This document shows, in pieces, positions 1 to 64,000 of a stretch of DNA of 64,000 nt. The first letter of the stretch is position 1. Each line of letters starts with the position of its first letter. Below the pieces are notes generated by a model. It was not told the DNA's origin and did not search any database. It worked only from the letters and a program-made list of their open reading frames with translations. The DNA comes from Acidiferrobacter thiooxydans (lineage in GTDB: Bacteria; Pseudomonadota; Gammaproteobacteria; Acidiferrobacterales; Acidiferrobacteraceae): NCBI RefSeq assembly GCF_003333315.1, contig NZ_PSYR01000001.1, positions 1,080,501 to 1,144,500 of the forward strand, written 5' to 3'. Both the position numbers and the translations under genes were made by a program.

Positions 1-1
1 C

Positions 2-292
2 AACCTGAACGCCACCTACTGGTACCACGACGAATACGGCGCGCAGGGCGGCTTCCAGGACGTGACCGGGACCGCCAACAGCAGCTTCTGGGGCGGCAAC
101 GTCTACACCTCCGCCAACGGCTCGCCCAACACCACCGACGAGTGGGTGGAGGCCTCCTACCTGCCGTGGTGGAACACGCGCCTGTCGGTGCGTTACACGG
201 TGTTCAACAAGTTCCGGGGTCTGACGGGGAATAACGGGGTGAGTCCGTCGAAGTTCAACACCATCGAGCTGCTCGCCTGGATTGCCTATTAA
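2..292 (+). CDS. cyc2: C-terminus of outer-membrane cytochrome-porin, probably Cyc2 (partial)
   Basis: An open frame enters from the left edge and ends at a TAA at 290-292, giving the last 96 residues. The sequence is rich in alternating aromatic and polar residues (EASYLPWWNTRLSVRYTVF) and ends NTIELLAWIAY, a typical final beta-strand of an outer-membrane barrel. Cyc2 proteins join an N-terminal heme domain to such a barrel and take electrons from extracellular Fe(II). The heme part lies outside the window, so Cyc2 is inferred from the barrel and from the cyc1-acoP-cox-rus genes just downstream, which have the order of the Acidithiobacillus ferrooxidans rus operon. Another porin remains possible. 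Confidence 0.6.
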   Translation, partial: NLNATYWYHDEYGAQGGFQDVTGTANSSFWGGNVYTSANGSPNTTDEWVEASYLPWWNTRLSVRYTVFNKFRGLTGNNGVSPSKFNTIELLAWIAY

Positions 293-308
293 GGGAAGGA
301 TGCGGATT

Positions 309-977
309 ATGACAAACCATTCACAGACACAGGAATCGAAGCGACCCTCCATGGGGACCGTCTGGCGCCCGGTGGCGGCGGCGGTGTTGTTGGCCATGGC
401 GGGGGTCGCCGGGGCGGCCACCAAGACCAAGGTGGTGTCGGGGCCCACGCCCTATCGCGTGAGCAGCGACTGCGCGGTATGTCACGGCATGCACGGGGCG
501 AGCACCGACTATAACATCATCCCGCGGCTGGCCGGCCAGCATAAGGCCTATCTCGTCATGCAGTTGAAGCAGTTCCGCAACGGCCACCGCGCCGACCAGA
601 ACGGCAACATCTACATGGCCCCGGTGGCCCAGGGGTTGACCACAGGCCAGATCGACCAGGTGGCGAGCTACTTCGCAGCGCAGCGCCCGCGCATGCAGGC
701 AAGCGGCGTGCATCATGCCGGCGCCAAGGCCGGCAAGGCGATCTTCATGAACGGCGTGACCTCCGAGCAGATCCCGGCATGCATGGAGTGCCATGGGGCC
801 AATGCCCAGGGTGCCAGCACGTTCCCGGATATCGCCGGACAGCGCTACCGCTACATCGTCCAGCAGCTGACGTACTTCCATAATGGGACGCGCAAGAACG
901 AGCTCATGAACCAGATCGCGAAGAACATCACCGTGCCGCAGATGAAGGAGGTGGCCGCGTATCTGTCGTCGTTGTAA
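309..977 (+). CDS. cyc1: Diheme c4-type cytochrome c (Cyc1-like)
   Basis: A 222-residue periplasmic cytochrome with two CXXCH heme sites, CAVCH at residues 55-59 and CMECH at 158-162. The two similar halves are the c4 family layout. Residues 15-37 form a hydrophobic signal sequence ending AGAA. The ATG at 309 is preferred over the ATG at 300 because AAGGA at 296-300 lies 8 bases before it. In the A. ferrooxidans rus operon the equivalent protein (c552) passes electrons from rusticyanin to the aa3 oxidase. The position directly after the putative cyc2 and upstream of cox genes supports the same role here. Confidence 0.88.
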   Translation: MTNHSQTQESKRPSMGTVWRPVAAAVLLAMAGVAGAATKTKVVSGPTPYRVSSDCAVCHGMHGASTDYNIIPRLAGQHKAYLVMQLKQFRNGHRADQNGNIYMAPVAQGLTTGQIDQVASYFAAQRPRMQASGVHHAGAKAGKAIFMNGVTSEQIPACMECHGANAQGASTFPDIAGQRYRYIVQQLTYFHNGTRKNELMNQIAKNITVPQMKEVAAYLSSL

Positions 978-998
978 GACGATCCGCAGGAAGTAGGA

Positions 999-1031
999 CC
1001 GGCCCGGCGCCACAAGGGGGCGCCGGGCCGG
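999..1031 (+). other. Perfect 13-bp GC-rich hairpin between cyc1 and acoP
   Basis: Arms at 999-1011 and 1019-1031 are perfectly complementary around a 7-base loop. No T-run follows, so it does not look like a simple rho-independent terminator. It lies inside an apparent operon, 22 bases after the cyc1 stop codon, and could act as an mRNA stability or processing element or a partial attenuator. Confidence 0.6.
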
Positions 1032-1074
1032 GCTGGTGGCACGCCTTTGCGTCCATATTAGGAGGAAACGAGAA

Positions 1075-1626
1075 ATGGCGGCAGGAAAGGGTACGGGGGT
1101 AGTCCTCGCATCCGGCGTGTTATGCGCCGCGGTGATATTCGGGGCGCTACGGTGGGAACACACGGTTGCGTTGCCGATGAGTGCCGGGAAGGTGGTGAAC
1201 GGTGTTCACCATTACACGGTCAACGAATTTAATTATTACTATGTACCGGACCACTTTACATGGCATGTGGGCGAGAAGGTGCAGCTGACGATCATGGATC
1301 GCTCACAGTCGGCGCCCCCTTTGCCGCATCAGTTTTCCATCGGCCGTAACCTTGTGACACGCACTAACGGTTTTCCGCAGTCTCAGGCCATGGCGGTCGG
1401 CTGGAAGACGAACTTCTTCGACGGGGTGCCGATTACGGCGGGCGGCCAGACCGGACCTATACCGGCCTTCTCGGTGAGCCTGAACCCGGGGCAGAAGTTC
1501 ACGTTCAGCTTCACGGTTCCCAATAAGCCCGGGAAGTGGAATTACGGTTGCTTCCTGCAATCGGGTCAGCATTATATGAATGGGATGCGTGGCCGGATCA
1601 ATGTCTTGCCGGCGCAGGGGGCCTAA
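1075..1626 (+). CDS. acoP: AcoP-like membrane-anchored cupredoxin
   Basis: A 183-residue protein with one N-terminal hydrophobic segment (about residues 8-25) that anchors or exports it, followed by a cupredoxin fold. Candidate copper ligands are His85 in PHQFS and Cys159, His166 and Met171 in a C-x6-H-x4-M loop. The ATG at 1075 has GGAGG nine bases upstream at 1061-1065. In A. ferrooxidans the open frame between cyc1 and coxB encodes AcoP, a cupredoxin that associates with the oxidase and Cyc1. Identical position and ligand set make this the best call. The Cys-His spacing is longer than in the rusticyanin of this window (C-x4-H-x4-M). Confidence 0.8.
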   Translation: MAAGKGTGVVLASGVLCAAVIFGALRWEHTVALPMSAGKVVNGVHHYTVNEFNYYYVPDHFTWHVGEKVQLTIMDRSQSAPPLPHQFSIGRNLVTRTNGFPQSQAMAVGWKTNFFDGVPITAGGQTGPIPAFSVSLNPGQKFTFSFTVPNKPGKWNYGCFLQSGQHYMNGMRGRINVLPAQGA

Positions 1627-1635
1627 GGGGGAGCG

Positions 1636-2397
1636 ATGAGCGCAAGAACGGAAAACTTGGTAAAGGCGTTCGGTGGCTTGGTGGTTGCGTGGATCATCGG
1701 CATGGCGATCGCAGAAGGGCTGGCGGCATACGGGATCGACCATTGGCCGTTGTTGGGGAGCGTACAGGCGCATATTACCGCCGATGCCACCACCTATTTG
1801 ATCTGGCAAGCGGTGGCGATCTATGTGCTGGTGGGCGGGACCATTGTCTACTGTGCGATCCGTTTTCGGGCGCGTCCCGGTGACTCCGGACCGCCGGCCT
1901 ACCAGAGACGTTATTTTGGGCCTTTCGTGATCTTTTGGTTGGTCATGAGTATCGCGATCAACCTGGCGAACACGATCTATCCGGGCATGGTAGGTCTGGA
2001 ACAGCTTTGGGGGATACAGATGCAGGCCAAACATCCGCTTGTGGTGGATGTGACCGCCCAGCAGTGGAAGTGGACGTTCTCCTACCCGAAGCAGGGAATT
2101 ACCGACGTCTCCAAGCTCGTGGTGCCGGTGGGCCGGACGATAGACTTCGTGTTGCGTACGAAGGATGTTATGCATGACTTCTGGGTCCCGGCCTGGGGTG
2201 TCAAAAAGGACGTGATTCCAAACGAGATTCGGCACCTCTATGTGACCCCGACGGTCCTGGGGTCGACAAAGACGAACCCGATGATTCGCGTCCAGTGTTC
2301 GTTGATCTGCGGCAATGGGCATCCGATGATGCGCGCGCCCGTCGAGGTGTTGACCAAGGCGGCGTTCAAGACCTGGGTGTCGAACAACAGTTTCTGA
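1636..2397 (+). CDS. coxB: Cytochrome c oxidase subunit II (CuA)
   Basis: A 253-residue subunit II with two N-terminal membrane helices (about residues 12-32 and 50-75, with another hydrophobic stretch at 95-115) and a periplasmic cupredoxin domain. CuA ligands are visible: His180 in VMHDFW, then Cys221, Cys225, His229 and Met232 in a C-x3-C-x3-H-x2-M loop. The usual CSExCG motif reads CSLICG, so the Glu that normally contributes a backbone carbonyl to CuA and a side chain to the Mg site is Leu223. It starts nine bases after acoP and leads the oxidase block. Confidence 0.93.
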   Translation: MSARTENLVKAFGGLVVAWIIGMAIAEGLAAYGIDHWPLLGSVQAHITADATTYLIWQAVAIYVLVGGTIVYCAIRFRARPGDSGPPAYQRRYFGPFVIFWLVMSIAINLANTIYPGMVGLEQLWGIQMQAKHPLVVDVTAQQWKWTFSYPKQGITDVSKLVVPVGRTIDFVLRTKDVMHDFWVPAWGVKKDVIPNEIRHLYVTPTVLGSTKTNPMIRVQCSLICGNGHPMMRAPVEVLTKAAFKTWVSNNSF

Positions 2398-2451
2398 GGC
2401 GCCGGAACGATCGGCAGGACATGATTCCCGGATAGAAAGAGGAAATTTACG

Positions 2452-4338
2452 ATGGCGACTACAGATGTTCAGGGGCGAGCAGTAGGTGGGGCAGGCGGAG
2501 GGGAACAACCCTTCGTTTGGTCCATGGTATTGCCGATGGTCCGTGCGGGCTTGTTTGGGTTTATCGGCTATTTCGCGGCAGCGTGGATTACGGCCATGGT
2601 GACCCATTCGGTGATCGTCAACCCCTTGCCGGCGACGCTTGGTTATGTGTTTGGTTTGCTTGGCTGGATCGCTGGCAGCGGTATCTGGGATGGCTGGATT
2701 CGGCGGGCGTTCGGGGGCGAAGAGGCGCCGTCGCTGACCGGTGTGGAGCGGTACTTCCGGTTCAGCTCCGACCCGAAGGCAACGGCCGTACGCTATGTGA
2801 TCTTCAACGTGCTGGCCTTTTTCTTTGCGGGGCTGGCAGCGATGATGATTCGCATACAGCTGCTTACGCCGGATTCCACCAGCTGGTGGCTGTCTGAGAT
2901 CCACTACAACATGACCTTCGGTATCCATGGTCTGATAATGCTTCTGGGCGTTGCGGCCTCGGTCATCGTCGGTGGCATGGGCTATTACCTGTTGCCTCTC
3001 ATGCTCGGGGCGCGCACCGTGATCTATCCCCGTTTGCTGGGCTTGAGCTGGTGGCTTTTGCCGCCGGCCGCGGTGGCCGTGTTTCTAAGCCCCTTGATCG
3101 GTGGTTTCCAGACCGGCTGGTGGGGCTATCCGCCGCTTGCGCAGAACAGCGGTAGCGGTATCGTGTTCTATGCGCTGGGCGCCGCCACGCTGCTCACGAG
3201 CTCGCTTCTGGGCGCACTCAACATCATGGGCACCATCATCTATATGCGCGCCAAAGGGATGAGCCTGGGACGCGTACCCATGTTTGCCTGGGGCCTGTTC
3301 GCGGCAGCGACGATCCTGATCGTAGAGGCGCCGGCCACGTTCACCGGTACGTTGATGGATCTGTCGGATATGATCCTCGGTAGCCACTTCTATACAGGCC
3401 CTACGGGCATACCTTTGGCCTACGACGATCAGTTCTGGTGGCTGTTCCATCCGGAAGTGTATGTGTTCGCGTTGCCGGCGTTCGCGCTGTGGCTTGAGAT
3501 CCTGCCGGCGGCGGCGCAACGACCGCTGTTTGCAAGAAACTGGGCGGTTGCTGGCCTGCTCGGCGTCAGCATGGTGGGCGCCATGCTCGGCGTGCATCAC
3601 TACTTCACGGCGGTGAGCGCGATACGCATGCCGATCTTCATGACCATCACCGAGACCGTGTCGATTCCGACTGGCTTCGTGTTCCTGGCGGCACTGGGTA
3701 CGCTGTGGGGCGGCCGCCTGAAGCTGTCGTCGCCGGTGTTGCTGTGTCTCATGGCGATGATGAACTTCCTGATCGGGGGTCTCACCGGTATCTTCAATGC
3801 CGACGTGCCGGCGGACTTCCAGCTGCACAACACGTATTGGGTCGTCGCGCACTTCCATTACACGATTCTGGGCGCGGTGATCTTCTCGTGGCTCGCGGGT
3901 CTGTACTGGTGGTTCCCGAAGGTCACGGGACGCATGGTCAATGAGTTCTGGGCGAAGTTCCACGCCTGGTGGTTCTTCATCTTCTTCAACATGACCTTCT
4001 TCCCGATGTTCATCCTGGGCATCGAGGGCATGAACCGGCGCATCGCCGTGTACCTGCCTTACCTGCACCCCTTGAACGAGTTCGTGTCGATCTCGGCATT
4101 TTTCCTGGGCGCGGGCTTCCTGATCCCGGCGGCGAATCTCTTCATTAGCTGGCGGTCGGGCAAGAAGGCCCCGCAGAACCCGTGGGGGAGCAAGTCGCTT
4201 GAGTGGCATGCGGCGTCGCCGACTCCGTACATCGTGTTCCCTGAAGGGAGCGAGGTAACGGTCGTGGGCCCGAATGACAACTATGCGGATGGTGCGCCGG
4301 AGCCCTTTGTGTGGGCGCCGACGGCGGCTGGCAAGTAG
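2452..4338 (+). CDS. coxA: Cytochrome c oxidase subunit I
   Basis: A 628-residue polytopic protein, the catalytic subunit carrying heme a and the heme a3-CuB centre. Diagnostic motifs are the heme a histidine in FGIHGLIMLLG, HPEVYVFALPAF with the CuB histidine and its partner tyrosine, the CuB pair in GVHHYFTAVSA, and HNTYWVVAHFHY with the heme a3 and a histidines. The helix after the HH pair reads IRMPIFMTITETVSIPTG and lacks the usual A-type K-channel lysine pattern. RBS AGGAAA precedes the ATG. This is the terminal acceptor of electrons from iron. Confidence 0.96.
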   Translation: MATTDVQGRAVGGAGGGEQPFVWSMVLPMVRAGLFGFIGYFAAAWITAMVTHSVIVNPLPATLGYVFGLLGWIAGSGIWDGWIRRAFGGEEAPSLTGVERYFRFSSDPKATAVRYVIFNVLAFFFAGLAAMMIRIQLLTPDSTSWWLSEIHYNMTFGIHGLIMLLGVAASVIVGGMGYYLLPLMLGARTVIYPRLLGLSWWLLPPAAVAVFLSPLIGGFQTGWWGYPPLAQNSGSGIVFYALGAATLLTSSLLGALNIMGTIIYMRAKGMSLGRVPMFAWGLFAAATILIVEAPATFTGTLMDLSDMILGSHFYTGPTGIPLAYDDQFWWLFHPEVYVFALPAFALWLEILPAAAQRPLFARNWAVAGLLGVSMVGAMLGVHHYFTAVSAIRMPIFMTITETVSIPTGFVFLAALGTLWGGRLKLSSPVLLCLMAMMNFLIGGLTGIFNADVPADFQLHNTYWVVAHFHYTILGAVIFSWLAGLYWWFPKVTGRMVNEFWAKFHAWWFFIFFNMTFFPMFILGIEGMNRRIAVYLPYLHPLNEFVSISAFFLGAGFLIPAANLFISWRSGKKAPQNPWGSKSLEWHAASPTPYIVFPEGSEVTVVGPNDNYADGAPEPFVWAPTAAGK

Positions 4339-4357
4339 GAAGCGGAGGATTATTACT

Positions 4358-4912
4358 ATGGCAGTCGAGAGTACGGGATCTTTGATGGATCCAGCCCCGG
4401 AGAGGGCAAAGCGCGGCGCGTTTTTCTTCCCCATGCTTTTTATGGGGATCATCTGCGCGGCATTCGACCTGGGGCGCTTCCTTTGGGGCGGAACGGGTGT
4501 GCCCAAGGGCGTGGACTTCGACACAGGCGCCACCCTGACTGCGATCATGCTGCTTAGCATAGGGCCGATGCTTGGGGCGCGTGGGAAGCTATCGCGCGGG
4601 CAGGATGCCGCGGCGCTCGGGAATTTCACGCTCCTTATGGTGGTCGGTATCCTTATGATAGCGGGGATCATCTCCACCTGGAGCGCGGTCCCCATCGGGC
4701 AAGGCTATGGTGGCATCTACGACATAACGAGTGGGTGGATCGGACTGTATTTCGTGGCCGTGACACTCGCATTTCTCGCCAGCATCATGAAAGGCAAGCG
4801 CGTGCCGGCGCGGTTCAGTGCGGAACGCTGGGTAGCACACAATGTCGTGAGTTTCTGGGGTTTCATGGTCCTCATTTGGACCGTGTTCTTCGTCGTGTTC
4901 TACTTGGCTTAA
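4358..4912 (+). CDS. coxC: Cytochrome c oxidase subunit III-like protein
   Basis: A 184-residue protein with four to five hydrophobic helices (about residues 20-40, 60-78, 90-110, 122-142 and 160-182), shorter than the classical seven-helix subunit III but in its usual place after coxA. The ATG at 4358 follows a purine-rich GCGGAGG sequence and opens 20 bases after the coxA stop. The call rests mainly on position and topology, since few subunit III residues are diagnostic. It probably stabilises the oxidase core. Confidence 0.75.
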   Translation: MAVESTGSLMDPAPERAKRGAFFFPMLFMGIICAAFDLGRFLWGGTGVPKGVDFDTGATLTAIMLLSIGPMLGARGKLSRGQDAAALGNFTLLMVVGILMIAGIISTWSAVPIGQGYGGIYDITSGWIGLYFVAVTLAFLASIMKGKRVPARFSAERWVAHNVVSFWGFMVLIWTVFFVVFYLA

Positions 4913-4952
4913 ATGGCGTAGGCCGCGTAGCGGAGCAAGGAGAGAATCACAT

Positions 4953-5144
4953 ATGAACCTGTCGCACTTGTCATTCATCATCCCCGCGGGGGCCGATACG
5001 CCAATGTTCTTTTGGCTCACCGGCTTCATCGGGTTCCCGATAATCTTCCTGTCGATATTCTTCTGGTGGGTCCTGAAGGAGGCGGCGAATGAGGATCGCG
5101 TACGCGTCCTGAAGCGCGACGGCGAGAAGGAAGATCAGTACTAG
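4953..5144 (+). CDS. coxD: Small cytochrome oxidase subunit (CoxD-like)
   Basis: A 63-residue protein with one central transmembrane segment (about residues 18-42, WLTGFIGFPIIFLSIFFWWV) and a charged cytoplasmic tail ending KRDGEKEDQY. It has a good Shine-Dalgarno (AAGGAGAG) and follows coxC by 40 bases. In the A. ferrooxidans rus operon a short single-helix CoxD lies in the same place. Such subunits are poorly conserved, so the name comes from position and size. Confidence 0.7.
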   Translation: MNLSHLSFIIPAGADTPMFFWLTGFIGFPIIFLSIFFWWVLKEAANEDRVRVLKRDGEKEDQY

Positions 5145-5397
5145 CAGGGTCGGGAAAATGGGTCCTGTCGGGCGGCGGAATGGGCGCCCGATGGGCTCCA
5201 CCCATCAAGGACTGTCGAGCAAATGTCTCGGTCGTGCGGCACCTCTCAGGGCGGCGACAACGGGAAACGCATCCTGACGCGCAACTCCGGCAGGCCGCGC
5301 TAAAGATTAGAAATAGCGCACGTGCTGCGTGATGGTATCCATGCAGCCTAACGGGTAGCGGGCCGGGACAACGGCAGATACGCAGCGAGGTTAGGGT

Positions 5398-6348
5398 ATG
5401 AGTGACGAACGGGTGCTGGCGGGATCTTGGCGCTCGCGCGTGTTGGTGCAGTCGCGCAGCCTGGGACTGGATTTCGCGGTTGTTCAGTCCTATTGCGAGC
5501 TCACAAAGCCAAGGGTTGTGAGCCTTCTGATTTTTACCGCCATGGTAGGGATGTTGCTCGCCTCGCCGGCTCGGATGGCGGACATCCATTGGACGGTGAT
5601 TTTTTGGGCCAATGTCGGTATCGCCTTTGCTTCAGGCGCGGCGGCGGCTATCAATCATGTAGTCGATCGGCAAATCGACGGCCAGATGAGGCGCACGCAC
5701 GCCCGCCCGCTGCCGAATGATGCCATATCGGTGACGGGCGCGTTGGTATTTGCGACCGTTCTGATGGCATTATCGGTGCTGGTGCTTACGGTGTTCGTAA
5801 ACGAGCTGACAGCCATCCTGACGATGGCGGGCCTGGTGGGTTATGCCGGCATCTATACGGGCTTTCTGAAACGGCGTACACCGCAGAACATCGTACTAGG
5901 GGGCGCGGCTGGCGCGATCCCGCCGGTCTTGGGATGGGCGGCGGTGACGGGCCATGCACCTCTCGCAAGCTGGGTGCTGTTTCTGATTATCTTTTTGTGG
6001 ACGCCGGCGCACTTTTGGCCGCTTGCCATCTACCGTCGTGACGACTATGCGCGGGTCGGCATCCCGATGATGCCGGTAACGCGCGGTATTCGGCACACGA
6101 GCTGGCTGATCCTTGGGTACACGGTGGCAACGGTGTTCGCAACCCAGGTGCCGTATATGATCGGTATGGCCGGCAAACCCTACATCATCAGTGCGGATAT
6201 CTTGGGAATAGGGTTCTTATATCATGCCCTGCGACTCATTTATGCTCCGGATCGGCATAACCCGATGCGCATGTTTGGATACTCGATTGCCTACTTGACC
6301 ATACTGTTCGCAGCATTGCTGGTGGATCACTACATGGTGGGGCTGTGA
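5398..6348 (+). CDS. ctaB: Protoheme IX farnesyltransferase (heme O synthase)
   Basis: A 316-residue UbiA-family prenyltransferase with about eight to nine membrane helices. It adds the farnesyl chain to heme b to make heme O, the precursor of heme A needed by the aa3 oxidase. The first Asp-rich motif is visible as NHVVDRQIDGQMRRT near residues 88-102, and the second region as the LYFHY-like segment FLWTPAHFWPLAIYRRDDYARVGIPMMPV. It starts 253 bases after coxD and precedes rus, so cofactor synthesis sits inside the iron-oxidation cluster. Confidence 0.95.
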   Translation: MSDERVLAGSWRSRVLVQSRSLGLDFAVVQSYCELTKPRVVSLLIFTAMVGMLLASPARMADIHWTVIFWANVGIAFASGAAAAINHVVDRQIDGQMRRTHARPLPNDAISVTGALVFATVLMALSVLVLTVFVNELTAILTMAGLVGYAGIYTGFLKRRTPQNIVLGGAAGAIPPVLGWAAVTGHAPLASWVLFLIIFLWTPAHFWPLAIYRRDDYARVGIPMMPVTRGIRHTSWLILGYTVATVFATQVPYMIGMAGKPYIISADILGIGFLYHALRLIYAPDRHNPMRMFGYSIAYLTILFAALLVDHYMVGL

Positions 6349-6397
6349 GGGTACGAGGCGCGGACACCGGAAATAACGGCAGGATAAGGGGGAATGC

Positions 6398-6541
6398 ATG
6401 AAGGAAATCGATCAGGCGAGCCTAGAGGAAATGCCCGAGGAGGGGCAGTCTCTGAGTGGCAACCTCGTCTTGCTTTTGCTGCTGGCGTGGGCGACAATCG
6501 CCCTCGGTGGATATTACATTGTGGTTCGAATGGTAACATAA
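6398..6541 (+). CDS. 47-residue single-helix membrane protein
   Basis: A short frame between ctaB and rus encodes an acidic 20-residue head (MKEIDQASLEEMPEEGQSLS), one strongly hydrophobic helix (LVLLLLLAWATIALGGYYIVV) and a short basic tail ending VRMVT. The purine run AAGGGGGAA lies just before the ATG. Neighbours on both sides are oxidase or electron-transfer genes on the same strand, so it may be a small oxidase subunit or assembly peptide. That role is inferred from context only; no family is recognised. Confidence 0.55.
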   Translation: MKEIDQASLEEMPEEGQSLSGNLVLLLLLAWATIALGGYYIVVRMVT

Positions 6542-6711
6542 GCGGCGCGGGCGTGGGACGCCTGCGGCGGGCGTGCCTAGGCCTAGTGTACGCAAAACCC
6601 AACGTCGGTCGGGCATGTCGTGTGGCCCGCGCGGCGGCGACAGAGTGGCTGGGAATTCGGCGTAAAGCGGGATCAGGTCACGTTTACATGTGGTGCACTT
6701 AGGAGAACGTA

Positions 6712-7284
6712 ATGAATAGCAATGCAGGAACGATGGAGAGCGTGAAGCGGGCGCGTGTCGCCAAGGGCGCGGCTATGGTAGCGGGCGCGGTGTTCAGCGT
6801 CGGCGTGGCATGCGCGGCATTGGTGCCGACGAGCGCCTTTAAGAAGGCCACCCTTCCGCAGGTCAAGGCGATGCTCGAGAAGGATAATGGCAAGGTGAGC
6901 GGTAACACCGTGACCTACGGCAAGAACGCGAATGTCGTGGCGGCGGCCGTGTTGCCGGGCTTCCCATTCCCGAGCTTCGAGATCCATCACGTCAAGAACC
7001 CGACGCTGGACTTCCCGGCGGGGGCGACGGTGAAATTTACCTTCATCAATACCAACAAGGGTTTCGGGCATAGCTTCGATGTCACGAAGAAGGGTCCGCC
7101 GTACGCGGTGATCCCGCAGATCGCGCCGATCGTGGTAGGGACGGGCTTCTCGCCGGTGCCTGCGGCGGGTAAGTTCGGTTATGCGACCTTCACGTGGCAT
7201 CCGGCTGCCGGCACGTATTACTACGTTTGCCAGATCCCGGGCCATGCCGCTACAGGCATGTTTGGAAAGATTGTCGTCAAGTAA
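6712..7284 (+). CDS. rus: Rusticyanin (type I copper protein)
   Basis: A 190-residue precursor of the acid-stable blue copper protein that carries electrons from Cyc2 to cytochromes during iron oxidation. A 35-residue leader with a hydrophobic core precedes the mature domain. The body matches A. ferrooxidans rusticyanin closely (ATLPQVKAMLEKD, AAAVLPGFPFPSFE, TNKGFGHSFD). Copper ligands are His120, Cys173, His178 and Met183; subtracting 35 gives the classical His85, Cys138, His143 and Met148. AGGAG at 6701-6705 sets the start. The gene is followed by a strong terminator, so it likely ends the operon. Confidence 0.97.
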   Translation: MNSNAGTMESVKRARVAKGAAMVAGAVFSVGVACAALVPTSAFKKATLPQVKAMLEKDNGKVSGNTVTYGKNANVVAAAVLPGFPFPSFEIHHVKNPTLDFPAGATVKFTFINTNKGFGHSFDVTKKGPPYAVIPQIAPIVVGTGFSPVPAAGKFGYATFTWHPAAGTYYYVCQIPGHAATGMFGKIVVK

Positions 7285-7348
7285 AGGACGGTGTAGTGAG
7301 GGTGGTCGGGGGTGGAGCGGGTGATGCCGGGCCCCTGACATAGCAAAG

Positions 7349-7380
7349 AGCCGGGGCGCTGTGATGGCCCCGGCTTTTTC
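7349..7380 (+). terminator. Rho-independent terminator after rus
   Basis: A perfect 9-bp stem (7349-7357 with 7367-7375) and a 9-base loop are followed by a T-run at 7375-7379. It lies 65 bases after the rusticyanin stop codon and marks the likely end of the iron-oxidation transcript. Confidence 0.88.
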
Positions 7381-7625
7381 GTTCTGCGTCTAGCCGGACC
7401 AGCGACCGGGAGGCGGAAGTCCGCTATCCGCGCGACAAGGGGGAGCGGGCCGAAGACTGGGGGGTGCGCGCGGAACGGCGAGTCGAAAGGCGGCCGGAAG
7501 GCATGGTGGCGGCCCCCGACGAACCGGAAGCCGATGAGGAGGCGGCCGGTGGGTTGAGGGTATGATGGATGGGTGATCTCGGATAGTGCGCTTTGGCGGG
7601 GCGAGGGTCGGGAGGGTAGCGAGAC
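7381..7625. other. Intergenic region after the rus terminator
   Basis: With the terminator this makes a 341-base stretch between rus and the next gene. No credible coding frame is seen. GGAGGG near 7609 provides the ribosome site for the following gene, and its promoter is presumably here, but no clear -35/-10 pair was found. Confidence 0.5.
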
Positions 7626-8591
7626 ATGAGTGGGATGGGGACGATGGCGGGCGAAGATCGGAACGGCCTGGCGCGGCGTTGGCGGCTTGTTGCGCCTCTG
7701 GGCTTGCTGTGGGCGGGCGTGTATTACGCCGGCTATCGCGCGGCCGGGGTCGATGCCGCGACGTGGCGCTTCTGGGCGGCGGATCTGAACCCATTGCCGT
7801 GGTTGGCGGCACTGGCCGTGCTGCGTCTGTACTTTGGGCACTATGATCGTTATCGCTCGCGCAGCAGCGACGCACCGCTGTGGTCGGCAGGGCAGGTGTG
7901 GTCCTTCGTGTCGGGCGTGCTGCTTGCCTTGGCGCTATGGGAGTCGCCTTTAAACGGCTTCGTGGGGCGATCAATGACGCTTTACACGGTAAAGCTCATG
8001 GGTGAGTTCGAGTTCGCGGCGCCCTTGATTGTCCTTGGTATCCCGTTTTCACTCGTCGATTCGGTGCGCCTCAAGGGGCCATGGTGGTCTGTCTTGCGCG
8101 TATTGCACCGCCCGCTCGTTACGACCGTTGCCCTTGCCATTGTCCTCGTGTTGTGGGATATGACAGATCAAATGGCGTTGGGGCTGCGCAATGTGCTGGT
8201 GTTTGGTCTGCTGCCCGGGGTCTATCTCGCGCTCGGAATGATCGTGTGGATGCAATCCCTGCGGGCCCTTCCAGCCTTTCCGAACCTGCAGAACCATTTG
8301 CGCAAAGGTTTGTATGTATGGGCAATGGAGTTTGCGATGATGGTCATGGGCACGATGTGGTTTTGGAGCGCCATGAAAAGCATGAATCCGTCGACCGGGA
8401 CGCCTTTGCTGTGGGGTATGAGCCGTGTGACTGACGTGCATATCGCCGGGGCAGTGATGACGGGCCTGTCCTTACCGACGATGTGTCTCGTATCTTGGCA
8501 TTTTTGGCAGTGGATATCGGGTGTGGTGGGCGTCTCGGAGAGCGAAGAGTATGGGGATTATTCGCGATCGGCGGGACGACAGGAGCTTTGA
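7626..8591 (+). CDS. ctaG: CtaG-like cytochrome c oxidase assembly protein
   Basis: A 321-residue integral membrane protein with about seven to eight helices. The pattern of paired helices, with a WESPLNGFVGRSMTLYTVKLMGEFEFAAPLIVLG segment after the second helix and a Pro-rich middle (LHRPLVTTVALAIVLVLWDMTD), resembles the caa3-type CtaG assembly family, which helps deliver copper or assemble oxidase in many bacteria. Location downstream of a cox-rus operon fits. The histidine pattern is weaker than in typical members, so the family assignment is moderate. Confidence 0.55.
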   Translation: MSGMGTMAGEDRNGLARRWRLVAPLGLLWAGVYYAGYRAAGVDAATWRFWAADLNPLPWLAALAVLRLYFGHYDRYRSRSSDAPLWSAGQVWSFVSGVLLALALWESPLNGFVGRSMTLYTVKLMGEFEFAAPLIVLGIPFSLVDSVRLKGPWWSVLRVLHRPLVTTVALAIVLVLWDMTDQMALGLRNVLVFGLLPGVYLALGMIVWMQSLRALPAFPNLQNHLRKGLYVWAMEFAMMVMGTMWFWSAMKSMNPSTGTPLLWGMSRVTDVHIAGAVMTGLSLPTMCLVSWHFWQWISGVVGVSESEEYGDYSRSAGRQEL

Positions 8592-8639
8592 CGGGCGCAA
8601 GCGGACGGATGCCGTGGCGGACCGCAGGAGAGTGTGAGC

Positions 8640-9464
8640 GTGAGACGGACGGAATTATGTTGGCGGCATCTGGCGGTGGCGGTTGTAGTGACGATGTTGG
8701 GCGTGGGTGTGGCGAGCGCGCACGTGGTGGCATTTTTTGGCGTGCCGGTGGTCGGGGCGACGCGCGCGCGTGTGAATGCTGCGCTGGCGCGCGCGGGCTT
8801 CAAGACCTCGGCGAAGGAGTCGGAGCAGTGGTTCGATACCTATAGAGTCAATGGCCAGCCGGCAAGATTGCAGGGGGCGAGTCGTCTTACGGTGAATTTC
8901 ACGCGCGGCGGGCACTTCGCGATCGCGCAATACACATTCCCAAGCTTTGACGATACTCGGCAGGTGAAAAACATCATAGCAATGGTGCGCTATAAATACG
9001 GGCAGCCTGCGGATCTAAGCGGCGACCTGGCCCATGGGCCGGTAGTGGCACGTTGGATAGAGCCCGATGGCGCGGAGGTCAAGGTCTGGCGGGGGGCCTC
9101 GTCAACGACCACATTTTTGGACCTCGAAGACGTCGCAGCGGCGAAGCGTATGCGGGTGCAATACCCGGCAGCCGCGCGGGCCTTGGGCACATCCTTACAA
9201 CGCGAGGCCGCGGTGGCGGAGAAGGATCAATGGCAGCCGCCGACCCCGTCCGATGTGACGACACCCGACTCGAACCGACCCGTGCCTATGAAGTGGGAGA
9301 TGGCGATCGTGGCCCTGTTTTTGATACCCGCCGCCGGAATCGTGTTCTTTGCGCATTTTTTGGCGCGAGTCACGCGCGTTCCCCCGTCTGTGAAGGCGGT
9401 GTTCCGGGTGACCGTGGGACGCGTGGCGCAATGGTTCCGGCGACCGGCCTGGAAGAGACGCTAA
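8640..9464 (+). CDS. Exported membrane-anchored protein of unknown function
   Basis: A protein of about 274 residues. The N-terminus is a signal sequence (VAVVVTMLGVGVASAHVVAFF), the middle about 170 residues are soluble and periplasmic, and residues 225-248 form a C-terminal transmembrane helix followed by a very basic tail ending WKRR. AGGAG at 8626-8630 lies 9 bases before the GTG at 8640 and only 3 before the in-frame GTG at 8634, so 8640 is chosen. No family is recognised. It follows the CtaG-like gene by 48 bases on the same strand and may be cotranscribed with it. Confidence 0.65.
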   Translation: MRRTELCWRHLAVAVVVTMLGVGVASAHVVAFFGVPVVGATRARVNAALARAGFKTSAKESEQWFDTYRVNGQPARLQGASRLTVNFTRGGHFAIAQYTFPSFDDTRQVKNIIAMVRYKYGQPADLSGDLAHGPVVARWIEPDGAEVKVWRGASSTTTFLDLEDVAAAKRMRVQYPAAARALGTSLQREAAVAEKDQWQPPTPSDVTTPDSNRPVPMKWEMAIVALFLIPAAGIVFFAHFLARVTRVPPSVKAVFRVTVGRVAQWFRRPAWKRR

Positions 9465-10819
9465 CCGTGATGGGGGTGGCGCCTAGGATGCCGTTCTAGG
9501 CGAGACGGCGCTGCGTCGGCGCATGCTGTTGACAGGGGTCGGGCAGCCAGTCAAAACCGGCGAAATCCGGCACGAGCCATCATGTGGGCCGGCGATGGGG
9601 ACATCGTGGCGCGCGCGGGCCGTTACGGGATGCGGGGCGGGTACGCGCCGGGCAGGGAAATAGGGGGGCGGCAAGCGCAACAGGGCCGTCGCATGTGGGC
9701 ATTGCCATGGGCTCGGGATCGCAACTCGCTATAGGCGGCCCGCCCGCGCCGGCTCGCGGCACAGACGCGGCTGCTATCGTGACGTCCCTGTCGTGCCATG
9801 GTGCCACTGCGGCCTTAGCGTTGCGCCTGCGGCAGACCAGGGCGGAGGGTGCTGGCGGGTGGGGAGTACGCCCTCATCGACATCGTGCCACGGCCGCTTA
9901 GGGCGATCGTGCGCAGTATGGCGGCGCTTGCCCACGGCACGGCCGTGAACGGCGCCCGTCACGGTATCGGATGAGTACGGTGCCGCCGGCTGTGGCCGTG
10001 GGAGCGGCGCTGGAGTCCGTGACAGATTGAGCGGTGGACCGCGACTTGAGGCGGCACTATACCAGCGGCTTTGATCGGCACCTAACGGTGTCGCGGTTCA
10101 CTTGGCTGTGGTCCTCTAGGCCGTTTCCCCCCAAACCTTTCTCATGCCGGTGCGACGGGGCGATGCCTCGCCTGATCATCTGCTGGCGATGCGGCCCGGG
10201 CGCTGCGCTGGGGCGGCACCCGGCAATACCACTCGGATCTGTAATAGGGCCCATGCATGATGCAAATTAGGAGTACCGCACAATCCCGAACCGCGAGTCT
10301 TGGCTGGAAGCTCACCCACTTGAGCGGGTTGAGGGGGCCAGCTGTTCCTGTCTTTACGTAGACCGATCTTGCTGGCGTGCGCGACGGCCTGCCGTTTCGG
10401 GATGATGTTGAGCGTAGCAGCCGTCGGCAGGCGCCTTGCGTGCCGGCCGGAGGGCTGGTCGTCGTTTGATGACATCTATGTTGCCCCCGGGGTTGCTCGA
10501 TCGACCGTAAGCCCCGATGGTTGGTTGGCGGGAGATCGTGCAGCGGGCGCGACGGTGGGGCTTGGGGCGGATGCAGATCGATGTCCGGCGGCCTTCACGG
10601 CACGGGGCTATCAGGAAGCGCCCGAACCGGTCGGTGCTCATCGACTGCCCCGTGCACCGCTTAAGCGGCGCTGCGGGAGGCCTTTGTCGAGGAGGAATAT
10701 AGCTTCGAGACCATCAACGGATAGGAGGATTGAGGGGCGCAGCCCACGCTCGGTGCGAGCACCTTTGCGGCCGCATGAGTGATCTGCAATACATATGCAT
10801 ATCGTGATATACTAAAGCA
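9465..10819. other. 1.35-kb region without a supported gene
   Basis: Frames here are short, Arg/Ala/Gly-rich and without recognisable motifs or ribosome sites. One stretch near 10667-10723 reads ALREAFVEEEYSFETING then a stop, with an in-frame stop just upstream, and might be the tail of a decayed gene. Only the promoter at the right edge is supported. Confidence 0.5.
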
Positions 10820-10820
10820 G
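10785..10820 (+). promoter_or_regulatory. Extended -10 promoter with palindrome, possibly leaderless start
   Basis: TGATATACT at 10805-10813 is an extended -10 element, with a weak -35 (TGCAAT, 10785-10790) 17 bases upstream. Transcription would begin near 10820, which is the GTG start of the MFS gene. A perfect palindrome ATATGCATAT at 10793-10802 sits between the two boxes and could be an operator. Confidence 0.45.
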
Positions 10821-12361
10821 TGTCTTTGTCCCTCGTATCTCAGGAACCCAATCCCCAGCCCGTCAGACTGATCGCCCTATTTGGGGGCGTGGGGCTGGCG
10901 CTGGCGCTCGGTTCCTTCGAAGGGGCCGGGGTGCAGGCCATCTTTCCTTATATCGGCGGCGGTCTTGCCACCAGCAGTTACCGCGCGCTATGGACGCTCA
11001 CCTATTTCGTGGTGCATTGGTCGCTTGGCATCACGCTCATGCCCTGGAGTACGCGTCGCTTCGGGCGACGCCGGGTCTTTCAGGGGGCGGTATGGCTGGC
11101 GGCGGCCGGCAGCCTCATAGGCGCGTTTACTCATAACCTGTGGGTCATGCTGGTCTCGCGAGCGATGGAGGGCTTAGGTGCGGGTCTTCTCGTTCCCTTG
11201 AGCCAGAGCGTGTTTCTCGCCGCGACACCGGCGCGTCGTCACGGTATCGTCACCGTGTTTTGGAGCAACGCCATGCTCCTGCCGTTTTTCATAGGGCCGG
11301 CCGTCGGCGGTTGGCTTGCGACCACGGTCGGTTTCCATCTGATCTTTGGGTTAACGGTGCCGCTGTGGCTGGTCGCGCTGTGGGCGGGCGGTCGTGGTAT
11401 CCGGGAGACTGTGGTCCTGCCCGTATCCGAGGCCCCGTCCTTCGATTTTCTCGGTTTTGCGCTCCTTTATGCGGGCCTCATGGCGCTACAAGTGGTGCTG
11501 GACCAGGGTGAGCAGCACGGCTGGTGGTACTCACCGTTCATTCGCGACGCCTCGTTTGCAGCCGTCGTCTGCCTTTATTTGTTCGGCTGGTATGAGGCGC
11601 GGGCGCGTCATCCCCTGTTGCAGTTTCATTATCTCAGGCGCCGTAATTATGTGCTCGGTCTCATGCTTTTGAGCCTCGGTTGGGCGCTCTTTATGGGGTG
11701 GGCGTCGATTCTGCCGTTGTGGGCCGAAGAGGATCTTGGGTATAACGGCCTGTGGGGCGGAGTCCTGTTGTTGCCGGTAGGCCTGGGGGCACTACCTATG
11801 TCCGCGGCCCTCGACCATCTGCGGGGTGTATTTGGGCTGCGGCGCCTGGCGAGCCTGAGTTTTCTGTTGCTGAGCGGTGCCTATGGTACGCTGTCGGTGC
11901 ATCCGGGAAGCGCCCTATCCGACCTGTTCTGGCCGCTGCTGGTCCTAGGGCTCGGGGTCGGCATCCTGTTCGTGCCGCTGACCATGATCATCATGTCCGA
12001 GATTGCTGTCGCCGCGGTACCGGCGGCGGCCACCACCGCGAATTTCATACGTGTGTTCAGCGCCAATATCGGTGTGACCGTGCTGGCGGTCTATTGGTCG
12101 CGCGGCAGCGCGCGGGCGAGCAATGCCTTGGCTGCGGAGATCTCGCGTTATGGACATACGACCACGGGACCGCTCGACGGCCTGCAGAGATTTTTGGTGG
12201 TCGAGGCGCATACCGTGAGTCTTGACAACCTGTTGCGGCTTTCGATGTGGTTGTGTCTGGCAGGCGCCTTCGTCGCCTGGTTTTTCCTGATCCCGCCGCG
12301 GGTGTTGCCCAAGGCCTCGGCCCATAGTTTTGTCGAAGAGACGGAAAACGAGAGCGGTTAG
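10820..12361 (+). CDS. MFS transporter, DHA2 (EmrB/QacA) type
   Basis: A 513-residue polytopic protein with about 14 helices, the size and layout of the drug:H+ antiporter-2 family. The loop after helix 2 reads TRRFGRRRVF, a version of the MFS A-motif, and RAMEGLGAGLLVPLSQS with GPAVGGWL matches the family motifs in helices 4 and 5. It likely exports a toxic compound or metabolite using the proton gradient. The GTG at 10820 has no upstream ribosome site and lies at the predicted transcript start. No membrane-fusion partner gene is adjacent. The substrate cannot be predicted. Confidence 0.88.
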   Translation: MSLSLVSQEPNPQPVRLIALFGGVGLALALGSFEGAGVQAIFPYIGGGLATSSYRALWTLTYFVVHWSLGITLMPWSTRRFGRRRVFQGAVWLAAAGSLIGAFTHNLWVMLVSRAMEGLGAGLLVPLSQSVFLAATPARRHGIVTVFWSNAMLLPFFIGPAVGGWLATTVGFHLIFGLTVPLWLVALWAGGRGIRETVVLPVSEAPSFDFLGFALLYAGLMALQVVLDQGEQHGWWYSPFIRDASFAAVVCLYLFGWYEARARHPLLQFHYLRRRNYVLGLMLLSLGWALFMGWASILPLWAEEDLGYNGLWGGVLLLPVGLGALPMSAALDHLRGVFGLRRLASLSFLLLSGAYGTLSVHPGSALSDLFWPLLVLGLGVGILFVPLTMIIMSEIAVAAVPAAATTANFIRVFSANIGVTVLAVYWSRGSARASNALAAEISRYGHTTTGPLDGLQRFLVVEAHTVSLDNLLRLSMWLCLAGAFVAWFFLIPPRVLPKASAHSFVEETENESG

Positions 12362-12962
12362 GGACCCCGCTAGGGACGGCCCCCGTTGGGCCGGCAGATG
12401 AACGCCAGACCGCCGCAGGGACTGCGCTTATGGCAAGACCTGGGGGTGCAACAGTCTTTGCGAGAGCGGTCACAAGGCCTAAGGCCATGAAGCCCCATCG
12501 CGCGGCCGAATATCACAACATCCGCAGGCGGCGGCACGGCGAGATGCTTTGTGAGGTACCGGCGACCCTGTTTACTCAGTAACGGTGGCTACGATCCGCT
12601 GGCTGTAGGCAAGCCGCCCCATACCCGGGCCCAGCAGTTCACCGGCCCCGGCCAGCAGACCTGCGCGCAACAGGCTGGCCTTGAGGGTGGCCAAGAGTGA
12701 GCCGGGAACGGCTGGCGGTCTTCGTCGCTTAAGTCGGCAAAGAGGCTTACGAAACCCGGACGCATCCCAAGACGCGCAAGCCTGGGGCGCCCGATCTTGT
12801 GGTTCTGGCACGGTGCTTCCCGCCCCGTGCGGGAATGGGTTGTCGTGTGCCGCGGCACGTCATGACGTCGCCGTACTAGTATAAGCAGTCGTGGTGGCTA
12901 TGGTGTCGGGGCTTGGGGGAGATTGGGACGTCTTGGGGCCAGGGTTATTCAGGAATCAGCGA
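12362..12962. other. Intergenic region, possible remnant gene on the minus strand
   Basis: No intact gene is seen in these 600 bases. On the minus strand between 12572 and 12858, two overlapping frames give protein-like pieces (RLGMRPGFVSLFADLSDEDRQ and then LLRAGLLAGAGELLGPGMG) that could be one frameshifted coding remnant. The family is not recognised. Confidence 0.35.
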
Positions 12963-13484
12963 ATGCGGATGACGGATGATACCGAGGAGGCGGGCGTGCG
13001 GGATGACGAGCATTGGATGGCTGTGGCGCTCGCACAGGCCGCGGATGCCGCGCGTGCGGGCGAGGTGCCGGTCGGCGCGGTCCTGGTACGCGCCGGTGTC
13101 ATGCTTGCGGGCGCCGGCAACCGCCCGATTGCTCTTCATGATCCCACTGCCCATGCTGAGATTCTGGCATTGCGCGCCGGCGGGGCGCGGGTCGGCAATT
13201 ACCGTCTCAAGGACTGTGTCTTGTATGTTACCCTCGAGCCCTGCGCCATGTGCGCCGTCGCACTCGTGCATGCGCGTGTGGCGCGCCTCGTGTTCGGTGC
13301 CGCGGATCCGCGCGCAGGGGCCGCGGGTTCGGCCTTCACGCTCACCGATGATGCCCGCTTCAATCATCGCGTGTCGGTTGCCGGTGGCGTCTTGGCGGCG
13401 GAATGCGAGGCGCTCCTGCGTGATTTCTTCCGCGCTCGTCGTGCCGACGGCTCAGATCGCGGGCTCGCTCAATTGAAAGAGTAA
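12963..13484 (+). CDS. tadA: tRNA adenosine(34) deaminase
   Basis: A 173-residue zinc deaminase that converts A34 to inosine in tRNA-Arg(ACG), allowing wobble decoding. The catalytic motif is TAHAEILAL, with the zinc His and proton-shuttle Glu, and TLEPCAMCAVALVHARV holds the two zinc cysteines. The ATG at 12963 is preferred to an upstream GTG at 12891 because AGGAA (12951-12955) lies 7 bases before it and the homologous sequence begins after it. It converges on mltF with a tail-to-tail overlap of about 30 bases. Confidence 0.95.
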   Translation: MRMTDDTEEAGVRDDEHWMAVALAQAADAARAGEVPVGAVLVRAGVMLAGAGNRPIALHDPTAHAEILALRAGGARVGNYRLKDCVLYVTLEPCAMCAVALVHARVARLVFGAADPRAGAAGSAFTLTDDARFNHRVSVAGGVLAAECEALLRDFFRARRADGSDRGLAQLKE

Positions 13485-14864
13485 CGAGCGCGTGGCGCCC
13501 GAGGTTTGGCGGAGGTGGCGAAGGATCCGGTAGTAGACCCGGATACGGTTGACGTATTGCACGGCTGTATAGCCCGGGGCGTAGCCGTAGCGGGTCTTGC
13601 GAAACCACCAAGGGTCTTCGAGGAGCGGCAGGCGCTGCTCGACGTCCGTCCAGCGATCCGGGTTGGCCCCTTGTTCGCGTGTCAGCCACCTGGCGTCTTC
13701 GAGATGATTGAGGCCGATATTGTAGGCGGCAAGCGCCATCCAGGTGCGGTCGGGTTGCGGGATATCAGAGGGCAGGGCGTCGAGGAGCGCACGCAGGTAG
13801 CGCGCCCCTCCGTCGATACTCTGGCGCGGGTTCAGGCGATCAGTGACTCCCACCGAGAGACAGGTGTCGTTGGTCAGCATCATGAGGCCCTGAACCCCGG
13901 TCGGCGATTCGGCGTTGGCGTGCCAGCGTGACTCCTGGTAGGAGACCGCGGCCAACAGGCGCCAGGGGATGTGATAACGGGCGCCGGCGCTCCGAAAAAG
14001 CGGGGCGTAGAGCGGCAGCGCCACCCGCACTCGTCTCAAGTAGGTATGGATATGGACGTAGTTGAATCGCGTAACGCCGTAGTAGCGAGCGATCAGATCG
14101 GCCAATTGCCCCGAGCGCCGCAGCTGCGCAAAGAAGCGAAAGGCGGCACGGTAGAGCTTGGTGTCGCGCTTCTTCGGGAATGCCCAGGCCAATTCCCGTG
14201 GCGGCCCGACGGTAAAGGCGACGCGTAGCGCCGGGTAATAGCGGCGGTTGACGGCTACCACGTTGGAGTCGGCGACCGTGAAGCGCAACAGGCCCTGCCA
14301 TACCAGGAACAACAGTTCATCGGCCTGCATGTGAGTAGTATCGGTCCAGGCCAGATGCGGGAGTGTCGGGCGTAGACCCGCGAGGGCGGCAGCCGCGCTC
14401 GACCCCGCCACTACCTCGATCGGTCGCCCGATGAGGGCGCGCGCATTGCCGGGCTTGCGGGTACCGGCGCGGTATACAAGATCTTCGTGAATGACCTGGT
14501 AGGGTGGACCGAAGCGTGCTTCCTGCTTCCGTGCGGACGTAATCGCAATGCCGGCCACGAGGTCGCCTTCTCCGGCGGCCAAGGCCTGCATCAATCCGCG
14601 GTCGCGGGCAATGATCTTGATTTTGAGTTTCAGTCCGAGATAGTCCGCGAAATCCCGGGCCATGTCGTATTCCATGCCCGCCGGTCCCTGCGCCCCCTCG
14701 TAATAAGTCGTAGGGCCGGTGCGTGTCAGGACGACGAGTTCACCGCGTTTCTGGTCCGGAAGCCGCACGAGCTTTGGCTGGGCATGGCGGGAGGAGCACC
14801 CGTCGAGCATAACCGCCGCGAGGGCGGCCAGCGCCAGGGTTCTTAATATGGGGTGTGGAACCAT
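13452..14864 (-). CDS. mltF: Membrane-bound lytic murein transglycosylase F
   Basis: A 470-residue lipoprotein. The N-terminus is a lipoprotein signal with lipobox LDGC near residues 20-23. Residues about 38-270 form a family 3 solute-binding-like domain (GELVVLTRTGPTTYYEGAQGPAGMEYDMARDFADYLG in pieces), and residues about 290-430 a family 1 lysozyme-like domain with catalytic Glu in SYQESRWHANAESPTGVQGLMML. This is the MltF layout: it cleaves peptidoglycan to anhydro-muropeptides at the outer membrane. The C-terminal frame overlaps the end of the convergent tadA. Confidence 0.95.
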   Translation of the reverse strand: MVPHPILRTLALAALAAVMLDGCSSRHAQPKLVRLPDQKRGELVVLTRTGPTTYYEGAQGPAGMEYDMARDFADYLGLKLKIKIIARDRGLMQALAAGEGDLVAGIAITSARKQEARFGPPYQVIHEDLVYRAGTRKPGNARALIGRPIEVVAGSSAAAALAGLRPTLPHLAWTDTTHMQADELLFLVWQGLLRFTVADSNVVAVNRRYYPALRVAFTVGPPRELAWAFPKKRDTKLYRAAFRFFAQLRRSGQLADLIARYYGVTRFNYVHIHTYLRRVRVALPLYAPLFRSAGARYHIPWRLLAAVSYQESRWHANAESPTGVQGLMMLTNDTCLSVGVTDRLNPRQSIDGGARYLRALLDALPSDIPQPDRTWMALAAYNIGLNHLEDARWLTREQGANPDRWTDVEQRLPLLEDPWWFRKTRYGYAPGYTAVQYVNRIRVYYRILRHLRQTSGATRSLLFQLSEPAI

Positions 14865-14974
14865 GGCAAAGGCCTGGGCCCTGCCCCCTTCATTCTGTCG
14901 CCGGGCTTACGCATGGGTTTGATCATACCCCCTCTATCCTTTCTTGGCGACACCAGTTAAGCTTACCGTCCCGG

Positions 14975-15064
14975 GGAGAGGTACCGAAGCGGTCATACCG
15001 GCGCAGACTCGAAATCTGTTGGGGGCATCGCCCCACGTGGGTTCGAATCCCACCCTCTCCGCCA
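14975..15064 (+). tRNA. tRNA-Ser (anticodon CGA)
   Basis: A 7-bp acceptor stem pairs 14975-14981 with 15054-15060, followed by discriminator G and an encoded CCA. The anticodon loop CTCGAAA gives CGA, reading UCG. A long variable arm (TTGGGGGCATCGCCCCA) and a GTTCGAATC T-loop confirm a class II serine tRNA. Confidence 0.96.
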
Positions 15065-15179
15065 TTCCTGGAGAGCTCAAGGCCAAGGTTGGCCGACTCG
15101 CCCCATCCGATCCACAGGATACGCGGGGGGTGCGTGTTTCGAATCAGGCTTCGTGGCGGCGGCCAAGAGGAACGGATTC

Positions 15180-16241
15180 ATGACAGGAAGTTGCCCCGAG
15201 CAAGATGATCACGGTCATGTGGCCAGTCGCCTGCGCAAGGCTATCGCAGGTCGCGGCCGTGGCCATGCCGGCCGTTCCAACCTATTGTACCTGCGTGGTG
15301 CGCGGCAGCCCGAGGGGGGTGCCCGACAAGATCTCACTGGCGCCTTGTATACCCTGGGCGGCGTGGTTGTGGGTCTTGTCGCCGGCGCCGTAGGCTATCA
15401 TTACCGGCTATTGGACGCGCTCGTCTCGCCGCGCGATCCGGCGTTTCTCTTGTTTGGGGTGCCGGCATTGATTGGGGGAGGGGTGGGGGCGTTTAGCGCA
15501 TGGTGGCATGCCCGCACCAAGCTCGCGCAGGCGCTCGTGACCTCGGAGGGATTCCGGCAACGGCTCATGAGTGTCGAGCGCAATCAGGCCTTATGGATTA
15601 GTCTGTCGGCCGTCCTTCACGATGTGCGTAACCCTCTCCATAACATCCATCTTCTCATAGAGTCTCTGGAGTCCCCCGGGGCCGATACCGATCAGGTGCG
15701 TCGGCAGGTGCTGGAGCAGCTCGAGCGCATTAATGTCCGGGTGCGGCGGGTCGTGGCTCAGATCGCAGAGTTTTCCGGGGAGATTGCCCGGCGCCCCATC
15801 AGTCTCGCCGAGGTGCTGACCGAAGTCACGGAGATGGTGCGCCCGCTCGCGCGTCAGTCACGGGTCGCGCTCACAGTCGACGCAAAGCGCGATATGATGG
15901 TGGTGGCGGACCCCAAGTTCCTGGTTCAGGCCATCGATCATTTGATCCTGAACTCACTGCAGATACTGTCCGAGCAGCCACCACCGGCCGCACGCAGCCT
16001 GTATGTGCAGGTCCACCAGGTGGACGATCAGATCGAGATGTGGGTGGAGGACAGTGGTCCGGGTCTGCCCGATGAGGTGCGCGAGCGTTTGTTCGAACCC
16101 TTGACGACGACGCGTACGAGCGGCATGGGTCTTGGACTTGCCATCGCCCATGCCCTGGCGAGCGCCGCCGGCGCGCCCTTGTCGTTGGGTCATACCGGGC
16201 CCACTGGTACGCGTTTCGTGCTCCGTTTCCGGTCGTTATAA
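15180..16241 (+). CDS. Membrane sensor histidine kinase
   Basis: A kinase of about 353 residues. Two hydrophobic helices (about residues 54-72 and 86-106) anchor it with almost no periplasmic loop. An H-box reads LSAVLHDVRNPLHNIHLL, with the phospho-accepting His, and the ATPase domain shows HLILNSLQIL (N-box), VEDSGPGLPDEV (G1) and TSGMGLGLAIAHAL (G2). AAGAGGAA lies about 7 bases before the ATG at 15180, which is preferred to the GTG at 15153. The gene sits 115 bases after tRNA-Ser and 49 bases before a hybrid kinase, so the two probably act in one pathway. The signal is unknown. Confidence 0.88.
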   Translation: MTGSCPEQDDHGHVASRLRKAIAGRGRGHAGRSNLLYLRGARQPEGGARQDLTGALYTLGGVVVGLVAGAVGYHYRLLDALVSPRDPAFLLFGVPALIGGGVGAFSAWWHARTKLAQALVTSEGFRQRLMSVERNQALWISLSAVLHDVRNPLHNIHLLIESLESPGADTDQVRRQVLEQLERINVRVRRVVAQIAEFSGEIARRPISLAEVLTEVTEMVRPLARQSRVALTVDAKRDMMVVADPKFLVQAIDHLILNSLQILSEQPPPAARSLYVQVHQVDDQIEMWVEDSGPGLPDEVRERLFEPLTTTRTSGMGLGLAIAHALASAAGAPLSLGHTGPTGTRFVLRFRSL

Positions 16242-16290
16242 CACCGGGCGGCTCCTTGACGTTGTTCAACCCGAAAACCGAGTATTTCGC

Positions 16291-18189
16291 ATGAGTGTTG
16301 CCACGCCAATCTTGTCGGTCCTGTGCCTCGACGTCGACCCTGCATGGGTCGCAAAGATCTGTCGCGACGAGGAAATATCCCTGGATATTCAGGAACTGCC
16401 CTGGTCCCCGGCGGCACGCGCCCGGCTTCAGGACCTCACGCTGGATGTCATTGTTATAAGCGAGTCGGTATTTCGCATCTGGCAGGATACCGTGCAGGAT
16501 GTGGTGGTGCGGCCTGTGATCGTGGTCGCGCAGGAGGTCGATGATAGTGTCGCCACGGCCGGTCTGCGCTGGGGGGCGCTCGACGTCGTGTCACGCCGTC
16601 AGGGCGCGCGGCTCGGCGCGCGCCTGCACGGTGTCTTGCGGGGACGCGCGGGTAGCGAGCTTTTGAGTGAAGCCCTGTCCTATCTCGATGAATCGTTATT
16701 GATCGCGCGCAATCGATCGACGGACGGCTACGAGGTCATTTACCGCAATTCCGCTTGTATTAGCCGCATGGGCGGGCCGGATCATGCGCAAGAGGACCAT
16801 CAGCTTTTATGTCTGGCGCCAGGTCCGCGGACCGACCGGCGCAAGCTCGACGAGATACGCCAGGATATGCGTGCCGGACAGCCGGTACGTGCCGAGCTCG
16901 TGGATTATCGTGGCGATGCCGAGATGTTCTGGACCGAATTCTCGGCCGCCCCTTTGACTACGCCTGGGTATTGGGTCGTGGTATCACGCGACGTGACACG
17001 GCGCCGGGAGGCCGAGGAGAACGCGCAACGATTGCGCGAGCTCGTCATAAGGTCGCAAAAGCATGAGAATACAGCGGTCCTGGCGGCCGGAATTGCCCAC
17101 GACTTCAACAATATCCTGACCGGCATCGTGGGAAGCGCGGAGCTTGCGCGCATGGCTTTGGCGCCCGAACATAGCGTTCAAAAGGATATCGAGACCATCA
17201 TCCAGGCCTCGGAGCGCGCCGCCGAGCTCAACCGTGAGCTTTTGGACTTCGCGGGACCGGGCAAGGGGTCCCTGGAATCCGTCTACTTGAACAGTATGGT
17301 GACCACAATGCTGGTCATTCTACGGTCGCAGATGCAGAAGTCGATCGTGGTGCGCAAGGCCCTGCGACCCGATATTCCGCCGATCGAGGCCGATCCCGCC
17401 GAGATCCAGCAGGTGATGTTGAATCTTTGTCTGAACGCGAGCGAGGCGATGGCCGAGAGCGGTGGCACGCTGTCGATCACCACAGATCGCATGGAAATCG
17501 CAGACGATGTCGCCGATATGTTTGCCTATGGCCGACCGCAACCCGGCCTGCACGCCGTCTTTGAGGTGTCGGACACCGGATGCGGTATGGAACCGGCCCT
17601 TGTGAGGCGCATCTTCGAGCCGTTTTTTTCCAGCAAAGAGGGCGCCAGGGGTATAGGTCTTAGCGTCGTCTTGAGTATCGTGAAGGCCTATCGCGGCGGT
17701 ATCGATGTCGATACGGCCCCGGGGCACGGCACGACCGTGCGGATCCTGTTACCGGCCGCGCCCGAGCGCGAACGGCGTGGCGTAGAAGAGGTACGCCGGC
17801 CGCGCGATGCCAGGCATCACACCGTATTGTTCGTGGATGATGAGGAAATGCTGCGATCGCTCGCCCAGCGCGCCCTGGAACCGCTTGGCTACCGTGTGCT
17901 GGTAGCCCCCGACGGCGTAGAGGGGGTCCGGATATTTCGCGAGCATATGGCCGAGATCGATCTCGTCATCCTGGATCTCTCCATGCCGCGCAAAGGTGGG
18001 GAGGACGCCTGCAAGGAGATGCAGGCCATTAACGCGCGTATCCCCGTACTCTTATGTTGTGGTTATGATGAGGCGAGCGCCCAGGAAAAAACCCGTGGGT
18101 CGCGGTTCGCCGGATACCTGGCCAAACCTTTCGGCGTAAGCACTCTCATCGAGGCGGTGCAGGCGACCATGGACAAAGCGGGCTCGTGA
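16291..18189 (+). CDS. Hybrid histidine kinase with PAS and C-terminal receiver
   Basis: A 632-residue soluble protein. Residues 1-125 resemble a degenerate receiver-like domain; about 130-250 is a PAS domain (YEVIYRNSACISRMGG to YWVVVSRDVTRRREAEE). His270 lies in AGIAHDFNNILTGIVG, and the ATPase domain carries NLCLNASEAM, VSDTGCGMEP and ARGIGLSVV. The receiver domain (about 510-632) has TVLFVDDEE and phospho-accepting Asp562 in LVILDLSMPRKGG. The ATG at 16291 follows the upstream kinase gene directly; a longer in-frame extension would overlap it by 110 bases. No output domain is fused, so partners must relay the signal. Confidence 0.9.
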   Translation: MSVATPILSVLCLDVDPAWVAKICRDEEISLDIQELPWSPAARARLQDLTLDVIVISESVFRIWQDTVQDVVVRPVIVVAQEVDDSVATAGLRWGALDVVSRRQGARLGARLHGVLRGRAGSELLSEALSYLDESLLIARNRSTDGYEVIYRNSACISRMGGPDHAQEDHQLLCLAPGPRTDRRKLDEIRQDMRAGQPVRAELVDYRGDAEMFWTEFSAAPLTTPGYWVVVSRDVTRRREAEENAQRLRELVIRSQKHENTAVLAAGIAHDFNNILTGIVGSAELARMALAPEHSVQKDIETIIQASERAAELNRELLDFAGPGKGSLESVYLNSMVTTMLVILRSQMQKSIVVRKALRPDIPPIEADPAEIQQVMLNLCLNASEAMAESGGTLSITTDRMEIADDVADMFAYGRPQPGLHAVFEVSDTGCGMEPALVRRIFEPFFSSKEGARGIGLSVVLSIVKAYRGGIDVDTAPGHGTTVRILLPAAPERERRGVEEVRRPRDARHHTVLFVDDEEMLRSLAQRALEPLGYRVLVAPDGVEGVRIFREHMAEIDLVILDLSMPRKGGEDACKEMQAINARIPVLLCCGYDEASAQEKTRGSRFAGYLAKPFGVSTLIEAVQATMDKAGS

Positions 18190-18195
18190 ATATTC

Positions 18196-18201
18196 TATAA
18201 T
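18196..18201 (+). promoter_or_regulatory. Possible -10 box upstream of the GGDEF gene
   Basis: A consensus TATAAT lies 95 bases before the diguanylate cyclase start. The only good -35 match (TGGACA, 18170-18175) is 20 bases away, which is too far, so this is weak evidence for a separate promoter. Confidence 0.25.
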
Positions 18202-18296
18202 CCTGCGTTTTTCGATCCGATATTCCGACTAACGTCCGATAAGGGCGGGCCCACCCATTTGTAGAATAGATATGTCGATACAATGAGCGCTACGAC

Positions 18297-19319
18297 ATGG
18301 GGCCGGATGAGAGCCGCGGTAAGATCGAGGGGACGGGGTTCGACTGGCTCATGCAGATCGCGTACCTCGCCGGGAAGTCCCTGGATCTCGATGAAGCCCT
18401 TCCGGCGACGTTGACGGCCATGGCTGAGCTTATCCCGTGCGAGCATGCGGTAATACTCCAACTGGAAAGCGAAGTCCTCGAGGTGCGTGCGCACTGGTCA
18501 CGGGCTGGTGACCACGCCGCTATAGAAACCTGTGCCTTCAAGCGTTCGCCAGAGCTCAGCCTCTGTGACCTGGATGTAATCCACGCCGCACGCGACGCCG
18601 ATATCGCGGCGTTGCCGTATTTCCGAGGCGAACCAGGATCCGAGCGCGGCGTTGTGGTTCTCACCGTGCCGCTGGCTGTGGATTATGTCTGCGTAGGACG
18701 TCTGGACTTCATTCGTGATGGCGCCGGCGAGGACTTTTCGGCCTGGGAGCGGCATTTTGCCCAGGCCTGCGCGCGGATATTGGCCTTAAGCGTGCGCAAC
18801 GGTGCTGAGTATGCGCGCGTGGCATGGCTTGCGGAGCACGACCATTTAACCGGGATAGGAAATCGGCGGAACTTCGATAGGGCGTTGAACCGGGAATTGG
18901 CGCGCGCGGAACGGTATCGGCGGGACGTCTCCTTGCTCCTGATCGATCTTGACGACTTCAAGGAGGCCAATACCCATCTCGGACTCTCGGGCGGCGACGA
19001 GATCTTACGGCGCACGGCCAAGGTGCTTGCAGAGCGGGCCCGTAAAGGTGTGGATATATCCTGCCGGATCGGGGGCGATGAGTTTGCCATGATTTTGCCA
19101 GAGATCGGTGAGCGATTGGCCAACGAGTTGGCTGTGAGGCTCGTAAAGGATGTTGCCGAAAGCACGATGTCTCTATGGCCTATGCGGTTTTCCTATAGTA
19201 TTTCTACGTATCCGGCGACATCCGCAGAGTTTTTGCGACGTGCGGCTGATGCGCAGTTGTTGGCGGCCAAGAGCCGCAAGGGGCGTGTTGCGGTGCCGGT
19301 ACGTGGGGCGGTGCAATGA
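18297..19319 (+). CDS. GAF-GGDEF diguanylate cyclase
   Basis: A 340-residue soluble protein predicted to make cyclic di-GMP. Residues about 20-165 form a GAF-like sensory domain (LDEALPATLTAMAELIPCEHAVIL). Residues about 180-335 are a GGDEF domain beginning DHLTGIGNRRNFDRAL, with the active motif GGDEF at residues 259-263. The position of the inhibitory site, normally RxxD nine residues before GGDEF, reads KGVD, so product inhibition may be weakened. The neighbouring kinases and response regulator suggest a shared signalling block. Confidence 0.9.
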   Translation: MGPDESRGKIEGTGFDWLMQIAYLAGKSLDLDEALPATLTAMAELIPCEHAVILQLESEVLEVRAHWSRAGDHAAIETCAFKRSPELSLCDLDVIHAARDADIAALPYFRGEPGSERGVVVLTVPLAVDYVCVGRLDFIRDGAGEDFSAWERHFAQACARILALSVRNGAEYARVAWLAEHDHLTGIGNRRNFDRALNRELARAERYRRDVSLLLIDLDDFKEANTHLGLSGGDEILRRTAKVLAERARKGVDISCRIGGDEFAMILPEIGERLANELAVRLVKDVAESTMSLWPMRFSYSISTYPATSAEFLRRAADAQLLAAKSRKGRVAVPVRGAVQ

Positions 19320-19381
19320 TCGCGCGGCGGGAGTTGTTGTAAGGCGACCAAAATAGTATGTTGGCAGAAAAAGGGGAAGTG

Positions 19382-20050
19382 ATGACGGCACGATTGGCAA
19401 AGAGCGGTTTGGCGTCCGGGATGCAGGAATCGCGACGTCGTGATACCGGTACCATGCGCCGCACTCGGCAGATACTGTTGATTGAGGATGAGGCCGTGGC
19501 TGGGCAGGCGCTTTCGCAGTCCCTGCAGGGGCTTGGCATGGCATGCCGGTGGGTCTCGACGTTCGAAGAGGCACTGGCGGCATGGAAGGAGATGTCGTAT
19601 GACGCTGTGATCACCGACATCATGCTCGATACCGGGAAGCCCGACGGGCTTGAGATCCTGCGAAAGATCGAGCAGGCGGGGATGCCCATTCCGGTGGTTG
19701 TGATCAGCGCATTCGCCGATCAGACGCGCGTCAAGGAGGCCTTGAATCACGGCGCTGCCTATTTGCTTGAGAAGCCGTTCTCCACAAGCGACTTGAAGCG
19801 TGTGTTGGAGCGCTTGTGGCAGGAGCCCAAAGGGCTTATCGGGGCGCGGGAGCGGGCCTTGAATCAGGCCACCCTGACCAACAAGGAATGTGAGGTGGCG
19901 CGACTCCTGCTCAAGGGGCTTTCGACTCAGGAAATGGCAAGACTAACAGGGAATTCCGAGAAGACATTAAAGCAGCACATTAGCACGATCTACGAGAAAT
20001 GCGGTGTTTCGAGCCGCACCGAGTTTTTCCATTACATCTTCCCCACCTGA
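19382..20050 (+). CDS. Response regulator with LuxR-type DNA-binding domain
   Basis: A protein of about 222 residues. A receiver domain starts near residue 30 (ILLIEDEAVAGQAL), with the phospho-accepting Asp79 in DAVITDIMLD, and the conserved Lys lies in LLEKPFSTSDL. A C-terminal helix-turn-helix (about 160-215) reads LTNKECEVARLLLKGLSTQEMARLTG and then SEKTLKQHISTIYEKCGVSSR, the LuxR/FixJ pattern. AAGGGGAAG lies just before the ATG at 19382; an in-frame ATG at 19358 is also possible. It is the likely transcriptional output of the adjacent kinases. Confidence 0.9.
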   Translation: MTARLAKSGLASGMQESRRRDTGTMRRTRQILLIEDEAVAGQALSQSLQGLGMACRWVSTFEEALAAWKEMSYDAVITDIMLDTGKPDGLEILRKIEQAGMPIPVVVISAFADQTRVKEALNHGAAYLLEKPFSTSDLKRVLERLWQEPKGLIGARERALNQATLTNKECEVARLLLKGLSTQEMARLTGNSEKTLKQHISTIYEKCGVSSRTEFFHYIFPT

Positions 20051-20149
20051 CGCTCACCATATAGGCCCTGAGGTCGATGGCGGATGTGAGGACTGCGCGT
20101 AGACTCATGTCTGCCTCGTAGGTCGCAAGAACGATAAAGGGTGAGGGAC

Positions 20150-20332
20150 ATGGGCTCATACTCGCTTTTGGGGACCGTTATAGTGGTTCTCGACGTGATC
20201 GCCATCATCAGCATACTGCTGGGGTCTGCGCGTATCGGCCATAAAGTGTTGTGGATCGTAGTGGTGCTGGTGTTTCCGCTGGTGGGTATGATCGTGTATT
20301 ACTTGGTGGGACGCAGTCCGCGCGATGTCTGA
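20150..20332 (+). CDS. Small PLDc_N-type membrane protein
   Basis: A 60-residue protein with two hydrophobic helices. The second part (HKVLWIVVVLVFPLVGMIVYYLVGR) matches the N-terminal membrane module of phospholipase D-like and cardiolipin synthase proteins (PLDc_N), here as a stand-alone gene. GGGTGAGGG precedes the ATG at 20150. It opens a run of small envelope or stress genes. The function is unknown. Confidence 0.75.
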   Translation: MGSYSLLGTVIVVLDVIAIISILLGSARIGHKVLWIVVVLVFPLVGMIVYYLVGRSPRDV

Positions 20333-20363
20333 AGCCAGAATTTCCCATTCAGGAGGTGTTTTC

Positions 20364-20741
20364 ATGGAAGCCAAAGCACAATACCTACCCGTCTCCCCGG
20401 CTCGTACTGGTCCCAAGATCATGTTATTTGTGACCGGTGTGGCGGTTGGCTACGCGGCAGCCACTTTGTTGGCACCGAAGTCCGGACGGGAAGTCCGTTC
20501 CTCGTTGAGCGAGTTCGCAAAGACCAAGAGCGACCGCGTCGCGGGTGCGGTGCGCGACGTCGTCGGCGCGACGCGGGAGGCTACGCGCAGCGTGACGAGG
20601 CGGGTAGCCGACGTCATGGACCAGGGTCGTGACAAGGCGCGTGGCGCCGTGGCAGCGGCAGCCTCGAGTGTTGAAAGCGGGAATGCGCCGCACGTTGGCG
20701 ACGAAACGACCCACGAGCGCGCCGCGCCTGGCTACCAGTGA
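20364..20741 (+). CDS. YtxH-domain protein
   Basis: A 125-residue protein with an N-terminal transmembrane helix (MLFVTGVAVGYAAATLLAPKSGREVR), the hallmark of YtxH/YtjA-like general stress proteins. An Ala/Arg/Val-rich, probably helical tail (residues 55-105) follows. A strong AGGAGGTG sits 7 bases before the ATG at 20364, which fixes the start over a longer frame. It lies 31 bases after the PLDc_N gene and is likely cotranscribed. Confidence 0.78.
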   Translation: MEAKAQYLPVSPARTGPKIMLFVTGVAVGYAAATLLAPKSGREVRSSLSEFAKTKSDRVAGAVRDVVGATREATRSVTRRVADVMDQGRDKARGAVAAAASSVESGNAPHVGDETTHERAAPGYQ

Positions 20742-20854
20742 GCCCTCGGACCAAGGTCTGATCGCCGAGCGGGCGCATCCGTCCGACAATAGGTCTGGCT
20801 GGTGGAGGGCGCCGGGATCGGTCGCCCCAAGGGAGTCTATCGAAGGAGGCGATC

Positions 20855-21445
20855 ATGGTACGGTGCGTGGCGAGGGAGCTCGTGGAGTGGAGTGGTGTCG
20901 ATGCCCAGCGGCTCGTGGACCTGTTGGTCGAGCGGGCGCTAGGCGAGATTGGCAACTATTACTACTACACGTTGTTGCGTATGCATCTTGTGGGTGTCAA
21001 GGGTGATGCCTTGCGCAGGGTAGTGGATGATGCCCGGGAGGAGGATCGTAACCACTTTGAGGCCCTCGTGCCGCGCATCTATGAACTCGGCGGTCGTCTG
21101 CCAGCGATATTTGCCGGTGAACTCGGAGGACTTGGCGCCTTGCGCAATCTGCCGGCCGAGGCGGATGTCCCGCAGATCATCCCTATTCTATTAAAGGCGA
21201 CCGAGGAGTCGGTGCGGGCCTATACCCAGCTCTGCAGCGCTACCGCAGGCAAGGATAATCGGACTTATAATCTGGTTCTGGCGATCTTGCATGAAGAGAT
21301 TGCCCACCAAGTCTGGCTTTTGGAGTTTTTGGGTCGGGACGCGAGCGATGGGGCGGCGTGCCCCCGCGATATTTCGCCTTTCGTGGCGCCCCACTTACGT
21401 CCCCCACAGTCTGCGCATCTGGAACCTAGCTCCCGCACGGCCTAA
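20855..21445 (+). CDS. Ferritin-like (Dps/bacterioferritin-type) diiron protein
   Basis: A 196-residue helical protein. Carboxylate/histidine pairs in helix contexts (GEIGNYYYYTLL, REEDRNHFEALV, ATEESVRAYTQLC, LHEEIAHQVWLLEFLG) fit a four-helix ferritin-like diiron fold. GGAGG at 20845-20849 is six bases before the ATG. Family members store iron or detoxify peroxide, and both would matter for an iron-oxidising cell. The exact subfamily is uncertain, and the Pro-rich C-terminal 30 residues appear disordered. Confidence 0.75.
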   Translation: MVRCVARELVEWSGVDAQRLVDLLVERALGEIGNYYYYTLLRMHLVGVKGDALRRVVDDAREEDRNHFEALVPRIYELGGRLPAIFAGELGGLGALRNLPAEADVPQIIPILLKATEESVRAYTQLCSATAGKDNRTYNLVLAILHEEIAHQVWLLEFLGRDASDGAACPRDISPFVAPHLRPPQSAHLEPSSRTA

Positions 21446-21477
21446 GGTCAGATTCGGGCTCCTGCTTATCACCCGAT

Positions 21478-21495
21478 AATGGGTCTTTACCCATT
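21478..21495. promoter_or_regulatory. Inverted repeat upstream of the His/Asp-rich protein gene
   Basis: AATGGGT and ACCCATT form a perfect 7-bp inverted repeat around a CTTT loop, 21 bases before the next start codon. It could be an operator or a small leader hairpin. Confidence 0.35.
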
Positions 21496-21516
21496 CGTCG
21501 GATGAAGGAGACCTAT

Positions 21517-21816
21517 ATGATGACCAGCAGGCATCTTCTGTACGCCCTGGCGCTCGTCGCAACACCAGTGATGGCGTCGGCGGCACGGGTGCCGTCAGCC
21601 GTCTATAACGGTTTGAGTTACGGACCGTCTTGGAGCCATGCGGGCCCTGCTGTACGCGTTGCCCGTCCCGGGCATTATCGGTATAGCGACGAACAGAGTG
21701 ATAATCAGAGCAATGGAAATAGTAACGACCATAGTGATGATCAAAGCAATGGACATAGTAATGATCATCATCGCCACAATGATGATCAAGGCGATTCCAA
21801 CGGCGATGGGTCGTGA
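21517..21816 (+). CDS. Secreted low-complexity His/Asp/Asn/Ser-rich protein
   Basis: A 99-residue protein. Residues 1-22 are a clear signal peptide ending VMASAA. The last 45 residues are built almost only of Asn, Asp, Ser, His, Gln and Gly (SNDHSDDQSNGHSNDHHRH), and the DNA there is unusually AT-rich for this window. AAGGAG at 21505-21510 sets the start at ATG 21517 or 21520. A disordered, metal-binding or hydration-related periplasmic protein is plausible, but no family is recognised. Confidence 0.6.
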   Translation: MMTSRHLLYALALVATPVMASAARVPSAVYNGLSYGPSWSHAGPAVRVARPGHYRYSDEQSDNQSNGNSNDHSDDQSNGHSNDHHRHNDDQGDSNGDGS

Positions 21817-21850
21817 GGGGCCGGATGCGGGTTACATGCGGAGGGTTACT

Positions 21851-22042
21851 GTGAACACGGAGCAGGTGAAAGGTAAATGGGGTCAGGTGAAGGGTGAGGC
21901 CAAACGCCGCTGGGGGCGGCTCACAGACGACGACCTTACCGAGGCCGCCGGGAATTACGATAAACTGGTGGGCAAGATCCAGGAGCGTTACGGAGAATCT
22001 CGGGAAGCAATCAAGAAATGGATAGATTCTCTGGAGGTATGA
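21851..22042 (+). CDS. CsbD-family stress protein
   Basis: A 63-residue protein with the family pattern EQVKGKWGQVKGEAKRRWG, LTDDDLTEAAGNYDKLVGKIQERYG. The GTG at 21851 has GGAGGG at 21840-21844 as ribosome site and aligns with the usual CsbD start; the in-frame ATG at 21836 would overlap that site. CsbD-like proteins are general stress-induced and of unknown biochemical role. It lies between other stress and envelope genes on the same strand. Confidence 0.88.
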   Translation: MNTEQVKGKWGQVKGEAKRRWGRLTDDDLTEAAGNYDKLVGKIQERYGESREAIKKWIDSLEV

Positions 22043-22103
22043 GGCGGATGCTGCGGCCTGCCGCGGCTGATCCCGGAGACAACAACAACGAGAGGACGGC
22101 TAT

Positions 22104-22487
22104 ATGACGAATGCACTGCGGATAGTGGGTCCCAAGAGGATATTGGCAAGCGCCGTGATCGGGACGGTTTTGGCGCTGGGCGCCGGCTGCTCAACTACGC
22201 CCTCGCGCGAGACTACGGGACAGTATTTCCATGATGCCGCGATCACCTCCAAGATCAAGGCGCGCATCCTCGAGGATCAGGCCCTTGAAGGGTTCCAGAT
22301 CAAGGTCGACACTTATCGTGGCCATGTCATCTTGAGCGGCTTTGTGAATCGCGCAAGCCAAGTCCGTGAGGCCATGCATATCGCGCGTACCACCCCGGGG
22401 GTCGTGAGCGTGCGCAACGATCTCGTGGTGAAGGACACGACCGGCGGCGGGGCTGGCGCGAGTTCTTCCTCAGGTTACGGGAGTTAG
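22104..22487 (+). CDS. BON-domain lipoprotein (OsmY-like)
   Basis: A 127-residue protein. A lipoprotein signal with LGAGCS near residues 26-31 is followed by one BON domain (DAAITSKIKARILEDQAL, then HVILSGFVNRASQVREAMHIARTTPGVVSVRNDLVV). BON domains bind membranes or phospholipid in OsmY/DolP-type proteins. The C-terminus is a Gly/Ser-rich tail. It ends 2 bases before the convergent diiron oxygenase gene. Confidence 0.88.
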   Translation: MTNALRIVGPKRILASAVIGTVLALGAGCSTTPSRETTGQYFHDAAITSKIKARILEDQALEGFQIKVDTYRGHVILSGFVNRASQVREAMHIARTTPGVVSVRNDLVVKDTTGGGAGASSSSGYGS

Positions 22488-22489
22488 CT

Positions 22490-23368
22490 TTAAGGCCAAC
22501 TGATGGCAAGGCCAAGCCCGCGCAGACGGGCTACGGTCGGGCCCAGGCAATGGGCCACGAATTGGCGGCGTAGTATGTGACGGGCGGCGCGCGCCGCCCA
22601 AGGCCCGGCCGGCAGGCCGGCGCGCATATAAAGGTCCTGGGGCGGGTAGTAGAAAGTGGCAACGAATCGGCGCAGCAGGCGACCCAAGGCATGCCCCAGA
22701 GCGAGGCGCGCCATACGTCCGGCACGCTCCAGGCGATGTCGCAACACCTCTTGCCCATAGGCGATATGGCGGGCCTCATCGGTGCTATGGAGGACGCACA
22801 GCTCGACGGCAACGGGGCACACGCCTTGGGCGTGCAGGCGCACATAGCGGTTGAGCCGGTCGGGCACCTCCTCTCCGAGCAGAATGGCGCTCCAAAAGAG
22901 CGTCGAATGGAAGGGTAGTCGCCGACCCAGAAATGTCAGCCAGCGATCAAAGTGTGCGGCGGTTGCGGAATCGTCGAGTCCAGAGCGCTCAAAGAACTCG
23001 AGAAACATGAGGCTATGCCCGGCCTCTTCACGCAGCTCATGAAGATGGTAGATGCGCGTGGCACGCGGACCTTTGAGTGTCGCGTGCGCGAGTCTCTGCA
23101 GGAATAGGCTCTCGAGCCAGACGCCAGCGCTCAGGAACCGGGCGAATTCATGGTGCGAAAGCGTCTGGCGGGTGGCCAACGGCAAGGCATCGTATTCCTC
23201 GATCCCATACAACGAGACCGCTTGCTCGGGCAACCAGAACGCATGTCGTGACAGTCGCTCCCAGTGGATCCGTGCCACGGGATCGCGATAGGGGGTGCTG
23301 TGGCGGGAAAGCTGTGTGGCGCGTTCCGCGAAAGAAGGTAAGCTCTTCAGGAAATCGGGGTTGGCCAT
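22490..23368 (-). CDS. AurF-type diiron oxygenase
   Basis: A 292-residue helical protein. Iron-binding carboxylate/histidine motifs occur in AGVWLESLFLQ, HELREEAGHSLMFLEFFE, GEEVPDRLNRY and STDEARHIAYGQEVL, the arrangement of the p-aminobenzoate N-oxygenase (AurF) superfamily. Characterised members oxidise arylamines, but many are uncharacterised, so the substrate is unknown. No biosynthetic cluster is adjacent; its neighbours are the BON lipoprotein (convergent) and tRNA-Ser. Confidence 0.8.
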   Translation of the reverse strand: MANPDFLKSLPSFAERATQLSRHSTPYRDPVARIHWERLSRHAFWLPEQAVSLYGIEEYDALPLATRQTLSHHEFARFLSAGVWLESLFLQRLAHATLKGPRATRIYHLHELREEAGHSLMFLEFFERSGLDDSATAAHFDRWLTFLGRRLPFHSTLFWSAILLGEEVPDRLNRYVRLHAQGVCPVAVELCVLHSTDEARHIAYGQEVLRHRLERAGRMARLALGHALGRLLRRFVATFYYPPQDLYMRAGLPAGPWAARAARHILRRQFVAHCLGPTVARLRGLGLAISWP

Positions 23369-23456
23369 GGATGCGCAGTATACCGCCGTTGTCGATGCCG
23401 GCCTAGGGCCCGTCGTTGCGCGCGCCGTGAACCTGGGTTAGTCTTGGCGCCCTGCG

Positions 23457-23547
<91 letters not shown>

Positions 23548-23893
23548 CTTTATCAGTCCTAGGTTCCGGTGCCCTCTTGGTCGCGGTTCCAAGCCCGGTT
23601 ACGGACGTCGGGACCCCCGTAGCGTGTGGGCAACCCCAGAGCGCGCCAGGTCTGCTGCGGGGTTGGGTGTGCCGCATTGTCGCAAAATGGGACAAGCACG
23701 CCACTGCCGTTTGCGCAGAGCGGTCGGCGGCGCGCCGGTGCATGCGCCCGGTCTCGCGGAACGCATGGTTTCGCGGGGGCTGTCACAAGCCCACTTGCAT
23801 TTACATATCCGAGTCGCTCCTGTTTCGTAGAGAAAGCCCCGGGCCTCATGGGAACATGGGCGTGCGCGACGGTGCGCCGTCGGCGGTTTGCGC
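23548..23893. other. Intergenic region after tRNA-Ser
   Basis: These 346 bases hold no credible gene. The frames present are short and Arg/Cys-rich, without motifs. No integrase gene or CCA-end repeat was seen here. Confidence 0.5.
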
Positions 23894-24805
23894 TTACGCC
23901 TCCCTCTGGGTCTCTGGTGGTTCGATCTCGATACCGTCGAAGTGGCGATAATCGATGAGGTAGTTGCCGTGGGTATCCTTGGAGAGGATGTCGCGTAGCC
24001 GGTGGCGCCAGTGGATCGCGGCCGGTTTGTACACATGCCGCGCATGGATGGTCTGGGAGAGGGTCTCGTCGAGGCCGGCCAGGATCACTACGAGTTCAGC
24101 ATCCTGCTCTTCGAGGGTTGCCCGCGATGTCCCCGACAGCGGGCTGTTGCTGGTGATGGGATGCATTACGGTCCACGAGTAGCTGAAACTCGGCGTGCTA
24201 TCGCGCAGCAATACGAGGTCCCGAAACCGGCGCATCCGTTGGCCTTCCGGGCTGTGCTCGGTGCGCAAGAGCGTCACTTGCACGCGCGCCTCGAGGATCT
24301 GGTTGCCGCGTTGGTTGGCCACCCGGAACATGAGTGTGGGGACGCCGTGATAGAGGCTCACCACCGCCGCTTCACTAAAGCGGATGCGAGCGCGCGGGCG
24401 CGAGAAGCGCGCAAATGCAAGGCCGGTGGCAAACGCCACGCCGAACAGGCCGATCAGGGTCTCCAGGCTCATGAGCACGTTGGCGTAGAACGTGCCTGGG
24501 TACATGATCCCATAACCTATGGTGGCCATGGTCTGGACGCTGAAGAAGAACGCGTCGGCGAACGATTGGGGCCGGGCGTGGGCGATAGCCCCGGGTTGGG
24601 CCAGATAGGCGAGCGCGAAGGCGCTGTTCGCGAGCACGAAGATGACGCCGATGCCGAGCAGGAAGGCCGGCCAGCCCATGGTGATGAGGGCGTGATACAG
24701 GTCTCCTACGACATTGCGTCCGGCGGCGACCCAGTTGGCGATGCGAGTTTTCAGGCTGCGGGTCACGAGTCGTGACCCCCTTGGCCAAGGGAACGGTACC
24801 CGCAT
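23894..24805 (-). CDS. Inward-rectifier potassium channel (KirBac type)
   Basis: A 303-residue channel subunit. Two membrane helices (about residues 43-70 and 110-135) flank a pore loop with the K+ selectivity filter TIGYG near residue 95. The C-terminal 160 residues form the cytoplasmic immunoglobulin-like Kir domain (EAAVVSLYHGVPTLMFRVANQRGNQILEARVQVTLLR in part, and SYSWTVMHPITSNSPL). An amphipathic slide helix precedes helix 1 (YHALITMGWPAFL). It would pass K+ across the inner membrane. Confidence 0.93.
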   Translation of the reverse strand: MRVPFPWPRGSRLVTRSLKTRIANWVAAGRNVVGDLYHALITMGWPAFLLGIGVIFVLANSAFALAYLAQPGAIAHARPQSFADAFFFSVQTMATIGYGIMYPGTFYANVLMSLETLIGLFGVAFATGLAFARFSRPRARIRFSEAAVVSLYHGVPTLMFRVANQRGNQILEARVQVTLLRTEHSPEGQRMRRFRDLVLLRDSTPSFSYSWTVMHPITSNSPLSGTSRATLEEQDAELVVILAGLDETLSQTIHARHVYKPAAIHWRHRLRDILSKDTHGNYLIDYRHFDGIEIEPPETQREA

Positions 24806-24905
24806 TGGCGGGTGGGCGTTTGGGGGGTGGAGAAACGGCGTTTTGCCGGCTTGTTCTCATTATGCTAACCTCGTCGTTCTGGATGAAGTATCCAGAGATG
24901 TTCAA

Positions 24906-25020
24906 TGGCGGTGACGGCCGACCCCCGCTGTGGCGATCGATCGTAAACCCGGTCAGGTCCGGAAGGAAGCAGCCGTAGCGATCCGGTCGGGTGCAGCGTC
25001 GGGCCGGCCCAAGCCGCCAC
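24906..25020 (+). ncRNA. ffs: Signal recognition particle RNA, small bacterial type (4.5S)
   Basis: The near-universal SRP core GGTCAGGTCCGGAAGGAAGC lies at 24951-24970, followed by AGCCG. The ends pair, 24906-24911 with 25014-25019, and inner segments can fold into the long hairpin. It sits just upstream of dnaX, a common place in gammaproteobacteria, and overlaps a spurious 38-residue N-terminal extension of the dnaX frame. End positions are estimates. Confidence 0.93.
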
Positions 25021-25043
25021 CCCTATTGGCTGCGAGGACCCTC

Positions 25044-26828
25044 ATGAGTTATCTGGTGCTGGCGCGAAAATGGCGTCCGCGCACATTCCCAGAGCTTTTG
25101 GGTCAGGACTCCGTGGTCCGCGCGTTGCGTTTTGCCTTGAGCGAAGGGCGTGTCCACCATGCCTATCTTTTCAGCGGCATCCGTGGCGTCGGCAAGACCA
25201 CCGTGGCGCGTCTCCTTGCCAAGGCTTTGAACTGTGAGCAAGGGATGGGGCCCGACCCGTGCGGGAAGTGTTCGGCCTGCCAGGAGATAGACGCCGGGCG
25301 ATTCGCCGATCTCATCGAGGTCGACGCGGCCTCGCGCACCAAGGTCGACGATACCCGTGAGCTTCTCGATAATGTGCAGTACGCACCGACCCGCGGGCGC
25401 TACAAGGTGTACCTCGTCGATGAGGTCCATATGCTCTCGACCCATAGCTTCAATGCCCTTCTCAAGACCCTGGAGGAGCCCCCGCCACACGTCAAATTTA
25501 TTCTCGCAACCACGGATCCGCAGAAACTCCCGGTCACGGTCCTATCACGTTGCCAGAAATTCGCCCTGCGGCGCCTGACCGATACCCAGATTCGCGACCA
25601 TATGGCCGCGATCCTGCGCGAAGAGGGCATGGAATACGATGATGAGGCCCTGGTAGCGCTTTCGCGCGCTGCCGAAGGGAGTGTTCGCGATGCCCTGAGT
25701 CTACTGGACCAAGCGATCGCGGCGGGGGGTGGGGCGGTGCGGGCCGGGGCAGTGCGCGACATGCTCGGGGCGGTGGCTCCGGACCTTGTGCACCGGGTGA
25801 TCGCGGCGCTCGCTGACGGCGATGGCGCCACACTACTGGCGGCCATCGATGAGGCCTATTCGCTAGGCGTGGCGCCAGAAGTGTTTTTGGGTGACATCGT
25901 GCGCGCCTGGCATGAGATCGCAGTCGCTCAGGTGCTGAGCGCGGAATCGGCGGATGCGTGGACGCAGGGGATGGCGCAACGGCTACCTCCCGAGGCCGTG
26001 CAGCTCTATTACGAGATTGGGTGCTTAGGGCGTCGTCAGATGGGTGCGGCCCCTGATCCCGAGACCGGGTTGCGCATGACGGCCTTGCGAATGTTGGCGT
26101 TCCGGCCGGTCAGCGATGTGCCGAGTAAGCCGCAGATTGCGAGGCCAAGCCGTGCGCCGCACGATACGCGCGGGAGTGGGGGTCAGGAGGGCGCCGCGCT
26201 AGCGGGCCAATCGCCAATAAGTCCTGTGAGCGTACGGGGCGCCCCGATTGCCGCTGGCGACCAGAGGCCCGCAGACCAGAGGCCCGCAGACCAGAGGCCC
26301 GCAGACCAGAGGCCCGCAGACCAGAGGCCCGCAGACCAGAGGCCCGCAGACCAGAGGCCCGCAGACCAGAGGCCCGCAGACCAGAGGCCCGCAGACCAGA
26401 CGCGGTCCCCGGTGGTGGTTACGGAGACCGCCCCCGCCCCAGGGGGTTCGGTTCTAGAGCGGCTTGGTCTGGCCGGCCTTATGAAGCATATAGCCATGAA
26501 CGCCGTGTTGGATAAGAGTGGCGATCGGGTGGTGGTAACCGTGGATCCGGAGGCCGGCAAGCTCCTGAACAAAGAGCGGATCGATATGTTAAAGGAGGCG
26601 CTTTGCGCCTATTATAAAGACCCTATCACCGTGGATGTGGTGGTGGCTCCTGTGACCGGCACGCCGGCCCATCTACGCCGTGAGGCTGAAGAGGCCGCGC
26701 AGTGTCGGGCACGCGAGGCGCTCGCCGCTGATCCAGGGGTAGCGGCCCTGAAGCGGACGTTCAATGCCCGTGTGAACGAGGGTTCCATGCGACCGCGCAA
26801 TAGCACAGCAGAGGAGCGAGATTTATGA
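25044..26828 (+). CDS. dnaX: DNA polymerase III subunit tau
   Basis: A 594-residue clamp-loader ATPase. Walker A is GIRGVGKTT, the zinc module [13 protein letters not shown], Walker [10 protein letters not shown] and the SRC motif VLSRCQKF. The ATG at 25044 ([15 protein letters not shown]) is the family start; upstream codons lie in the SRP RNA. Residues about 406-450 are nine exact RPADQ repeats encoded by a 15-bp tandem array in the linker between the ATPase part and the C-terminal tau domain. No obvious slippery site for a gamma product was noticed. The next gene, ybaB, overlaps the stop. Confidence 0.96.
26259..26400 (+). repeat. 15-bp tandem repeat, nine perfect copies, inside dnaX
   Basis: The unit GACCAGAGGCCCGCA is repeated exactly nine times from 26259 to 26393, followed by a 7-base partial copy. 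It is in frame and encodes RPADQ repeats. Copies are identical at every base, which implies recent expansion or ongoing homogenisation. Confidence 0.97.
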
Positions 26829-27145
26829 AGGGTGGTATGGGACAGCTCATGAAGCAGGCGCAGGCGATGCAGGAGAATCTGCGCAAGGCGCAGTCGGAAC
26901 TTGCCACGCTTGAGGTGGAAGGACAGGCGGGTGGTGGGCTCGTCAAAGTCACGATGACCTGTCGCAATGATGTGCGCAAGGTGCGTCTGGACGAGTCTCT
27001 CCTGAAGGAGGATCGCGAGGTCGTGGAGGACCTTGTGGCGGCGGCTATGAATGATGCCGTGCGCAAGGCTGAGCAGATGAGCCAGGAGCGGCTTGCCGGC
27101 CTTACCGCCGGCTTCAACATTCCCGGTCTAAACCTCCCGTTCTGA
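26825..27145 (+). CDS. ybaB: YbaB/EbfC nucleoid-associated protein
   Basis: A 106-residue DNA-binding protein with the family pattern [21 protein letters not shown] and [29 protein letters not shown]. It starts 4 bases before the dnaX stop and ends 2 bases before the recR start, giving the conserved dnaX-ybaB-recR operon. A ribosome site (GAGGAGCGAG) lies upstream of the ATG at 26825. Confidence 0.96.
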
Positions 27146-27147
27146 TT

Positions 27148-27747
27148 TTGAGCAACGATACCAAGGCGCTCGAGGATCTGAAGCGCGCCCTACGTCGCCT
27201 GCCTGGCATAGGCACCAAGTCCGCGCAACGTATGGCATTCCACTTGTTGGGGCGCGACCGGAGCGTGGCTCGTGACATCGCCGAGGCCTTGTTGCGCGCC
27301 GTCGATCGTATCGGCCATTGCCAACAATGCAATAATTTCAGTGAAACCGAGATCTGCGCCATTTGCCGCTCGCCACGACGCGATAGTGGACTTCTGTGCG
27401 TCGTCGAGTCGCCGGCAGATCTCGTGTCCCTGGAACAGTCCGGGGCCTTTGGTGGAACGTATTTCGTATTGATGGGGCGGCTGTCGCCTCTTGACGGTAT
27501 TGGACCAGAGGAGCTGGGTCTGCCCAAGCTCGAGGCCTTGCTCGACGGGGGTGTGGTGCGTGAGGTTATTCTCGCTACCAACGCCACCGTCGAGGGTGAG
27601 GCCACCGCCCACTACATCGGGGAGCTCGCGCGGCGACGCAATCTGCTGGCGACCCGTATCGCCTGCGGAGTGCCGATCGGAGGTGAGATCGAGTACATCG
27701 ATCGCGGCACGCTCGCTCGCGCATTTTCGGGGCGTCGCGAGGCGTAG
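27148..27747 (+). CDS. recR: Recombination protein RecR
   Basis: A 199-residue recombination mediator that works with RecF and RecO at gapped DNA. It has the helix-hairpin-helix [17 protein letters not shown], a four-cysteine zinc finger ([16 protein letters not shown]) and a Toprim domain ([17 protein letters not shown]). The likely start is TTG at 27148, two bases after the ybaB stop, which fits the family N-terminus. Translational coupling with ybaB is probable. Confidence 0.96.
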
Positions 27748-27754
27748 GCGCGTT

Positions 27755-28087
27755 TTAGATTTCCAGGGCGTCGATTTTCGCGGCGCATATGAAGTCATTG
27801 TCGCTCAACCCGCCGATGGCGTGCGTCTGATAACGCACGACACACTCTTTGTATCCCACGCGCAAGTCCGGGTGGTGGTCCTCACGATTGGCGATATAGG
27901 CGATGGCATTGACAAAGGACATCGTCTCGTAGAAGTTCGCGAAGCGGAAAGTACGGAATAACGCTGGCCCTGTTTCTTCCAGTGTCCATTTGGGAATCTG
28001 GGTCATGAGTTCCCGGGCCTGCGTAAGACTCATAGGTTTCACGCCTCCCTCACACGGGCGGCAGGATTTCTGGCGCAATTCGGTCAT
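27755..28087 (-). CDS. phhB: Pterin-4a-carbinolamine dehydratase
   Basis: A 110-residue protein with the conserved active-site segment NREDHHPDLRVGYKECVVRYQTHAIGGLSDND in pieces: His-His-Pro and a later His. It dehydrates 4a-hydroxytetrahydrobiopterin; in bacteria without phenylalanine hydroxylase a role in molybdopterin or as a moonlighting factor has been proposed. The minus-strand ATG at 28087 has AAGGAGCGACG just before it, which rules out a longer frame. It is convergent with recR, separated by 7 bases. Confidence 0.92.
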   Translation of the reverse strand: MTELRQKSCRPCEGGVKPMSLTQARELMTQIPKWTLEETGPALFRTFRFANFYETMSFVNAIAYIANREDHHPDLRVGYKECVVRYQTHAIGGLSDNDFICAAKIDALEI

Positions 28088-28374
28088 CGTCGCTCCTTGC
28101 ACGGGTATGGTGCCTTGTGTGGATAAGCCAAGCGCCGACGTCGGCACCGGGACGCGATCCCAGGCTCGGGGAGAAGCGTCTGCGCGCGACGCCCGACTCC
28201 GTTGCGGCACTTCGGTCCCACGATACACCCTTGGCGCTCCCTATGCGATCCGGCGAGAGGCCTTACCAGATCCCGGCCGCGACATTCCGTGGGCGCGACC
28301 GGCACCTTATGCTAGAGTATCGGCTGATTACGACCACAATGCTATTTTTCATGGGATAGGGGGCGGAGGACAGC

Positions 28375-28932
28375 ATGGCGCAAGACCCGAACGCGCTTGT
28401 CTGGATCGATCTGGAAATGACCGGACTGCGTCCGGATACCGACGCCATTATCGAGATCGCCACTGTGGTGACCGACAGCGATCTCAATATCGTGGGCGAG
28501 GGCCCGGTGCTCGCCATTCATCAGCCTGAATCCATTCTTCAGGGCATGGATGACTGGAACCGGCGCACGCACGGGCACTCCGGACTTATTGAGCGGATCC
28601 GCGCAACAACCATGGACGCGGCCGAGGCCGAGCGCCGAACGCTGGCCTTTCTCGAGCCGTTGGTGCCCAAGAACCGCTCGCCTTTGTGCGGCAACAGCAT
28701 CTGTCAGGACCGACGTTTCCTGGCGCGCCTTATGCCGACCCTGGAATCCTATGTGCATTACCGGAACCTGGATGTAAGCAGCGTCAAGGAATTGGTGCGG
28801 CGCTGGCGCCCGGAATTGTGCGCGGGTTTCGTCAAACAGAATACTCACCGGGCGCTGGATGATATTCTCGAGTCGATAGCGGAGTTGCGCTACTACCGTC
28901 AGCATCTCTTTCCGACCCATGGTGGCGTCTAA
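28375..28932 (+). CDS. orn: Oligoribonuclease
   Basis: A 185-residue DEDDh exonuclease that degrades two- to five-base RNA and pGpG, the breakdown product of c-di-GMP. Motifs are WIDLEMTGL (first Asp and Glu), [12 protein letters not shown] and the His of [13 protein letters not shown]. The ribosome site GGGGGCGGAGGACAGC precedes the ATG. The stop overlaps the start of nnr. It may end signals made by the GGDEF protein at 18297. Confidence 0.97.
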
Positions 28933-30322
28933 GCCCCCATCGCAGCCGGTTTATGCGCCCGCACCCCGCACTCTTTGGGCGGGCGAGTCGCAGGCAGCTG
29001 GGGCGGTGGCGGAGACCATAGATCACCGCATGGCCGCAGGCGTGATGCAGTTTGTGACGCAAAAATTCCCGCGGCTTGCGCGGATTGCAATGCTCGTCGG
29101 GGCCGGAGGCAACGGACGCCAGGTGCTGGCGCTCGCCGAACGCTACAAAAAGACTGGGGTCGGAGTGACACTCGTACGCCCGGGCGACGCCGTCGATGTC
29201 GAGGAACTACGCACCCATGACGTACTGATCGACGGGCTGGTCGGGACCGGCCTGCACGGTCCTTTGTCCGCCGTCTACCACGATCTCGTCGGGCGTGCGC
29301 AGGCCAGTCGCCGTCCCATCATCGCGTTGGATGGCCCGACCGGACTCGATCTTGGCACCGGCTGTCCCCAACCAGATACTCTGCGCGCGGACTACACGCT
29401 ATTTTGCGGGGGGGCCAAAATTGGGGCCCTGACCGGCGCGGGTCGCGCATGGTGCGGCGAGACGACCACGATCGATGTGGGGCAGCCGTATCCGGCGGGG
29501 TACCTGCGGGCCCTGATACCCGACAATGCCGATCTGCGCGCCCTGCTTCCGCTGCGACGAGTCGACATGCATAAAGGGGATGCCGGTACACTCGTGATCG
29601 CCGGGGGTGGCCTGGGGATGCCTGGGGCCGTGCGGCTTGCCGCCGTGGCCGCCTATCGCGTCGGGGCGGGGTTGGTGGTGGCGGGCGTCCACGAACGTAA
29701 TGCCGAGGTTCTGGCGGCGGCGTTTCCCGAATGCATCGCCTTTGCCGCCTCTTCCGCGGAGCTCCCGTGGGGGCGGGCACAAGCGTTACTGGTCGGTTCC
29801 GGGCTCGGCCGTGGGGATTGGGCGCAAGACGTGTGGCAGCGAGCGCGCACCCTGGGGCGGCCCATGGTCGTGGATGGCGATGGCCTCTATTGGTTGGCGC
29901 ACGCGCCCGAGTCGCGCCCCGACTGGGTCTTAACCCCGCACGGGGGCGAGGCAGCTCGCCTGCTGGGGGTCACGAGTGCGGACGTGGCGGCGGATCGGCC
30001 GGGGGCGGCCGTGGAACTGCAGCGCCGTTATGGCGGGGTGTGTGTTCTGAAGGGTGCGGGGACCTTGGTGGCGGGTGGCGATATCCTATGGTTGTGCCCG
30101 TTTGGAAACCCGGGGATGGCGACGGCCGGTACGGGTGACGTGTTGGCGGGGACTATTGCCGGTCTCATGGCCCAGGGCCTCTCGAATCTCGCGGCCGCGC
30201 GCCTCGGGACCTTCGTGCATGCACGCGCCGGTGACCGCGCGGCGAGGCGCGGGCCACCGCGCGGCCTTTTGGCCTCCGATGTGGCCGCGCAGCTGCGTGC
30301 CGCGCTGGGGGCCCTGTGTTGA
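28919..30322 (+). CDS. nnr: Bifunctional NAD(P)HX epimerase/dehydratase
   Basis: A 467-residue fusion that repairs hydrated NAD(P)H. The N-terminal epimerase half (YjeF-N) has [19 protein letters not shown] near residue 58 and TGLDLGTG; the C-terminal dehydratase half (YjeF-C) has [37 protein letters not shown] and [12 protein letters not shown]. The fusion order matches E. coli YjeF but is somewhat shorter. It overlaps orn by 14 bases and its stop lies next to tsaE, so the four genes form an operon. Confidence 0.95.
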
Positions 30323-30324
30323 CC

Positions 30325-30768
30325 ATGGCGTTGCCCGATGTGTCTCAGACCATGCGTCTCGGGCAGGCGTTCGCACGCACCTTGCGGGCCGGTGACCAAG
30401 TCGTTTTACGCGGCGAACTCGGCTGTGGTAAGACGACATTGGCGGGGGCGATCATACGGGCGCTCGGTGCCCCTGGGCCCGTGAAAAGTCCTACTTACAC
30501 GCTGGTTGAAGAGTACGAGCTGGGGGGCTTGCGGGTCGTGCATGCCGATCTCTATCGGCTGCGGGTGCCGGCAGAATTGGAGACGCTCGGTTGGTGGGAT
30601 TATCAGGATGGTCGCACGCTCATGCTCGTGGAGTGGCCCGAGCGCGCGCATGGTCTTTTGCGCGCCGATGTTGACGTTTGGCTCACTGTCACCGATCATG
30701 CAAGACAGGCCCATCTGCAGGGGATGTCACCACGGGGGGGTGAGGTGGTGGACAGTCTAAGGTTGTGA
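30325..30768 (+). CDS. tsaE: tRNA threonylcarbamoyladenosine biosynthesis ATPase
   Basis: A 147-residue ATPase that works with TsaB and TsaD to make t6A37 in tRNAs reading ANN codons. The P-loop is RGELGCGKTTLAG and the family segment SPTYTLVEEYELGG, followed by ADLYRL and EWPERA. The ATG at 30325 follows the nnr stop by two bases; an in-frame GTG at 30316 would overlap nnr. The end overlaps amiC at GTGA. Confidence 0.95.
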   Translation: MALPDVSQTMRLGQAFARTLRAGDQVVLRGELGCGKTTLAGAIIRALGAPGPVKSPTYTLVEEYELGGLRVVHADLYRLRVPAELETLGWWDYQDGRTLMLVEWPERAHGLLRADVDVWLTVTDHARQAHLQGMSPRGGEVVDSLRL

Positions 30769-32114
30769 AGCCGCGTTGGTGGATTATAGGGGTAGCGGGA
30801 TTTTTCTGGGGCATTGTGGCGGCCCAGGCCGCGATCCGTATCGGTCGGCCACTGGTGCGTGTCGGTCCGCACGCCGTTATCGTGCGCCTCTCGCGCAACA
30901 GACATGTGGTCTGGCGATCGTTTTCCTTGAATGATCCGGCGCGTATCGTCGTCGACCTGCATGGCGTGATACTGCCGGGTGGCCGCGCGTTGTGGCCAGA
31001 GCACGCCGCCCCCTTAAAGGATATCCGTGCGTTTACGCATCGCGATGGTATGGTGCGGCTGGTGTTTGATCTCACCCGTAAGGCGTCCTACGCCATCAAT
31101 TCCTTGCCGGGCGGACTGACGCTGTCGCTGGCCACGGGTGGCGCACCTCTTTCGGCACCCCCGACCCGTCCCGCCGCAGGGCCCCCGGCGGCTGCGGATC
31201 CGCCCCCGGCGCAGGCCGTCGCACATTTGGCCCCTGTAGCGGCGCCCACCGCGCCCCCGGACATCGTGATTGCCGTGGACCCTGGTCACGGCGGCATCGA
31301 TTCCGGGGCCTGCGGAATCGATCATATCTGCGAAAAGAACGTTGTGCTGCGCATCGGCCGCGATCTCGCGGCCCTCATCGATGCCACTCCTGGCTTTCAT
31401 GCGTTCATGACGCGCACGGGTAATTATTATGTGCCATTACGCGAGCGCGTGACGTTGGCCCAGGAGCATCATGCAGCGGCTTTCATATCGATCCATGCGA
31501 ACGCCTTGCCGGAGCCGGAAGGTCTGGATGTGCGCGGCGCCGAGGTCTTCATGCTGTCTCAGCATGGCGTGAGCCGCGAGGCCCGGTGGCTTGCGCATAG
31601 TGAAAACGCGGCCGACCGAGGCGGCGGCCCGCACTTTGGGACCGGCAGCGGGTTTCTGCATAATATCCTTCTCAATATGACCCAGAACGGCACGCGGCGG
31701 GCAAGTTACGATCTCGCGAAGGACGTTCTGCACGCGCTGCATGCCATAGGACCTGTGCACGTCGACCATGTCGAGAAGGCGAATTTCATGGTCTTGCTGT
31801 CCCCGACGATACCATCGATCCTGATCGAGACCGCCTTTATCTCGAACCCTCACGAGGCACTGCGCCTGAATAGTCCCGCGTACGACGAGCAGATCGCGCA
31901 CGCCATATGGGAAGGGGTTATGCGCGATGCCCCGCGCCTGCGGGCACGGCTCGGTATGGCGCCCGGTCCGCGTCTCTATATTGTGCGCGAGGGAGAGACC
32001 TTATCGGGCATCGCGCAACGCTTCCATGTGTCGATCGCCGCTCTGCGTGCCGCCAATGGCCTGCATGGCGGGATACTGCAGGCTGGGGCGTCGCTGCGAA
32101 TCCCCTCAGGATAG
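30765..32114 (+). CDS. amiC: N-acetylmuramoyl-L-alanine amidase with AMIN and LysM domains
   Basis: A 449-residue periplasmic hydrolase that cuts septal peptidoglycan during cell separation. It has a signal sequence (WWIIGVAGFFWGIVAAQA), an AMIN targeting domain (about 30-120) and a Pro/Ala linker. An Amidase_3 domain (about 165-380) shows zinc ligands in VAVDPGHGGIDSGA, ISIHANALP and the Glu of ILIETAFISN. A C-terminal LysM repeat (YIVREGETLSGIAQRFHV) follows. The GTG at 30765 overlaps the tsaE stop. Confidence 0.95.
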   Translation: MKPRWWIIGVAGFFWGIVAAQAAIRIGRPLVRVGPHAVIVRLSRNRHVVWRSFSLNDPARIVVDLHGVILPGGRALWPEHAAPLKDIRAFTHRDGMVRLVFDLTRKASYAINSLPGGLTLSLATGGAPLSAPPTRPAAGPPAAADPPPAQAVAHLAPVAAPTAPPDIVIAVDPGHGGIDSGACGIDHICEKNVVLRIGRDLAALIDATPGFHAFMTRTGNYYVPLRERVTLAQEHHAAAFISIHANALPEPEGLDVRGAEVFMLSQHGVSREARWLAHSENAADRGGGPHFGTGSGFLHNILLNMTQNGTRRASYDLAKDVLHALHAIGPVHVDHVEKANFMVLLSPTIPSILIETAFISNPHEALRLNSPAYDEQIAHAIWEGVMRDAPRLRARLGMAPGPRLYIVREGETLSGIAQRFHVSIAALRAANGLHGGILQAGASLRIPSG

Positions 32115-32166
32115 GGTGGCTGGTGGACCAGAACCATTACGCATATTGAGATCAAGGGCGAGCATC

Positions 32167-33612
32167 TTGAGGAGTTGGTTTCGTACCAAGGATATCGGAG
32201 GGCCGCGTGCGGATACGGGATTACGCCGCTGCCTTACCACGATGGACCTCATATTCCTCGGGATCGGCGGCATCATAGGGGCGGGGATTTTCGTGTTGAC
32301 CGGCGTGGCGGCGGCGCGGGATGCCGGCCCTGCCATTGTTCTGTCGTTTCTGATCTCGGGCCTGGCGTGTGCCTTTACGGCACTCTCTTATGCCGAGCTC
32401 GCCGCGGCCGTCGGCGGCAGCGGGAGCGCCTATGGCTACGCCTACGCGGGTCTGGGCGAGATCGTGGCCTGGACGGTGGGATGGGATCTCGTTTTAGAAT
32501 ACGGAGTCGCGACGGCCGCGGTGGCCATTGGCTGGTCCGGCTATGTCCGGAATGCGCTGGCATCCGTAGGGATCCATTTGCCGCTCGCTTATACCAAGGC
32601 CAATATTTATGCCGTGGCGGCCTGGGGGCTTGGCCTGTTTCACCGTCCGATCCCGGGGGTGATCGCCGCGCATGCCGCCGCCGGGGGCTTCATGAACGCG
32701 CCGGCCGCGGCCATCATTTTGGTGCTGAGCCTCGTGCTCGCCGCGGGTGTGCGCCAGAGCGCGGCCTTGAATGGCCTTATGGTCATCGTGAAGCTTGCGG
32801 TGATCGGGCTTTTCATCGCGGTCGCGGCCTTCCACGTCACGCCTGGTAACTGGCATCCCTTTATGCCATTTGGATGGCCGGGGGTCATGCGCGGCGCGGC
32901 ATTGATCTTCTTTGCTTATATCGGTTTCGATGCGGTATCGACCGCTGCCGAGGAGACGCGCGACCCGCAGCATTCGCTACCCATCGGTATCATCGTCTCG
33001 CTGCTCGTTTGTACCGTGATCTATATCCTGGTGTCGGGGCTTCTGACGAGCATCGTGCCGTATTTCACGCTCGATACGGCATCCCCCGTCGCGCAGGCGA
33101 TGCTGGATCTCGACCATCCGCTGGTGGCCCTTTTGATCGGCATAGGCGCGATCGTGGGTCTCACGAGCGTCATGCTGGTACTTTTTTACGGTCTTACGCG
33201 GATTTTTCTGGCCATGGCGCGCGACGGTCTGTTGCCATCGTCATTCGCCGCCGTCCATGCGCGCACGCAAACACCGGTGCGCGTCATCCTGATCTGTGGT
33301 GTGCTCATGGCGTTGATCGCGGGGCTCACGCCCATCGCCTATGTCGCCGAGCTCGTGAATATCGGGACCTTGGCGGCGTTCACCATCGTATGCGCCGGTG
33401 TTCTCGTGCTGCGCTATACGAGGCCCGACCTCCCACGCCCGTTTCGTGCCCCGGGCAGTCCGGTCGTCCCGCTGCTTGGCATGGGCTTTTGCATTTACCT
33501 CATGATGAGCCTGCCGCTTGTGACCTGGATACGGTTCGTGGTGTGGTTTGTAATCGGTCTTGGGATTTACATCTCCTACGGTCGGTCCCACAGTCAGCTC
33601 GCGGCGAAGTGA
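32167..33612 (+). CDS. APC-family amino acid permease
   Basis: A 481-residue transporter with about 12 helices, similar to cationic amino acid (CAT/YfnA) permeases. Motifs are FLGIGGIIGAGIFVLTG in helix 1 and FFAYIGFDAVSTAAEETRDPQHSLPIGI in the middle. TTG at 32167 is the likely start: AAGGG at 32154-32158 lies 8 bases upstream and the family N-terminus (SWFRTKDI, then GLRRCLTTMDL) begins there. Longer frames overlap amiC. An insertion element starts right at its stop codon. Confidence 0.9.
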   Translation: MRSWFRTKDIGGPRADTGLRRCLTTMDLIFLGIGGIIGAGIFVLTGVAAARDAGPAIVLSFLISGLACAFTALSYAELAAAVGGSGSAYGYAYAGLGEIVAWTVGWDLVLEYGVATAAVAIGWSGYVRNALASVGIHLPLAYTKANIYAVAAWGLGLFHRPIPGVIAAHAAAGGFMNAPAAAIILVLSLVLAAGVRQSAALNGLMVIVKLAVIGLFIAVAAFHVTPGNWHPFMPFGWPGVMRGAALIFFAYIGFDAVSTAAEETRDPQHSLPIGIIVSLLVCTVIYILVSGLLTSIVPYFTLDTASPVAQAMLDLDHPLVALLIGIGAIVGLTSVMLVLFYGLTRIFLAMARDGLLPSSFAAVHARTQTPVRVILICGVLMALIAGLTPIAYVAELVNIGTLAAFTIVCAGVLVLRYTRPDLPRPFRAPGSPVVPLLGMGFCIYLMMSLPLVTWIRFVVWFVIGLGIYISYGRSHSQLAAK

Positions 33613-33702
33613 ATTGACATCCTCCCCCCCTCAACCTCACGGTCGCCGCTCACGCGGAATGGACCATGCGGCCCACAATGAGGAAGGGGATTCCTACGGC
33701 GC
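33613..33702 (-). ncRNA. Possible omega RNA / right end of tnpB element
   Basis: The stretch downstream of the tnpB stop, ending GAGGATGTCAATTC, is where the guide-like omega RNA of IS605-type TnpB systems is found. The conserved GGAATCCCC segment is present. Transcription is not shown; the feature is inferred from the family. Confidence 0.4.
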
Positions 33703-34146
33703 TCAGGCGGCTTGCGCCCGAGTCGCTTCGGTGGGTTCCTGTTTCACGGAACGGCCTGACTGCGCCCATTCTCCACAGGCTAACAAGCGATGCCCTCGCT
33801 CTACAATAGTGATCGCGCCGACGAGATCGGCGTTGTCCGCGAAACCGCACTCCACGCAGGCAAATCGGGCTTGCGTCTTGCGATTGTCGGCGCTGATGTG
33901 GCCACAGCACGGGCACGTCCGGCTGGTGTAGTGCGGCGGCACGGCGACGAGCCAGCCGCCGTTCCACGCCAGCTTGTAGTCCAGTGGGCGGCGGAACTCG
34001 AACCCGCCCGGGTCGAGGATGGACTTGTTCAGGCCGGACTTGGCCCGGACGGTTCTTCCCGGTTTCTCGGTTGTGCCGGCCGCTGATTGGGACATATTCC
34101 GCACCGGCAGGTCCTCGAGACATACGATCGCGTGGTTTTGGCTGAC

Positions 34147-34206
34147 ATGGCCGGCCGCATGGCCGGTCGCATGGCCGGTCGCATGGCCGGTCGCATGGCC
34201 GGTCGC
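34147..34206 (-). repeat. 12-bp tandem repeat, five copies, inside tnpB
   Basis: Four exact copies of ATGGCCGGTCGC and one variant (34147-34158) run end to end. On the minus strand they encode four ATGH and one AAGH unit and keep the reading frame. Confidence 0.93.
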
Positions 34207-34927
34207 AGTCGTGGTCTTGTGCAGGAAGTCGCGGCGAGCATTGGCGATGCGTACGTGAATCTTCTGGACGTGGGCCCTCGCCTTCTTCCCGTTGTGGCTG
34301 AACTTCTGTTTGCGGCTCATGGCCCGTTGATAACGAGCGAGGCGCTGCTGGTGTTTCTGGAAGCTGTTGAGGGGTTCGATGAAGCGACCATCGCTTAGGG
34401 TGGCAAAGCGCATGATCCCCCTGTCGATGCCGACCATGCTGGAGGCAGGGGGGACGGGTTCGGCCACATGGCGCTCGGTCTGGATGCTGATGAACCACTT
34501 GCCACCGTTCAGGGACACGGTGACATTCTTCACCGTGCCCAGCACCTCCCGGCTGTTGCGATAACGCAACCACCCGAGTTTGGGCAGAAAGATGCGACTA
34601 TTGGCCTGATCGAGCTTGACCCCTTGCGGATAGCGAAAGCGGTCGGATCGACCTTTTTTCTTGGGGCTCGGGAAGTCGGCGCGTTTCTCGAAGAAGTTCT
34701 TGTAGGCCCGCTCCAAATTCTTGAGCGATTGCTGCAGGGCTTGGCTTGGTGTTTCGTTCAGCCAGGCCCTGTGCGGATGCGCCTTCCACGCGGTGAGTTC
34801 CTTGCACAGTCCAGCGTAGCCAAGCCTCTTCTCGCCACGCTCGTAGCGTTCCTTCGGCTACGCCAGCGCCTGATTGTAGACAAACCGGCACGACCCAGCA
34901 AAACGGCGTAGCTGACGTTGTTGCATG

Positions 34928-34987
34928 CCGGTGGGTTTGATCTCGTACCGGTGGGTTTGATCTCGTACCGGTGGGTTTGATCTCATA
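34928..34987 (-). repeat. 20-bp tandem triplication in tnpB N-terminus
   Basis: CCGGTGGGTTTGATCTCGTA occurs twice and a one-base variant ending CATA once, head to tail. Forty extra bases break the tnpB reading frame. Confidence 0.92.
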
Positions 34988-35028
34988 CTTGAAGGCCTGG
35001 AGACGAACCATAACCCTTATTATAGGCT

Positions 35029-35070
35029 AAAACCCCGCTACCCATCCGCCCCTGAACGATGGGGTTTTTC
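35029..35070. terminator. Possible bidirectional terminator between glnD and tnpB
   Basis: AAAACCCC at 35029-35036 can pair with GGGGTTTT at 35061-35068, and CCCATC with GATGGG inside. Short T-runs exist on both strands. It could end glnD transcripts coming from the right. Confidence 0.4.
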
Positions 35071-35146
35071 GCACTTTTTTCAGAGTGCCGGCTATAAGGG
35101 GTGCGAGTCGGTCATGCCGGACTCGCCGTAGGTCGTATTGGAGCCG

Positions 35147-37792
35147 TCATCGTGGAATCGGGGCCGTCCCGTCCAGGCGCGCGCGGATGGCATCCGCGAG
35201 TTCCGTCAGGCGCTGCGAGGCGCCCTGGCCGAAGGGTTTACCGCATTCGTCGGTGAGAAAGAACACGTCCTCGGCACGCTCCCCGAAGGTCGCCACCTTG
35301 GCGGTCACGATGCGCGTGTGGCCGGCCAGAAGCGCCAAGGCCAGTTGGTGAAGCAGCCCCGGGCGGTCCTGGGCAATGACCTCCATGACCGTGAGCTGGC
35401 CATTGGCGGTCGATGAGAAGTGCACCTCGGTGGCGATCGGGAAATTCTTGAGGGCACGGGGCAGGGGGCGGACCGGGGTCTCGCGAAATCCGGCGGCAAG
35501 GTCGGTGCGTACCTGTTTGGTCATGTGCGACAACTCGCGGGCGTTCGGCGGCTTGCCATCGCCGGTGAGCGCCACGAAGCAGTCGAGGGCATAGCCCGAG
35601 GCCATATGGATGCGGGCGTCGACGATCGACAGATTGAGGTGCTCCAGGCTGCCGGTGACGGTCGCGAACAGTTCGTCGCTCAAGGGGCTGAACACCAGAA
35701 ACTCGACCGCCGCGTGATTGGGACGCACGCGCGCCTCAATGACAGGTAGCGTCGTTCGGTGTCGGGCGATGGCGCAGGCGTGCCAGGCCAGGGCCCCCGC
35801 ATCATGGCGCAGGAAGTAGTCTGCGTCCATGCGCGCCCAATGCTGCTCAATGGCCTCGCGCGGCGCGCAGTCCCCGATATGTTCCAGGGCCTCGCGCCGC
35901 GCGTCGGCGGCGCGCGCGTCGATGGCGATGGCCTCGCCTAGGCCGCGCCGCAAGACGCGTGTGGCATCGTGATAGAGACCCGCGAGCAGCTGCCCCTTCC
36001 AGTCGTTCCACACGCTCGGGCTGGTCCCGCGGATATCCGCCACGGTGAGCACATAGAGGTTGTCGAGATGCTCGCGGTCGCCGACCTGCCGCGCGAAATC
36101 GGCGATGATCTCCGGGTCCGAGATGTCGGTGTGTTGCGCGGTCCAGGACATGACGAGATGGTGGCGCACGAGCCAGGCGACGAACTCGCTGTCATACTCA
36201 CTCAGGCCGAGTCGCTGGCAGAAGCCGCGGGCCTCGGACTCGCCGAGGCGGGAATGATCGCCGCCACGCCCCTTGGCGATGTCGTGGAAGAGTGCCGCCA
36301 GATACAGGCGCTCGGGTTTGGCTAGCGCACGGCCGATCTCGCTGACTGCGGGCAGTTCGGCGTGATATGCCGGCTGCATGAGACGCCGGACATTGCGCAA
36401 GACGAACAGGCTGTGCTCGTCGACCGTGTAGACATGAAAGAGGTCGTGCTGCATCTGGCCTACGACCTTGCCGAAGGCCGGGATATAGGCGCCAAGGACG
36501 CCGTAGGCATTCATGCGCCGCAAGGCCTTGGTGACGCCCGCGGGCGCCCGCAAAATGGCGAGGAATGCCGACTGGGTGGCCGGGTCGTGGCGGAAGGCCC
36601 CGTCTATCAAGAATAAGTGCGCGCGCAGCAGACGAATGGTCGCGGCGCGCACGCCCTGGAGCGTGGGGTGCTCCTGCAAAATCCGGAACAGGTCAAGGAT
36701 GGCGCGCGGGTCTTCCGCAAAGACGTGCGCGTCGACGGCCTCCAGGAAGCCGTTGCGGGCCCGGAACCGGGGGCTTAGCGTCTTTATCACCGGCCGCCGC
36801 GGTGCGCGCAGGGTCTCGGCGAAGTGCTGGAGGAGGATTTCGTTCAGAAGCTGAACCTGCTTTACCGTGCGATAGTACCGTTTCATGAACTGTTCGACGG
36901 CGAGCCGTCCCGGGCGGTCCATATAACCCATCTGCAGAGCCAAGGTCCGCTGATGGTCGAAAAGCAGGCGATCCTCGCGTCGCCGCGCAAGGAGGTGAAG
37001 GCCGTTGCGGATCTGCCAGAGAAAGTTCCGTGCGTCTATGAGCGTGCGGTATTCGCGTTCGTCCAAGAAGCCCACCTTGACGAGGCCGTGGAGGTCGGCG
37101 GAACCGAAGTGACGCTGGGTGATCCAGGCGATCGTATGGATGTCGCGCAACCCCCCCGGGCCTTCCTTGACGTTCGGTTCCAGGTTGTAGCCGGTGTCGT
37201 CGTAACGGGTGTGGCGCGCGCGCTGCTCGGCGAGCTTGGCCTCGAAGAATCGCGCGCTGGACCATAGGGAAGGCGACGCGAGGTCGTGCGCGAGGCGTGC
37301 GAGCAGCGCCTCGTCGCCGGTCAACAGGCGCGCCTCCATGAGGTTGGTCATGACCGTGATGTCGGAGCGCGCGACCCGCAGGCAGTCGCGATGCGACCGA
37401 ACGCTGTGCCCCACGGTGAGGCCGATATCCCAGAGAAAGCGCAGGAAGTGTTCGGCGAAGGCCTGGGTGTTGGCGTACCGAGGGCTGTCTTGGAGCAACA
37501 GCAGGTCGATATCGGAGGCGGGATGGAGTTCGCCGCGTCCGTAGCCTCCCACCGCCACGAGCGCCACAGACAGGGTGTTTGGGAGCAAGGACTCGTGTCG
37601 AACGTAGGCCTCGCGCAGGACCTCATCAATCAGCGTCGTGCGTAGCTGCAGCGCCTGGATCCCGAGCCCTCGGCGCCGGCGCGGCAGTTCGGCATCGTGC
37701 GTAGCCCGCAGGCGTGCATCACCGGCACGTAGCCTTTCGCGAAATCGCGTGATGTCCGGGTCAAGGATCGGCACCACGGCCTTGGTTGCCAT
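35147..37792 (-). CDS. glnD: Protein-PII uridylyltransferase / uridylyl-removing enzyme
   Basis: An 881-residue nitrogen sensor that modifies PII according to glutamine. The nucleotidyltransferase active site is VGGYGRGELHPASDIDLLLL near residue 90; an HD domain for the removing activity has LFHDIAKGRGGDHSRLGE near 500. Two C-terminal ACT domains follow (about 690-770, FSPLSDELFATVTGSLEHL, and about 800-870, VIAQDRPGLLHQLALALL). Length and order match the family. It is followed on the same strand by the tnpB element and preceded by map. Confidence 0.97.
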   Translation of the reverse strand: MATKAVVPILDPDITRFRERLRAGDARLRATHDAELPRRRRGLGIQALQLRTTLIDEVLREAYVRHESLLPNTLSVALVAVGGYGRGELHPASDIDLLLLQDSPRYANTQAFAEHFLRFLWDIGLTVGHSVRSHRDCLRVARSDITVMTNLMEARLLTGDEALLARLAHDLASPSLWSSARFFEAKLAEQRARHTRYDDTGYNLEPNVKEGPGGLRDIHTIAWITQRHFGSADLHGLVKVGFLDEREYRTLIDARNFLWQIRNGLHLLARRREDRLLFDHQRTLALQMGYMDRPGRLAVEQFMKRYYRTVKQVQLLNEILLQHFAETLRAPRRPVIKTLSPRFRARNGFLEAVDAHVFAEDPRAILDLFRILQEHPTLQGVRAATIRLLRAHLFLIDGAFRHDPATQSAFLAILRAPAGVTKALRRMNAYGVLGAYIPAFGKVVGQMQHDLFHVYTVDEHSLFVLRNVRRLMQPAYHAELPAVSEIGRALAKPERLYLAALFHDIAKGRGGDHSRLGESEARGFCQRLGLSEYDSEFVAWLVRHHLVMSWTAQHTDISDPEIIADFARQVGDREHLDNLYVLTVADIRGTSPSVWNDWKGQLLAGLYHDATRVLRRGLGEAIAIDARAADARREALEHIGDCAPREAIEQHWARMDADYFLRHDAGALAWHACAIARHRTTLPVIEARVRPNHAAVEFLVFSPLSDELFATVTGSLEHLNLSIVDARIHMASGYALDCFVALTGDGKPPNARELSHMTKQVRTDLAAGFRETPVRPLPRALKNFPIATEVHFSSTANGQLTVMEVIAQDRPGLLHQLALALLAGHTRIVTAKVATFGERAEDVFFLTDECGKPFGQGASQRLTELADAIRARLDGTAPIPR

Positions 37793-37802
37793 ACGCGGCC
37801 CT

Positions 37803-38570
37803 TTAGATGGTCTCGTCGTGGCGCAGGGTCAGGACCTCGTATCCGGAGGGTGTCACCAACACCGTGTGTTCCCATTGGGCGGAGAGCCCGTGATCGCGGG
37901 TCACGACCGTCCAGTTGTCAGGCAGGAGCTTTACCCCGGCGCCGCGCTGATTGATCATGGGCTCGATCGTGAAGATCATGCCCGCCTCCAACTTCACGCC
38001 GGTCCCGGGGTGCCCGTAATGCAGGACCTGCGGGTCCTCATGGAAGGCGCGGCCTATGCCGTGCCCGCAGTATTCGCGCACCACCGAGTAGTGCTGGCTT
38101 TCGGCGAAAGTCTGGATCACATGACCGATATCGCCCAGATGGATGCCGGGGCGTACGAGCCGTATGCCACGCACCAGGCACTCGTAGGTGACCTCGCTTA
38201 GGCGGCGCGCGGCGATCGAGGGTTCGCCTATATAGAACATGCGGCTGGTGTCGCCGTGATACTCGTCTTTGATGACGGTGATGTCGATATTGAGGATGTC
38301 GCCGCGCTTCAATACGCGGTCGCCGGGAATACCGTGACAGACCTGGTGATTGACCGAGGTGCAGATGGAGCGCGGAAAGCCTCGGTAGTTGAGTGGTGCC
38401 GGGATCGCTTTTTGGGTGTGCACGATATAGTCATGGCAGATGCGGTCGAGCTCGCCTGTGGTGATGCCGGGGACTACATGCGGCGCGATCATCTCCAGGA
38501 CATCGGCGGCAAGCCGTCCGGCGATACGCATTTTGTGGATTTCGGCTTCGGTCTTGATGGTAATGGGCAT
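37803..38570 (-). CDS. map: Methionine aminopeptidase type I
   Basis: A 255-residue enzyme that removes N-terminal Met. Metal ligands are seen in [23 protein letters not shown] (two Asp), the His of [12 protein letters not shown], and Glu residues in FTIEPMINQ and QWEHTVLVT. It is divergent from rpsB across 278 bases, the classical map-rpsB arrangement, and lies 10 bases before glnD on the minus strand, so the two are likely cotranscribed. Confidence 0.97.
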
Positions 38571-38848
38571 CGGAAGTCTTGGGGGTCGACAATGAATGTC
38601 GGTCTATTGTCCGTTGTCCGCGGCCGCTATTCAACCTGGGACGGCCAGGGGCGCCGCCGCCGCGCGATTCGCCCAGCACTGTTACGAGCCTCGCGCCCGT
38701 GGTAGCATGCGGCCACGCGAGGATCCGCTCGCGTCCTCGTTTCGAGGCATTATCGCACGCAGGCCGTCACGGCGTTCGGGTGCTTGGGGCCATGGGCCTT
38801 GAGTCGGCGACCGGGACCTGCGGTGGACAAACCCGTTGGGAGAGAATC

Positions 38849-39760
38849 ATGGCTAGCGTCACAATGCGTGAAATGCTGGAGGCCGGGGTCCATTTTGGAC
38901 ATCAGACCCGCTTCTGGCACCCGAAAATGCGCCCCTATATCTTTGGCGAGCGCAACAATATCCACATCATCAATCTCGAGAAGTCGCTGCCGATGTTGAA
39001 CGAAGCGGCGGCCTTCGCGCGTAAATTGGCGGCGAACAAGGGCACGATACTATTCGTCGGTACCAAGCGCCAGGCGGCGGAGATCATACGCGCCGAGGCC
39101 ATCCGTGCCGGTTGCCCCTATGTCGATCACCGCTGGCTGGGCGGCATGCTGACGAATTACAAGACCGTGCGCCGCTCGATCGAGCGCTTGAAGCGGCTGG
39201 AGGAGCTGCTCGCCGAGGGTGGCGGCGCCGAGAAGCTCTCCAAGAAAGAGACGCTGAACCTCGAGCGCGAGCGCGCCAAGCTGGATCGCAGCCTGAGCGG
39301 CATCAAGGACATGCCGAGCCTGCCGGACGCGCTGTTTGTGATCGATGTGGGTCATGAATACATCGCCGTGAGCGAGGCCAACAAGCTGAAGATCCCGGTG
39401 CTCGCGGTGGTCGACTCCAATTGCAAGACCGATGGCGTGGACTACGTCATACCCGGAAACGATGACGCCAGCCGGGCCATCACTCTGTATGCCCGGACCA
39501 TGGCCGATGCGGTGCTCGAAGGGCGGAGCTCGGCCGCGACCCTCCCGGCCTCCGGCGACGAGGAGTTTGTCGAGGTGAAGGAAGAGCCCGCGATGCGCGC
39601 GGCCGCACGCAAGAAACCGGCGGCCGGCTACGAGGGCGATACGGGCGAGGCAGAAGGCGAGGCCGATGGCCCTGGGGCTGCGGATACCCGCAAGTCGCGT
39701 CCCAAGGGCCGGGAAGGGGCTGGGGCGCGGCCGGCCCGTGGCGGCCGCGCCCGGCCGTGA
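38849..39760 (+). CDS. rpsB: 30S ribosomal protein S2
   Basis: A 303-residue S2 beginning [20 protein letters not shown], with the family segments [25 protein letters not shown] in part and [15 protein letters not shown]. The ATG at 38849 is chosen because the homologous sequence begins there. After residue about 240 there is a long charged tail ([16 protein letters not shown] to PARGGRARP) absent from shorter S2 proteins. It opens the rpsB-tsf-pyrH-frr operon. Confidence 0.97.
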
Positions 39761-39785
39761 CGGCGTAATGGCCCATACGAGAGAG

Positions 39786-39813
39786 GCAAAAGGGGGGGAT
39801 GCCCCCCTTTTGC
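39786..39813 (+). other. Perfect 12-bp hairpin between rpsB and tsf
   Basis: GCAAAAGGGGGG and its exact complement flank a GATG tetraloop. The T-run is part of the stem, so termination may be partial. A similar intercistronic hairpin in enteric rpsB-tsf operons tunes the ratio of S2 to EF-Ts; the same role is inferred here. Confidence 0.75.
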
Positions 39814-39832
39814 ATGCGCGCGAGGACAGGAT

Positions 39833-40714
39833 ATGGCGATTTCAGCGGCACAAGTAAAGGAACTTCGGGAGCGGACGGGGCTGGGCATGATGGAGTGCAA
39901 GGCCGCGCTCACCGAGACGGACGGGAATATGGAGGCGGCCATCGACCTTCTGCGCAAGAAGGCCGGCGCCAAGGTCGACAAGAAGGCCCACCGCGTGGCC
40001 GCCGAGGGGGCCATCGGCGCCCATGTCGATGCGCGCGGTCAGGTGGGCGCCTTGGTGGAGGTCAATAGCGAGACGGATTTCGTGGCCAAGGAGGAGCGTT
40101 TCACGGCCTTCGCGCAGACGCTCGCGGCCCTGGTCGTCGACCACAACCCCGCGGATCTGGAGGCCTTATCGGCGATGGCCTACCCCGGTGGGGGCACGGT
40201 CGCCGAGGCGCGCGCGGCGCTCGTGGCGCAGTTTGGGGAAAACATGACGGTGCGGCGCTTTGTGCGCCTCGATGCCGAAGGCGGTGTGCTCGGGCACTAT
40301 GTGCATGGGCGGCGTATCGGTGTGCTGGTGTCGCTCGCCGGCGGGGGTGCGGCACTCGCCCGTGACCTCGCCATGCATATCGCCGCGAGCAAGCCCGCCT
40401 ATGTCCGGCCGGAGGATGTTCCGGCGGATGTCGTGGCCCGCGAAAAGGCCATCTACGTGGCTCAGGCCGAAGGTTCGGGAAAGCCCCCGGAGATCATCGA
40501 GAAGATGGTGATGGGCAAGGTTCGCAAGTACCTCGATGACATCACCCTGACAGGCCAGGCCTTCGTCAAGGACCCGGAGACCACGGTCGCTGCGCAACTC
40601 AAGAAGGCCGGGGCCGAGGCCAGGCGTTTCTTCCGGCTGGAGGTCGGTGAGGGGATCGAACGCGAGGCCAGCAACTTCGCGTCGGAAGTGATGTCACAGG
40701 TGAAGGGAAGCTGA
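39833..40714 (+). CDS. tsf: Elongation factor Ts
   Basis: A 293-residue nucleotide-exchange factor for EF-Tu. The N-terminal UBA-like part reads [21 protein letters not shown], and the core shows [12 protein letters not shown], both family signatures. The C-terminal portion ends with an amphipathic helix ([10 protein letters not shown]). It lies 19 bases after the intercistronic hairpin and 3 bases before pyrH. Confidence 0.97.
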
Positions 40715-40717
40715 TCC

Positions 40718-41439
40718 ATGGCGCGTTACCGACGCGTGCTCCTGAAGTTGAGTGGCGAGGCCCTGATGGGGACCGCAGGTTACGGGATCGACCCGGAGGT
40801 GTTGCGGACCGTGGCCGCGGCCGTGGCCGAGGGCGCGGGCGGTACGGGTCTTGCGATCGTGATCGGCGGCGGGAACATCTTTCGCGGCGTGTCGAGTTCG
40901 GCGCGCGACATGGACCGGGCGCAGGCCGATCTTATGGGCATGCTCGCCACGGTCATGAATGCGCTGGCGCTGGTCGAGGCGCTGCGTTCGGCCGGGGTGG
41001 TCGCCCATGTCCAGTCGGCGCTGGCCGTCGGTACCGCGGTACCCCCTTCGATAGGCGTCGGGCCTTGGAGTGCCTGGAGCGGGGCGAGGTCGTGGTGTTC
41101 GCGGCCGGCACCGGCAATCCATTCTTCACCACCGATACCGCAGCAAGCCTTCGGGCCCTGGAAGTGGGCGCCGAGATTATGCTGAAGGCCACCAAGGTCG
41201 ACGGTGTATATTCCGCGGACCCCAAGCGCGACCCGGACGCCGTGCGCTACCGGCGGCTCGGGTATGATGAAGTGCTGCAGCGCCGTCTCGGGGTGATGGA
41301 TGCCACGGCGATCGCGCTGTTGCGGGAGTTTCGCGTGCCCTTGCGCGTTTTTGACATGACCTCGCCCGGGGCCCTGGCGCGCATCCTCGCCGGTGCCGAT
41401 GAAGGGACCTTGGTTGAAGAAGGAGCGGGATGTGAGTGA
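40718..41439 (+). CDS. pyrH: UMP kinase (one-base frameshift as sequenced)
   Basis: UMP kinase phosphorylates UMP and feeds CTP and nucleotide pools. The first frame runs [18 protein letters not shown] to [11 protein letters not shown], then turns to nonsense; the second continues [33 protein letters not shown] to the stop. The break is at the C-run 41042-41046 (five C). A sixth C restores one 240-residue protein of normal length. Since pyrH is essential, a sequencing or assembly error is likelier than a real mutation. It lies between tsf and frr. Confidence 0.9.
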
Positions 41440-41989
41440 GGATCTGAAGAAAGACGTCCAGGCGCGCATGGCCAAGTCCGTCGAGGCCTTGAAGGCGGAG
41501 CTCGGCCGTATTCGCACCGGGCGCGCCAATACCGCGCTGCTCGACCACGTCATGGTCGACTATTACGGTACCAAGACCGCACTCCCGAAGGTCGCCAACG
41601 TCACCGTGGCCGATGCCCGCAATCTGGTCGTGAGCCCCTGGGAGAAGGGTATGGTGGCGGCGATCGAGCGCGCCATTCTGGAGTCCGGGCTCGGTTTCAA
41701 TCCGGTGACGTCCGGCATGACTATCCGCATCCCCATGCCGCCTTTGACCGAAGAGCGGCGTCGGGACCTTGGCAAGGTGGCGCGCAGCGAGGGCGAGAAT
41801 GCCAAGATCGCGGTGCGCAACATCCGTCGCGACACGAACAATCACTTGAAGGATCAGGTCAAGAAGAAGCTGCTTTCGGAAGACGAGGAAAAGCGTCTGG
41901 TCGAGGCTGTGCAAAAGGCCACAGACCAGTTCATCGCAGAAATCGACAAGCTGGTCGCCGCGAAGGAACGCGACATCCTGGAGATCTAA
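41432..41989 (+). CDS. frr: Ribosome recycling factor
   Basis: A 185-residue factor that splits post-termination ribosomes with EF-G. Family patterns are [39 protein letters not shown] and [12 protein letters not shown]. The GTG at 41432 has AAGGAG at 41420-41425 six bases upstream and overlaps the pyrH stop. A longer frame starting at 41393 has no ribosome site. Confidence 0.96.
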
Positions 41990-42022
41990 CCTTGGGCGCC
42001 TGAGTGCGCCTATACTTGTGTT

Positions 42023-42781
42023 ATGAAGACGACGGATCAAAGTGCCATCACAGGGGGTCTGCCCGCCCATGTCGCGGTAATCATGGACGGTAACGGTCGC
42101 TGGGCCAAGGCCCGCGGGCAGGCCCGCATCCAGGGACACCGCAAGGGCGTGGAGACGGTCCGCGAACTGGTCGCGGCGTGTGCCGAGAAGGGCATCAAGG
42201 CGGTCACGCTGTTTGCCTTCAGTAGCGAGAACTGGCGCCGCCCGCGGCTCGAGGTCCGTTTGCTGCGTCAGTTGTTCCTGCTGGCGCTGGAGCGCGAGAT
42301 CGCAAAGCTCCATGACAACGACATCCAGTTCCGCGCCATCGGCGACCTTGCCGCTTTTGGGCCCGATATCGTGCAGCGCGTGCGCGACGCCGAGGCCCTG
42401 ACCGCCAACAATCACCGCCTGCGTCTCACCATCGCCGCCAACTACGGCGGCCGGTGGGATATCGCCCAGGCCTGTGCGCGTATCGCCGAGGAGGTGCGCG
42501 CCGGCCGGCTTGTGCCCGGTGACATCGGCCCCGAGACCCTGGAGCCCTATCTCAGCATGGCCGGCGTCCCGGAGCCCGATCTCTTCATCCGCACCGGCGG
42601 TGAGCAGCGTATCAGCAATTTTCTACTCTGGCAGCTCGCCTATACGGAGCTCTATTTCACGCCCGTACTATGGCCCGACTTCGACCGCAAGCAGTTCGAT
42701 CTGGCCCTGGAGTCCTTTACCGGGCGCCAGCGACGGTTTGGGCGCACCGGGGACCAGGTCGAGGCGGCGTGGCGTGCTTAA
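42023..42781 (+). CDS. uppS: Undecaprenyl diphosphate synthase
   Basis: A 252-residue cis-prenyltransferase that makes the C55 carrier for peptidoglycan and O-antigen. The catalytic Asp lies in VIMDGNGRWAKARG; other motifs are FAFSSENWRRP and EPDLFIRTGGEQRISNFLLWQLAYTELYF in pieces. It is 33 bases after frr, and its stop overlaps the cdsA start. Confidence 0.97.
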   Translation: MKTTDQSAITGGLPAHVAVIMDGNGRWAKARGQARIQGHRKGVETVRELVAACAEKGIKAVTLFAFSSENWRRPRLEVRLLRQLFLLALEREIAKLHDNDIQFRAIGDLAAFGPDIVQRVRDAEALTANNHRLRLTIAANYGGRWDIAQACARIAEEVRAGRLVPGDIGPETLEPYLSMAGVPEPDLFIRTGGEQRISNFLLWQLAYTELYFTPVLWPDFDRKQFDLALESFTGRQRRFGRTGDQVEAAWRA

Positions 42782-43580
42782 GGAGCGCCTGCTGACGGCG
42801 CTTCTCGCGGGTGCCTTATTGCTTGCCGGTCTATGGTTTCTGAACACGGCCGGGGTCGGGGTATTGTTGGGTGCGGTGACACTGCTCGCGGCCTTCGAGT
42901 GGTCGGGGCTTGCCGCGCGGCGGCCGGTGGCGCGGTTTGCGTTTCCCGCGCTCGTCGCGTTCTTGGGGCTGGCAAGCCTCCTGCTACCGCTTGCGGCGGT
43001 CATGGCGATGGCGATCCTATGGTGGGTGTGGGCGGCCGGTGAGGTATTCGTGTTCCGTGACCGGGCGAGCCCGGTGTGGCGTCACGCGCCGGTCAAGTGC
43101 CTGTCTGGTGTGCTGATATTGGTGCCGGCCTGGCGCGGATGTCTGGCGTTGAAGGCCCAGGACCCCTCGCGGCCGATGCTCCTGATCTGGCTGCTGGCCA
43201 TGGTATGGACCGCCGATAGCGCGGCCTATTTTGCGGGACGCGCCTTTGGGCGTCATCGCCTGGCGCCGTTTGTAAGCCCCGGCAAGACCGTGGAGGGCGC
43301 GATGGCGGGCATCGCGGGGGCAGCCATCGTCGGGGGTATCGGCGCCTCTTGGCTGGCGCTTTCGGGGCTCCCTGCCGGCCGCGGCGCGCTGCTGGGCGCG
43401 GCCGTGGCCGTGGCCTCGATCGTAGGCGACCTGCTCGAGAGCAAGGCCAAGCGGCTGGCTGCCGTCAAGGACTCGGGCCGGCTGTTGCCGGGTCACGGCG
43501 GCATCCTGGATCGTATCGACGCCTTGACAGCGGCGGTGCCGTTATTCGTGTGGACCATGCGCTATCTGGGGGTTCGATGA
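42774..43580 (+). CDS. cdsA: Phosphatidate cytidylyltransferase
   Basis: A 268-residue membrane enzyme that makes CDP-diacylglycerol. About seven helices are seen. The family signature reads [22 protein letters not shown] with the Lys-Asp pair and GHGG, and [12 protein letters not shown] lies upstream. The GTG at 42774 gives [11 protein letters not shown], a typical start. It overlaps uppS by 8 bases and dxr by 4 (ATGA). Confidence 0.95.
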
Positions 43581-44800
43581 GGCAGGAGGGGCATCCGGGG
43601 CGTGAAGCCGTCCAGGGGCTTGCGGTATTGGGGGCCACGGGCTCCATAGGGATCAGCACCCTGAAGGTGGCGGAGCTCCATCCGGGGCGTTTCCGGGTGG
43701 TGGCCTTGAGCGCCTATGAGCGTGCCGAGGAGCTGCGCGCGTTGTGCCAGACGTGGCGTCCGGCGTTGGCCGCCATTCATGCCCCGGAGACGGCGCACTG
43801 GCTTGCGCAGTCGCTGGCGGATACCGGCACCGAGGTGCTCGCGGGGCCTACGGCACTCGAGCGCATCGTCTGCGATCCGCGCGTGACCACCGTTGTGTGC
43901 GGCATTGTCGGGGCCGCTGGGCTCAAGTCGGCGTGGGCGGCGGTGGCCGCCGGCAAACGTGTCTTGTTTGCCAATAAAGAGCCGCTGGTCATGTCCGGTC
44001 ATCTGCTGATGGCCTTGGCGCGTCAGAGCGGCGCGCAGCTCCTGCCGCTCGATAGTGAGCATAATGCCGTCTTTCAATGTTTGCCGCAGCCGCGCGCGGG
44101 GCTCGCCGGAGCGGGAGTGCGACGCATCGTCCTCACCTGTTCGGGCGGTCCGTTTCGCAATACCCCGGCGAGCGAGTTTGCCACCATAACCCCGGAACAG
44201 GCGTGCGCGCATCCGCGCTGGAGCATGGGTCGCAAGATCTCCGTGGATTCCGCGACCTTGATGAACAAGGGTCTGGAGTTGATCGAGGCCTGCCGGCTGT
44301 TCGAGGCCGCGCCCGCGCAGATCGATGTGGTGATCCACCCGCAAAGCATCATCCATTCACTGGTCGAGTATGTCGATGGGTCCACGCTCGCGCAGCTTGG
44401 CAATCCGGACATGCGCACCCCCATCGCTCATGCGCTGGCGTTCCCGGATCGCATCGAGGCGGGGGTTACGCGCCTCGATCTGGCCGCCGTAGGCCGGCTG
44501 GACTTCGAGGTGCCAGACGAGGACCGTTTCCCGTGCCTTAGGCTCGCGCGCGCAGCCGCGGTGGCCGGTGCCAGCGCGCCCACGGTATTGAACGCCGCCA
44601 ACGAGATCGCGGTGGAGGCCTTTCTGGCGCGCGAGCTGCCGTTTGCCGCCATCCCCCAGGTTATCGAGTCGGTCCTGGAGGCGCGGCCGGTGGTGCCGGC
44701 GGAGAGCATCGAGGCCATACTGGAAGAGGATCGGATGGCGCGTGAGTGCGCGCACCGGGTCATCGGTGGGCATCGCGCGAAGGGGGTCGTGGCGTGTTGA
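43577..44800 (+). CDS. dxr: 1-deoxy-D-xylulose 5-phosphate reductoisomerase
   Basis: A 407-residue enzyme for the second step of the MEP isoprenoid pathway. The NADPH site is [17 protein letters not shown]; active-site segments are [29 protein letters not shown] and [22 protein letters not shown] in pieces. It starts at the ATGA overlap with cdsA. A 10-residue N-terminal extension precedes the nucleotide fold. The product feeds the prenyl supply for uppS and ctaB. Confidence 0.97.
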
Positions 44801-46161
44801 CGCAGATCGGCTATAGCCTGCTCGGCTTCGTGCTCGCGATCGGTATCCTGATCGTGGTACACGAGTTTGGACACTACATCGTGGCGCGCAGTCTCGGGGT
44901 CAAGGTCCTACGGTTTTCCGTGGGGTTCGGGAAACCGCTCATCCTGCGTCGCGCCGGCGCCGATGCCACCGAGTATGTGCTGGCGGCGGTACCGTTGGGC
45001 GGTTATGTGAAGATGCTAGACGAGAACGAGGGTGATGTGCCGGTAGCCGAGCGTCACCGGGCGTTCAATCGTCAGACCCTCTGGAAGCGCACGGCCATCG
45101 TGCTCGCCGGTCCCGGATTCAATTTCCTGTTCGCGATCCTGGCCTACTGGGTGGTGTTCATGACCGGCGTGCCCGGTCTTAAGCCTATCATCGGCAAGGT
45201 CGCGGCGCACTCGCCGGCGCAGGCCGCCGGCCTGCGTGCCGGGGATCTGATCACGCGCATCAACGGTCGGCGGGTGCAGAGTCTCGGGCAGGATCGGCTC
45301 TACCTTTTTCAGAAGGCCCTGGAGCATGCCAAGGTACGCGTGCAGGTGCTGACCAAGGGTGGCCACGAACGCGTCTTGACCCTCGATCTGCGCCATGTGC
45401 ATGCGCGCGCCCTGAGCAAAGGGCATCTGGGCCAAGTGCTCGGGATCAGCGGTTGGCAGCCACCGCTGGTACCGCGTATCGCCGAGGTCTTCGCGCACAC
45501 GCCGGCGGCCCGTGGCGGATTACGGGTCGGCGATCTCATCACGCGCATCGGCAAACAGACCATCACCAATTGGACGCAGGTTGCGCGCATCGTGCGCGCC
45601 CATCCCTTGCAGCCCTTGCATTTTGACGTCCGTCATCATGGGCGGACGCGGCAATTGATCATCACGCCAAAAGCCGTTAAGGTGGGAGCCCGGCGCATAG
45701 GCCAGATTGGTGCAGGCATACGCGTTCCTGCATTACCGCCGAACCTGCGCGTTGTAGTGCGGTTCGGGCCACTGGCAGCGCTCGGGGCGGCCTTGAAGGA
45801 CACATGGCTCATGAGTCGTCTGACGGTCGAGATGCTGGGCAAGATGTTGATGCTCGAGGTTTCACCGAAAAGTATCAGCGGCCCTATCACGATCGCGCAG
45901 TATGCTGGTTACTCGGTGCAGGTGGGATTCACCAGTTTCCTGATGTTTCTCGGGGTCGTCAGCATCAGTCTCGGGGTCTTGAATCTGATGCCGGTGCCTA
46001 TCCTCGACGGGGGCCACGTGTTCTTCTATCTGCTCGAGTGGGTCAAGGGAGGACCTATCTCGGAGCAGGCGATCGGGTGGGGACAGCGGGTCGGCGTGAC
46101 CCTGCTGTTAGGTCTCATGATGCTCGCCTTCTACAACGACATTACACGCATTCTCGGATAA
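44794..46161 (+). CDS. rseP: Site-2 protease RseP
   Basis: A 455-residue intramembrane zinc metalloprotease that releases envelope-stress sigma factor by cutting its anti-sigma factor. The active site is [11 protein letters not shown] near residue 23, and the second motif [17 protein letters not shown] near 405. Two periplasmic PDZ domains are seen (about 125-200 and 220-300). The start is GTG at 44794, which overlaps the dxr stop. It lies 22 bases before bamA. Confidence 0.96.
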
Positions 46162-46183
46162 GCAACGAGGCGGGCTTCAAGCA

Positions 46184-48478
46184 ATGAAAAAATGGTTGAC
46201 GGCGCTCTGTTTGGCGGGCGCGCTCATGGGAGGAACGGCCCAGGCCGCCTCGTTCGTGATCTCTCACATCAAAGTCACGGGCCTAAAGCGTATCTCGCTC
46301 GCCACGGTCATGACCTATCTGCCGTTGCGCGTCGGCGAGACACTCACCGCGGCGCGCGCCGAGCGCGCTATCCAGGCGCTGTTCAAGACCGGCTTCTTTC
46401 GGGATGTGAAGTTGTTGGAGCAGGGCCACACGTTGATCGTGGCGGTGAGCGAGCGCCCGGCGATCGCGCGCATCACGATCAAGGGCACGCATGTCATAAA
46501 GCCGAAGAAACTCCTGAAATCGCTCGCGCAGATGGGATTTGCCAAGGGGCGCGTGTTCAATCGCGCGCTCTTGCACGAGACCAAGCAGGCGTTGAGGCGC
46601 CAGTACTTCAATCGCGGCTACTACGCGGCACGCGTGGTCACGACCGTAAAGCCCTTGCCGCGCGACCGGGTGGCGGTGGGTATCACGGTAACCGAGGGCA
46701 AGATTGCGCGCATCAAGCAGATCACCATCGTCGGCAACCATCGTTATAAGGAAAGCCGGCTTCTGGGGCGCTTCAAGTTAGGCCCTCCGAATCTCTTTAG
46801 CTTCTTCACCGGCAATGACCGCTATTCGCGTCAAAAGCTCGAGGCCGACCTCGAGAATCTGCAGAACTTCTATCTGAACCGCGGGTATCTGCGTTTCCGG
46901 CTGTTGTCGACGGTGGTCGCGATCACGCCCGACAAGGACTGGATCTATGTGACCGAGAATGTGCGTGAGGGTCATGTCTACCGGATATCGCATTATCGCT
47001 TCGCGGGACATGAGGTCTTGCCGCCTGCGACGCTTGCGCGTCTCATGCGCCTAAAGCCGGGACAGATCTTTTCGCGTGAACGCATCACCAAGGGCACGCG
47101 CCGCATCATTGCCAAGCTCGGCAATCGCGGGTACGCCTTCGCCAATGTGCGCGTCGTGCCGGCGGTGGACCGCAAGAATCACACGATTGCGCTCACGCTC
47201 TTTGTGGAACCGGGTCAGCGCGTGTATGTGCGGCGCATCCGGTTCTTCGGGAATACCGTCACCCAGGATGCGGTGTTACGTCGCACCATGCGCCAATACG
47301 AGGGGGCGTGGTTTTCGGCCAAGCGCATCAAGCAATCGGTGACGCTGTTGAGGCGGCTTGGCTTTTTCACCGACGTGCGCGTCACCACCCCGCCGGTACC
47401 CGGACACCCCAATGAGGTCGATGTCGATGTGCATGTCAAGGAGCGCCCGACCGGCAGTATCGTGGCCGGCCTCGGATACTCCGACCTCTACGGTATCTTC
47501 ATCAACGGCTCGGTGACCTACCAGGATGTGCTTGGGACTGGCAAGCAGGTGTCGGTGACCGCCGACACGTCAGTGGCCTACAAGGACATCAACCTCACCT
47601 ATGTGAACCCGTATTACACGAGTTCCGGGATCAGTCGTGGATTCAACATCTATGACAGCTCGTTCAATGCCGCGGCTGCCTACACCGCCGCGTATAACGA
47701 GAGCACGGTCGGGGCGGGGGTGTTTTATGGAATTCCGATCGGTGTCAACCGCGAGATCAACATCGGTCTGGCCGCGGAACGCGTAGGGATCACGGTCAAC
47801 TCGACCAGCGCCTATGTGGCACAGCAGTTCGTGGCCCGGCATGGATCGACCAATGACATCATCAAGGCGACGTTCGGTTGGTCGCGCAACACCCTGAACA
47901 ACGCCATCTTCCCGACCAGCGGGACTTATCAACAGTTGAGCGGGGAAATCGGCTTGCCCGGTGGCAGCCTCGAGTACTACCGCATGTCCTATCTGGCCAG
48001 TGTGTTTTTCCCGTTCGGGCGCCAGTACAGCCTCAAGCTGAGCAATGAGTGGAGCTACGGTAACGGTTATGGAAACACGCATAGCCTGCCGTTTTTCAAG
48101 AACTTTTATGCCGGCGGCGCCAATTCCGTGCGGGGTTATCAGAACGAATCCCTGGGGCCGCGCGACATCCTGCCGCCGCACGATCCGATCGGCGGTAACA
48201 AGCGCGTACTGGCGAGTGCCGAGTTCTTTTTCCCGGTGCCCGGCACCAGCCCGCATAATCGCTCCATGCGCCTGTCGACGTTCATAGACGCCGGTCAGGT
48301 ATACGGCCCGGGCCAGCCCATCCAGTTCAGCCAGATCCGTACGTCGTTTGGCATAGCCTTCGACTGGTTCTCGCCGATCGCGCCGCTTAGTATCAGCATT
48401 GCCCGGCCGCTGAATGCCCGACCGGGCGACCAGACGCGCGCCGTCCAGTTCACCTTGGGTACGCTCTTTATGTACTAG
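46184..48478 (+). CDS. bamA: Outer-membrane protein assembly factor BamA
   Basis: A 764-residue Omp85 protein that inserts beta-barrels. A signal peptide ([17 protein letters not shown]) is followed by five POTRA domains (about 22-425), then a 16-strand barrel ending [13 protein letters not shown] with terminal aromatic residue region. The loop motif [13 protein letters not shown]-like segment appears as [21 protein letters not shown]. The length fits the family. Confidence 0.97.
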
Positions 48479-48549
48479 CGGGAACCCGGCGCCGGTGGCT
48501 AGGCTTCGAAACGAGAAGGCGGGCGGAGGCGGGCGCGACCCGGACAGAC

Positions 48550-49590
48550 ATGGCATATACATTGCGGGAATTGGCGGACGCGGCTGAGGTCACGTTGCGT
48601 GGGCGCGGGGAGATCGAGATCGACGCGGTGGCGCCGCTCAATCGCGCGGGTCCTCGAAACGTCGCCTACTGCGCATCATCGCGCTATCGCGCGCTCATCT
48701 CGGAGAGCCGCGCGGGTGCGCTTATTCTCCACCCCGAAGACAGCGGCGTGTTTTCGGGGAACGCACTTTTATGCGATGATCCGCGGGTCGCCTTCGCGCG
48801 TATCGCCCGCCTGCTTCACCCCCCGGGACCCGTTCAGCCCGGCCGCCATCCGAGCGCCGTCATACATGAGAGCGCGAGCGTGGCCGACAGCGCGAGCATA
48901 GGACCGCAGGCGGTGATCGAGGCCTACGCGTGCGTCGGACATCAGGCGCTGATCGGCGCCGGGGCGGTGGTGGGCGAGCGCTGCGTCGTGGGGGCCGGCA
49001 CACGCATCGAGGCGCGTGCCGTGATCATGCACGATTGTGTGATAGGGGAGCGTTGCGTGATATCGCCAGGCGCGGTGATAGGCGGCGAAGGCTTCGGTTA
49101 CGTCCGTGAGGCGGATGGGCGCTGGCTCAAGGTGCCGCAGCTCGGGCGCGTGGTCATAGGGGATGAGGTGGATGTCGGGGCCAACACCACCATAGACCGT
49201 GGCGCGCTCGGCGACACCGTGATCGCAGACGGCGTGAAGCTCGATAATCTGATCCAGATCGCCCACAACGTGAAGGTAGGCGAGCACACGGCCATGGCCG
49301 GTTGTGTCGGCGTCGCCGGCAGCGCGGTCATCGGCAAGCGCTGCCTCATAGCGGGCGGATCGGGGATCATGGGCCATATCACGGTGGGCGACGATGTCGA
49401 GGTGACGGCGATGTCCTTTCTCAAGGGTTCGGTGACGGGCCCAGGGCGCTATTCCTCGAGCCTGCCGGCGGCCGATGCCGATGTGTGGGCGCGTAATCTC
49501 GGGCGGTTTCGCCATCTCGATGAATTGGCACGGCGCCTGCGCCGCGTCGAGCAGACAATAAAGCTGATCCTGTCAGGGGGAAAACATTGA
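48550..49590 (+). CDS. lpxD: UDP-3-O-(3-hydroxyacyl)glucosamine N-acyltransferase
   Basis: A 346-residue acyltransferase of lipid A synthesis. An N-terminal uridine-binding domain (about 1-100) is followed by a left-handed beta-helix of hexapeptide repeats ([16 protein letters not shown] onward). The catalytic His lies in [21 protein letters not shown]-terminal helix ends the protein. It follows bamA by 71 bases; skp, often between them, is absent. It overlaps fabZ by 4 bases. Confidence 0.96.
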
Positions 49591-50033
49591 ATACGTTGGA
49601 CATTCAAGAGGTGCTCAGGCACCTTCCGCACCGCTACCCCTTCCTCTTGGTCGATCGGGTACTAAACTATGTCCCGAATGAGTCGCTGGTGGCGATCAAG
49701 AACGTCACGATCAACGAGCCGTTCTTTCAGGGGCATTTCCCCGAGTACCCGGTCATGCCCGGCGTGTTGGTGATCGAGGCCATGGCCCAGGCCTGCGCCA
49801 TCCTGTCGTTCAAGACCCTCGGTAAAATGCCGTCCGACGGCGGTATCTACCTGTTTGTGGGGATCGACAAGGCGCGCTTCAAACGCCAGGTGGCTCCGGG
49901 TGACCAGCTACGGATGGATGTGAAGCTTACGCGCAAGATGCAGAGCATATGGCGCTTCGAGGCGACCGCTACGGTCGACGGCGCGGTGTGTTCGACCGCC
50001 GAGCTCATGTGCACCTACAAGGAGATGGCATGA
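49587..50033 (+). CDS. fabZ: 3-hydroxyacyl-ACP dehydratase
   Basis: A 148-residue hot-dog fold dehydratase of fatty acid synthesis. The motif [14 protein letters not shown] carries the catalytic His and [20 protein letters not shown] the catalytic Glu. The ATG at 49587 overlaps the lpxD stop, and its own stop overlaps the lpxA start (ATGA), showing tight translational coupling. Confidence 0.97.
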
Positions 50034-50800
50034 TTCACCCCCAGGCTGTCGTCGATCCGCAGGCGGAGATCGGCGCGGACGTGGATATCGGGCCGTTTTC
50101 AGTCATAGGGCCTGAGGTGGTGATCGGGGCGGGGACCTGGATAGGGCCGCACGCCGTGATTCAGGGGCCGACCCGGATAGGAAGGAACAACAAGGTCTTT
50201 CAGTTCGCGTCGCTAGGGGAGGTGCCGCAGGACTTGAAGTTCGGCGGTGAGCGCACGCTGCTCGAGATCGGCGACCGTAACGTGTTTCGGGAGTACTGCA
50301 CGGTCCATCGCGGTACCGCCGGCGGTGGCGGAGTGACGCGTATCGGCAATGACAATCTGTTCATGGCCTATGTGCATATCGCTCATGATTGCCGTATCGC
50401 CGATCATACGGTGTTTGCCAATTGCGCCAGTCTCGCGGGGCACGTGGAAATCGGCAATCATGCGGTTCTGGGCGGCTTTACCGGCATCCATCAGTTTTGC
50501 CGGGTCGGGGACCACTGCATGACGGGTGCCGCCACCGTGGCCGTGCAGGACATCCCGCCCTACGTGCTGGCGGCGGGCAATGGCGCACAGCCCTACGGGA
50601 TCAATGTGACCGGTCTGCGCAGGAGGGGGTTTTCGACGGAGGCCATCCATACGCTAAAACGCGCCTACAAGATTCTCTACAAGTCGGGCCTGAGACTGGA
50701 GGAGGCGATCACCAAAATCGAGGAGTTGGTGCCCGAACACCCGGAACTCGATGTTCTGGCGCGCTTTCTCAGGGTCGAGGGCCGGGGCATCATCCGGTAA
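50030..50800 (+). CDS. lpxA: UDP-N-acetylglucosamine O-acyltransferase
   Basis: A 256-residue enzyme for the first step of lipid A synthesis. Hexapeptide repeats ([22 protein letters not shown]) build a beta-helix; the catalytic His lies in [15 protein letters not shown] and [15 protein letters not shown] follows. The C-terminal helical part ends VEGRGIIR. The ATG at 50030 starts within the fabZ stop, and the stop TAA shares its last base with the lpxB start. Confidence 0.97.
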
Positions 50801-51972
50801 TGGCCGTGCGCGTGGGTATCGTGGCCGGCGAGGTGTCGGGCGACATGCTCGGCGCCGGTCTCATGAAGGCCATGAAGGCGGTCACGCCCTGTACGTTCGA
50901 GGGCATCTGCGGGCCGGCGATGACCGCCGAGGGCGGTTTGAGCCAGTTTCCCATGGAGGCCCTGTCGGTCATGGGGATCTCCGAGGTGGCCGGGCGCCTG
51001 CGGGATCTCCTGCGCATTCGCCGCGATCTCATCGCCTATTTCCGCAGGACCCGTCCGGACGTCGTGATCGGCATCGATGCCCCGGACTTTACGCTCGCGC
51101 TCGAGCGCGCGCTGCGGCGCGACGGCATTCGCACCGTGCATTATGTCAGCCCCACGGTATGGGCATGGCGCCGCTATCGCGTGCGCACGGTGGCGGCGAG
51201 CACCGACCGGTTGTTGACCCTGTTCCCCTTCGAGCCGGAGTACTATGCCGGACGCGCCGACGCGGTATTCGTCGGCCATCCGCTGGCCGACGCCATAGAG
51301 GCGCAGCCATCCCCCGACAAGGCGCGTGACGAATTGCGCCTGGACGGGAGGGGGCCTGTGATCGCCTTGCTGCCCGGGAGTCGGGTAACCGAATTGCGCG
51401 CCCATGCCAGGCTTTTCGTGAAGACCGCCCAGCGCCTGGCGTTACGTTACCCGGATAGCCGATTCGTGGCGCCGTTTGTCAATCGCGAGACGCTCGCACT
51501 CTTCGACAAGACCCTGACCGAGCTGCAGGCCTTCGATCTTCCGATCACGCGCCTGCACGGGCATGCACGGCAGGCGATGGCGGCCGCCGACGTGGTTCTG
51601 TTGGCCTCAGGGACGGCCGCGCTGGAGGCCGCCTTGGTCGGGCGACCCATGGTCGTGGTCCACCGGCTGTCGCCCATCACCTACGGGCTTGCGCGCCTGC
51701 TGTTGCAGGTCCCTTATGTCTCGTTGCCGAATCTGCTGCTAGGGCGCGGCGTGGTCCCGGAGTTACTGCAGCATGCGGCCACGGCCGACGGCCTGGTGCG
51801 TGCCGCCGAGGGTCTCCTGGAGAATCCCGGACGCCGCGCGGAGATGACCGCGGCATTCGTCGAGCTGCGCGCGCACCTTGGGTGTGGCGCGAGTGAGCGC
51901 GCGGCGGCGGCCGTCCTGGAGTTGGTGGGTGCGCATAGCACGCCGTCGGGGGTCATGTCATGCGCATCGTAG
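50800..51972 (+). CDS. lpxB: Lipid-A-disaccharide synthase
   Basis: A 390-residue family 19 glycosyltransferase that joins UDP-diacylglucosamine and lipid X. Motifs are [18 protein letters not shown] at the N-terminus, [23 protein letters not shown] and [13 protein letters not shown] in the centre. The ATG at 50800 uses the last base of the lpxA stop. The end overlaps rnhB by 13 bases. Confidence 0.97.
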
Positions 51973-52529
51973 CCGGTATTGATGAGGTCGGCATGGGCCC
52001 GCTCGCCGGACCGGTGGTGGCGGCGGCCGTGGTGCTGGGGCCGCGTCACGGACTTTCGGGTCTCAAGGATTCCAAGCAGTTGACGGAACGCGCGCGCGAG
52101 CGCCTGGCAGGCGAGATCCGGGCGCGCGCGCAGGCCTGGGCGCTCGGCCAGGCCTGCGCCGCCGAGGTCGATCGCCTGAACGTCCTGCAGGCGGCGTGGC
52201 TTGCCATGCGCCGCGCCGTGGACAATCTCGCGCTCACCCTCGATCTGGCGCTGGTGGATGGCGTGCATGTGCCGGTGTTGCCGTGCCCGGCGCGCGCCAT
52301 CGTGCGCGGGGACGCGCGCGTACCGGCGATCTCCGCGGCCTCGATCGTGGCCAAGGTCGCACGCGATGCCGAGATGCGTGACTGGGATGCCGTGTACCCC
52401 GAATACGGTTTCGCCCGGCACAAGGGCTACGGCACCGCCCATCATCTGGAGGCATTGGCGCGCCTCGGTTCGTGCCCTTTGCACCGTATGAGTTTCGCGC
52501 CCGTGCGTGACGCACGCCGCAGGTCTTGA
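51960..52529 (+). CDS. rnhB: Ribonuclease HII
   Basis: A 189-residue enzyme that removes ribonucleotides from DNA. The N-terminal active-site motif is [16 protein letters not shown] with Asp-Glu, and later acidic residues lie in [10 protein letters not shown] and in [12 protein letters not shown]. The last part, [18 protein letters not shown], is typical. It overlaps lpxB and is followed by dnaE after 13 bases. Confidence 0.96.
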
Positions 52530-52542
52530 AGGGAGGTCGGGC

Positions 52543-55982
<3,440 letters not shown>

Positions 55983-55983
55983 A

Positions 55984-56943
55984 ATGAATCAAAATTACCT
56001 CGATTTCGAACAGTCGATCGCTGATCTCGAGGCCAAGATCGACGCCCTGCGATTCCTGGATTCCAGTTCGGGCGTCAATATCAACGAGGAGATCGCGCGC
56101 CTGCGGGCCAAGAGCCATCGCCTGACGCAGTCGATCTTCGCATCGCTCACCGCCTGGCAGGTCTCGCAGCTCGCGCGCCACCCGCAACGCCCCTATGTCC
56201 TGGATTATGTGGGGCGGATCTTTCAGGACTTCGAGGAACTGCACGGCGACAGGCTTTATTCCGATGACCCGGCGATCGTGGCCGGAGTCGGCCGTCTCGA
56301 GGGCGTGCCCGTGGCGGTCATAGGCCATCAAAAGGGGCGGGACACCCGCGAGAAGGTACGCCGCAATTTCGGGATGCCGCGGCCCGAAGGCTACCGCAAG
56401 GCCTTGCGCATCATGCGTCTGGCGGAGCGCTTCCGCATGCCGCTTGTCACCCTGATCGATACGATGGGGGCCTATCCCGGGGTCGGTGCCGAGGAGCGCG
56501 GGCAAAGCGAGGCCATCGCCCGCAACCTGTTTGTGATGGCGGCCCTGAGGACACCGATCGTGAGCGCTGTGATCGGCGAGGGGGGTTCGGGCGGCGCGCT
56601 CGCGATCGGGGTCTGCGATCACATGCTGATGCTTCAGTATGCCACCTATTCCGTGATAAGTCCGGAAGGCTGCGCTTCGATCCTATGGAAGAGCGCCGAC
56701 AAGGCGGCGCTCGCAGCCGAGGCCCTGGGGATCACAGCCGAGAGCCTAAAGCGCCTGGGGCTCATCGACGAGATCGTGGCCGAGCCGCTCGGCGGGGCGC
56801 ATCGCGACTACGAGGCCGCGGCCGGCAGCCTGAAAGAGGCGTTGCGGCGCACGATATCCGATCTCGTTGCGCTGCCGACCGACGATCTGCTCACGCGCCG
56901 CCAGCTTCGGCTGCGCCAGTACGGACAATTTGAAGAACGTTAG
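55984..56943 (+). CDS. accA: Acetyl-CoA carboxylase carboxyltransferase subunit alpha
   Basis: A 319-residue subunit for malonyl-CoA synthesis. It begins [18 protein letters not shown], a usual start, and has the segments [45 protein letters not shown] in pieces and [13 protein letters not shown] for CoA binding. It starts one base after the dnaE stop, the common dnaE-accA pair. Its end overlaps the probable tilS start. Confidence 0.97.
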
Positions 56944-58258
56944 ATTTTGCGGCCAATATCTGTCCCGGGCCCTGGCCGGACTCGGGGTGAAGGCGTCCGA
57001 CGATATCCTGGTGGCGGTCAGTGGCGGCGGGGATTCGCTGGCGCTTTTGCATGCCATGAGCAGTCTTGGATGGCGCTCGGTGCGCGCCATCCACGTCGAC
57101 CATGGCCTGCACAGACAGGCGAGCGCGTGGGGCTCCGGGGTGCAGGCGGCGGCGACCTCGATGGGTGTACCCTGTGAGGTGGTGCGCGTGACCGTGGCGC
57201 GCACGGGCGAGGGGCCTGAGGCCGATGCGCGCGCCGCCCGCTATCGGGTGCTGTCGGCCTGCATGCGCCCGGGGGAGGTGCTGGTGACCGCCCATCATGC
57301 CGACGATCAGGCCGAGACCGTGCTCTTGCGGCTGCTGCGCGGGGCCGGGCTCGCTGGGCTTTCTGCCATGGCCGGGATACGCGCGTTCGGCCCGGGACGG
57401 CTGGCGCGACCGCTGCTTGCGGTGCCCAAGGCGGCGCTGGCAGCGTACGCCGCCGAGCACGCGCTGGCCTTCGTTCACGACCCCAGCAACGACGATACGC
57501 GTTATGCGCGCAATTATATCCGTCATGCGCTCGTGCCGGTGATCACCGCGCGCTGGCCGCGGGCCGTCGAGTCCATAAACCGTGCCGCCCGCCACGCGCG
57601 TTCGGCCGAGGAGTTGCTGTCCGCTTATCTGGCGCAAGACGTGGCCGCCTGTTCGGCCCCCGACGGGGCGTTGCGCCTGCCTGTGTTGCACGCGCTCGCG
57701 CCGCGCCTCCAGGGCGCGGTGCTGCGGGCGTGGCTCAGCGGGCAGGGGGGGCCGCCTATGAGCGAGGCCAAGGGGGCGGAGGTGCTGGCGGCGTTGGCCA
57801 TGGTTCCCCGGAGTCGCCGACAAGTGTTACGCTTTGGGCGGGCCGGGGTACTGCGGCGTTACCGGGAACGGGCGGTTTGGACCCCAGGGGATCACGAAAC
57901 CGCCGCGCCCGTCTTGCCTAAGGCATGGCCCCCCCCTTTTCGGGATCTGAGCTTGAGCGACGGTCGGCGCCTGCGGGCGGTACCGGCCGTGGGGCAGGGG
58001 GTGGCGGCCGCGCGCATCGCCGATCGCCCGCTCGTCGTGGCAACCCGGACCTTCGGGCAGCGGGTATTCGTGCCCGGCCGAGGTCACCGGGCGCTGAAGA
58101 AGCTCCTGCAGGAGATGGGTATGGCCCCGTGGGAGCGTTCGCGCGCGGTCTTGATATATGCAGACGAGGCGTTGATCGCGGTGGCCGGGCATTGGATGTG
58201 CGCGTCTTTCACGGCCGGACCGGGCGAACCGGGTTTTGTCTTTCATATCGAGTCGTGA
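56930..58258 (+). CDS. tilS: tRNA(Ile)-lysidine synthase
   Basis: A 442-residue enzyme that makes lysidine at C34 of tRNA-Ile(CAU). The ATP-pyrophosphatase loop is [16 protein letters not shown], followed by HVDHGLH and [25 protein letters not shown] in part. The C-terminal domain ends with [20 protein letters not shown]. The start is probably TTG at 56930 inside accA; no ATG lies in a suitable place, so the exact start is uncertain. Confidence 0.93.
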
Positions 58259-58296
58259 GGCCGATCGAGGAGGTTATGCGAAGTGGAACCAACTGA

Positions 58297-62155
<3,859 letters not shown>

Positions 62156-62170
62156 GCTTACGGGCCTAAT

Positions 62171-62515
62171 ATGGTGCCCATGAGGAAATGGATAGGCCCG
62201 CTCGCGGTGGTTCTGTTTGTGTTGGCCCAGTATGCCCTATGGTTTGGGCAGGGTGGTGTGGTCGCGCTCATGCACCGCGAGCGCCATATCCATGCGCTGA
62301 CGCGCGCCAATGCCACGCTCCTGAAGACCGACGAGGAGCTCGCCGCCGAGGTGAAGAGTCTGAGGCATGGGCGCGCGGCCATCGAGGCCCAGGCGCGATC
62401 GGGATTGGGGATGGTGAAGAAGGGTGAAACCTTCTATGAGATCGTCCCGGGCAGCCCCCCGGCCACGCAGACTGCGCGCGTGTTCCGCAATCAGCAGCTC
62501 GCGGCCAGGGGATAG
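62171..62515 (+). CDS. ftsB: Cell division protein FtsB
   Basis: A 114-residue divisome protein that joins FtsL and FtsQ. It has a short cytoplasmic start, a transmembrane helix (LAVVLFVLAQYALWFG) and a periplasmic coiled-coil (HIHALTRANATLLKTDEELAAEVKSLRHG). The segment ARSGLGMVKKGETFYEIV is typical. It may begin at ATG 62171 or 62180. The eno-ftsB order is conserved; ispD, often next, is not here. Confidence 0.93.
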   Translation: MVPMRKWIGPLAVVLFVLAQYALWFGQGGVVALMHRERHIHALTRANATLLKTDEELAAEVKSLRHGRAAIEAQARSGLGMVKKGETFYEIVPGSPPATQTARVFRNQQLAARG

Positions 62516-63519
62516 GGGAGGTCGCGAAAGGTCAGGGGTATGTCTTGCCAGAAGACTACGCCGTCGTCATGGCTACTGATCTGGACGACTGCCAGCAGGT
62601 CTATGGCGCCATCGGGCCCGATTTGGGCATCGACCACGGTACCGGCGGGCTGCCCCGGGAGATTGGAGGCCTGCAGGGTGGCGCCGGGTGGCGGCAGGGG
62701 TGTATCCGCCGGCAGCGAGGCGCGATACATGCGCTGCTTCAAGCGTCCCAGGTAATGGGTGCGCGCCACGATCTCCTGTCCCGGATAACACCCCTTGCGA
62801 AAGTTGATCCCCCCCAGCAGGTCGAGGTTCGTCATTTGCGGCACGAAGGCCTCGGAGGTCTGCGGGCCTATCATGGGGAGGCCCGCCTGGATATCAAGCC
62901 AGGCCCAGGCGCGGGTCCCGACGCGCGTGACCTCGGGCAGGCGCGATGGCAGCGCGCGGAGCGCCGATTCCGGTCCCAGCAGCAGGTAGCGGGGTGTATG
63001 TCCCGGGATCGCTGCGACCGTGATGTCGCCCTGGGTCGCGGCCTCGGGCACGGTCGGGCTCGGGAGGCCCACGGCCGCCAGCGCCTGTGGGGCATGCGCA
63101 CCGGAGAGACCCACGAGGGCCCAATCCGCGGCGACCGTGAGCTTGACCTGGGCGCGCAGGATATACATCGTCAGGCGCTTCTGGACGGCCGCCTGCAGGG
63201 CTGCGGGCAATAGCAGAAGGAGGGCATCCGGGTGGGGCACCACCCGGAACAGCGCGATCATGCGTCCCTGGGCCGTGCAGTAGGCGGCCAGCTGGCTTGT
63301 GGCGCCGAGGTTCAGGATATCGTTGCTGAACTGCCCGTGCAGGAAGGTGGCGGCGTCGGGCCCGGTGGCGCGCACGATCGCCATGTGGGTGAGCGCGCTC
63401 CAGACCGTGCCGTGCGCGGCGGCCAGGACCTCGGCGCGGCGATCGCCATAATCGGTGACGGCGCCATCCTCCAGGAGGCCGCCGGCCTCGATCAATTCCG
63501 CCTTCCATTCCCTCTGCAT
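62491..63519 (-). CDS. ygfZ: Folate-binding protein YgfZ
   Basis: A 342-residue protein of the GcvT-like family that supports repair and synthesis of some Fe-S enzymes through tetrahydrofolate. The signature GINFRKGCYPGQEIVARTHYLG includes the conserved Cys of KGCYxGQE. It is convergent with ftsB, the reading frames overlapping by about 25 bases. Confidence 0.94.
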   Translation of the reverse strand: MQREWKAELIEAGGLLEDGAVTDYGDRRAEVLAAAHGTVWSALTHMAIVRATGPDAATFLHGQFSNDILNLGATSQLAAYCTAQGRMIALFRVVPHPDALLLLLPAALQAAVQKRLTMYILRAQVKLTVAADWALVGLSGAHAPQALAAVGLPSPTVPEAATQGDITVAAIPGHTPRYLLLGPESALRALPSRLPEVTRVGTRAWAWLDIQAGLPMIGPQTSEAFVPQMTNLDLLGGINFRKGCYPGQEIVARTHYLGRLKQRMYRASLPADTPLPPPGATLQASNLPGQPAGTVVDAQIGPDGAIDLLAVVQISSHDDGVVFWQDIPLTFRDLPYPLAASC

Positions 63520-63865
63520 GACTCGCCCCCTGATATGTATTGACCTGTCAACTACTGGTATGGGTTTTCTTTTGTCTTTTCGCTCCTTTTGTCCGTAAGT
63601 CTTTGAGTCAAGGCACGAGCGGCTGTTAACGACGGTCGATCACTCTGATATACGCGGGTTGGATACCGCCTGACTTCGCTTCGTCGTGGAGCTGCCTCGC
63701 TCTATAATCGAGGGTCACCGGGTTGAATCGGCGCCTCATAGGGGGGCCGAGGATTCTCCCACCGGGCCACTCCTGCCTTGATATAAAGACTCACGTCTCA
63801 TGGTTAATAGTTTACCAGTCACACTGACAATTATAGTATACTCGAAGTCTTATGCGCTATGTTGG
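63520..63865. other. Intergenic region between ygfZ and the IS110 remnant
   Basis: No credible gene in these 346 bases. Local composition is more AT-rich than the core region. An interrupted palindrome TTGAC-CT-GTCAA at 63540-63551, 21 bases upstream of the ygfZ start, may be an operator or promoter element. Confidence 0.5.
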
Positions 63866-64000
63866 TTACTGGGTCTCCGTCTGGACGGCACAGGCCACGG
63901 CCCACAGGAAGCCTGTGAGCTCACGGGCAATGGCCGTGCACACCTGCACCTTGATCTTGCCGGCGCGGATCAGGTGCTGGTAACGGCCGCAGAGCCGCTT
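63866..64000 (-). CDS. C-terminus of IS110/IS1111-family transposase (partial)
   Basis: A frame enters from the right edge on the minus strand and ends at 63866, giving 44 residues. The sequence RYQHLIRAGKIKVQVCTAIA followed by RELTGFLWAVAC matches the conserved tail of IS110-type transposases (VVTAIARELAGFIWAIA pattern). The catalytic serine region is outside. The full gene cannot be judged. Confidence 0.8.
   Translation of the reverse strand, partial: KRLCGRYQHLIRAGKIKVQVCTAIARELTGFLWAVACAVQTETQ

Follow-up and report, generated by a model that had tools for sequence, protein, structure and literature searches.

An in-frame minisatellite in the tau linker of dnaX in Acidiferrobacter thiooxydans, with differently homogenised units in sister species

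Intragenic tandem repeats have been described in Legionella pneumophila, where, in the part of PMC2639597 consulted, strains differ in 7 of 26 arrays, internal uniformity is on average higher in those that vary, and the list includes recG (12 bp x 4). The array that we describe here, in dnaX of Acidiferrobacter thiooxydans, resembles those arrays in having a unit divisible by three, in occupying an ordinary host gene and in being uniform inside like the variable ones. It differs from what that part of the report presents in its host gene, in its nine perfect copies, and in that sister species carry, at the corresponding site, arrays homogenised to other units. Also close is tau of E. coli, which, as treated in the consulted sections of PMC11470591, likewise has domains I-III, a long unstructured linker and the polymerase-binding domain V. 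However, these sections do not mention a tandem array, and they attribute the E. coli gamma product to programmed frameshifting early in domain IV, whereas in the gene studied here no in-frame X-XXY-YYZ heptamer, the signal of the E. coli type of frameshift, was found at 26001-26480. On flexible linkers, the part of PMC3290774 consulted contains general remarks only. A search of the open-access literature, by title or beginning of the abstract, returned no report of a tandem array in dnaX. The array is a known kind of repeat in an unusual gene.

The analysed stretch of A. thiooxydans DNA (64,000 nucleotides; hereafter the window, to which plain coordinates refer) contains the following features around the array:

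24916..25012, + strand: bacterial small SRP RNA, upstream neighbour of dnaX and outside the array (Rfam RF00169, 70.6 bits)
25044..26828, + strand: dnaX, DNA polymerase III subunit tau, 594 aa, with ATG at 25044 (NF005942, 681.7 bits, cut-off 613)
25737..26099, + strand: domain III, PF12169, residues 232-352 (Pfam)
26115..26444, + strand: linker, residues 358-467, predicted to be disordered (AlphaFold2, alignment)
26259..26400, + strand: minisatellite, 15-bp unit GACCAGAGGCCCGCA x 9.5, encoding DQ(RPADQ)9 (TRF, translation)
26451..26786, + strand: domain V, polymerase alpha subunit binding, PF12170, residues 470-581 (Pfam; PDB 5fku_E at residues 466-584)

The dnaX product matches PF13177, PF22608, PF12169 and PF12170, all above cut-off, and so possesses domains I-III and V that characterise tau. 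Downstream are the reading frames 26825-27145 and 27148-27747, presumably homologues of ybaB/ebfC and recR, and the neighbourhood of the gene is ordinary. Between R354 and V470 there is no invariant column in an alignment of 12 sequences (11 from the genus and one from the family). In the AlphaFold2 model residues 358-467 stay under pLDDT 50 and are entirely coil, devoid of secondary structure, while residues 471-570 reach block means of 72-85. Confidence is poor across the model as a whole (mean pLDDT 60.9, pTM 0.29), with values of 36-60 even in much of the conserved N-terminal domain; a low score by itself is therefore no proof of disorder in the linker. Low pLDDT and lack of conservation taken together suggest that the poorly conserved linker between domains III and V is probably disordered.

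Tandem Repeats Finder, run on the window, reports period 15, 9.5 copies and 100% matches at 26259-26400, which bears out an earlier note on this DNA that had described nine identical 15-bp repeats inside dnaX. The array consists of nine full identical units followed by the 7 bp GACCAGA and is translated in frame as DQ(RPADQ)9T; translation and Pfam together place it between the clamp-loader and polymerase-binding parts, in agreement with the same note's assignment of (RPADQ)9 to the tau linker. Since one unit is five codons, the frame stays open to 26828, and any gain or loss of a copy changes the linker by five residues, which are hydrophilic and net-neutral as a unit. The array is far beyond chance expectation, as 20 Markov-1 resamplings of the window produced no exact adjacent duplication of a 15-mer. 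In 1.224 Mb of the A. thiooxydans genome (58 stretches of 20 kb plus the window, at 63.5% G+C; the genome has 3.25 Mb) such duplications occur at five places, and only those in dnaX and scpB exceed three copies. Exact matches to GASCMGAGGCCSGCA, the dnaX unit with the bases variable among three species allowed, were found in dnaX of A. thiooxydans (9) and of two other species of the genus, G002 (5) and G005 (1), and at no other place in the 14 genomes of the genus. Compared with shuffled sequences, the - strand of the array folds better (z -3.53), for which its repeat nature alone may account, and the + strand does not (z 0.16).

The same site was compared in all 14 genomes of the genus, one per species, with A. 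thiooxydans (G000) as the reference. In G002 it carries 6.3 copies of GAGCAGAGGCCGGCA and in G005 2.1 copies of GACCCGAGGCCCGCA, both 100% identical inside, the G005 unit differing from that of A. thiooxydans by one base and the G002 unit by two. The linkers of A. thiooxydans, G002 and G005 measure 115, 102 and 79 aa, respectively; copy number and linker length thus differ among sister species, where the earlier note had suggested differences among strains. By its tandem unit of the ~10-100 bp class inside a gene, its frame-keeping unit length and its varying copy number among related lineages, the array is a coding minisatellite, or intragenic VNTR. No such array is present in the other 11 dnaX genes of the genus, where the TRF maximum is 2.6 copies (11-bp unit in G012; 10 bp x 2 in G006). 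Their linkers are 70-85 aa long in ten members and 146 aa in G009; as the latter is array-free, the longer linker of A. thiooxydans still lies within the tolerance of the genus. In the wider family, three of the four further members were checked (all except G015): G014 and G016 have no linker array, and the G017 sequence reads N there.

The first 344 codons of dnaX are identical to those of A. thiooxydans at 968/1032 nt in G005 and 928/1032 nt in G002. Since A. thiooxydans and G005 diverged, a static array should have collected 4.4-9.9 substitutions on the A. thiooxydans side, and none is observed (P = 0.012 to 5e-5, according to the stretch that sets the rate); for a static G002 array 6.0-9.9 would be expected, again with none observed. 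Arrays that are perfect inside, with units fixed differently by species, indicate that the renewal of copies outpaces the build-up of point mutations. Perfect identity had been taken to mean recent or continuing slippage; the perfect arrays and sister-specific units uphold the recent copy turnover but not slippage continuing today. The G002 assembly is probably a MAG whose contig name states a coverage of 2.9, and in G005 dnaX (L023, L301; G005:C1 near 2104390) a single base shifts the frame around codon 280, before the linker is reached, probably through an error in the sequence of this essential gene; both dnaX sequences may hence contain errors. A second A. thiooxydans strain, ZJ, has an ANI of 99.56% to m-1 according to the part of PMC8889020 consulted, and within-species copy variation, if true, would make the repeat usable as a strain marker.

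A class-wide search found dnaX in 149 of 158 genomes. The stretches downstream of the match were surveyed in 80 of the 148 besides A. thiooxydans (the 79 next-best matches and one more), and none of the 80 holds at least four copies at 85% identity or more, although contig ends cut five of them, including L110, L113 and L115, which are shorter than 600 bases, and arrays could be missed in these. One stretch (L078) has 12 bp x 3.3 at 86%, and the highest count within a linker as delimited here is 15 bp x 3.5 at 70% (L089).

Another long array, met in one of the evenly spaced stretches sampled from A. thiooxydans, lies in scpB, in the C-terminal tail of the product (TIGR00281), where units encoding ATEPE are 99% identical:

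L074:14395-14756 (G000:C2:414395-414756): ScpB tail array, 15 bp x 24.1

Of 31 relatives, 28 yielded an ScpB (G007, G009 and G022 did not), and the tails were searched for repeats whose period was a multiple of three between 9 and 30 bp. Arrays with at least four copies of a 9-15-bp unit are present in 10 of the 12 ScpB genes from the genus, 2 of 4 from the rest of the family and 0 of 12 from the rest of the order. Of the two genus members without one, G008 has 9 bp x 3.4, and the 2.4 copies of G004 are interrupted by a contig edge. The units are species-specific: ATEPE, ATESE, AHDTE, ATDTE, ASETE, TSESE, 12-bp DADS/EADT forms and a 9-bp EQA. The less uniform arrays are those of G012 (82%) and G005 (78% with the 15-bp unit, 100% when read as 3.2 copies of a 30-bp unit). 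In G013 two contigs with somewhat different copies stop at or next to the scpB array, and two contigs of G004 likewise stop there. The ScpB arrays are like that of dnaX in being in frame, with species-specific and mostly 15-bp units, and mostly perfect or nearly so; the tail that holds them is not part of the conserved domain. They are unlike it in their mostly acidic units, in reaching 24 copies and in being far more widespread in the genus. These arrays suggest that renewal at fixed sites extends beyond dnaX and that the lineage repeats it again and again. Our search of the open-access literature listed no paper evidently concerned with condensin ScpB.

On the coding strand the scpB and dnaX units of A. 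thiooxydans have GAGGCC in common, and a pattern search built on this core matched 8 of the 14 genus genomes (reversed control, 0). We rejected it as a DNA signal linking the two genes: seven of the eight matches are the known dnaX or scpB sites or their contig-end pieces, the eighth, in G008, is imperfect and chance-like, the codon frames differ between the genes, and only two loci are involved. Moreover, GAGGCC is present in 1.4% of 15-mers sampled from A. thiooxydans, so that one common 6-mer is unremarkable.

The mismatch repair genes of the order were surveyed with MutS1 and MutL searches whose controls, E. coli among them, were positive. Of 47 order genomes (completeness at least 80%) one has MutS1 above cut-off, against 102 of 115 class genomes (at least 95%); the 13 that fall short in the class sample include the order members A. 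thiooxydans and G023 as well as G084 and G127, which have fragments at contig ends. MutL was above cut-off in 1 of 46 relatives, the same genome that has MutS1 (G201), with the two genes adjacent. The MutS-family protein of A. thiooxydans is a MutS2 that matches profile positions 4-512 of 790, the first two thirds. Judged from these profile matches, MutS1 and MutL are apparently missing across the order; an open-access literature search on MutS in Acidiferrobacterales found nothing among the papers listed, and the apparent absence merits a separate study. MutS of E. coli handles loops no longer than a few bases, and 15-nt loops, or slippage of that size, are expected to escape the MutS-MutL pathway, so we make no causal claim for its loss. 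Mismatch repair loss as the cause of the arrays was also rejected on the grounds that G028, which lacks MutS1 and MutL too, is array-free in its sample. SbcD was above cut-off in none of the 14 genus genomes (one partial match, in G002), but this says little, since just 8 of the 13 control genomes with a match passed the cut-off.

The dnaX array is very probably an in-frame coding minisatellite in an unstructured tau linker, seeded by an ancestral duplication, expanded and homogenised lineage by lineage through slippage or exchange, and tolerated. The seed would have been a short imperfect duplication in the ancestor of the three sister species, from which replication slippage or unequal exchange among copies would have produced a separate expansion and homogenisation in each lineage. 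The linker would accommodate steps of five residues with near-neutral tolerance, and the array could thus survive in the essential dnaX because a flexible linker tolerates changes in length. We consider it quite unlikely that the RPADQ count is instead selected to set the reach of tau among clamp loader, helicase and polymerase, and kept for replisome coupling. The linkers of the sister species do differ by up to 36 aa, domains I-III and IV/V of the E. coli protein are connected by the long unstructured linker, and E. coli dnaX mutants in the polymerase-binding part grow more slowly, with more SOS and more mutagenesis (consulted sections of PMC11470591), a picture with which the consulted part of PMC11869525 agrees. 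Nevertheless, eleven species of the genus manage without an array, ten at 70-85 aa and one at 146 aa, and the unit sequence itself varies between sister species. The 0, 2, 6 and 9 copies form a clean natural series in the tether between helicase, clamp loader and polymerase, so that it can be tested directly how tether length affects replication.

An assembly artefact, with a lower real copy number or a mis-assembled array, is very improbable. A perfect 142-bp array is difficult for short reads, and the G013 and G004 contigs do end at or adjoining scpB arrays; however, the dnaX array sits in a 1.43 Mb contig, and a separate assembly, that of G002, shows at the corresponding position a perfect array built of another unit, an outcome that a copying error would not yield. 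Even less credible is the insertion of a dispersed or mobile repeat element in dnaX. The shared GAGGCC would favour it, but the hexamer stands in different codon frames and its sharing is unremarkable, and the unit is confined to dnaX of three among 14 genus genomes instead of occurring at several loci. A further idea, that in an order apparently without MutS-MutL the arrays in flexible parts of the replication protein tau and the chromosome-segregation protein ScpB act as quickly adjustable length controls, with slippage in dnaX altering the linker of its own machine and so closing a loop, is in our view highly doubtful.

Arrays of at least three copies at 90% identity number 8 in the 1.224 Mb of A. 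thiooxydans (one cut by the end of a stretch), 1 in 0.4 Mb of G005 and 0 in 0.4 Mb of G028; these samples are too small for a claim of genome-wide minisatellite excess. The window itself contains a 12 bp x 5.2 array at 34146-34207 (- strand) that encodes ATGH repeats inside a TnpB-family gene, and a 20 bp x 3.0 array at 97% at 34928-34988. Elsewhere in A. thiooxydans, a perfect 21 bp x 5.5 array encoding ARATQAE (L068:11742-11857; G000:C1:1211742-1211857) lies in a gene with weak methyltransferase matches, and a perfect 11 bp x 7.5 array (L297:979-1061; G000:C1:999978-1000060) has a unit that is no multiple of three, with no gene identified over it. In G005 a 24 bp x 7.2 array at 98% (L279:18992-19164) is located within a long open frame.
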